DNA from: an uncultured Candidatus Saccharibacteria bacterium
GTDB taxonomy: Bacteria; Patescibacteriota; Saccharimonadia; Saccharimonadales; Saccharimonadaceae
Reading direction: 5' to 3'
NCBI GenBank assembly: GCA_946408595.1
Contig: CAMJSX010000009.1
Location: 1-34,372 of the forward strand
Length of the DNA: 34,372 bases
Made by a program: the position numbers and the translations under genes. How positions within the stretch are numbered: position 1 is the stretch's first letter; each line of letters begins with the position of its first letter. Below the pieces are notes generated by a model. The model worked only from the letters and a program-made list of their open reading frames with translations, had not been told where the DNA came from and did not search any database. Shown here one piece after another: positions 1 to 34,372 of the stretch.

Positions 1-1651
1 TACTCATGTCTGTCACACTGCCAGTATCCCAATCAGTCAGAGCAGAAATATCGGTAAGGGGGTAGGCGCATCGGAACATCTGGCTCATATTTGTCACATT
101 ACTAGTATTCCAGTCAGACAAAGCGGAGATGTCAGCAAGGGCTGTATTGTTATAGAACATATGGGAAGAAGTTGCATTCATATAAACATCAAGTGCCTCA
201 GTATAGAAGTACATTATTCCAGCATCATTGGCGTTATCAAAGAAGATGTAAACAGGTGAGCCAGAGATAGAAACAGTATTAGAAGTATCAGGTACGAAAT
301 CAGATGGTAAGAAGCTAGCTGTTTTTAAGGCCCTAATTTTAGAAGAACTGGTGCCATAGTTAACGCTCTTCCCTTCTGCCAGAGTCTTAATCTTTTTATT
401 GAAGTTTTGGCCAGTGTCTAATGTCGTCGTCCCAGTCTTCTGTGAAGCAGTAATGGTGATGGTATCGTCTCCAGTAGCAGTGTAAGTAATACCAGAAACT
501 GTAGTGTTGCCTATTGTACCATTAGCTGTAGTAGTAATAGTATTTGTCTTGTAACCATTCTTATAGTTAATAATAAAGCTGTAGCTTTCATTTGCTCTTA
601 TTACTACTATGCCTCCGTTTTCAGTTACTTGCTGTGTAGTATAAGTAGTATGATGAAATTCTACATTGTCAACTTCCTGTTCATTAAAGCTTAATGTCAC
701 AACATAGGCTGTTCCTACTTCCCATGTAGCATATAGTGTCACACTACCAGTTAGTTCATTAGTACCACTACCAATTCTAATTACTGCTCCTGGCTGATAA
801 CTTATGCCACTACCATCAGCTGCTGTATTCCAACCAGTAAAGACATAGCCACTTCTAGCTGGTACTTTACTACTTAGAGTTAAAGTATTGTTAGCAACAT
901 CTGCAGTATTGTCATTTTCTGTAGGAAAGTTAGCAATGGTATTATCAGTCCCTTCTGCTCCTGCTCCGTCTAGGTTCTCATTAAAGCCAAGTTCTAGATC
1001 AACTGCGCAGATAGGGTTCATGATCGCGTAGTATACTATACTACCAGGATTGTTAGTTCCTGTATCGTTCTTCATTTGGTAAGTGCCACCTGCTAGGTTA
1101 TAACTAGCATTCACTCCATAGTAGATTGAAATATCGTCATCAATACTAGTTTCCGAAGCAGTATCTCTTGTAGTTCTGATTAATGCCGGTGTATGGTTAG
1201 CTGTAGGTACGGATAGAAAGACATTGTTTGAAGTGGGAGGAGTCAGTGTAGCTGGTGTACCAGAAGAAATATCTAGTGAATAACCCCATGTATCAGCAGC
1301 ATTATTTAAAGTAGTACTACCGTCTGATGGATTAAAGTAAGTCCCAGCACTACTACTGCTATCACCATTAGGATAAAGATGATTATCATTACCAGAAGTA
1401 GAAAGCATGAGATCATAACCAGCTTTACATGTAGTAGTTACATTCACACTACTAGACTGTATAGTACTTTTACCTGATATAACATCTATACTAATATCAC
1501 TATCCGTACTTAAAGAAATTGAATGGTTAGTAGCAAGAACTGAGTTGCCAAGTAGAGCTGGAAGAAATAGAATACCAAAAACAGCTACAGAAGACAAAAA
1601 CGTCCTCATTCCTGACAAAAAACCTTTCCTCTTCCAATATTTGTTTAACAT
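1..1651 (-). CDS. Secreted BspA-like/InlB-repeat surface protein, N-terminal part (runs off the window)
   Basis: Reading the minus strand from the ATG at 1651 gives 550 codons open to the left edge, with no stop. Residues 1-40 form a long signal peptide (MLNKYWKRK, hydrophobic core, LLGNSVLA then TNHS). A Ser/Thr-rich region follows. Around residues 210-300 there is a Listeria-Bacteroides (InlB B) repeat, recognisable from GYVFTGWNTAADGSG and LYATWE. The last ~60 visible residues start a BspA/DUF285 leucine-rich series: MFYNNTALADISALSDW, then NTSNVTNMSQMF, then a second copy with DWDTGSVTDMS. Such proteins are usually cell-wall or cell-surface adhesins. Here that would fit host or partner contact, which is inference. 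An AAAAGG ribosome site lies 7-8 bases before the ATG. An internal Met15 is a possible alternative start. The C-terminal anchoring region is not visible. Confidence 0.85.
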   Translation of the reverse strand, partial: MLNKYWKRKGFLSGMRTFLSSVAVFGILFLPALLGNSVLATNHSISLSTDSDISIDVISGKSTIQSSSVNVTTTCKAGYDLMLSTSGNDNHLYPNGDSSSSAGTYFNPSDGSTTLNNAADTWGYSLDISSGTPATLTPPTSNNVFLSVPTANHTPALIRTTRDTASETSIDDDISIYYGVNASYNLAGGTYQMKNDTGTNNPGSIVYYAIMNPICAVDLELGFNENLDGAGAEGTDNTIANFPTENDNTADVANNTLTLSSKVPARSGYVFTGWNTAADGSGISYQPGAVIRIGSGTNELTGSVTLYATWEVGTAYVVTLSFNEQEVDNVEFHHTTYTTQQVTENGGIVVIRANESYSFIINYKNGYKTNTITTTANGTIGNTTVSGITYTATGDDTITITASQKTGTTTLDTGQNFNKKIKTLAEGKSVNYGTSSSKIRALKTASFLPSDFVPDTSNTVSISGSPVYIFFDNANDAGIMYFYTEALDVYMNATSSHMFYNNTALADISALSDWNTSNVTNMSQMFRCAYPLTDISALTDWDTGSVTDMS

Positions 1652-1671
1652 GTATGACCTTTTACATAATA

Positions 1672-1701
1672 AGTATATACTAGTTATGGTTGCCGTGTCA
1701 A
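1672..1701 (-). promoter_or_regulatory. Sigma-70 promoter of the surface protein gene
   Basis: On the minus strand, TTGACA (1696-1701) is separated by 18 bases from TATACT (1672-1677). Transcription would start about 14 bases before the ATG at 1651, leaving a short leader that carries AAAAGG. Confidence 0.65.
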
Positions 1702-1735
1702 TAGTTTAGATATGGCTTTTTCCCTACCGATGCGG

Positions 1736-1741
1736 TATAAT
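1736..1741 (+). promoter_or_regulatory. -10 box for tRNA-Arg
   Basis: A TATAAT ends 10 bases before the tRNA 5' end, so the primary transcript would begin only a few bases upstream of the mature tRNA. No clear -35 is visible. Confidence 0.55.
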
Positions 1742-1751
1742 ACCAAATAAC

Positions 1752-1828
1752 GCACCCATAGCTCAACTGGATAGAGCGTCAGCTTCCGGAGCTGAAGGTT
1801 AGAGGTTCAAATCCTCCTGGGTGTACCA
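1752..1828 (+). tRNA. tRNA-Arg(CCG)
   Basis: A cloverleaf can be drawn by hand. The acceptor GCACCCA pairs with TGGGTGT (one G-U). The D arm is GCTC/GAGC. The anticodon stem TCAGC/GCTGA encloses the loop TTCCGGA, giving anticodon CCG (Arg codon CGG). The T arm has loop TTCAAAT. CCA is encoded. The outermost T-stem pair is A-C. Confidence 0.93.
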
Positions 1829-1840
1829 TTGTGAAATTAA

Positions 1841-1861
1841 GCCTTCTTTAAGGCCTTTTTT
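1841..1861 (+). terminator. Intrinsic terminator after tRNA-Arg
   Basis: GCCTT (1841-1845) and AAGGC (1850-1854) form a short stem followed by a C and a run of six Ts. The stem is only 5 bp, but its position 12 bases after the tRNA supports the role. Confidence 0.6.
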
Positions 1862-1895
1862 GAAAGCCACATTTAATTGATAAAAACGCTCATGT

Positions 1896-1901
1896 TATAA
1901 T
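1896..1901 (+). promoter_or_regulatory. -10 box for the YgjV-like gene (leaderless)
   Basis: TATAAT ends 8 bases before the ATG at 1910. Initiation 6-8 bases after the hexamer would place the transcript start at or within two bases of the start codon. Confidence 0.6.
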
Positions 1902-1909
1902 AAATAAGG

Positions 1910-2443
1910 ATGTTTGAAGAATTTAACCTTACTGCTTTTTATATTATTTCGCAAATTTTTGCAGTTTTAAGTATCATTTTTGACTTAGTTGCCGCACAAA
2001 GACGGAAGAAAGTTGATCTTCTTAAAATGGATACTTTGGCGGCCTTCTGCTCTTCTCTACATTATGTCTTTCTTGGTGCCTGGTCAGGGTTAGCCAGCAA
2101 GATTATCACTACTATAAGGAATGCTCTTGCAGTTTATCAGACTACGCATAAGAATAAAAAAAGCAAATTAATCCTAATCGTTTTTGTTTTGGCATATATT
2201 ATTATGGGTATTCTAACCTTTAATTCAGTTTTTTCAATTTTGCCAATACTTGCTCCTTCAATATACACTATTGTTATTTATACTAGTGATGTAAAGAAAA
2301 TACGTTATGCTGTAGTGATTTCCAATCTGCTTTGGCTGATTTACGATATCCACTTACTATCCATTGCTGGTATTTTGGCTGAAACGATCATAATAATTAA
2401 TGGCCTCGTTGCCATTTATCGTTATAGGAAGAAGAATAAATAA
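1910..2443 (+). CDS. YgjV-family inner membrane protein
   Basis: 177 residues with about five to six hydrophobic helices. The first begins near residue 8 (FYIISQIFAVLSIIFDLVAAQ) and the last near residue 140. The pattern of a first helix, a basic RRKK turn, then LLxMDTLAAFCSSLHYVFLGAWSG matches the YgjV (Imp-YgjV) family of small bacterial membrane proteins, whose function is not established. The length is usual for the family. The gene stands alone between two tRNA genes. Its start is set by the TATAAT 8 bases upstream, and there is no proper Shine-Dalgarno beyond an AAGG touching the ATG. The family call is by pattern recognition. Confidence 0.72.
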   Translation: MFEEFNLTAFYIISQIFAVLSIIFDLVAAQRRKKVDLLKMDTLAAFCSSLHYVFLGAWSGLASKIITTIRNALAVYQTTHKNKKSKLILIVFVLAYIIMGILTFNSVFSILPILAPSIYTIVIYTSDVKKIRYAVVISNLLWLIYDIHLLSIAGILAETIIIINGLVAIYRYRKKNK

Positions 2444-2598
2444 GGCAGGCAATCATCATTCGCATAATCCCCTTAAATATAGTTATAACCTCTTTCACTA
2501 TGGTGTACCATCCAACTTTTGTTGGTACATCCAAACTTTCATCACCTCCTAAAAATAGTATGCTACTAATATATTATAGCAGAACGTCAAAAGTATGT

Positions 2599-2604
2599 TA
2601 TAAT
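2599..2604 (+). promoter_or_regulatory. -10 box for tRNA-Met
   Basis: TATAAT ends 10 bases before the tRNA 5' end, the same geometry as at tRNA-Arg. No convincing -35 is seen. Confidence 0.55.
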
Positions 2605-2614
2605 ATAAGAACGT

Positions 2615-2691
2615 GGTACCGTAGCTCAGATGGTTAGAGCGTGGGACTCATAAGCCCAAGGTCACTGGTTCGATCCCAGTCGGTACTACCA
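2615..2691 (+). tRNA. tRNA-Met(CAT), probably elongator type
   Basis: The acceptor GGTACCG pairs with CGGTACT (G-U at the end). The D arm is GCTC/GAGC. The anticodon loop CTCATAA gives CAT, the T loop is TTCGATC, and CCA is encoded. The anticodon stem has an A-G mismatch at its base and lacks the three G-C pairs next to the loop that mark bacterial initiators, so this is elongator Met or the CAT-reading, lysidine-modified tRNA-Ile. Sequence alone does not separate those two here. Confidence 0.9.
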
Positions 2692-2701
2692 TTTTTTGTG
2701 C

Positions 2702-2707
2702 TATAAT
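2702..2707 (+). promoter_or_regulatory. -10 box for the pilin-like gene (leaderless)
   Basis: TATAAT lies 11 bases after the tRNA-Met CCA and ends 7 bases before the ATG at 2715, implying a leaderless message. Its -35 region would fall within the tRNA gene. Confidence 0.55.
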
Positions 2708-2714
2708 AATAGGT

Positions 2715-3101
2715 ATGAAAAAACAAGGCTTTACTATTTTAGAAATTATCATTGTAGCAGTGTTCGCTACACTACTTTTAATTCTTTTCTTTGTGCAGAA
2801 GAGTAATTTAGGCGCTTTCGAGCGTGATAAAGATAGAAAAACCGCTATTAATGCGATGTATTATGCATTGGAGGAGAGTTTTTACAAAGCTCATAAGTAT
2901 TACCCAGAAACTATTTCTGAAGAGAATATCACTGTGATCGACCCGGCTCTTTGGACTGACCCATTCGGCTTTAACCTTGGTGACGAGCTCAGTTCCTATT
3001 CTTATCAACCGGCAAATTGTGAGCAAGGCCACTGCAAAGAATATGTCCTAAAAGCAGAGCTTGAAAAAGAAGACGCCTATATTAAATACAACCGAAACTA
3101 A
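2715..3101 (+). CDS. Type IV pilin-like / pseudopilin protein
   Basis: 128 residues starting MKKQG, then FTILEIIIV. This is a class III signal: a basic leader, a prepilin peptidase cut after Gly5, a mature Phe, Glu at mature position 5, and a hydrophobic helix to about residue 27. The rest is a small soluble pilin-type domain with one Cys pair near the end (NCEQGHCKEY), as in some minor pilins. Type IV pili in Saccharibacteria serve motility, attachment and DNA uptake (family knowledge). No assembly genes are next to it, so it may be a minor pilin or a competence pseudopilin (inference). It converges on the bPH2 gene with a 3-bp gap. Confidence 0.8.
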   Translation: MKKQGFTILEIIIVAVFATLLLILFFVQKSNLGAFERDKDRKTAINAMYYALEESFYKAHKYYPETISEENITVIDPALWTDPFGFNLGDELSSYSYQPANCEQGHCKEYVLKAELEKEDAYIKYNRN

Positions 3102-3104
3102 GCT

Positions 3105-3683
3105 TTAATCCTTTTTTGCAGATTTCTTTTCTTTGGCTGAGGAAATTAGTTTTGATACTGCTTTTAAGTCTGGTGATGAAATATCTGAAAATGGGAAAGT
3201 GTAAGTGGTCTCGTCGCCCACTGTTGATAAGCGAAAAGTTCCGTAATGGAACATGGCTTGAAGAAGTCCATTTTGATGGAAACTGGCGTCTTCAATAGAA
3301 GATAAATCAATGATATTAACTGACTTCACCACTGGCGATTTCATAATTAGCTGGATAGCATGCTTGTTGGTTATATATAGTTTGTTCCCACGGAAGACCA
3401 TAATTGCAATTAAACCAGCCAGAATTGCCGTCACCACTAAGGTAAACAGGATAATATAAATAAAATTTCGCCCCATCGCATCAAGTGTAGATTGCCCAAA
3501 TAGAATCATCAAGAACAAAAGGAGCACTAATATCAAACCAACCGCCACTCCACCTATGATCATCATGTAACAAATTTTGGCGCGCGAAAAAGCGAATTCT
3601 ACGTATTCATCTTCTTCAAGCGTTAAAAATGGAAAATCTTTTTTGCTTCTTTCGTGCCTAATTCTTATCAGGTTTTCGTCCAT
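3105..3683 (-). CDS. Membrane protein with bacterial PH (bPH2) domain
   Basis: 192 residues. A soluble N-terminus of about 30 residues is followed by two long hydrophobic helices (about 36-62 and 72-98). The C-terminal part of about 75 residues looks like a bacterial PH-like domain: RGNKLYITNKHAIQ, then VVKSVNIIDLSSIED, a pattern seen in YdbT-like proteins. A basic tail (KEKKSAKKD) closes it. Exact role unknown; probably membrane-associated structural or stress-related. A good AAAGGAG ribosome site sits 6 bases before the ATG. Its -10 box overlaps the stop codon of ruvB, so it can be expressed alone or by read-through from ruvB. Confidence 0.7.
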   Translation of the reverse strand: MDENLIRIRHERSKKDFPFLTLEEDEYVEFAFSRAKICYMMIIGGVAVGLILVLLLFLMILFGQSTLDAMGRNFIYIILFTLVVTAILAGLIAIMVFRGNKLYITNKHAIQLIMKSPVVKSVNIIDLSSIEDASFHQNGLLQAMFHYGTFRLSTVGDETTYTFPFSDISSPDLKAVSKLISSAKEKKSAKKD

Positions 3684-3699
3684 TTTGTCTCCTTTCTTG

Positions 3700-3705
3700 A
3701 TTATA
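3700..3705 (-). promoter_or_regulatory. -10 box overlapping the ruvB stop codon
   Basis: On the minus strand TATAAT occupies 3700-3705 and contains the TAA stop of ruvB (3701-3703). It would drive the bPH2 gene with a leader of about 10 bases that holds AAAGGAG. Confidence 0.5.
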
Positions 3706-4741
3706 TCATATTTTTCTTATTTTGTAAATGTTCATCCTCTTTTTGAAGGTGTTTTTTACCTTTTTCCGTCACTACCCTACCTTTTGGCGTGCGCATCAGC
3801 AAGCCCATTTGCAGAAGGTACGGCTCGTAAAAATCTTCAATCGTAGTGGCTTCGTCACCAGTAAGTGCCGCGATGGTGGTGAGGCCTACTGGGCGTTCAC
3901 CATAATTATCGATCATTAGTTTAAGCATGTTTCTATCGGCTGGGTCGAGACCAAGACGGTCAATTTCCATCAAATCGAGGGCCTTTTCGGCGACTGGTTT
4001 ATCAATGATGCCATCGCCATTGACGTCGGCGTAATCTCGGACTCGCTTGAAAATACGGTTAGCGATGCGCGGAGTCAAACGTGATCTTGTCGCTAGGATT
4101 TTGGTCGCTTCTGGCTCAATTTTGGTCTTCAAAATTCCGGCGGTTCGGTTAATAATTTGTTCGATTTCTGGCTCTTTGTAATATTCTAGGCGATGGATAA
4201 TGCCGAATCGGTCGCGAAGTGGACCCGCGAGAGAGCCGGTGCGCGTTGTCGCACCGATAACTGTGAAGTGAGGCAAATCTAGTCGTACGCTACGGGCCGC
4301 TGGACCTTTCCCTATTACAATGTCCAATTTGTAATCTTCCATCGCGGAATACAAAACTTCTTCCACGGCTCTTCGTAAGCGGTGAATCTCATCGATAAAC
4401 AAAATGTCGCCATCTTTTAAGTTAGTGAGGATTGAGGCGAGGTCGCCAGCCCTTTCGATGGCAGGGCCAGATGTCACGCGAAGAGAGGCACCGAGTTCGT
4501 GAGCAATGACACCTGCCATAGTGGTTTTACCTAAGCCTGGTGGACCATATAATAATATATGGTCTAGAGTTGAACCATCGGAACGTTTTTTGACTGCTTC
4601 GATTGCGAGTTTTATATTACTTTTAAGATGTTCCTGACCAATGTACTCATCAAAAGTGACCGGGCGAAGTGAAATTTCAATTCGCTCTTCTTCCGCATCA
4701 TCATGCGCGGCGGTTGGCTCCACTAACCTCTCTATTGCCAT
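3701..4741 (-). CDS. ruvB: Holliday junction branch migration helicase RuvB
   Basis: 346 residues, the normal RuvB length. RuvB is the AAA+ motor that drives branch migration with RuvA during recombination. Visible are Walker A GPPGLGKT (66-73), Walker B with DEIH (117-120), sensor GATTR (163-167), the LRDRFG arginine-finger region (175-180), and the C-terminal winged helix (ERPVGLTTIAALTGDE and EPYLLQMGLLMRTPKGR). A charged ~20-residue tail rich in K, E, Q and N follows. The start is at 4741, with TATAAT 6 bases upstream and no Shine-Dalgarno, so translation is probably leaderless. ruvA and ruvC are not adjacent, although bacteria often cluster them. It is divergent from dnaK. Confidence 0.97.
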   Translation of the reverse strand: MAIERLVEPTAAHDDAEEERIEISLRPVTFDEYIGQEHLKSNIKLAIEAVKKRSDGSTLDHILLYGPPGLGKTTMAGVIAHELGASLRVTSGPAIERAGDLASILTNLKDGDILFIDEIHRLRRAVEEVLYSAMEDYKLDIVIGKGPAARSVRLDLPHFTVIGATTRTGSLAGPLRDRFGIIHRLEYYKEPEIEQIINRTAGILKTKIEPEATKILATRSRLTPRIANRIFKRVRDYADVNGDGIIDKPVAEKALDLMEIDRLGLDPADRNMLKLMIDNYGERPVGLTTIAALTGDEATTIEDFYEPYLLQMGLLMRTPKGRVVTEKGKKHLQKEDEHLQNKKNMI

Positions 4742-4747
4742 ACCACT

Positions 4748-4753
4748 ATTATA
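4748..4753 (-). promoter_or_regulatory. -10 box for ruvB (leaderless)
   Basis: Minus-strand TATAAT ends 6 bases before the ruvB ATG, so the first transcribed base would be at or next to the start codon. Confidence 0.6.
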
Positions 4754-4785
4754 CCATAGAGAAGAAAATTACAAATTATTTTAAA

Positions 4786-4812
4786 TTAGCACTATTGACA
4801 AGTGAGTGCCAA
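4786..4812 (+). promoter_or_regulatory. CIRCE operator 1 (HrcA site) overlapping the dnaK -35
   Basis: TTAGCACTA (4786-4794), 9-base spacer, GAGTGCCAA (4804-4812). The CIRCE consensus is TTAGCACTC-N9-GAGTGCTAA, so this copy has two differences. The dnaK -35 box TTGACA lies in its spacer, so bound HrcA would block RNA polymerase directly. Confidence 0.9.
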
Positions 4813-4823
4813 TGCGCTACAAT
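4795..4823 (+). promoter_or_regulatory. Sigma-70 promoter of dnaK
   Basis: TTGACA (4795-4800), a 17-base spacer and TACAAT (4818-4823) form a near-consensus promoter. Transcription would start near 4830, just before the second CIRCE. A further TATAAT at 4879-4884, downstream of both operators and 15 bases before the ATG, could give basal HrcA-independent expression (inference). Confidence 0.8.
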
Positions 4824-4832
4824 AGAGGTTAA

Positions 4833-4859
4833 TTAGCACTCTACCATAACGAGTGCCAA
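4833..4859 (+). promoter_or_regulatory. CIRCE operator 2 (HrcA site) just after the dnaK start point
   Basis: TTAGCACTC (4833-4841), 9-base spacer, GAGTGCCAA (4851-4859): one mismatch to the consensus inverted repeat. Lying at the transcript 5' end, it can act as a DNA operator, and its inverted repeat can also fold in the RNA. Confidence 0.93.
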
Positions 4860-4899
4860 CGTAAATGATAATTTAGTATATAATATATGGAGGAAAAAT

Positions 4900-6789
4900 A
4901 TGAGTAAAATCATTGGTATTGACCTTGGCACCACTAACAGCGCATTCGCTTACATGGTGGCCGGTAAACCAGAAGTTATCACTAATGCCGAAGGTGATCG
5001 CACTACCCCATCGGTAGTAGCTGTCACTAAGAAAGGCGAGAGATTGGTCGGCAAGGTGGCGCAGCGCCAACGTGTGACCAACCCAAAAAACACGATTTAT
5101 GGTATCAAGCGTTTGATTGGACGTAAATTTGATGATAAGGAAGTCCAACGCGACCTCGAAATCAGCCCTTACAAGATTGTCAAAAAAGGCAATGGCGTAG
5201 CGGTGGAGATGGATGGCAAGGAATATACGCCTGAAGAAATTAGCGCCATGGTGCTTTCTAAGATTAAGGCTGATGCTGAGGCATTTCTTGGCGAGCCAGT
5301 AACCGAAGCAATTATTACCGTTCCGGCCTACTTTGACGATTCTCAACGTCAAGCTACTAAGGATGCTGGTAAAATTGCCGGTCTTGAGGTCAAGCGTATT
5401 ATCAACGAGCCAACTGCTGCTGCTCTTGCTTATGGTCTTGAATCTAAAAAAGATGAGAAAATTGCTGTGTTCGACCTTGGTGGTGGTACGTTCGATGTTT
5501 CCGTGCTTGAACTTGGTGATGGTGTGTTTGAAGTGATGTCCACGAATGGTGATACTCACCTCGGTGGTGAAGATTTCGATAACATCATCGTTAACTACTT
5601 AGTCGATGAGTTTAAGAAAGAATCCGGCATTGATATCAAAGGCGACGCCGCCGCGATGCAACGTGTTAAAGATGAGGCCGAAAAGGCTAAAAAGGAGCTT
5701 TCAAGCTCAACTTCGACCGACATCAACTTACCATTCTTAAGTGCCGATGCTGATGGTCCAAAGCACTTTGAGCACACTCTCACCCGTGCCAAACTCGAAG
5801 AACTCGTCGCACCACTTCTCGATCGTCTCGAAGAACCAGTAAGAAAAGCATTGAAAGATGCTAAGCTCGACACTAAAGATATCAATGAGGTCGTGATGGT
5901 AGGTGGTATGACTCGTATGCCAGCAGTGATCGAAAAAGTTAAATCCATCTTTGGTAAAGACCCGATGCAGGGAGTCAACCCAGACGAAGTCGTAGCTGTC
6001 GGTGCGGCAATTCAAGGTGGCGTTTTACAAGGTGATGTTAAGGATATTTTGCTTCTTGATGTTACCCCACTGACCCTTGGTATTGAAACTATGGGTGGTG
6101 TGCGTACTCCTTTGATTGATCGTAACACTACGATTCCAACTTCTAAATCCGAGGTCTTCTCTACTGCTTCTGACAATCAACCGCAAGTAGAAATCCATGT
6201 TCTTCAAGGTGAGCGTGAGTTTGCTAAAGACAACAAATCTCTTGGCCGTTTCATCCTCGATGGTATCGCACCAGCTCCACGTGGCGTGCCACAAATTGAA
6301 GTAACCTTCAACCTTGATGCTAACGGTATTTTGAATGTCACCGCGAAGGATAAAGGTACCGGCAAGGAGCAAAGCATTACCATCCAAAACTCTGGTAACA
6401 TGAGCAAGGATGATATTGAAAAGGCGAGAAAAGACGCCGAGATGTATGCTGATGAGGATAAGAAGAAGCGTGAGACTGTCGACACGAAGAACCACCTAGA
6501 AAATGCTATTTACCAAGCAGAAAAAATGCCTGATGAATATAAAGACAAGATTAGCGACGAAGACAAAGAGACCATCAAGAAGGCCGTTGAAGAAGCTAAG
6601 AAAGTTTTGAACGACGAAAAGGCAGATAAAGACGAGCTTGAGAAGGCCGCTAAAGAGCTTTCCGATCGCATCATGCCAATTGGCGCAAAGATGTACCAAC
6701 AAGCTTCGTCTGAAGAGAAGAAAGCTGATGATTCTTCTAAGTCAGACAAAGACGACGACGCCGTTGAGGGAGAAGTGGTCGATAAATAA
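4900..6789 (+). CDS. dnaK: Hsp70 chaperone DnaK
   Basis: 629 residues, full length. DnaK is the ATP-driven Hsp70 that binds unfolded polypeptides with DnaJ and GrpE. The start [11 protein letters not shown], the [14 protein letters not shown] segment, [14 protein letters not shown] and VGGMTRMP mark the nucleotide-binding domain. [11 protein letters not shown] marks the linker and start of the substrate domain, followed by the helical lid. The C-terminus is acidic and ends in EGEVVDK. GGAGG precedes the ATG by 6 bases. dnaJ and grpE are not beside it, and neither is hrcA, although the two CIRCE operators imply an HrcA repressor elsewhere. A six-codon ATG frame (4887-4907) overlaps the ribosome site and the start, and may be incidental. 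Confidence 0.98.
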
Positions 6790-6794
6790 TATGC

Positions 6795-6800
6795 TATAAT
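6795..6800 (+). promoter_or_regulatory. -10 box for the pta-glmM pair (leaderless)
   Basis: TATAAT lies 5 bases after the dnaK stop and ends 7 bases before the ATG at 6808. This gives the pair its own promoter independent of the heat-shock control. Confidence 0.55.
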
Positions 6801-6807
6801 AGGGAGT

Positions 6808-7569
6808 ATGAAAATCGTATTCCCAGAATTAGCCAAAAACTCGATAGTAAAAGAAGCGGTTGAAAGCTTTGACGATATCGAGTTTTTTGATGCGCCAGAT
6901 TTAGAAACCGGCGTGAAAATGTTAAAAGAAGGTCAAGCCGATTCTATCATTTCTGGCATCGACTACTCTTCTCGCGATGTTCTCCTTGCCTGTAAAACCC
7001 ACATCCCTCTAAAATCCGCCTATTTTTCCAGTTGTTTTGTGGGTGAAAAAGACGGCCAAAGTTTAATTATTGCCGATGGTGGCGTGAACAAAAACCCGAC
7101 CAAAGAGCAACTTTATACTATCGTGGAGGATACCGCCAGAACTTGTGAAGAATACTTAGAAGAAACGCCACGAATCGCTATGCTTTCCTACTCTACTAAA
7201 GGTAGTGGTGGTAAAAACCCCGACCTCGAAAAAATCTACTTCGTGATTGACGAAATTCGTAAAAACCATCCTGATTGGCAGATTGATGGCGAGATGCAAC
7301 TTGATGCTGCTATCGTGCCGCGGATTGGTGAAAAAAAGGTTGGTAATTCCCCTGTGGCTGGTCACGCCAATGTTCTGATTACGCCTGATTTGAATTCTGG
7401 TAATATTTTGTACAAAAGTATGGAGCATCTCGGTGGTTGGACTATGGCTGGCCCGATTCTTCAAGGTTTTAGCGTGCCGATTGCTGATCTTTCCCGCGGG
7501 AGTTCTAAAGAAGACATTATCCTCACGATTAAAGTCATCAAAAAACAACTCGAAAGGACTAAGAAATGA
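6808..7569 (+). CDS. pta: Phosphate acyltransferase (phosphotransacetylase family), short form
   Basis: Members of this PTA_PTB family exchange CoA and phosphate on an acyl group (acetyl-CoA + Pi to acetyl phosphate + CoA). Family motifs are clear: RIAMLSYSTKGSG (122-134), DGEMQLDAAIVP (160-171), ANVLITPDLNSGNI (187-200), GPILQG (215-220) and PIADLSRG (224-231). At 253 residues it is about 70 shorter than a usual single-domain Pta (~325); the missing part is at the N-terminus, where the chain starts directly with KIVFPELAKNS. All C-terminal catalytic segments are present, so it is probably active (inference). A butyryl-specific enzyme cannot be excluded. It overlaps glmM by four bases (ATGA). 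No acetate kinase gene is in the window. Confidence 0.85.
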   Translation: MKIVFPELAKNSIVKEAVESFDDIEFFDAPDLETGVKMLKEGQADSIISGIDYSSRDVLLACKTHIPLKSAYFSSCFVGEKDGQSLIIADGGVNKNPTKEQLYTIVEDTARTCEEYLEETPRIAMLSYSTKGSGGKNPDLEKIYFVIDEIRKNHPDWQIDGEMQLDAAIVPRIGEKKVGNSPVAGHANVLITPDLNSGNILYKSMEHLGGWTMAGPILQGFSVPIADLSRGSSKEDIILTIKVIKKQLERTKK

Positions 7570-8882
7570 AATATTTTGGCACCGACGGTATCCGCCAAGA
7601 AGCCTCTAAGTTCACGCCGGAGTTTTTGTTTAAAATCGCACGTGGGCTGGTGGATTATGCTGGCGACTCGGTTAAAGTATTAATTGGTGGTGATACCCGC
7701 GAGTCTTCGGAATGGATGATAAAGGACTTAGAGACAGCTTTTGAAACGCTTGGCGTAGAATATTCTACTATTGATGTACTGCCAACTCCGGGGATTAATT
7801 ATTGCTTTTTTGAAATGGGTTTTGATTTTGCGATTGACGTGACCGCTTCGCACAATCCTTACACTGATAACGGCATTAAAATTTTTGAACGCGGAAGGAC
7901 TTCCGGGGCTAAACTCTGTGAAGAGGGTTGCAAGGTGATTGAAGAGTCGCTGGAGAAGCCACTTGAATATGAACCGGTGCCGACTTCGTTAAGAGAGAAT
8001 TTGCACGATGAGGCCGTTTCGTTATATAAGGAGCATTTAACTAATTATTTGGGCGAGGCTAATTTTGCTGGCCTGCATCTTGGCATGGATTGTGCCAATG
8101 GCGCCACGTCGGTGATTAATCGGACTGTTTTTGAAGCACTTGGAGCTGAGGTGGAACTAATTAATACCGATGCGTCTTATGGGCAGAAGATTAATCGCGA
8201 TTGTGGCTCTACACACCTTGAACAGCTTAAAGCTTTGGTCGTGGAGAAGCGCTTAGATTTCGGTGTGGCATTTGATGGCGACGGTGATCGCTGTTTGATG
8301 ATTGACAAAGAGGGGCGCGAAGTTGATGGTGACGAAATAATTGCGATTCTGGCTAATCATTTGAGGCTAGATAAAATTGCTATCACGGTGATGGCCAACC
8401 AAGGAATTCTGAATTGGGCGAAGGACAATAATATTCATGCGGAGATTACGGCCGTGGGCGATTCCAATGTGGCTGAAGCGATGCGGACTTTTGATATTAA
8501 AATTGGTGGCGAACAATCCGGACATGTAATTTTGCCGGGTGAAGCCACGGGCGATGGTATGCTCACGGCGCTGATGGTCGCAAAGGTGATGGCCGAGACG
8601 AAAAAGTCGCTTCATGAGCTTGCTCAAGTCATGACCAAGTTCCCGCAAGTGATTGTAAATCTTCCAGCAACTCCTGAGCAGAAACAAAATCTTAAAGAAA
8701 AAGACGAAGTAAAAAAGCTGCTACTTGAATATAGTAAGAAGCTTGAGGAGGTTTCTGGCCGACTTCTAGTTCGCCCTTCTGGCACCGAACCGCTCATCCG
8801 AATTACCATGTGGGGTAATGACGAAAACATACTCCAGACGCTTTCTTCAGATTTAAGAGATAAATTAGCCGATATTTTGTAA
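7566..8882 (+). CDS. glmM: Phosphoglucosamine mutase GlmM
   Basis: 438 residues, the usual length. GlmM converts glucosamine-6-phosphate to glucosamine-1-phosphate on the way to UDP-GlcNAc. The start MKYFGTDGIR, the phosphoserine loop VTASHNP (Ser95), the metal-binding DGDGDR (237-242), GGEQSGH (sugar specificity) and the phosphate-binding RPSGTEPLIRI near the C-terminus are all present. FGTDGIR with GEQSGH favours GlmM over a phosphomannomutase. It is translationally coupled to pta (ATGA overlap), with AAAGGA upstream inside pta. GlmS, the preceding enzyme of the pathway, is encoded on the other strand at 14170-15996. Confidence 0.95.
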   Translation: MKYFGTDGIRQEASKFTPEFLFKIARGLVDYAGDSVKVLIGGDTRESSEWMIKDLETAFETLGVEYSTIDVLPTPGINYCFFEMGFDFAIDVTASHNPYTDNGIKIFERGRTSGAKLCEEGCKVIEESLEKPLEYEPVPTSLRENLHDEAVSLYKEHLTNYLGEANFAGLHLGMDCANGATSVINRTVFEALGAEVELINTDASYGQKINRDCGSTHLEQLKALVVEKRLDFGVAFDGDGDRCLMIDKEGREVDGDEIIAILANHLRLDKIAITVMANQGILNWAKDNNIHAEITAVGDSNVAEAMRTFDIKIGGEQSGHVILPGEATGDGMLTALMVAKVMAETKKSLHELAQVMTKFPQVIVNLPATPEQKQNLKEKDEVKKLLLEYSKKLEEVSGRLLVRPSGTEPLIRITMWGNDENILQTLSSDLRDKLADIL

Positions 8883-8917
8883 TTTAAAAACATACTCTAG
8901 AAATTTAAAAACATACT
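8881..8917 (+). repeat. Two direct copies of a 16-bp AT-rich repeat, 21-bp period
   Basis: AATTTAAAAACATACT occurs at 8881-8896 and again at 8902-8917, between glmM and the GNAT gene. The core AAAACATACTC also appears once inside glmM at 8824-8834. Its role is unknown; it could be a binding site or simple replication slippage. Confidence 0.7.
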
Positions 8918-8933
8918 TTCAAGAAAGGACAAC

Positions 8934-9377
8934 ATGAAAATCACTACACTTACCGAATACACACCAGAAATCGCGGCGAGAGTGCGTGAACTTTTGATCC
9001 AACTATCACGCAGTGGCAAGGACCGGGGTGAAATCCCTCAAGAATGGTTTGACGAATTGATTGCTTCTGACGCGCACGACATGCTTCTGGCTATTGACGA
9101 CAGTGGTAAAATCCAAGGCATTGCTACACTTTCAATTATCATGGGGCCGATTGTGCGCCGGGTGGCTTATCTTGAGGATTTTGTGACTGATGCTGAAGTG
9201 CGCGGTCAGGGTGTTGGCCACCAACTTTGGGAAGCGATGCTCCAATGGGCGAAGGCTAAGAATTGCACCGAGCTTTGCTTTACTTCTGGGCATGGGCGCG
9301 AAGCTGCGCAAGAGTTTTATCAGAAACGTGGTGCCGAAATTTACGACACTAACTTCTTCCGCAAAAATATAGTATAA
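8934..9377 (+). CDS. GNAT-family N-acetyltransferase
   Basis: 147 residues, a single GNAT domain. The acetyl-CoA-binding signature VRGQGVGHQLW (R/QxxGxG/A; Arg90 to Gly95) follows the beta strand AYLEDFVT. The later strand ELCFTSGHGR and the helix AAQEFYQKRGAE complete the fold. The closest type is the small amine or N-terminal acetyltransferases, but the substrate cannot be told. AAAGGA sits 5 bases before the ATG. Its TAA stop lies inside the TATAAT of the next gene. Confidence 0.88.
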   Translation: MKITTLTEYTPEIAARVRELLIQLSRSGKDRGEIPQEWFDELIASDAHDMLLAIDDSGKIQGIATLSIIMGPIVRRVAYLEDFVTDAEVRGQGVGHQLWEAMLQWAKAKNCTELCFTSGHGREAAQEFYQKRGAEIYDTNFFRKNIV

Positions 9378-9378
9378 T
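9373..9378 (+). promoter_or_regulatory. -10 box overlapping the GNAT gene's stop codon
   Basis: TATAAT at 9373-9378 contains the TAA stop (9375-9377) and ends 11 bases before the ATG at 9390. This allows separate, nearly leaderless transcription of the kinase gene. Confidence 0.5.
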
Positions 9379-9389
9379 AGATGTAATCT

Positions 9390-10205
9390 ATGAAGAGCAA
9401 GTTTTTTACACCCTCCGATCCATTAGACCAGATTATTAAGACTACCATGCCGGAAAAGCAGGTTTTGAAAACCGAGCATATTTTGACGGGGTGGACAAAT
9501 ATCGTGATTGAAGCGACTACGAATCAGGGAGCTTATTTCTTTAGGTTTCCGAGAAATCCATTTTGGTCTCGCATGATTGTAAAAGATGCCATGGTGTGTA
9601 ATTTCGTGGAAGGAAAAACGAGTTTTTATACGCCGCAAATGAAACTATGTTATGACGAGAAGGGGCGACCTTTCTCGGTGCATCAAAAAATTGAGGGGTA
9701 TACCCTGGGCGATCGGATTTATCATTTGTCGCATACGGCGCTGACTGGTGCGGCTTATGATATTGCGAAGTTTATCAAGGAGCTTTCTGGGATTGATCTT
9801 CGCGACGCACCGGAAGAAGTGAAGTTCCCTCTTAGCGAGTTTTTGCATGAACTGGACTATGAGCACTACGACCATCATATTGATAAGGATCATAACTTTA
9901 TTAAGGCCACTGAGAAAAACCAGCTAGTGCATGGTGATTTGAATCTCGGGAATGTTTTGCTTGACGAAAACGATAAAGTGATTGGCGTGATTGATTTTTG
10001 TTTTGCGGGGACCGGAAACCCGAATATGGACGTGGCGCGAATTGTGTCTCGCCCGGCGCCGAAAGAATTTGAAGACGCTTTCCTGTCTCAATTTGAGGAT
10101 GCTAAAGAAATAACGCGAATGAAAACCGCTTGGAAGCATATCGACAACGGATATGCTGAACACATCAGGACGCATTTTCCGGAAATTAATTTGAATCAGC
10201 TTTAG
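9390..10205 (+). CDS. Aminoglycoside/choline phosphotransferase-like kinase (APH family)
   Basis: 271 residues with a protein-kinase-like fold. The catalytic loop is HGDLNLGNVL (181-190; Asp183 the likely base, Asn188 a metal ligand). The metal-binding DFCFAG (202-207) and the following GNPNMDVARI are typical of the APH family. Such enzymes phosphorylate aminoglycosides, choline, homoserine or sugars. Nothing here points to a substrate, and a resistance role should not be assumed. No Shine-Dalgarno is visible. It ends tail-to-tail with the O-antigen ligase-like gene, overlapping it by 20 bases. Confidence 0.85.
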   Translation: MKSKFFTPSDPLDQIIKTTMPEKQVLKTEHILTGWTNIVIEATTNQGAYFFRFPRNPFWSRMIVKDAMVCNFVEGKTSFYTPQMKLCYDEKGRPFSVHQKIEGYTLGDRIYHLSHTALTGAAYDIAKFIKELSGIDLRDAPEEVKFPLSEFLHELDYEHYDHHIDKDHNFIKATEKNQLVHGDLNLGNVLLDENDKVIGVIDFCFAGTGNPNMDVARIVSRPAPKEFEDAFLSQFEDAKEITRMKTAWKHIDNGYAEHIRTHFPEINLNQL

Positions 10206-11634
10206 GTTTTAAGACTATCCATAAACACGCCGGCAGCAAATAAATATGTAGGGCATTGGGGAGGCCGGCGAAAAATAGAAGTGAGATGCCGTAGGCTAGG
10301 AGCAGAGTCAAAATGGCTGGGCTAACTGAAGTTTTTGCAACTGCGCAGAAGATTGCTATGATTAGTGCCACGGCGAGGAAAATGCCTAGAAGGCCTACTT
10401 CAAGAAGTAGACTTGCGTATTCATTTTGTACGATTTCTTTGGGCGAATCGGTGAGGCCGGCATCATGCATAGCTTGACCAGCGCCACCAATGCCTACGCC
10501 TAGTAGTATGGTTTTAAAATCTTGCGACCAAACTTTGATGGCGTTTCTCGTCATCATTTTGCGGATTTCAGTTGATTCTGGGACGTAGCCGTCGAAGGTT
10601 GATTCGGCTGAATTATCTTGCGGTGCGCTAGCACTACTTTCTTCAGTTTGCCGAATATCAATTATGCCGAGCGATAAATGATTCAAAACTTTTGCTACGC
10701 CAGACTGGTAGGTATCATTTGTTGGTGAAACTTGTGACAAAATACCTTGCAAATTCAGTGTAAACAAGAATGCTCCGGCCATGATGACAAAGGTCCATAA
10801 TACTTTCCAGCTTTTTTGTTTTACGCCCATCCACGTGACCATGAAGATCATCGCTACGGCAAACGCATAAATCGCTCCTCGCGAGAACGTGAGAAACAGT
10901 GTCGCACTGAAGATAAAGAAAAGGATGGCGTAATACTTCACTCGTGGCCGCGTCCGGCCGGCCCGTCGCCACGGGCGGCCGGCGCTAACGCTCGCGCTGC
11001 CGCGCTCCGCAATGCCACTTCGTTGAAGTATTAGCCATCCTGAAATTATTGCCGGTGCGAGAAGTAAATTCCCCATGAATTGTGGTTCGATGGCGAAGCC
11101 GTTTGGATGCGGGAAGCCGAAACTATAGGACGTGCATCCTAAGCACATTAATGAATAATCTCTTGCGACACCACAAACATCCAAGATACATTGCACTAAG
11201 CACCATGCACAGATAAAGAGACTAGAGCCGAAGAACCATTTTAAGAATCTTTGCGAGAAGCCTTCTTGGAGAACGGATTTCAACTCCACTATTAACAAAA
11301 CTGCTATCACGACTAGCCACATCACGCCGCAAGTTAGAATTCCTCGCGTCTGATTTAATGACCACAAAACTGATAAACTGATAAATAGAGGGAATAGCAT
11401 GAAGCGCCATTTTTTCAAACTGCATGAGATAAGCTTCTTTTTGATTAACAGAACTACGCCTGTCAAATCAAAACCAAGAAGCCACAGAATTGGTAGGGAA
11501 ATTTCAAAGTTCATGGTGCTATCGCTACCAAATGAAATCACTGGATAATACGAGAAAAATAGCACCAACGGCAAAACGCACAGTAATAATTCAAATAACC
11601 TCACCAGAGAATTACTTTTTATTTTTTTTGGCAT
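10186..11634 (-). CDS. O-antigen ligase/polymerase-like membrane protein, carrying an in-frame palindromic insert
   Basis: 482 residues with about ten to eleven hydrophobic helices and a large soluble loop between residues about 300 and 375. The segment after it (ILLGVGIGGAGQAMHDAGL... VQNEYASLLLEVGLLGIFL) has the pattern of the Wzy/O-antigen ligase family, which polymerise or transfer undecaprenyl-linked glycans at the outer membrane face. Its start overlaps the glycosyltransferase gene upstream by 23 bases, so it belongs to the glycan operon. Odd feature: residues about 199-237 are encoded by a 120-bp GC-rich inverted-repeat element (10922-11041) that adds an Arg- and Gly-rich stretch to what looks like a cytoplasmic loop. 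The reading frame stays open. Confidence 0.78.
   Translation of the reverse strand: MPKKIKSNSLVRLFELLLCVLPLVLFFSYYPVISFGSDSTMNFEISLPILWLLGFDLTGVVLLIKKKLISCSLKKWRFMLFPLFISLSVLWSLNQTRGILTCGVMWLVVIAVLLIVELKSVLQEGFSQRFLKWFFGSSLFICAWCLVQCILDVCGVARDYSLMCLGCTSYSFGFPHPNGFAIEPQFMGNLLLAPAIISGWLILQRSGIAERGSASVSAGRPWRRAGRTRPRVKYYAILFFIFSATLFLTFSRGAIYAFAVAMIFMVTWMGVKQKSWKVLWTFVIMAGAFLFTLNLQGILSQVSPTNDTYQSGVAKVLNHLSLGIIDIRQTEESSASAPQDNSAESTFDGYVPESTEIRKMMTRNAIKVWSQDFKTILLGVGIGGAGQAMHDAGLTDSPKEIVQNEYASLLLEVGLLGIFLAVALIIAIFCAVAKTSVSPAILTLLLAYGISLLFFAGLPNALHIYLLPACLWIVLKPKADSN
10922..11041. repeat. 120-bp GC-rich imperfect palindrome inserted in a coding sequence
   Basis: The ends mirror each other: AGGATGGCGTAATACTTCA at the left and TGAAGTATTAGCCATCCT at the right, 18 bp paired with one bulged G. 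A further GTGGC/GCCAC pairing lies inside. The centre holds a strong hairpin, CCGGCC-G-GCCCGT / ACGGGC-GGCCGG with a CGCC loop (10954-10982). The 70 bases 10941-11010 are about 84% G+C by hand count, in an AT-rich gene. It has the form of a small non-coding mobile or palindromic element (compare the Rickettsia palindromic elements, which also sit in frame). 120 bp equals 40 codons. No second copy is in this window. Confidence 0.8.
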
Positions 11635-12739
11635 GTTTCTTCTCGCATTTTTTTACAAAATCTAGCACTTCCTTATCAAATCTCTCCACGGCGAATTTTT
11701 CTGAAGATTTGGAGACTTTCTTTCGGTCAAATTTTCTCATTTTTTCAAACTGCAAAATCGCTTCGGCTAAACTTTTGGCCGTTTGCTCATTGAATAATAA
11801 GCCATTCTTGCCATCCTTAACATAATCTTTAGCACCACCTTCTTTAAAGGCAATCACGGGACAACCTGCAGCGAGAGCTTCTACTGGCGCAATGCCAAAT
11901 GGTTCCATGCTGGGGAATAAATAGCCTTTGGCTTTTGCGATATTTTTCGCCAATTCGTCTTTTTTCATCAAGGGCAGGAATTTGATTTTGTTTTCGCCTT
12001 TAGCGAGTTTCACTAATTTTTTATGCTCTGGGCCTTCGCCAATCACTACTAGGTGTCTTTGTGTCATTTTGCAAGCTCTAATAGCGAGGTCAATCCTTTT
12101 CCAAGTCACCTGTCTAGAAGTCACAACATAAAAGTTTTCCACAGGTTTTCCACAGGCCTTGGCAAAGTCTCTGACCTCAACTGGCGGATGAATGACAGCT
12201 GCTTCCCTCCCGTAGCATTTCTTGATCAAACCCTTAGCGTAATCTGAAATAGTAATGAAATAATCTACTTTTCTGGCAGCTTTGAGGTCTGCTCGCTTCA
12301 AAGGCTTGACCAGGATTCTTAAGAAAAATCTCACCAATGGATTAAAAATACCAAAACCTGGGTTTTTGACATAGTCATCATACATTTGCCAATAATACTG
12401 GGTTGGCACGTGGCAATACGAAATGTGGATGCCGTTTGGCACTTTCGCTGCTTTGGCTTCGGCGCCAGTCACTGATATAACTAAATCATATTCTGACAGA
12501 TTAAGATGTGAAAAATACCTTTGGCGAAACGGGCCCATGGCACGACGCCAAGCAGTAGGATATTTTTGTAGCCAACCAGTTCGCACGTCCGCATCTTTAA
12601 ACCAATCAATTCCCTTTGGATCATATTTTGAAGTATAAATTGGCGCATCGGGAAATAAACGGTGCATTTCAAGCAGGACCTTCTCTGCCCCGCCCACGTT
12701 TGTTAGCCAATCACAAACCAGCGCAACTTTCATTTTCAT
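11612..12739 (-). CDS. GT4-family glycosyltransferase
   Basis: 375 residues with a GT-B fold. The N-terminus VALVCDWLTNVGGAEKVLLEM is the acceptor-side domain. The C-terminal domain has EPFGIAPVEALAAGCPVIAF, the E-x7-E nucleotide-sugar motif of GT4 retaining transferases, followed by GGAKDYV. It would add a sugar, probably from a nucleotide donor, to the lipid-linked glycan built on the product of the neighbouring sugar-phosphate transferase. Donor and linkage cannot be told. It overlaps that gene by 4 bases (ATGA) and the O-antigen ligase-like gene by 23, so the three form a tightly coupled operon. A second Met (MKMK) gives a start 6 bases later as an alternative. Confidence 0.9.
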   Translation of the reverse strand: MKMKVALVCDWLTNVGGAEKVLLEMHRLFPDAPIYTSKYDPKGIDWFKDADVRTGWLQKYPTAWRRAMGPFRQRYFSHLNLSEYDLVISVTGAEAKAAKVPNGIHISYCHVPTQYYWQMYDDYVKNPGFGIFNPLVRFFLRILVKPLKRADLKAARKVDYFITISDYAKGLIKKCYGREAAVIHPPVEVRDFAKACGKPVENFYVVTSRQVTWKRIDLAIRACKMTQRHLVVIGEGPEHKKLVKLAKGENKIKFLPLMKKDELAKNIAKAKGYLFPSMEPFGIAPVEALAAGCPVIAFKEGGAKDYVKDGKNGLLFNEQTAKSLAEAILQFEKMRKFDRKKVSKSSEKFAVERFDKEVLDFVKKCEKKHAKKNKK

Positions 12740-14160
12740 TTGGCCCCATCTCGTTTAAGTACAGTCGCAATCGTTTTGAAGAATATTTGCGCGTCCATCG
12801 CGAGTGACCAATTCATCACGTAATAAATATCAAGGGCTCTTCTCTCTTCAAATGGGATATCGCGTCTGCCTGACACTTGGGCTAGGCCGGTTAGACCGGA
12901 TTTGACAGTGAGAATGAGTGACCGATCACCATAATTGCGTAATTCGCCCGGTAGTAAAGCACGAGGACCAATTAAAGAAATGTCGCCTTTTAGAATATTA
13001 AATAATTGTGGCAACTCATCAAGTGAGGTTTTGCGAATGAAATGACCGAGCTTGGTGATGCGAGGATCATTTTTCATATAATCACCATCGGCACGATATT
13101 TTTTAATCAACTCTGGCTTCCCCATTTTAGTAAAGGCTTCTTCTGCTGGCATGCCACTATATTCTGGTTTCATCGAACGGAATTTATAACACCTAAATTT
13201 GCGGTTGTACCTAGTTAATCTTTCGTCAGTATAGATTGGTGAATGTTTCGGGTCGGAGAGTTTGGAAATCAGCCAAATGATAGCCATCGGGATGGCTGCA
13301 ATGATGATAGCAACGATGGAGAATAAAACATCAAACGCTCTTTTGATGGCGGCATAACCACCAGCGAGTGGAGTAGTCATGACCATTACCGCTGGAGCAT
13401 TGCCGATTAATTCCATTTCACCAAAATGCGACGAGAGCGATGACTCGCTTGGCACAAAATAGTACACCATGTGCCTTTGCACGGTTTGTTTATAAACATT
13501 CTCGGTGGATTTTTCGTCGGTTTGCAGAATCGCATCCGCGTGAGCTTTTTTCAAAGCTTCTTTTAAGGATGAGTACTGGTGAGTTTTTAAATCTTTTGGA
13601 ATGAATTTTTTGCTAGCCACAATGCCGGCGATTCTCAAACCTGATTCTGGTGTGGTACTAATATAATCTGCTAGGTATTCAGTATTTTTATTATTACCGA
13701 TGATAATTACTCGGCGGGCGCGGTAAGCGCGTTTGAAAAGTCGCCGAATGATGAACCGTATAATTATGCGTTCGATTAGCAAAAAGATGAATGACAGGCC
13801 CATCGCCATCAAGGCCATGATTCTGACTGGGAAGACATTATCACCTTTGAAGAAATCGTAGACAATCAGCGAAGAAACCGAAAAAATTGCGGCAAGTAGT
13901 AATCTCCCTCGTTCTGGCAAACGCGTGCGTCCTAGGAAAATGGATTTTTTGTATAATCCAAGGGCGGCTAGGATAATGAGCATCACCGGAACAAGACATG
14001 CTATGGTCAAAGTAAAATCTAGAAGTTGTGATTCAAATTCGTAAGGTCTTGGATCAACATGCACGCGAATAAAATAAGCTGCGGCGAATGAGAGGATTAG
14101 CGCTACCGCGTCTCCCAAAATTAAGCAAAATCTGAGAATCGAATCCGATTTTTTCTGCAT
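12736..14160 (-). CDS. Polyprenyl-phosphate sugar-1-phosphate transferase (WbaP/WcaJ-like)
   Basis: 474 residues. Four N-terminal membrane helices (about 10-120) precede a Rossmann-like segment (RRVIIIGNNKNTEYLADYI). The C-terminal bacterial sugar transferase domain has KRAFDVLFSIVAII, CYKFRSM, DELPQLFNILKGDISLIGPR and KSGLTGLAQVSGR. These are the signatures of initiating transferases that place the first sugar-phosphate on undecaprenyl phosphate at the cytoplasmic face. Length and topology match the WcaJ/WbaP type. It is the first committed step for the glycan cluster, lying 9 bases after glmS. The donor sugar is not known. Confidence 0.93.
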   Translation of the reverse strand: MQKKSDSILRFCLILGDAVALILSFAAAYFIRVHVDPRPYEFESQLLDFTLTIACLVPVMLIILAALGLYKKSIFLGRTRLPERGRLLLAAIFSVSSLIVYDFFKGDNVFPVRIMALMAMGLSFIFLLIERIIIRFIIRRLFKRAYRARRVIIIGNNKNTEYLADYISTTPESGLRIAGIVASKKFIPKDLKTHQYSSLKEALKKAHADAILQTDEKSTENVYKQTVQRHMVYYFVPSESSLSSHFGEMELIGNAPAVMVMTTPLAGGYAAIKRAFDVLFSIVAIIIAAIPMAIIWLISKLSDPKHSPIYTDERLTRYNRKFRCYKFRSMKPEYSGMPAEEAFTKMGKPELIKKYRADGDYMKNDPRITKLGHFIRKTSLDELPQLFNILKGDISLIGPRALLPGELRNYGDRSLILTVKSGLTGLAQVSGRRDIPFEERRALDIYYVMNWSLAMDAQIFFKTIATVLKRDGAK

Positions 14161-14169
14161 AACTTAATT

Positions 14170-15996
14170 TTACTCTACCGTCACTGATTTCGCAAGGTTG
14201 CGTGGTTGATCTACGTTGTAACCTTTAGCGATTGTCATGTAATAAGCAAATAGTTGCGAGACTAAGTTCATCAAAAGTGGTGTGAAAATCTCTAGAGAAG
14301 TTTTGATTTTGATGATGTTTTCGACTGGTAGGTCGAATTTCTTCACATTGGTGACTGCAATGATATGACCGCCACGAGCCAAAACTTCTTGCACGTTGGA
14401 AACTGCTTTGTCATACAAATCACCTTCTGGCAGGAGCGCAATTTCAAAGAAGCGGTCGTCAATCAGAGCGAGAGGGCCGTGCTTTAATTCGCCAAAGGCA
14501 TAGGCGTTAGCATCGATATAAGAAATTTCCTTAAGTTTTAAAGCCCCTTCCATAGCTGTTGGATAGGCTGTATCGCGGCCAAGATAAATCGCATGTTCGT
14601 ATTTTTTGTGCTGAGTAGCGATTTCTTTCACGTCCTTTTCGACAGCTTTCAAAACGGAGCGGATTTCTTCTGGTAATTTGGCAATTTCTTCTACGTATGG
14701 ACGTAGGTTGCCAGGTTTCACACCTTTGGCTTGAGCAATGGTAAGACCGAACATTACCATGGCTACGACTTGTGAAGTGAAGGCTTTGGTCGACGCTACT
14801 GAAATCTCCGGCCCCACGTGAACATAGGTCCCACCGTCAACCTCACGTGCAATGGTTGAACCAATCGCATTCACAATCCCAATCGTTTTAATTCCCTGTT
14901 TTTTAATTTCACGAAGACAAGCCAAAGTATCTGCTGTCTCACCCGATTGCGAAACAATCAGAGCTACTGAATCCTTTGGAATATACGCATTACGATAACG
15001 ATATTCTGAAGCAATCACAGTCTCTACAGTGATTTCTGGCGTAAATTGTTCGATATAATAACCCGCCAACAAACCAGCATGGTATGCCGTACCGCAACCA
15101 ACAATTACTAAATGTTTAATATTGCGAAGTTCTGGCACTGGCAAACCTGGGCCACCAAGATGTACTGTACCAGCCTCCAAATTCACCCGGCCACGCAAAG
15201 TTTCTTTAAGAGATTCCGGTTGCTCCATAATTTCTTTGAGCAAGAAGTGTTCGTAACCACCTTTCTGGATGGCGGCGAGATTGGTTTCAATCTCTTCTAC
15301 TTTGGCTGAGACTGGTTCAGCGTTCAAAGTCTTAATTTCAACACTGTTTTTGGTGACATGCGCTACTTCACCATCATTCAAATAAATTGCCTGCTTGGTG
15401 TGGCCGACTAGTGCCGATGCATCCGAAGCAATTAAAGTTTCATCATGACCTACGCCAATCACGAGTGGTGAACCACTGCGGGCGACCACGATTTCATCTG
15501 GACTTTTGACTGATACTACGGCGATGCCATAAGTTCCTTTAACAAGCTTCAAGGCTTGCACTACGGCGTTAACTAAAGGATGTTCGCCGCCTTTGTAGAA
15601 TGATTCAATCAAGGCCGCCAAAACTTCTGTATCAGTTTCCGATACAAATTTATGCTCTTTTAAAGCCGCCTTGAGCTCCTTGTAGTTCTCAATAATCCCA
15701 TTATGCACCACATAAATGTCGCCTGCTTGATGTGGATGAGCGTTAGTTTCGGATGGCTCACCATGCGTGGCCCATCTCGTGTGACCAACACCAATTTTAT
15801 CGCTTCGTTTATTTTTGGCTAACTTTTCTTCTAGGTTAGCAATTTTGCCCTTTGCCCGAAGCAAAGTTGGCTTACCAGTTTCATCTAACGTTACAATACC
15901 AGCCGAATCATATCCACGGTATTCCAATCTTTTCAGCCCCGAGATCAAAAAGTTTTGCGCGTTCTTATTACCTACATATCCTACAATTCCACACAT
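14170..15996 (-). CDS. glmS: Glutamine-fructose-6-phosphate aminotransferase (isomerising) GlmS
   Basis: 608 residues, the normal length. GlmS makes glucosamine-6-phosphate from fructose-6-phosphate and glutamine. The N-terminal glutaminase domain begins MCGIVGYVG, with Cys2 as the nucleophile exposed after Met removal. GHTRWATHGEPSETNAHPH and VHNGIIENY are conserved. Two SIS isomerase domains follow (VGCGTAYHAG, SQSGETADTL, then GRDTAYPTAMEGALKLKE), and the C-terminal tail ends LAKSVTVE. GGAGG precedes the ATG by 7 bases. It heads the glycan operon. No glmS ribozyme-like leader fits the short (~20-base) 5' region. Confidence 0.98.
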   Translation of the reverse strand: MCGIVGYVGNKNAQNFLISGLKRLEYRGYDSAGIVTLDETGKPTLLRAKGKIANLEEKLAKNKRSDKIGVGHTRWATHGEPSETNAHPHQAGDIYVVHNGIIENYKELKAALKEHKFVSETDTEVLAALIESFYKGGEHPLVNAVVQALKLVKGTYGIAVVSVKSPDEIVVARSGSPLVIGVGHDETLIASDASALVGHTKQAIYLNDGEVAHVTKNSVEIKTLNAEPVSAKVEEIETNLAAIQKGGYEHFLLKEIMEQPESLKETLRGRVNLEAGTVHLGGPGLPVPELRNIKHLVIVGCGTAYHAGLLAGYYIEQFTPEITVETVIASEYRYRNAYIPKDSVALIVSQSGETADTLACLREIKKQGIKTIGIVNAIGSTIAREVDGGTYVHVGPEISVASTKAFTSQVVAMVMFGLTIAQAKGVKPGNLRPYVEEIAKLPEEIRSVLKAVEKDVKEIATQHKKYEHAIYLGRDTAYPTAMEGALKLKEISYIDANAYAFGELKHGPLALIDDRFFEIALLPEGDLYDKAVSNVQEVLARGGHIIAVTNVKKFDLPVENIIKIKTSLEIFTPLLMNLVSQLFAYYMTIAKGYNVDQPRNLAKSVTVE

Positions 15997-16024
15997 CTTC
16001 TTTCCTCCAACTTTAGTTTACCCC

Positions 16025-16030
16025 ATTATA
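16025..16030 (-). promoter_or_regulatory. -10 box for the glmS-glycan operon
   Basis: Minus-strand TATAAT at 16025-16030 would give a leader of about 20 bases carrying GGAGG before glmS. No convincing -35 at the normal distance. Confidence 0.5.
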
Positions 16031-16065
16031 GCACATCAATTTCAGTCCAATCCAGTCTCCCCTTA

Positions 16066-16094
16066 TTGACTTTTTAAAGCTTTTATGCTATAAT
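16066..16094 (+). promoter_or_regulatory. Sigma-70 promoter of the 565-residue membrane protein gene
   Basis: TTGACT (16066-16071), 17-base spacer, TATAAT (16089-16094). The ~60-base leader can form a 7-bp stem (CTATCTC with GAGGTAG, one G-U). It also contains a three-codon ATG frame ending directly before the AGGAGGAG ribosome site. Confidence 0.75.
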
Positions 16095-16159
16095 TAAAGA
16101 AGTGGTACTATCTCTTCTTAAGAGGTAGCCATGTATTTTTAGAGGAGGAGTTGGTATAA

Positions 16160-17857
16160 ATGTCGAAAATCTGGAGCATAATCATTACCGTAGCTCTGGC
16201 AATTGTTTGTACTATAGTGTATTACTTTTGTCTACCTGCGGTAAACCTCGCTTCGGGCGGGTTTTGGTTTTTCCTGTTGCTTTGCGTGGTGTGCCTCGCA
16301 ATTTCCCTAACCTGTTTTCTCTATGACATCATAGACGAAGACGTCAAATTCATTTGGCTCGGGGTTGCAGCATTCGTTGTGGTTTTTATCATCCTTGGTT
16401 TCATATCAAGCATGATCTTCCATTCCCATAAGGCCAGAGATGTCGCTGATATCACTATTAGCGAAAAAACTATCAACGAAGCTTTCCCTGATCTCACCCA
16501 AAAAGAAAACTTGGAAAATTTGCCACTTGTCGATCTCGACACAGCAAAAATGCTCGGCGATAAAAAAATCGCCGGCATCGCTCACGCATCCTGGTACGAC
16601 GTCGACAACGAATACAACTTGATTACTTATCAAGGCAAGTATTATCGTTTGTCGTCTATCAACTACGGTGGCCTTTTTAAATATAATAAGGCTAAATACG
16701 CCGGCATCCCCGGCTATGTCCTGGTTGAAGTCACACCCAAAAACGGTACAGTCACCCAAGAAGCCACGCTGGTAACTTTGGATCAACCCATTCGTTACTC
16801 TCCGAGTGCCTATTGGTCGTACAACCTAAAACGCCATTTGAGGGGGCAATACCCTTCGTACATCTTCGACGATAGCTATCTCGAAATCGACGAAAACGGT
16901 ACGCCCTACTGGGTTACCGGCGTCAAACGTCGCACGGCTGGTGTATTCGGTGTCAAAACCATCACTAGCTTCATTTTGACCAGCGCTCAAACTGGCGAGT
17001 CACAAGAATACCAAATCAGCGAAGCACCGGATTGGATTGACCATGTCTTTTCACTACAATATCTGATGCAAATTGCTGAATGGCACTATGGCTACATCAA
17101 TGGGTTCTGGAATGAATCTTGTAGCAAAACTAATGTTTGGCGTACAAGTTATTTCTACCGCAGTAGCCATAACAAATCCGATACTGAAGCTGGCAAATTC
17201 GCCAATTTCTTTGGTTACAGCTCAATCGTAGGTGACGATGGACAGGTGTTACTTTACACCGGCCTCACTGCCGCTAATAGCGCAGAGTCCAATCTCGGTT
17301 GGCTTACCATCGATACCAGTACTGGCGAGATGGTCCAGTATAACGTTGTTGGAGCCGAGGAAAGCTCCGCCCAAGCCGCAGTCGAACAGCTCGTTCAAGC
17401 TCAACGCTACGAAGCCACATTCCCTCTGCCAGCCAATATCGGCGGATATCCCAGCTACATCATGTGCTTAAAAGGTAAAGCCGGTCTGACTCAAGGTTAT
17501 GGCATCTGCAACATGGATAATTATTCCATCGCCGTAGAAGCCGATACCTTAGACCAAGCGATTTATCAATATTTAAAAAAGCTTGGTAATGATAACCTTT
17601 ACCCGCAACTTGTTGCGACTCCAACTAATTCAAACGAATCCGAAGTCACTACACAAAGTGGCATCATCGAGGTAATTTACACTGCCGAAATCGATGGTAC
17701 CACCCAGTTCTACTACGTCATTGACGGAAAGTTGTATCGTGCTGCGATCACTATCAATCAGCACCAAATCACCTACAAAGTTGGTGATCAAGTAGCTTTC
17801 AGTTATCGCAGTAGTGATGATGACATCGGCTATATCGTTGAAATCTCCTTGAACTAG
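16160..17857 (+). CDS. Membrane-anchored protein of unknown function with a large extracytoplasmic domain
   Basis: 565 residues. Three hydrophobic helices (about 7-30, 35-56 and 66-90) occupy the N-terminus. The remaining ~470 residues are polar and rich in Tyr, Trp and Thr, and probably lie outside the membrane. I do not recognise a catalytic motif. Segments such as DNSYLEIDENGTPYWVTG-like text and LTIDTSTGEMVQY resemble the beta-rich repeats of PepSY-like domains, but this is weak. The last ~60 residues (IIEVIYTAEIDGTTQFYYVIDGKLY onward) may be a small separate beta domain. It has its own strong promoter, AGGAGGAG 8 bases before the ATG, and a bidirectional terminator after it. Codon use is like its neighbours. 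Confidence 0.6.
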   Translation: MSKIWSIIITVALAIVCTIVYYFCLPAVNLASGGFWFFLLLCVVCLAISLTCFLYDIIDEDVKFIWLGVAAFVVVFIILGFISSMIFHSHKARDVADITISEKTINEAFPDLTQKENLENLPLVDLDTAKMLGDKKIAGIAHASWYDVDNEYNLITYQGKYYRLSSINYGGLFKYNKAKYAGIPGYVLVEVTPKNGTVTQEATLVTLDQPIRYSPSAYWSYNLKRHLRGQYPSYIFDDSYLEIDENGTPYWVTGVKRRTAGVFGVKTITSFILTSAQTGESQEYQISEAPDWIDHVFSLQYLMQIAEWHYGYINGFWNESCSKTNVWRTSYFYRSSHNKSDTEAGKFANFFGYSSIVGDDGQVLLYTGLTAANSAESNLGWLTIDTSTGEMVQYNVVGAEESSAQAAVEQLVQAQRYEATFPLPANIGGYPSYIMCLKGKAGLTQGYGICNMDNYSIAVEADTLDQAIYQYLKKLGNDNLYPQLVATPTNSNESEVTTQSGIIEVIYTAEIDGTTQFYYVIDGKLYRAAITINQHQITYKVGDQVAFSYRSSDDDIGYIVEISLN

Positions 17858-17860
17858 CAA

Positions 17861-17887
17861 AAAGGAGGCCCCCGGGCCTCCCTTTTT
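17861..17887. terminator. Bidirectional intrinsic terminator between convergent genes
   Basis: GGAGGCCC (17864-17871) pairs with GGGCCTCC (17874-17881). A-runs precede it and T-runs follow it, so the hairpin can terminate the 565-residue gene on the plus strand and the LiaF-like gene on the minus strand. Confidence 0.92.
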
Positions 17888-17894
17888 CATGCCT

Positions 17895-18608
17895 TTATTC
17901 TTTTTTCTTTTCTTTATCGCTAATTGACACCCCACCAAATCCCCCGGTCGCGTCAATGTAAATTGTGTATTTACCTTTATTCGTCTCACCTTTTCTTTCG
18001 TCCGATGCGCCACCAAAGATAAATCTTGATCTTACCTTAATTTGCACATCTTCTGGTACTTTGATATCAATCCCACCAAACATACAAAATGCCCGAATAA
18101 TAGTGTCTTTAGTAAACTTCGCTTTTCTTAAATCAAGGTCCACTCCGCCAAACACTGCCACGAGATTCGACCCACAAAATGCTTCATCCTTATAAGTTCT
18201 GTCACTTCCCGAAAACACCGCGATTTGTGAATCCATCGTTTTATCTTCGTCAAATTCACGAATTTTCTTTTCCACTTCTTTATCGTTATTACTATGAAAC
18301 AAACTTTTTACAATAATAGTAATCCCAATCACCACTAGAAAGACCGCGAGAATCACCTTCCACGCTGTGTCATACGAAAACACATTCTGCGCTGCAAGAA
18401 GCAAAATCACCCCCGCCGCGAGGAACCCGAGGCTAGCCAATTTTTCCTTTTCTGTAATTAAACTAATCGCACTCGGGACAATGATGAATAATGTCCACCA
18501 CCCATCAAAAAAGATATTAAAATCAAACCAACCCAGCGCGTTCCCACCAAATATCACACCTAGTGCAATAATTGCTATCCCCCAAATAATTGGACTAACT
18601 TTTTTCAT
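17895..18608 (-). CDS. LiaF-like membrane protein
   Basis: 237 residues from the ATG at 18608. The N-terminal half has three to four membrane helices, beginning with VSPIIWGIAIIALGVIFGGNALGWFDF (an LiaI/LiaF-type transmembrane domain). After an acidic linker the C-terminal half is a beta-rich repeat domain (VFSGSDRTYKDEAFCGSNLVAVFGGVDLDLRKA... AFCMFGGIDIKVPED). The FGG(V/I)D repeats are typical of LiaF/YvqF, which in Firmicutes restrains the LiaRS cell-envelope stress system. No two-component genes are adjacent. A GTG six bases upstream (18614) is in frame, but it touches the AAAGGAG site, so the ATG, 6 bases from it, is the better start. Confidence 0.8.
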   Translation of the reverse strand: MKKVSPIIWGIAIIALGVIFGGNALGWFDFNIFFDGWWTLFIIVPSAISLITEKEKLASLGFLAAGVILLLAAQNVFSYDTAWKVILAVFLVVIGITIIVKSLFHSNNDKEVEKKIREFDEDKTMDSQIAVFSGSDRTYKDEAFCGSNLVAVFGGVDLDLRKAKFTKDTIIRAFCMFGGIDIKVPEDVQIKVRSRFIFGGASDERKGETNKGKYTIYIDATGGFGGVSISDKEKKKE

Positions 18609-18638
18609 TTTCACTCCTTTAAGAATTTCTTACCATAT

Positions 18639-18646
18639 ATTATAAT
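18639..18646. promoter_or_regulatory. Overlapping divergent -10 boxes (palindrome ATTATAAT)
   Basis: ATTATAAT reads as TATAAT on both strands (18639-18644 minus, 18641-18646 plus). The minus box serves the LiaF-like gene (leader ~25 bases). The plus box serves the zinc-ribbon gene, whose ATG is 24 bases away with AAGGAG before it. Confidence 0.55.
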
Positions 18647-18670
18647 ACAAATTATAAAAAGGAGCCTATT

Positions 18671-18928
18671 ATGGAAGATGTTAAAATTTGTCAAAGTTGC
18701 GCCATGCCACTTACTTCACCGGACATGTTCGCCACCGAAAAAGATGGCACCGTGAATGAAGATTATTGCAAGTGGTGCTACGATAAAGGCGAGTTCATTG
18801 AAAAATGCACGATGGAAGAATTTATTGACAAGTGTTCTCAGTTCGGCGAACAAGCCGGCATGACCAACGAACAAATGAAAGAATATTGCACGAAGGTCTT
18901 CCCAACCCTGAAACGCTGGAAAAAGTAA
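18671..18928 (+). CDS. Small zinc-ribbon protein
   Basis: 85 residues. CQSCAMPL (Cys8, Cys11), then CKWCYDKGEF (Cys33, Cys36), gives a four-cysteine zinc ribbon of the putative zinc ribbon (Zn_ribbon_2) type, in which CxxCGMPL is the usual start. The remaining residues form a helical tail (MEEFIDKCSQFGEQAGMTNEQMKEYCTKVFPTLKRWKK). Function unknown; it may bind another protein or nucleic acid. The next gene begins two bases after its stop, so the two are co-transcribed. AAGGAG lies 7 bases before the ATG. Confidence 0.85.
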   Translation: MEDVKICQSCAMPLTSPDMFATEKDGTVNEDYCKWCYDKGEFIEKCTMEEFIDKCSQFGEQAGMTNEQMKEYCTKVFPTLKRWKK

Positions 18929-18929
18929 C

Positions 18930-19223
18930 ATGGCTTCGAGCAAAGACTACCGCGACTACATTTTAGAACAATTATCAGAAGTCCCGGGCGTTTCCTGCCG
19001 CCCAATGATGGGAGAATTTTTATTGTATTCAAATGGCGTGTTATTTGGTGGCATCTACGATGACCGCCTCCTCGTCAAAATCGTCCCCGAAAATAAAAAG
19101 TTTAAAATGGAGGAAGCCATCCCCTACCTCGGCGGAAAACCAATGTATTTCGTTGAAGATGTAGATGATAAAGAAAAACTCACCGAAATCATCAAAACAA
19201 CTATCGATAATTTGAAAGCATAA
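18930..19223 (+). CDS. TfoX N-terminal-domain protein
   Basis: 97 residues matching the TfoX/Sxy N-terminal domain, standing alone without the C-terminal helix-hairpin part. The family pattern is visible in VPGVSCRPMMGEFLLYSNGVLFGGIYDDRLLVKI, then LGGKPMYFVEDVDDKEKL. TfoX is a competence regulator in gammaproteobacteria, but isolated N-domain proteins are widespread and mostly uncharacterised, so a competence role is only a possibility. It is coupled to the zinc-ribbon gene with a one-base gap. No ribosome site other than within the end of that gene. Confidence 0.85.
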   Translation: MASSKDYRDYILEQLSEVPGVSCRPMMGEFLLYSNGVLFGGIYDDRLLVKIVPENKKFKMEEAIPYLGGKPMYFVEDVDDKEKLTEIIKTTIDNLKA

Positions 19224-19244
19224 AAAAAGACGCAATACACGTCT
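19221..19244 (-). terminator. Intrinsic terminator of tRNA-Lys
   Basis: On the minus strand AGACG and CGTCT (19240-19244 and 19228-19232) flank a 7-base loop and are followed by seven Ts. The T run overlaps the stop codon of the TfoX-N gene on the other strand. Confidence 0.75.
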
Positions 19245-19320
19245 GGTGAGCCGGGAGGGACTCGAACCCTCGACACCAAGCTTAAGAGGCTCGTGCTCTA
19301 ACCAGCTGAGCTACCGGCCC
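19244..19320 (-). tRNA. tRNA-Lys(CTT)
   Basis: Minus-strand cloverleaf. The acceptor GGGCCGG pairs with CCGGCTC (one G-U). The D arm is GCTC/GAGC. The anticodon stem CGAGC/GCTTG encloses the loop CTCTTAA, giving CTT (Lys codon AAG). The T stem GAGGG/CCCTC has loop TTCGAGT. CCA is encoded. Confidence 0.94.
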
Positions 19321-19334
19321 TCACCATGCGAATA

Positions 19335-19340
19335 ATTATA
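19335..19340 (-). promoter_or_regulatory. -10 box for tRNA-Lys
   Basis: Minus-strand TATAAT lies 14 bases upstream of the tRNA 5' end. No clear -35. Confidence 0.5.
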
Positions 19341-19373
19341 CCACAAAATCAGAATTTTGAAAACCCAGAAATT

Positions 19374-20258
19374 CTACTTTACTTCGACCAACTCGTATTC
19401 CCTACTCCCTAGCCCCAATGATTCCGCATACGGCAATATTTCCCGTCCAAGTCGTGAATCAATTCGCTCACGTAGTTTTTCCGCCCCCGGATCCTTAGAC
19501 GCCCAAATCATATCAACAAACGCTTGGTCATTTGCCACCGGGTCAAGTGACGCCACGATTCCCAAATCTTCCATCACCGGATCATCTTGTTCTGCATCAC
19601 AATCACATGAAGTCGACAGCGCATTCATCACCGTAATATATACTATCGGCTTTCCCTGTTCTTTTAAATAGTCCGCCACCGCCGTCGCTGCTTCCGCCAT
19701 TGATTCAATAAAATCAATTTGCGGGTGCTTCAACACCCAACATAGTTTCGGACTTTTTGTTTTTCCACACGAATGAATATACGCTTTCCCATTTCGCGAA
19801 GCAAATCCAATCGACTGGTTCTTGAGATTCGCACCAAATCCTCCCATCATGTGTCCTTTTCCGTGCGCCAAATTCACATACGCATCATAATCATCAAAAT
19901 GCGAACCCACCAAATCAAATTTGAGATGCTTACCATGTAAAACTGGGATCTTCATTTCCCCTTCCGCATCCATGATGTCTACTTTCGCAAACGACGTAAA
20001 CCCATGTTCTTCTGCCACCTTCATATGATCAGCAGCCGTATTTCTCGCACCGGGATATGCCGTGTTGCATTCCACAATCGTCCCATTTAGAGATTTCACA
20101 AACGGGCCAATGAGATCCGCTTTGAGATATCCTTTCGCACCTTGTTCGCCAGTTGAAACTTTCACGCCAACTTTGCCTTTTAGTTCCACGCCAAGCGCAT
20201 CATAAACTTTCTTCAGCCCTGCTGGACTAATCTCTTTTGTAAAAAATACTTTCGCCAT
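19374..20258 (-). CDS. DUF362-domain protein
   Basis: 294 residues forming a DUF362 domain: KVGVKVSTGEQGAKGYLKADLIGPFV, VNLAHGKGHMMGGFGANLKNQSIG, then the cysteine-bearing SCDCDAEQDDPVMEDLGIVASLDPVANDQAFVDM. Many DUF362 proteins also carry a ferredoxin-like 4Fe-4S domain; none is seen here. The few cysteines (HSCGK, KLCW, SCDCD) are not in a CxxCxxC arrangement. The function of the family is not settled. The ATG has GAGG upstream and a minus-strand TATAAT (20281-20286) 22 bases before it. The gene upstream ends 33 bases away. Confidence 0.82.
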   Translation of the reverse strand: MAKVFFTKEISPAGLKKVYDALGVELKGKVGVKVSTGEQGAKGYLKADLIGPFVKSLNGTIVECNTAYPGARNTAADHMKVAEEHGFTSFAKVDIMDAEGEMKIPVLHGKHLKFDLVGSHFDDYDAYVNLAHGKGHMMGGFGANLKNQSIGFASRNGKAYIHSCGKTKSPKLCWVLKHPQIDFIESMAEAATAVADYLKEQGKPIVYITVMNALSTSCDCDAEQDDPVMEDLGIVASLDPVANDQAFVDMIWASKDPGAEKLRERIDSRLGREILPYAESLGLGSREYELVEVK

Positions 20259-20291
20259 ATCGCCTCGCTTTCTTAATCTAATTATATCTAA

Positions 20292-20921
20292 TTAGGTCAG
20301 ATACTTCCACCCCATTGATTTATACAACTCCATCGCGTCAGGCCAGCCGAAAACTTTTGAAGCTAGTAAATTATAGATCTCGTCCACCATCACGATAGAG
20401 AATAGTGAAATCGCGAGAATTAGAAATGCGCGTTTAGACATTCTCTTGGCGAGTTTTACGAAAAATGGCACTACCAAATACACTAGCATCAGTGCCGACA
20501 CGCCAAATATCAAAACACTCCTTAGGCACACAAAACCACCGATGTTGCCAAAGCTTAAAATCTCTGTGTTGTAATCCCAATACCGCGTACCGTTGCCAAT
20601 CACGTAGACCAACCAGCCGGACACGAATTCAAGAAGACCCGTCGCTACTACCGAAACTAAAAACACCAGCCAAGGATGCTTTTTAAGTTTTAGGAGCTGC
20701 ACCAGCACCATGATGAGAATCGCGCCAACGGCATAAATGTTAATCCACGGCAAAAGGTTCCCGCCTTGCATGTAAAACTCGCCCGTCCCACCGTCAAAAT
20801 AATAAAAGATGAATTCGTACACCCAGCCAAAGAATCCGGCAAATACCCAAGTCAGAAGAATTATTCCCACCTGCTGATATGGCAACAATTTGTTTTCCTT
20901 GGGCTTGCCCACCTTTTTCAT
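20292..20921 (-). CDS. CmpB-type putative ABC-transporter membrane protein
   Basis: 209 residues with about six helices. The family pattern is FFGWVYEFIF, then a glycine-rich GGNLLPWINIYAVGAILIM, GLLEFVSGWLVY, GNGTRYWDYNTEILSFGNIGGFVCLRSVLIFG. This is the layout of the family named putative ABC-transporter type IV / CmpB, whose true function is not known. No ATPase subunit is nearby. It follows the unknown gene upstream with no gap (stop codon then ATG), so the two are one unit. Confidence 0.72.
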   Translation of the reverse strand: MKKVGKPKENKLLPYQQVGIILLTWVFAGFFGWVYEFIFYYFDGGTGEFYMQGGNLLPWINIYAVGAILIMVLVQLLKLKKHPWLVFLVSVVATGLLEFVSGWLVYVIGNGTRYWDYNTEILSFGNIGGFVCLRSVLIFGVSALMLVYLVVPFFVKLAKRMSKRAFLILAISLFSIVMVDEIYNLLASKVFGWPDAMELYKSMGWKYLT

Positions 20922-21365
20922 TTATTCGTCCTTCTTTTTCTTGCCGAACAGCTTGCCAAGATGCATCGCGTAGCTCGCCTTTTCGGAAATATCAATCGCA
21001 TTACCCAGCCCCGGCACTTTTCGCACTTCATCATAGGCCTTTTGATGCACCGCTGCCCGCGTTGGAACTACGTTACGTAGCGCCTGTTCCGCCGCACTTT
21101 GTACCGCACCAACCGCCGCGCCCTTCGCCACTGTCTTCGCCGTTGCTTTTGTCGCAATCTCCGTGAACATATCCATGTATTTCTGATTTAATGGGCTTTT
21201 CGCAAACTCCGCCTCAAACTCCCCCACATCTTTACACTTAGCGCCAAGCTCTTCAATCTCGGCGAATAACGCATCTATTTTCTTTTGCATCTCTGCGCTA
21301 ATCTCAAAACTCGCTGAAAACGCATTCTTCCGCGCGTCGATACTTTGTTTTATATATTCGTCCAT
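20922..21365 (-). CDS. Uncharacterised small protein with an Ala-rich helical centre
   Basis: 147 residues, not recognised. The N-terminal ~60 residues are a charged, probably coiled-coil helix pair (ISAEMQKKIDALFAEIEELGAKCKD). The centre, about 68-95 (EIATKATAKTVAKGAAVGAVQSAAEQALRN), is a glycine/alanine-rich segment that might associate with membranes. The C-terminus is basic (GKKKKDE). Its start lies 6 bases from a minus-strand TATAAT, so it appears leaderless. It forms an operon with the CmpB-type gene and shares its promoter palindrome with the divergent gene at 21388. Confidence 0.6.
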   Translation of the reverse strand: MDEYIKQSIDARKNAFSASFEISAEMQKKIDALFAEIEELGAKCKDVGEFEAEFAKSPLNQKYMDMFTEIATKATAKTVAKGAAVGAVQSAAEQALRNVVPTRAAVHQKAYDEVRKVPGLGNAIDISEKASYAMHLGKLFGKKKKDE

Positions 21366-21371
21366 ACCATT

Positions 21372-21381
21372 ATTATATAAT
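21372..21381. promoter_or_regulatory. Palindromic bidirectional -10 (ATTATATAAT) between two leaderless genes
   Basis: The 10-bp palindrome provides TATAAT on the minus strand (21372-21377) and on the plus strand (21376-21381). Each hexamer ends exactly 6 bases from its own start codon. The two start codons are separated by only 22 bases, so the two promoters overlap completely. Confidence 0.7.
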
Positions 21382-21387
21382 AATTAT

Positions 21388-21777
21388 ATGAACATCCATC
21401 AAATCGAAACCTATTTTAAAGACAAGGAAAACACACCCTGCCCGCTTACTGATAAACTCATCAATTCTGGTTACCGACAGGCAAGCGGCGGATACATCAA
21501 AATCACCAAAGACCAAGGCATAAAGAATCCCACTCAGTATTGGCACTTGATGAATTACTGCAATCTAAAAAATCCCAACGGTCACTTCACCAAGTCCGTC
21601 GTTTGCGGCGAACTCATTTTCTGGATGGCTGAAGTATCGAACGCCGTACCGAAAAATGAATTAGAATTATTACTAAACGAAATTACTTCCGGAGACATCA
21701 AGAACCGCAAAAAGTGGAATAAAAAAATTCAAGAAGTGTGCTTTGACAAAATCGCAGCCGTCGTTGAATCGCAATAA
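21388..21777 (+). CDS. Uncharacterised protein
   Basis: 129 residues, not recognised. It is soluble, mixed alpha/beta, with scattered Cys residues (PCPLTDK, NYCN, VVCGE, EVCFD) that do not form an evident metal site. No signal peptide or membrane helix. Its start is fixed by the divergent palindromic -10 six bases upstream; there is no ribosome site. Its end runs 49 bases into the end of the convergent gene at 21729-22502. Confidence 0.6.
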   Translation: MNIHQIETYFKDKENTPCPLTDKLINSGYRQASGGYIKITKDQGIKNPTQYWHLMNYCNLKNPNGHFTKSVVCGELIFWMAEVSNAVPKNELELLLNEITSGDIKNRKKWNKKIQEVCFDKIAAVVESQ

Positions 21778-22502
21778 TCAGCAATCCGTCGGTTCCTCTT
21801 TTCTAGAAACTCCAACTCTTTTTCAATAAACTCAAGATATTTTTCTGTCGTTTTCGGAATCGGATCTTCGTCAAAGCTTTGCCATACGGTAAAGAACCTT
21901 ACTCTCGTATAATCTTCAGTCACCAAATCTTGCAAAAAGAAATAATCCACAAACCCCTGAAAATTCACAAACAAATCAAAGAATTTCTTATCAGCTTTCA
22001 ACACATCATCAAGCGGGCTCGTTTCACCAAGATAGTATCTCCTAATGCATTCTAGCGTCAAATCAAATCTGTCAGATATTTGCCTTCTGCAACCACGCAT
22101 TTGGTTAATACTTCGTGCATGTTTCGGGAAAATCATCATTCCACCAATCGTATAAGTTCTTCGCACAAAATCTTCCACAAATTGATGATAGTCCAGTACG
22201 GCCTTTTCTACTTGGTTCAATAAACCACGGCATTTCTCGTAGCGAAAGCTCACCAGTATCGAATCGCTCCCAAAACGAAAGCCATTCCACGTAAGATAAT
22301 CCGACTCATCGCCGCCCATCTTAAGATCCATTCTTTCACCATTCGGCAAAAACCGACTCCAGAGCTCTTGATGGTACTTTTGTAAAGTCTTGCTCACCAC
22401 GTCTGGATCATAATTCCCCGCACCCAATCCATTATTATTCTCCCAAAAATGGTCCCAATAGCCTGGGATGTCGTCGGTGAAACTATAGTTAATGTCTATC
22501 AT
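21729..22502 (-). CDS. Uncharacterised protein, possibly DUF6994 family
   Basis: 257 residues. MIDINYSFTDDIPGYWDHFWENNNGLG... DPDVVSKTLQKYHQELWSRFLPNGE... DLTLECIRRYYLGE resembles, from memory, the DUF6994 proteins found mostly in gut Firmicutes. No function is known to me and no catalytic motif stands out. The start has a minus-strand TATAAT (22509-22514) 6 bases upstream, hence leaderless. Tail-to-tail overlap of 49 bases with the preceding plus-strand gene. Confidence 0.6.
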   Translation of the reverse strand: MIDINYSFTDDIPGYWDHFWENNNGLGAGNYDPDVVSKTLQKYHQELWSRFLPNGERMDLKMGGDESDYLTWNGFRFGSDSILVSFRYEKCRGLLNQVEKAVLDYHQFVEDFVRRTYTIGGMMIFPKHARSINQMRGCRRQISDRFDLTLECIRRYYLGETSPLDDVLKADKKFFDLFVNFQGFVDYFFLQDLVTEDYTRVRFFTVWQSFDEDPIPKTTEKYLEFIEKELEFLEKRNRRIADYCDSTTAAILSKHTS

Positions 22503-22503
22503 G

Positions 22504-22515
22504 TTATAATTATAA
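22504..22515. promoter_or_regulatory. Palindromic bidirectional -10 (TTATAATTATAA)
   Basis: This 12-bp palindrome offers TATAAT on the minus strand (22509-22514), 6 bases before the ATG at 22502. On the plus strand it offers one (22505-22510), about 46 bases before the ATG at 22557. Confidence 0.6.
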
Positions 22516-22556
22516 CAAGAGAGCTACAAATTGGGTGAGCAGAAAGATTATCCGAT

Positions 22557-23195
22557 ATGTACGAAAACTTGGAAAGATACTACAAGAAAAACAGTTTACA
22601 AATAAAATTTAGACATTATTTTACTATATTCTATTTTTTCTTTATGACGGTCGCTTTTGTAGTTAATAGTTATTTATCATTAAACTGGCTAATAAAAATG
22701 GTGGTATTAGCTATTTCATTATTAATAGTAATATTATTATCAATTGAAATAGCTTGTCTAAAAACATTCAAACGATTTGTCTCTAAAAAAGATTCATTGG
22801 CCCTAGAACTACACAAATTATCTACCCATGATTACGTCGCCATGAAAAAATACCTAAAAAGGAACTCGTTAATGAATGATAAAATGTTAAAAACAATGAT
22901 TAATCATTATCTTGTTCTCAATCAAAAAACAAATAATAACGAGTCATTGCTCACAGCAATCCTGACCATCGTCTCAATAACTACATCTTTTCTCAACAAC
23001 GACCATCTCGATATTACAAAGCTGTCAATAACAATTACTATATTGATATCGACGCTTTTCTTTTACTATATGATAAAAACAGCGCGGAACGTGATAAAGT
23101 TCTATAATGGGGATGATAATTTATACAAAAATCTAGAGGAAATTATAACGGCAGTTTATTCAGAGACAATAAAGAACAAAAACCATAACCACTAA
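22557..23195 (+). CDS. Unknown membrane protein beside the restriction-modification genes
   Basis: 212 residues with four membrane helices in two pairs (about 20-38 and 44-64; 134-148 and 155-172). A basic, Lys-rich helical region between them and a soluble C-terminal tail would lie on the same side. I do not recognise the family. Codon use is more AT-rich and Asn/Lys-rich than the genes to the left, like the rest of the accessory block. It ends 8 bases from the convergent restriction gene. A link to defence is suggested only by position. Confidence 0.6.
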   Translation: MYENLERYYKKNSLQIKFRHYFTIFYFFFMTVAFVVNSYLSLNWLIKMVVLAISLLIVILLSIEIACLKTFKRFVSKKDSLALELHKLSTHDYVAMKKYLKRNSLMNDKMLKTMINHYLVLNQKTNNNESLLTAILTIVSITTSFLNNDHLDITKLSITITILISTLFFYYMIKTARNVIKFYNGDDNLYKNLEEIITAVYSETIKNKNHNH

Positions 23196-23203
23196 CAATA
23201 TCG

Positions 23204-25414
23204 TCAAAATACTTTTTCAATCGGTTCCCAATGTTCGTCATTTAATTCTTCGTGCCATTGAGTATTATTAAACAACAATTCATCATCATTATAATTACGC
23301 ACAAAACCCCAATTAACACCTCTACGTTTTGCATATTCAGCTAAAGCTTTAAACTTATTTGGAGCATAAATATCAATATTTTGCGAATTACCGTCATAAT
23401 CTTCACCGCCTTTAGCTTCAATTAGCCAAACGGAGCCATCCTTCTTTTTGACAATATAATCGGGATAAAAATCTCTAGTTTTCCCCGAACCAGTAACATA
23501 AACAAGAGTCATGTATTGTTCACCAACATCACCATTCTTATAAACCCAATCTATATCGTCACGACGCTCACAGTATTTTTCAAACAAACGTTCGGATTTC
23601 TGACGCACTTTCTTAGCGACAAACCCAGAAGTATATTTTTCATAAGCATTTGACAAATATTCTGCCTCATTTTTAACGTTTGGATCATATTTATAACTTT
23701 CCCGTTCTGGAATTTTAAACTCTTGTCTCACTACCAGATTAATATCAAGTTCCATTTGCTCAACAATTTCAGCCGAAACGGCCCGCGCGATTCCCTTTAA
23801 ATACTCATGGTTATTTATCACGAATGCATAAAATTCTTCACGAGTAAGTTTTGTTATTTTTTGTTTATAACGATCGCCATCTTTAAACAATCGTTCAAGT
23901 ATCGCACGTATTTCCGTCTCTTCCAAACCTAAAATAGGACTTAGTTCGTCGATATATCTAAAAACATAGATGCCATGCGTAGAAGTACTAACCTTGGCTG
24001 TTCTAGTTTTCATTTCACTATCCAACACTTCTCCAAGTGTTACGAAGCGTCCTTGACCATAATTAAAGTTAATATGGTTTCCAAATACAAAATTACGATT
24101 CTCAAGTCTACGTTGATTTTCTTTATAATCCCCTTCTTTGAGATCGAAGACAGTCATCATATAATTATAAATACGCTCATGCATCTCTCTTGGAGCAATA
24201 TGACTATGGCTATCTTTTTTCGCTTCCTTCTGTAGCGTAAAAGTTTTGCATTTGTTCTTTAGGTTTAAAGTTCGCTTCTCATACGAAGTCATAATATTGC
24301 CCAAAAGACCTTCTTTGTACTGTTGATCAAATGTATAAACATAGCAACAGTCAAGCAAATCATTCTCATAATGGTGGCGCTCCGGCATACGACGAATACG
24401 CCCGATAGTTTGAATCGTAAATTGCTCACTCATACCTTCGCGCAATTTAACCAGTATCTTTGCGCGTGGGCAATCCCACCCTGTAGATATGGCTTGTTTC
24501 ATGAGAATATATAAACACTGGCCGTCGTTTTCAGTCTCCGATTCATCCGGTTTACGATCATCATTGCTTAACCATACACGAACCATGCCATTTGCATGAG
24601 TATAATCAAATTTATCTTCAAGAAACTGCAGAACACGGTCAACATTTGCCTTTTCACCATTCGGAAACTGAATTAGTACAAGTGGGCGAACGTTCAGGCC
24701 CCTCGCCTTATATTCTTCAAATATAGCACGCCTCTTTTGCTCTGCAGCTTCTATTAATATTTCCGCTCCCTCATCAATCTCCGGATTATCTACGATACCA
24801 TCGTTAAGATAGATAGCTCGGCATATAAGTCCAGAATCGATCACTTCACGTTCGTCTATTTCATAGAACTCGGCAGAATCCACCTTTTTCGGTGTAGCAC
24901 TTATACGTATAATATGGCTCGCATCAAACGCATCGATAACATATTGTGCTTTTTCGGTTTTATTATTGTGTTCTTCATCAATGATTACGACAAACTTCGT
25001 ACCAGCTCGTTTTGCAACTGCAATCTGCTCATATAAGTTTTTAAAATCACCTTCAGCTATTGCCGTATTGTCCCTTTTAGTAATACGTTCCCAATTGATA
25101 AATGTAGTTGTGCCTGGTTCAAAACCGCCTAGTAAAGCATCATCAAGGTTTTGAGAAACCAAATGGGGAGCGAACTTACGCATTTTTGCATGACTTTGTT
25201 CTTCAAGATTACCCTTTCCCGGACACAACCAAACAAAAGCTACATCGTTCATATAATCAATTACACGATCAACATAACCAATCATCATTATAGTCTTACC
25301 GGACCCAGTAGGTGATTTAACTATAATCGTTTGTTTTGCGTGAATACTCTTCGTAAAATCACAAAGAGCATTCACAGCTTTCTTTTGGAACTCAAATAGA
25401 TTTGTAGCTATCAT
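23204..25414 (-). CDS. res: Type III restriction enzyme, Res subunit (helicase-nuclease)
   Basis: 736 residues. Superfamily 2 helicase motifs: PTGSGKT (35-41), the DEEHN Walker B box (146-150), SATP (172-175), and QTIGRIRRMP as motif VI. The C-terminal PD-(D/E)xK nuclease is seen as YPDYIVKKKDGSVWLIEAKGG (about Asp652, Glu666, Lys668). Res cuts DNA after ATP-driven sliding between two unmodified, inversely oriented sites, in complex with Mod. It is shorter than many Res proteins (about 900-1000), but all motif groups are present. Its ATG overlaps the mod stop (ATGA, 25411-25414), with a GGAG site inside mod. Probably intact and active. Confidence 0.95.
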   Translation of the reverse strand: MIATNLFEFQKKAVNALCDFTKSIHAKQTIIVKSPTGSGKTIMMIGYVDRVIDYMNDVAFVWLCPGKGNLEEQSHAKMRKFAPHLVSQNLDDALLGGFEPGTTTFINWERITKRDNTAIAEGDFKNLYEQIAVAKRAGTKFVVIIDEEHNNKTEKAQYVIDAFDASHIIRISATPKKVDSAEFYEIDEREVIDSGLICRAIYLNDGIVDNPEIDEGAEILIEAAEQKRRAIFEEYKARGLNVRPLVLIQFPNGEKANVDRVLQFLEDKFDYTHANGMVRVWLSNDDRKPDESETENDGQCLYILMKQAISTGWDCPRAKILVKLREGMSEQFTIQTIGRIRRMPERHHYENDLLDCCYVYTFDQQYKEGLLGNIMTSYEKRTLNLKNKCKTFTLQKEAKKDSHSHIAPREMHERIYNYMMTVFDLKEGDYKENQRRLENRNFVFGNHINFNYGQGRFVTLGEVLDSEMKTRTAKVSTSTHGIYVFRYIDELSPILGLEETEIRAILERLFKDGDRYKQKITKLTREEFYAFVINNHEYLKGIARAVSAEIVEQMELDINLVVRQEFKIPERESYKYDPNVKNEAEYLSNAYEKYTSGFVAKKVRQKSERLFEKYCERRDDIDWVYKNGDVGEQYMTLVYVTGSGKTRDFYPDYIVKKKDGSVWLIEAKGGEDYDGNSQNIDIYAPNKFKALAEYAKRRGVNWGFVRNYNDDELLFNNTQWHEELNDEHWEPIEKVF

Positions 25415-27078
25415 ATTTCTCCTATCTCCCTTAGTTCATTTCTAAAATAATAATCCGGTATTACTAAACACTCTTTTTTATGGAAAAGCTCCTCTTGAGA
25501 CGAAGTTAACAGGACTCTCCGCGATAAATAAATAGCTTTAAGGTTCTTGTAGCTATCCCATTTTTTTTCCAATTCATCGGCATCACTATCAGTTAAAACA
25601 CTAATATAATAATCTTTATCAATTTTGATATGGTGTTCAAGCTGAATCATTTCGTCCGTATGGGCAAGAAGACAATTGGCTAAATTATCATTGTCCTTTC
25701 GGACAAAGTCCGTATTATAATATTTTAGATCTGCACATATACCAGAAGAATATCTTGTCCCATTATCACGAATACCAGTAATAACAGTCCGTAAGCGAGG
25801 GTATGTTACATTAGTGCAAATATCATTCTCGTTGTTAGTACATAGAATAAACTTACGGTCTCCGCCATCCTCTAGGTTTAGTTCAAGAACTGCCTGACCG
25901 GTAGTCCCCGATCCGGCAAAAAAATCTAATACTAATGGGTCCTCTACCATTGATAAACGTACTAAATCTTTAATCAATTTAAGTGGTTTTGGATAAGGAA
26001 AAGGTTTCCCGCCCATGACCCGTTCAAGCTCATTAGTCCCAGCCGTATTGGTGTATGCATTGTCAATCATAAAATCTGCTGTATGAAAAATCAAATTATT
26101 ATTCTTTGGAACAAGAGTATTCGTTTTGTCATCAAATTTTTTATCTAAATATAGCTGCATCCTCAAAGAATTCTTCGTTTCGACAAGAATCCCCAGTTTA
26201 GCGGCAATTTCCATACGCTCCTTAGACCATAGCCAACGATTTCTAACTCCATCCTTTGTGATTGGTTTATAAATCTTTCCTTTGTATTCAAAATCATAAT
26301 CACCACCCTTTGAATAACCTTGCGAAAGAGCGGCCAATATTGCCTTCGTGTCACCTTCTATATAATGGCCATTCTTATCTTCTTTTACTTCTACATCCTC
26401 TAAATTTCTTTTTATAATAAACTGAAAAGTATCGCTGTACGAGTAACATAGTATGTAATCATGCGATATGTTCATATACTTTTCTTGGCCACTCCTCTGT
26501 TTAGAAGTTATTCTCGGTATAGCAGTTATAAAATGTTTTGCGCCAAAAATTTCATCACATAACATTTTCAAACCAGACATTTCTGTATCACTAATAGAAA
26601 TAAAAATACAACCTTCATCAGAAAGCAATCTTTCGGCGATTCTAAGTCTATGTTCCATAAAAGACAACCATTTACTATGGGAAAAACCATCTGTTCTATC
26701 AACGCGTTTGTCGTCGTAGACGAAACCTTTTTCGGTATTATATGGAGGATCGATATAGATGACATCGACCTTATTTTTATGCGTCTTTTCTAGTAAGTAC
26801 AAACTATGCAAATTATCGCCACATAGAAGATAATTGCTGCCGTTTCCACCATTTTCTATCTCTTTATTTTTATCTTCAACAAATACAGGAATTTCATTTA
26901 GCATCCGTTCATCCACCGCTTCGGAATGTTCTTCCCATATCAACCCAAATTTTTTCTCAATCAACGCATCTTCAATTTCATTAATAATTAATGTCTCATC
27001 CTTGTTATCATTGTCGTCACGTATTTTTTTTAAAAAATCGAGCATACGTTCACGCCTAATTCTAGATAAATTTGCCAT
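25411..27078 (-). CDS. mod: Type III DNA adenine methyltransferase, Mod subunit
   Basis: 555 residues. The N6-adenine/N4-cytosine methyltransferase motifs are in beta-class order: catalytic DPPYN (110-114), then the SAM-binding FAGSGTTG (387-394). The region between them carries the target-recognition part. The final ~150 residues probably contact Res. Mod gives sequence specificity and protects the host DNA; the recognition site cannot be read from the sequence. It follows the small helix-turn-helix gene by 3 bases and is coupled to res by a 4-base overlap. Low G+C relative to the window suggests acquisition by transfer (inference). Confidence 0.95.
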   Translation of the reverse strand: MANLSRIRRERMLDFLKKIRDDNDNKDETLIINEIEDALIEKKFGLIWEEHSEAVDERMLNEIPVFVEDKNKEIENGGNGSNYLLCGDNLHSLYLLEKTHKNKVDVIYIDPPYNTEKGFVYDDKRVDRTDGFSHSKWLSFMEHRLRIAERLLSDEGCIFISISDTEMSGLKMLCDEIFGAKHFITAIPRITSKQRSGQEKYMNISHDYILCYSYSDTFQFIIKRNLEDVEVKEDKNGHYIEGDTKAILAALSQGYSKGGDYDFEYKGKIYKPITKDGVRNRWLWSKERMEIAAKLGILVETKNSLRMQLYLDKKFDDKTNTLVPKNNNLIFHTADFMIDNAYTNTAGTNELERVMGGKPFPYPKPLKLIKDLVRLSMVEDPLVLDFFAGSGTTGQAVLELNLEDGGDRKFILCTNNENDICTNVTYPRLRTVITGIRDNGTRYSSGICADLKYYNTDFVRKDNDNLANCLLAHTDEMIQLEHHIKIDKDYYISVLTDSDADELEKKWDSYKNLKAIYLSRRVLLTSSQEELFHKKECLVIPDYYFRNELREIGEI

Positions 27079-27081
27079 TTT

Positions 27082-27282
27082 TTAATCCTCATCCTCCTCA
27101 TTAGTTTTTTTAATAAAATTTTCTATATCAGTTTTTCTATAACGTCGAATTTTCTTCACACCAATTCTTGTCGCTTTTAGAATCCCATTAGCATCCCAAT
27201 TTCTAAGTGTGTTAGGATGTACTTTTAATAGCTCACTAACCTCCATCAACGTATAATACTGCTCTTTTACATCACATTTCAT
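27082..27282 (-). CDS. Small MerR/excisionase-type DNA-binding protein heading the R-M operon
   Basis: 66 residues from the ATG at 27282. YYTLMEVSELLKVHPNTLRNWDANGILKATRIGVKKIRRYRKTDIENFI is a helix-turn-helix of the MerR/HTH_17 (excisionase-like) type, with wing residues RRYRKTDIE. An acidic tail (NEEDED) ends it. As first gene of the operon it may act as a controller of mod and res, like C proteins elsewhere, though from a different family (inference). A longer frame could start at a TTG at 27318, but that TTG is the first base of the -35 box TTGACA, so the ATG 6 bases after the -10 is the real start, leaderless. Confidence 0.82.
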   Translation of the reverse strand: MKCDVKEQYYTLMEVSELLKVHPNTLRNWDANGILKATRIGVKKIRRYRKTDIENFIKKTNEEDED

Positions 27283-27288
27283 AACAAT

Positions 27289-27318
27289 ATGATACAAAAA
27301 ACATAAGCGTTTTGTCAA
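27289..27318 (-). promoter_or_regulatory. Promoter of the type III R-M operon
   Basis: Minus strand: TTGACA (27313-27318), 18-base spacer, TATCAT (27289-27294), then 6 bases to the ATG. The -35 box overlaps the -35 of the divergent Mrr-like gene. Confidence 0.78.
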
Positions 27319-27339
27319 GCAGAATCACGGTGGTATAAT
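27312..27339 (+). promoter_or_regulatory. Promoter of the Mrr-like gene
   Basis: TTGTCA (27312-27317), 16-base spacer, TATAAT (27334-27339). The leader of about 14 bases has AGGGAG before the ATG. Because the two -35 boxes share bases 27313-27317, the divergent promoters cannot both be occupied at once (inference). Confidence 0.7.
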
Positions 27340-27359
27340 AAAGAAAAAGGGAGAATGAA

Positions 27360-28295
27360 ATGGAAGAGGTTTCACAAGAAACTGTGCGAAAATTGAATGA
27401 AGAATATAATTTTTTCAAACCAGTTTTGAAGATATTACAAGACAATGGTGGCGAATTAGATAGCTATTCGCAATTAGATAAACTAATGCCCCAATATTCT
27501 GAATTCACAGAAGAAGAAATCAACTTTAAAAAAACTTCAAGAAAAGGAAATGATTACACACCTTACCACTTTGGAAGAAACTTTGCGATAAAAAACTTAT
27601 CGATAGCTGGATATTTAACATATTCCCGTAATGCACCCATTAAATTAACCCAGAAGGGTCTTGATGCTAATATTGAATTACTAGATATTGAAAAAGATAT
27701 TTTGGAAGTCGTGAAACCTTATTGGGATAAGAAAAAGAAAGAAGCGAAGAACAATAAAAACCTTTCCGAGGTTGATTCTGGAGAGGATGAAGATAAAGAG
27801 AACAGTCTCAGAAAAAAATATCAAAACGATTTAGAATGGCAGAACGAGATACTCAATAAAGTAAAATCACTTGAATGGGATAAATTTGAATCTTTCTGCC
27901 GAGGGTTACTCACCAAAATGGGTTTTGAGATCGACTCAATCAAAGGCATAAGAAAATCCAATGACGGTGGCATCGATGGCTTCGGCTATTGTCTTGATAA
28001 CCAAAGCCTCAAAACTACAAGAGTAGCCGTTCAATGCAAGAAGTACTCTGACAACCCAGTCGGCAGTCCAGAAATTAATAACCTTCGTGGAGCCATAGAC
28101 ACTCATCGAGCAGAATATGGCATCTTCATTACAACATCCTACTTCTCTAGTGAGGCCATCAGAAGCTCTCGCGAAGGTGGTACTCCAATCACACTTATCA
28201 ACGGTGAAGAACTTGTTAGTTTAATGGTGAAATACAAATATAAGGTTTACGAAATACCAACTTACATCCCTGACGAAGAATATTTCAACGATTAA
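27360..28295 (+). CDS. mrr: Mrr-like type IV restriction endonuclease
   Basis: 311 residues. The N-terminal ~105 residues are a winged-helix Mrr_N-type domain (FFKPVLKILQDNGGEL... APIKLTQKG). An acidic linker follows. The C-terminal nuclease starts near 165 (LEWDKFESFCRGLLTKMGFEI) and has the Mrr catalytic set: Asp202/Asp206 in NDGGIDGFG and Gln225-x-Lys227 in VAVQCKKY, followed by GAIDTHRAEYGIFITTSYFS. Mrr enzymes cut DNA carrying foreign methylation. The gene is divergent from the type III operon and converges on the toxin gene with a 5-base gap. Good AGGGAG site. See the finding on co-existence with Mod. Confidence 0.9.
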   Translation: MEEVSQETVRKLNEEYNFFKPVLKILQDNGGELDSYSQLDKLMPQYSEFTEEEINFKKTSRKGNDYTPYHFGRNFAIKNLSIAGYLTYSRNAPIKLTQKGLDANIELLDIEKDILEVVKPYWDKKKKEAKNNKNLSEVDSGEDEDKENSLRKKYQNDLEWQNEILNKVKSLEWDKFESFCRGLLTKMGFEIDSIKGIRKSNDGGIDGFGYCLDNQSLKTTRVAVQCKKYSDNPVGSPEINNLRGAIDTHRAEYGIFITTSYFSSEAIRSSREGGTPITLINGEELVSLMVKYKYKVYEIPTYIPDEEYFND

Positions 28296-28300
28296 AACAT

Positions 28301-28597
28301 TTACATATGTTTTCTTCCACCGTTGTCACAATAGTGCCCAAACAAACTCATTACAACTACAGTTCGCGTAACTTCAAACACTCTATAGACAATCCTATCC
28401 CCACGGCTAATATCCTTCGAAAAACAATTCGTACCAATTTTAAAAACTGGCTTAGAACCAGTCGCTTCAAAGACAGGATCAAACGACAGTTTCACTAAAA
28501 ACGTAAGAACTTTTTCTCGTTTATTCTCTGGGATACTCTTTAGTTGCTTAAATTGTTTTTGGGATTTCTTCGTAAATCTTAAATCATAGTTATTCAT
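28301..28597 (-). CDS. YoeB/Txe-like mRNA-interferase toxin
   Basis: 98 residues from the ATG at 28597. YDLRFTKKSQKQFKQLKSIPENK resembles the first helices of RelE-fold toxins. KPVFKIGTNCFSKDISRGDRIVYRVFE... VVVMSLFGHYCDN matches the YoeB/Txe end: Arg68 in the DRIVY strand and His88-Tyr89 in the final strand correspond to the catalytic Arg, His and Tyr of YoeB. Such toxins cleave ribosome-bound mRNA. In-frame starts upstream exist (28606, 28657), but GGAG (28607-28610) touches the 28606 ATG and is 9 bases from 28597, which favours the latter. The usual YefM/Phd-type antitoxin gene is absent; the upstream gene encodes a nuclease-like protein. Confidence 0.8.
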   Translation of the reverse strand: MNNYDLRFTKKSQKQFKQLKSIPENKREKVLTFLVKLSFDPVFEATGSKPVFKIGTNCFSKDISRGDRIVYRVFEVTRTVVVMSLFGHYCDNGGRKHM

Positions 28598-28613
28598 TTT
28601 AATCATCTCCGCA

Positions 28614-29213
28614 TTAAATACCATAATTCCAAGAAACATTACCAAAAAGAGAATCAACCGTTTTCATCACCTCATCAGTCGAACATTCCAAGATCTCCTT
28701 CGCAAATCGGTAATCCCCATCATGATAATATTCCCTTTGTGTTGAATATTGCGACAACGCATCATGAATCTTTTTTTCCCTCCTGCCCAAATCGCTATCA
28801 ACTAAAAACCACGCAACAATCTCCCAGCCGGTAACCCCGCCATACCCCCCTTCACCATTCAAACTATTTTCTCTGTGTGCTAACGTTTCTTCAGGCGAAA
28901 AGCTGTTGTTGTCCACTACGCCGACCTTACAGTACTGACCATTTGAAGCAACATAAATTGCTCCGTCCTTGCTGTATCTCTTTTGAAACGCCATAGCCCA
29001 AGGATTGCATACAATACAATGCCCACCTCCACGAGTCTTAAATCGGTGCCCATTTTGACAATAATTGTTAATTACATAATAACAACCCTTTTCCTTTGCG
29101 TTCAAATGATATTCAGCTTTCCTTTCTCCGCGTGCATCATAAAAGTCATCAAGGCCAAGCCCATGCTCGTCCATAAACCTTTTTTCTTCTTCGTTTAATA
29201 ATATATTCTTCAT
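28614..29213 (-). CDS. GIY-YIG/T5orf172-like protein with a zinc-finger segment
   Basis: 199 residues. A Cys/His cluster (Cys52, His56, Cys66, Cys69; C-x3-H-x9-C-x2-C, with Cys44 nearby) suggests a zinc finger. From about 84 a GIY-YIG-like domain of the T5orf172/MUG113 type follows: GAIYVASNGQYCKVGV, an Arg at 114, WEIVAWFLVDSDLGRREKKIHDALSQY and REYYHDGDYRFAKEIL. Such domains are DNA nucleases in phage and mobile-element proteins. It lies 16 bases upstream of the toxin gene on the same strand, with AAAGGAAG before its ATG. Whether it neutralises the toxin, works with it, or is independent is unknown. Confidence 0.62.
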   Translation of the reverse strand: MKNILLNEEEKRFMDEHGLGLDDFYDARGERKAEYHLNAKEKGCYYVINNYCQNGHRFKTRGGGHCIVCNPWAMAFQKRYSKDGAIYVASNGQYCKVGVVDNNSFSPEETLAHRENSLNGEGGYGGVTGWEIVAWFLVDSDLGRREKKIHDALSQYSTQREYYHDGDYRFAKEILECSTDEVMKTVDSLFGNVSWNYGI

Positions 29214-29280
29214 TTTCTTCCTTTCTTTATTATTGTTGTTTAATCCACCTCATATATTTAGTAAGTGTAATTTTTAGATA

Positions 29281-29307
29281 ATAAAAAAAGCCCCTCTTGT
29301 GGCTTTT
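29281..29307 (-). terminator. Intrinsic terminator upstream of the GIY-YIG/toxin genes
   Basis: Minus strand: AAAAGCC, an 8-base loop, GGCTTTT, then a continued T run (seven Ts in all). It lies ~68 bases before the GIY-YIG-like ATG and about 295 bases after the predicted transcription start, so it would end a short RNA or attenuate the operon. Confidence 0.75.
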
Positions 29308-29588
29308 GTCCATCTATATGTTTTTTCTAAATCTATTTCTTTTTACATTATTCCATTTTACATTTATTCCTTTCTAAACAATTAAGACGCAGTTCTCTCC
29401 TGCGTCGTCTTCTATTATTCTATTATTTATATATTATATATATATTATATATATAATATATATTTATATATTTATATATTTTTGTATTTTTGTATTATTT
29501 TTAATTTGTGTGCGCGTATTCGTATATGTGTGTATTTGTTTTTGTGTATTTTGAAATATTATTAATGCCATGTCAATGGCATAATATC

Positions 29589-29616
29589 ATTATAGCATAC
29601 CGTAGAAACAGGTCAA
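29589..29616 (-). promoter_or_regulatory. Sigma-70 promoter for the leader RNA / nuclease-toxin unit
   Basis: Minus strand: TTGACC (29611-29616), 16-base spacer, TATAAT (29589-29594). It starts 13 bases beyond the stop of the HAD-like gene. The 7-bp inverted repeat with a 4-base centre at 29565-29582 overlaps the start point and could be an operator. Confidence 0.7.
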
Positions 29617-29628
29617 GCATAAGCATAC

Positions 29629-30054
29629 TCAGGCAGTTCCGAATCTCCTCAAATGCTCCAGTGCCTTCTTCGCCATCTCCGAATCTTTCGGGTTCATCAA
29701 GAAAAACCCATCCAGTACATAGTTTTGCTCCAGCACCATCCTTTCAGACTCAAACAAATTATCATCAAACCACACAAAATCCGAATCCATATCTATCGCT
29801 TCAGTTTTTAAAGCTTCCCAGTCAGTCGGCAAAATCTTGTTATACAATTCATCAGCAAACTCATTATCAAATGTATCATGTAGGACAAAATCCGTACGAT
29901 TCACTCCTCCACGACAATGTGTCGTCAACCAATAAACCGCACCAGGATAATTATCCATGCAGTATCTTAAAAGCTTAACAACATCTTCTTTAGGCGAAGC
30001 AACTCCCCTAATAACCCCGTCAATATCTAAATATATCTTATCAATCTTTTTCAT
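29629..30054 (-). CDS. HAD-superfamily hydrolase-like protein
   Basis: 141 residues. The nucleophile motif is LDIDGV (Asp10, Asp12), a Thr-bearing motif II is in YWLTTHCRGG, and the acidic motif IV is in DFVWFDDNLF. No cap domain is present, so it is a short form; phosphatase activity is likely but the substrate is not known. Its ATG overlaps the stop of the MBL-fold gene by one base (TAATG), so it is translationally coupled and follows that gene. Confidence 0.72.
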   Translation of the reverse strand: MKKIDKIYLDIDGVIRGVASPKEDVVKLLRYCMDNYPGAVYWLTTHCRGGVNRTDFVLHDTFDNEFADELYNKILPTDWEALKTEAIDMDSDFVWFDDNLFESERMVLEQNYVLDGFFLMNPKDSEMAKKALEHLRRFGTA

Positions 30055-30617
30055 TACATGCTCATACTATTTACTTTATCGGACAGCCCTCCCTCGTCAC
30101 ATAGTTTTATGAATTCTTCTATTGTTGCGAGCTCCGGATAGCCGGACGTTTCTGTTCTGTAATGCATTGGAATAATTTGCTTGGGGTTTGCTGCTTCGCA
30201 AATCTTCACTGCCATTTCTGCATCGATTGTGTAATAACCGCCTACCGGAATCAGTAAATAATCCGCATCAGAAATCGCCGCTAGTTGTTCGTCATTTGGA
30301 TAATGGCCTAGGTCACCAAGATGTACTAATTTCTCGCCAGAAGTAGAAGTAATCACAAAAATCGTATTTGGCCCGCGAAGCGCCCCACCACGGTCATCAT
30401 GAAAACTCGGTACTTCTTTTACGTTAAAGCTACACTCGCCTGGCACAATTTCTACGCATTCTCTTCCGCTGTGATCCGCATGCTCATGCGAGCAAATCAC
30501 TCGCTTGCCAGAAATGCGTAGTGACTTAAGCCCTGGCACTGAGCCATCTTTATATGGATCAATTACTAGTTCATCGTTTAATCTAAAACACGAATGCCCG
30601 AGATACTCAATTTTCAT
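30054..30617 (-). CDS. MBL-fold metal-dependent hydrolase (UlaG-like)
   Basis: 187 residues of a metallo-beta-lactamase fold. The metal motif is SHEHADHS (His44, His46, Asp48, His49). LVHLGDLGH provides the bridging Asp, and IPMHYRTE the last His. The opening MKIEYLGHSCFRL is typical of the UlaG/Lactamase_B_3 subgroup, which includes lactonase- and phosphodiesterase-like enzymes. The substrate is unknown. A GGAG site precedes the ATG by 7 bases. Upstream the palindromic -10 ATTATATAAT (30638-30647) offers a start about 28 bases before the ATG. Confidence 0.87.
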   Translation of the reverse strand: MKIEYLGHSCFRLNDELVIDPYKDGSVPGLKSLRISGKRVICSHEHADHSGRECVEIVPGECSFNVKEVPSFHDDRGGALRGPNTIFVITSTSGEKLVHLGDLGHYPNDEQLAAISDADYLLIPVGGYYTIDAEMAVKICEAANPKQIIPMHYRTETSGYPELATIEEFIKLCDEGGLSDKVNSMSM

Positions 30618-30637
30618 TATTACTCCTTCTTTACTAT

Positions 30638-30647
30638 ATTATATAAT
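30638..30647. promoter_or_regulatory. Palindromic -10 (ATTATATAAT) upstream of the MBL-fold gene
   Basis: The same 10-bp palindrome as at 21372. The minus-strand TATAAT (30638-30643) serves the MBL-fold gene. The plus-strand copy (30642-30647) would fire towards the gene at 30742, which also has its own TATAAT at 30688-30693. Confidence 0.5.
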
Positions 30648-30741
30648 AACTGCGTAAATACCTATTGCATTTTTATACAAAATGTTATATAATATATATG
30701 GCTTGTATAAATGCCTATTTTCTCGAAAGGAGATGTACATT

Positions 30742-31005
30742 ATGTCTAGGAATTATTGGGATCTGGATGATACATCCAAGCACTGGGACATCGAACGTCA
30801 GCTGAAAGGAATGCTTGAAGGGAGCTATCGCTCCTACAACGGCGTTTACCCCGACAGCGTCGAGGATGTTCACGTCAACTCCGATGGCACCGCCGATGTC
30901 GATCTCTATGGCAAGGACAGCAGCGACCGCAAAGGTCACTACCACTTCCATCTGAGACTCTACCCCGACGGCACCTTCACCCTCATCAACTGCCACAAAA
31001 GGTAA
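30742..31005 (+). CDS. Small uncharacterised protein with unlike codon use
   Basis: 87 residues from the ATG at 30742, which has AAAGGAG 8 bases upstream and TATAAT at 30688-30693. In-frame starts at 30682 and 30733 are less likely: one lies before the predicted -10 and the other touches the ribosome site. The protein is hydrophilic, acidic and rich in Asp, His, Tyr and Ser. Paired strands (VHVNSDGTADVDLYG, then GHYHFHLRLYPDGTFTLINCHKR) suggest a small beta-sheet fold. No family recognised. It is clearly richer in G+C than its neighbours and prefers GAC, GTC and ACC codons, which suggests recent transfer. Confidence 0.7.
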   Translation: MSRNYWDLDDTSKHWDIERQLKGMLEGSYRSYNGVYPDSVEDVHVNSDGTADVDLYGKDSSDRKGHYHFHLRLYPDGTFTLINCHKR

Positions 31006-31016
31006 TCCCCTGCCCT

Positions 31017-31041
31017 GCCCCGTTATACACGGGGCTTTTTT
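31017..31041 (+). terminator. Intrinsic terminator of the small GC-rich gene
   Basis: GCCCCG (31017-31022), loop TTATACA, CGGGGC (31030-31035), then six Ts. Strong and correctly placed 12 bases after the stop. Confidence 0.92.
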
Positions 31042-31687
31042 ATTTACCGAATCTCTTTCGATTAAATTCTTTCTGCACTTTTGCGAAGCTTTCCGGTGTC
31101 TTAGTAATCTCTTCTACTTTCACTAACATCTTCTCAAACGATGGATCTTTAAAATACATCGTCTTCGCCGCATAACCATCTGGTGAATATTTTTCCCGGA
31201 TATGCACCCTCACATCTTCGATTATTTCATCCTCCGAATAATCCGGATGCAATAATTTATTATAATCATACGCCCTTTCTAGCATGCTCTCCACAGTCGG
31301 ATTCCGATCTGCCGATGATACAATCTTCCCGTAAATACTTCTCGGCTCATGGCCAAGCGACGCCCGGTGATCTTCCACCGCTTCTGCCATTGTCTCCACT
31401 TCCTCCGCCGTGAAATTCTCCAACAAAAACTTATCGGCTCGCATCATTTTTGCTGATTCAATATTGTGCGTTTCATTGTCAATCAATCTTCCTAAATCAT
31501 GATAAGCCGCAATTATATACACCATGTCGAGATTCACTCCCGGTGCCTGCTTGGCAAACTCCAAACTACGGTCAATCACCTGTTCGATGTGCCCTCCCGC
31601 ATGGCCACTTAGTTTTTCATATTGTGGCAAAATCCTCGCCTCAATATATTTTCTTACCTTCGCACTAATCTGCTCAACACTACTCAT
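31040..31687 (-). CDS. HD-domain phosphohydrolase
   Basis: 215 residues from the ATG at 31687. The metal ligands of an HD domain are visible: His in HAGGHIEQVI, His-Asp in AAYHDLGR, a His-bearing helix (VEDHRASLG), and a later Asp (VSSADRN). HD proteins hydrolyse phosphate esters such as nucleotides, and this size is like the YedJ/HDIG small family. The start is chosen because its ATG overlaps the stop of the CYTH gene (ATGA), while a TTG five codons upstream has no support. Coupling with CYTH suggests related phosphate chemistry (inference). Confidence 0.85.
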   Translation of the reverse strand: MSSVEQISAKVRKYIEARILPQYEKLSGHAGGHIEQVIDRSLEFAKQAPGVNLDMVYIIAAYHDLGRLIDNETHNIESAKMMRADKFLLENFTAEEVETMAEAVEDHRASLGHEPRSIYGKIVSSADRNPTVESMLERAYDYNKLLHPDYSEDEIIEDVRVHIREKYSPDGYAAKTMYFKDPSFEKMLVKVEEITKTPESFAKVQKEFNRKRFGK

Positions 31688-32274
31688 TTTTCTTTTGCCC
31701 AATCCGGTCTTTCTCCATCAAACAAAATCTTTGGCGTGTGCAAATTCACAGTATCTGTATCAATCCCATAATAATGTTGGTATGTCGTATCTACCGAACC
31801 AAACTTCGCTTGACTCTTAGAAAAACCCAATAAATCAGCCGTCTCCCACACTGACTTTTCGGTTGGTCCTTCCACTTCTATGAACGTTGGAATCCACGGC
31901 CAAGTATCAATGCAAATCTCCACTTCACCATCCTCCGCTTCATACACCCAAGTCTCTCGTAAACTTTCCTGTTCTGCCTTTTCTTCCAAACCACATCCAC
32001 GCATAAATAACACCCCCTTCTCATAATCATCAATTACCACGTTCACTTCTTTTGTACCCATAATTGAATGGTCATCCGCCACGTTTTTATATGTCATCAC
32101 AATCCTGCCACCACCCTCGTCTCGCACCCTCGCAAAACTATGTGGGCCCGTATCAAACACAAACCTCCGCATCAAAACCTCCGGCTTCACTAGTTTCGCC
32201 CCAATTTCAGTAAGCTTTTTCCTCACCTCATTTTTGTTGATATCCAAAAATTGTGCTTCTATCTCGTTATTCAT
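31684..32274 (-). CDS. CYTH-domain protein (class IV adenylate cyclase / thiamine triphosphatase fold)
   Basis: 196 residues forming a triphosphate-tunnel domain. EIEAQFLDI at the N-terminus stands where the family has ExExK; both Glu residues are present but the Lys is replaced by Gln. Further tunnel residues are seen in FARVRDE, VMTYKN, KEVNVVID and EVEICIDTWPWIPTFIEVEGP. Proteins of this fold act on ATP, inorganic triphosphate or thiamine triphosphate; the Gln may alter this. A minus-strand TATAAT (32281-32286) 6 bases before the ATG implies a leaderless message. Overlaps the HD gene by 4 bases. Confidence 0.85.
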   Translation of the reverse strand: MNNEIEAQFLDINKNEVRKKLTEIGAKLVKPEVLMRRFVFDTGPHSFARVRDEGGGRIVMTYKNVADDHSIMGTKEVNVVIDDYEKGVLFMRGCGLEEKAEQESLRETWVYEAEDGEVEICIDTWPWIPTFIEVEGPTEKSVWETADLLGFSKSQAKFGSVDTTYQHYYGIDTDTVNLHTPKILFDGERPDWAKEK

Positions 32275-32280
32275 ACCCTC

Positions 32281-32286
32281 ATTATA
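32281..32286 (-). promoter_or_regulatory. -10 box for the CYTH-HD operon (leaderless)
   Basis: Minus-strand TATAAT ends 6 bases before the CYTH ATG. Confidence 0.6.
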
Positions 32287-32294
32287 CCACCAGT

Positions 32295-32525
32295 TTAAGA
32301 TTGGAGTTCAAAGCGATATTTTTGCTTAACGTCTGGATACTTTTGATGATCAACCCTTGATAGAAACATTTCAAGTGGGCGGGCGTAGAGCTTGCCTTCG
32401 CCGTAAAGTGCTCGGTAGATGACTAACTTTTCGCCGGTTTCGGAATGTTCGCAGATGTCTTCTACTAAATAAAGGTTTCCTTTGAAATGGCGGTAGACGC
32501 CGTGGATTCTTAATTCTCTTTTCAT
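32295..32525 (-). CDS. DUF1653-domain protein
   Basis: 76 residues. [46 protein letters not shown] is the DUF1653 pattern (YxHyKGxxYxVxxxAxhseT, then lVvYrxLYG... wvRPlemF), a small beta-barrel domain of unknown function often appended to other enzymes but here alone. It overlaps the gene upstream by 4 bases (ATGA), so it is read from the rny message. Confidence 0.88.
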
Positions 32526-32731
32526 TTGGACTCTCTTTCTTCACTGCCGGTTAAATGCCAATGATCACCATATTCACATTTATAAACGCCGAGGCCGGAA
32601 ATACCATGTTCATACTCCGCTACGCGGGCAGCAACTTCGGCTTCGTCACGCGTGGCATAGCAAATTTTCTGGCTCTCGCCGACCCAGCATTTTTTTGGCT
32701 CATATGGTCCAGTGGCAAATTTATTTCGCAT
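32522..32731 (-). CDS. Small uncharacterised protein between rny and DUF1653
   Basis: 69 residues, not recognised. Features are [31 protein letters not shown] and [14 protein letters not shown], with Cys and His residues that might bind zinc. The second part resembles the short YxCxxCxxWHL-type strands of small zinc-binding proteins, but one Cys is missing. The gene overlaps the end of rny by 11 bases and the DUF1653 gene by 4, which supports it as a real, translated gene. Confidence 0.68.
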
Positions 32732-34238
32732 ATTCTACTGCACGAGTTTCGCGAATCACGTTCACCTTGATGATGCCAGGATAGCTCATCGTGGCTTCAA
32801 TCTTGTTGGCAATATCACGCGCTAGTTTCAAAGCTGACAAATCATCAATTTGTTTTGGTTCAACAATCACACGCACCTCACGACCAGCGGAAATCGCATA
32901 GGCCTTGTCGATACCTGGGAATGAGGTAGCGATATTCTCAAGATCACGCATTCTTTCGGCAAAGTTCTCAGCGGAGATGTTCCTAGCACCTGGGCGTGCT
33001 GCACTCATTGCATCACATATTTTTACGATAATTGCTTCTGGTGTAGTTGGTTCAATATCATCATGATGTGCCGCCATCGCATGCACCACAGGATCAGGCA
33101 TACCATATTTCTTTGCTAATTCTGCACCAATTTCGGCATGTTTCCCTTCAATTTTATGCGTTACAGCTTTACCTATATCATGAAGTAGAGCTGCCGTTTT
33201 AGCAATTCTTTTATCAGCACCAATCTCCTCTGCAATCATGCCAGCCACGTGAGCCATTTCAATGGAGTGGAGCAACACGTTTTGACCATAGGAAGTACGG
33301 AATTTTAACTCACCTAGAAGGTGTACTAATTCACGTGGAATACCTACCAGCCCAACTTCACGCACGGCATCTTCACCGGCTCTTACCACTTCCTTTTCAA
33401 TTTCCTTTTCACCTTTTTCGACAGACTCTTCAATGGAAGCTGGATTAATGCGACCATCCTTCATCAAACGCTCAAGAGCATATCTTGCTACTTGGCGACG
33501 AATTGGATCAAATGAAGAAAGCACTACCATGCCTGGAGTATCATCCACCATAATATCTACACCAGTAGCTCTTTGCAAAGCTTGAATATTACGGCCTTCC
33601 TTACCAATAATGCGGCCCTTCATATCGTCATCCGGAAGCTTCAGGGCGGTCACAGTACGATCAGCGGTGACTTCTGAAGACATTCTTTCCATAGCTGTAA
33701 GCAACACCGCCTGTGCGGTCTCGTCAATATCGTGCTTAATTTCCTTTTGTTCTTTCGCCACCAAATTCACCAAATCTTCCTTAATATCGTTCTCGGTCAT
33801 TTTCATGAGTTTATCACGAGCATCGGCTTTGGAGAGACCAGCGATTTTCTCTAGTTTCTCGTGTTGCTTTTCGCGGATGTCACGAATCTCATTTTTAAGA
33901 GTTTCAATTTCCTTTTCTTCGCGAGTTAGTTTCTCGGATTTCTTTTCGAGTTGATCTAGCTTAGCATCTAAAGTCGTTTCGCGCTCAGCTAAACGATTCT
34001 CCGTTTTTTTCCATTCTTTGCGGCGTTCGTTTTCCTCGGCTTGACTCTTTTCAGCTACTTCAGTAGCTTCTTTTTTAGCAGCCAGAACGATGTCCGAAGC
34101 TTCCCGCTTCGCCTTTCTGACTAGATCTTCTGCTTTGTCTTTGCCACCTTTTTCATTTTTCTTGTTGTAGGCAAAAAGACCTCCCGCGCCAACTGTCAAA
34201 CCGACAATCGCGGCAATAATTGGGATTGCAATTTCCAT
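32721..34238 (-). CDS. rny: Ribonuclease Y
   Basis: 505 residues, the usual length. RNase Y is a membrane-bound endoribonuclease that starts mRNA decay. In order: an N-terminal membrane helix (about 3-23), a long charged coiled coil to about 150, a KH RNA-binding domain (LPDDDMKGRIIGKEGRNIQALQRATG), and an HD domain with ALLHDIGKAVTH and HAMAAHHDD. The C-terminal region ends [20 protein letters not shown], typical of the family. AAAGGGAG precedes the ATG. A leader of about 75 bases separates it from the -10 at 34324-34329. The two small genes downstream overlap it and are probably co-transcribed. Confidence 0.97.
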   Translation of the reverse strand: MEIAIPIIAAIVGLTVGAGGLFAYNKKNEKGGKDKAEDLVRKAKREASDIVLAAKKEATEVAEKSQAEENERRKEWKKTENRLAERETTLDAKLDQLEKKSEKLTREEKEIETLKNEIRDIREKQHEKLEKIAGLSKADARDKLMKMTENDIKEDLVNLVAKEQKEIKHDIDETAQAVLLTAMERMSSEVTADRTVTALKLPDDDMKGRIIGKEGRNIQALQRATGVDIMVDDTPGMVVLSSFDPIRRQVARYALERLMKDGRINPASIEESVEKGEKEIEKEVVRAGEDAVREVGLVGIPRELVHLLGELKFRTSYGQNVLLHSIEMAHVAGMIAEEIGADKRIAKTAALLHDIGKAVTHKIEGKHAEIGAELAKKYGMPDPVVHAMAAHHDDIEPTTPEAIIVKICDAMSAARPGARNISAENFAERMRDLENIATSFPGIDKAYAISAGREVRVIVEPKQIDDLSALKLARDIANKIEATMSYPGIIKVNVIRETRAVEYAK

Positions 34239-34323
34239 ATACTCCCTTTCTAATTGTTTTTGTCGATATTTTTCTTATACCAACGGGTTAACAAATAACA
34301 TCAAATTTAAATTTCCACTATCT

Positions 34324-34329
34324 ATTATA
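34324..34329 (-). promoter_or_regulatory. -10 box for rny
   Basis: Minus-strand TATAAT gives rny a leader of about 75-80 bases, longer than most in this window. Confidence 0.5.
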
Positions 34330-34334
34330 CCACG

Positions 34335-34370
34335 AAAATGCAAAAACAAAAATCCTTATGATTGCATTTT
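34335..34370. terminator. Possible terminator at the right edge
   Basis: AAAATGCAA (34335-34343) and TTGCATTTT (34362-34370) form a 9-bp stem around an 18-base loop. On the minus strand the stem ends in four Ts, and a gene beyond the right edge could end here. Weak because the loop is long. Confidence 0.35.
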
Positions 34371-34372
34371 TT

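Follow-up and report, generated by a model that had tools for sequence, protein, structure and literature searches.

To our knowledge, palindromic elements lying in frame inside protein genes, although long known, mainly from Rickettsia, have no established mechanism of gene entry. Rickettsia palindromic elements (RPE) are about 150 bp long, carry a conserved peptide and are predicted to be tolerated within the protein (PMC10969869), and they lose their identity as repeats with time (PMC6649704). The coding palindromes of Nematomorpha mitochondria are near-perfect inverted repeats with arms of up to 284 bp that encode residues of the host protein, and template switching or conversion has been proposed for their origin (PMC6649704). 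In yeast coding genes, template switching homogenises the arms of inverted repeats and inverts the spacer between them (PMC8604942). Here, we describe a palindromic insert in a membrane protein gene of Saccharibacteria, which is probably a non-autonomous mobile element: its core is a GC-rich three-way-junction hairpin of about 83 bp, belonging to Candidatus Nanosyncoccus-type Saccharibacteria, and its arms would stem from fold-back copying of the sequence at each target.

The window, as we call the whole stretch of DNA analysed, is 34,372 nt long and comes from an uncultured Candidatus Saccharibacteria bacterium (contig CAMJSX010000009.1 of assembly GCA_946408595.1); the features of the locus are collected in Table 1. 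The host gene matches the Wzy_C/O-antigen ligase family of Pfam (PF04932, E 1.2e-10); this check covers the window host only, and the other host proteins mentioned below were named from recognisable sequence motifs. The insert, RSGIAERGSASVSAGRPWRRAGRTRPR, lies in frame in a loop of the host protein with a hydrophobic segment on each side. A first-pass annotation had described mirrored ends of 18 bp with one bulge, and these pair as claimed: positions 10922-10929 are perfectly complementary to 11034-11041 and 10931-10940 to 11024-11033, leaving 10930 unpaired. On the sense strand, arm 2 codes for GWLILQ, the end of the preceding membrane segment, and arm 1 for KYYAIL, the start of the next one. 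The same annotation was right about the strong hairpin, since the segment folds at -42.3 kcal/mol as DNA (z -5.7 against dinucleotide shuffles) and at -76.2 as minus-strand RNA (z -6.8), and about a GC-rich core in a gene of lower G+C content (about 81-82% in the core against 42% in the remainder of the gene and 41% in the window, whose highest 60-bp value, 87%, starts at position 10946). An ungapped inverted-repeat scan of the window returned no hairpin at its threshold because this copy contains a bulge. Its element-forward strand is the minus strand and hence the sense strand of the gene. The segment had also been read as a unit of 120 bp, or 40 open codons; the frame is indeed open throughout, but conservation extends over no more than about 83 nt, made up of the kernel given in Table 1, one bulged base and some purine/pyrimidine positions.

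Table 1. Features of the palindromic insert and of its host gene, in window coordinates
Feature	Position	Strand	Description	Basis
Outer arm 1	10922-10940		18 paired bases and one unpaired base (10930); locus-specific	Pairing, homologues
Outer arm 2	11024-11041		18 paired bases; complement of arm 1	Pairing, homologues
Kernel of the repeated core	10944-11018	-	75 nt, family F1	Own-genome copies, genus genomes, border base frequencies
Long inner hairpin of the core	10950-10985		GCGCCGGCCGCCCGT-GGCG-ACGGGCCGGCCGGACGC on the minus strand, one bulged A	Folds and Watson-Crick double changes (155 copies)
Short inner hairpin of the core	10994-11005		GCGC-GGCA-GCGC on the minus strand	Folds and double changes (155 copies)
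Host gene	10186-11634	-	Wzy_C/O-antigen ligase-like membrane protein, 482 aa	ORF, Pfam, insert-free homologues

A search with the core identified eight clear copies and one short remnant in the genome to which the window belongs (738 kb, 99% complete), and the core family, hereafter F1, was found in 91 of 147 genomes of the same genus, which bears out the earlier expectation of further copies in the genome and its relatives. Within the window genome the core alone repeats, and the inverted arms flanking it vary from copy to copy. Identical cores occur at three unrelated loci of this genome, and cores of one genome resemble each other more than expected from shuffled genome labels; these two observations suggest recent spread or homogenisation of the cores. 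The element may still be moving. Outside the genus, searching within the same taxonomic family met only weaker relatives, in two other genera. Searching 84,980 species genomes with the exact F1 pattern gave at least 116 contig stretches, and all 80 matches listed are from Saccharibacteria, mostly of ruminant guts and including Ca. Nanosyncoccus alces. The same pattern had no match in viral contigs, and a viral carrier was accordingly rejected; likewise, a known structured RNA was discarded as the element has no Rfam match at E<=1. Related cores at three loci of a sister genus (L386-L388) have arms that are long and close to perfect, those of L386 and L388 being AT-rich, and that possibly double as terminators. 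No earlier description of such an insertion was found in the open-access literature, to which the search was confined.

The arms were examined by comparing the two flanks of each F1 copy. Over the first 20 bases counted from the kernel, complementarity between the left and right flanks is mostly 0.8-0.94, and it declines towards background further out. At positions 8-20, the flanks pair at 0.85 within a copy, against 0.50 when they are taken from different copies and 0.53 for far flanks. The arms, about 20 nt long and present at nearly every site, are therefore locus-specific and not part of the repeat, and the mirrored ends, at first taken as the element's own, arise locus by locus out of the host gene. 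Conservation of the palindrome over its whole length, which is a criterion for RPE, is accordingly not seen in F1. The arms show a weak base preference and recurrent single-base bulges, on the left near positions 5 and 15. Isolated internal mismatches (156 copies) are strongly skewed on the element-forward strand, with 97 G·T, 10 A·C and 28 transversions (p 5e-19); the bias follows the orientation of the element, whichever the direction of the gene, and is also present in intergenic copies. The helices of the core, by contrast, display Watson-Crick double changes and few G·T pairs (155 copies). Decay after insertion was rejected as the source of the G·T excess, which does not rise with core divergence. 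A stronger conservation of arms than of flanks, which homing with co-conversion might predict, is found in single pairs of copies such as L014/L016, not overall.

These mismatches also bear on whether selection for host mRNA structure preserves the complementarity of the arms once the element is inserted, as might be suspected from orthologous copies that differ at both arms and nevertheless retain pairing. Much of this apparent covariation can be explained by independent insertions into the same loop. On the sense strand, G·T and A·C mismatches are equally frequent (66 vs 72), which indicates that mRNA pairing is not selected; moreover, reverse copies show a sense-strand deficit of G·U relative to A·C, and orientation with respect to the gene is random. 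We consider such selection highly improbable.

All nine F1 sites of the window genome are in frame inside conserved genes, namely the window gene, MnmA, TatD, TrmD, UvrC, a P-type ATPase, a LepA-type GTPase, Der and PheT. Among 156 distinct armed copies, 134 lie within ORFs of at least 140 aa, with a forward-to-reverse ratio of 68:66, and the remaining 22 are all located between ORFs; no broken gene was recognised. The inserts sit in variable loops of the host proteins, and the same loops are occupied repeatedly across species, in both orientations. Reading phase is uneven (phase 0 in 51 of the 68 forward copies, phase 2 in 56 of the 66 reverse ones), and we therefore take this bias as selection on the protein for the least harmful peptide. 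The best explanation is that inserts persist only at sites where both frame and protein survive, each adding a linker rich in G, P, A and R to a loop. Core enzymes of ultra-small parasitic bacteria would, in this way, repeatedly acquire linkers of about 30 residues of mobile origin. A different solution would be the removal or skipping of the insert during expression, by self-splicing, protein splicing or ribosome bypassing, leaving the host protein unaffected. A very stable hairpin within essential genes invites this thought, and mitochondrial bypassed elements, according to work cited in PMC6649704, are likewise palindromic. Yet coding copies keep the frame with a strongly biased reading phase, half of them are reversed so that one RNA structure could not splice them all, the sites are variable loops, and Rfam offers no match; together, these points render removal or skipping highly improbable.

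Uninterrupted alleles give a view of the sites before insertion. TrmD is continuous in many genomes, and in many others an insert separates the helix ending in AREFA from the strand HYIILC. The empty alleles have no palindrome; in the filled ones, one arm lies on the native AREFA codons and its inverted copy falls in a variable spacer. Empty TatD alleles do not have a palindrome either, and the native arm, formed by the SLVAIGE codons, is on the opposite side from that of TrmD. For the window gene, the first-pass annotation had asked whether the stretch is missing from homologues, and many do lack it: they mostly have 45-52 aa between IEPQF and FLTFSRG, against 72 in the window, i.e. a net gain of about 20-27 codons instead of 40, with both arms overlying host sequence. 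Three relatives have acquired the stretch independently, with their own copies in this loop; in two the loop contains a different palindromic family, in one case with an 18-bp perfect arm pair. Net gain amounts to 89+-2 nt in TrmD, 89+-11 nt in Wzy_C and 78+-5 nt in TatD, to be compared with about 83 nt for the core alone and about 100 nt if a whole arm were added. Since the gain is close to the length of the core and below the larger value, an inverted copy of one flank has apparently replaced the opposite one.

Partial deletions have produced in-frame scars in TrmD (L142) and in TatD (L159 and L172). The loci L077 and L313, whose outer flanks are 92-93% identical, contain cores that are flipped relative to each other and of different subfamilies, and show turnover at one site. 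The same sites are found occupied in both orientations, yet with cores that also differ, so that independent insertion may account for this as well as spacer inversion. A target-site duplication was rejected: just outside the arms of 180 copies, direct repeats show no clear excess over shuffled pairs for 4-mers (19 vs 15.1) and 6-mers (1 vs 1.1), and the count of 5-mers (9 vs 4.0) equals the largest of 100 shuffles. The GAAA on both flanks of the window segment, tentatively proposed as such a duplication, is probably due to chance.

Two explanations have to be confronted with these alleles. In the first, the element would target pre-existing hairpins, both arms predating the insertion, and indeed, in the window copy, the residues encoded by either arm are plausible for the host protein. 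The empty TrmD and TatD alleles of many relatives, however, are free of palindromes, and shuffled sequence yields no such hairpins, making prior hairpins a very unlikely origin of the arms. In the second, the insert would be an assembly chimera or a contamination, a concern raised by the fact that most sequences are metagenome assemblies. Hundreds of copies from independent assemblies, different animals and different projects, at orthologous sites, with scars and in different families, speak against it, and we regard an artefact as very unlikely, to the point of being negligible. Taken together, empty alleles, scars, orthologous sites and hundreds of copies point to the target as the place where the palindromic arms are formed.

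F1 is not the only core of this kind. Through the TrmD inserts we found F3, a family unrelated to F1, in 70 of the 147 genomes, including that of the window. Arms are present in 55 of 55 distinct F3 copies, 54 of which lie in ORFs; they pair at about 0.95 up to position 20 (except position 7), dropping to 0.58 at position 21, with recurrent single-base bulges near 7 on the left and near 12-15 on the right, and with a weak consensus past the first six bases. The G·T bias is absent from F3 (8 vs 12 A·C, 55 copies). In 876 kb of related loci, which had been chosen for F1, we counted 119 hairpin inserts, of which 46 lack the exact F1 motif and belong to several kinds; shuffled sequence contained no hairpin inserts of such kind. 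Several unrelated core families behave like F1. At the TrmD loci L299-L336, one loop hosts palindromic cores of at least five or six unrelated families, across species. In the TatD gene of one genome (L065), the F1 copy is followed in the same loop by another palindromic element, unrelated to it and with perfect 18-bp arms; the resulting spacer is very long and its frame is open. Palindromes also exist in non-coding sequence (L207:6397-6608, L282:2031-2229 and L221:1643-1821), where perfect arms of 25-38 bp enclose a different core of about 128-142 nt that holds nested hairpins.

As to how the arms arise, fold-back (template-switch) copying is the best-supported mechanism. The hairpin core would enter protein genes in either orientation and would fold back during insertion, replication or repair; the growing strand could then, by template switching between inverted repeats, take about 20 nt of one flank as its template and so replace the opposite flank, a process that may also flip the core. 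Such copying would explain the empty sites, the net length, the two orientations and the random gene direction. Long palindromes may be allowed to persist by the lack of an SbcD-type hairpin nuclease: SbcD, a subunit of this nuclease, appears to be missing genus-wide, as none of the 147 genomes reaches the cut-off, whereas 13 of 14 control genomes are positive. Three features are not explained by fold-back copying, namely the sharp 20-nt end, the recurrent bulges and the strand bias of F1. Perfect arms of varying length would be expected from it, and the arms observed end sharply at 20 nt and are bulged; in addition, the net gain in TrmD is slightly larger than the core.

These three features give some weight to a dedicated insertion system that would work on a single-stranded form. 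In such a system, the folded forward strand, as ssDNA or RNA, would be the substrate of an enzyme or of a complex guided by RNA, which would measure about 20 nt of target with a molecular ruler, build or require a bulged arm, and home to preferred sites. The sharp arm end in two unrelated families, the recurrent bulge positions, the 97:10 ratio of G·T to A·C that the element-forward strand shows whichever way the gene runs and the weak base preference of the arms would all suit it, as would the repeated occupation of the TrmD, TatD, MnmA and Wzy_C loops, also by different families, although the recurrence could simply reflect a small number of loops able to tolerate inserts. Against it, the copied arm in TrmD does not track the orientation of the core, F3 is devoid of G·T bias, and no mobilising enzyme was identified: a Y1 transposase is absent from the window genome and found in 5 of 147 genus genomes, and no reverse transcriptase was detected in the window genome, even though its domains occur in 87 of the 147. 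The absence of an enzyme from a 99% complete assembly is good, not absolute, evidence, and we rejected RAYT or a reverse transcriptase as a resident mobiliser because neither was detected in the own genome. That Saccharibacteria own an undescribed system of this type, placing several hairpin-core families in genes and endowing each copy with custom arms by duplicating the neighbouring host sequence in inverted, bulged form, seems to us a minority possibility, roughly one to be kept in mind behind fold-back copying. With arms that form at the target, the old puzzle of gene entry becomes testable, as one can ask whether hairpin cores acquire their arms through fold-back synthesis.

Known systems resemble the element in part. 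Bacterial MITEs are also small, repeated and palindromic, with no gene for their own movement. The initial proposal of a palindromic repeat or MITE tolerating insertion into coding sequence stands for the small repeat and its in-frame position, but F1 copies have neither a shared terminal inverted repeat nor a supported target-site duplication, which separates them from MITEs. GC-rich hairpins are shared with REP/BIME sequences, and the GGAG tetranucleotide at the foot of the short F1 hairpin presumably resembles a REP feature. REP/BIME sequences are, however, mostly extragenic, have conserved ends and depend on RAYT, a transposase of the Y1 type that is lacking in the window genome and in 142 of 147 relatives. 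The palindromes of Nematomorpha are inverted repeats inside coding genes, with arms encoding host residues as here, but they are mitochondrial and no repeated mobile core has been described for them. Template-switch homogenisation, known from quasipalindrome mutations, overwrites one arm with the inverted copy of the other, inverts spacers and affects coding genes (PMC8604942); it operates on existing imperfect repeats with short spacers, whereas here a new 83-bp core would be the trigger and arm length is fixed near 20 nt. The closest parallel is offered by RPE, as first suggested from the window alone: both are short palindromes that lie in frame within unrelated protein genes of bacteria with reduced genomes, and in both several sequence families coexist. 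Compared by description, not by sequence, F1 departs from RPE in that its conserved unit is only about 83 bp and its outer arms of about 20 bp come from each host locus. The element thus works like an RPE but differs from it in having arms that are made by the locus.
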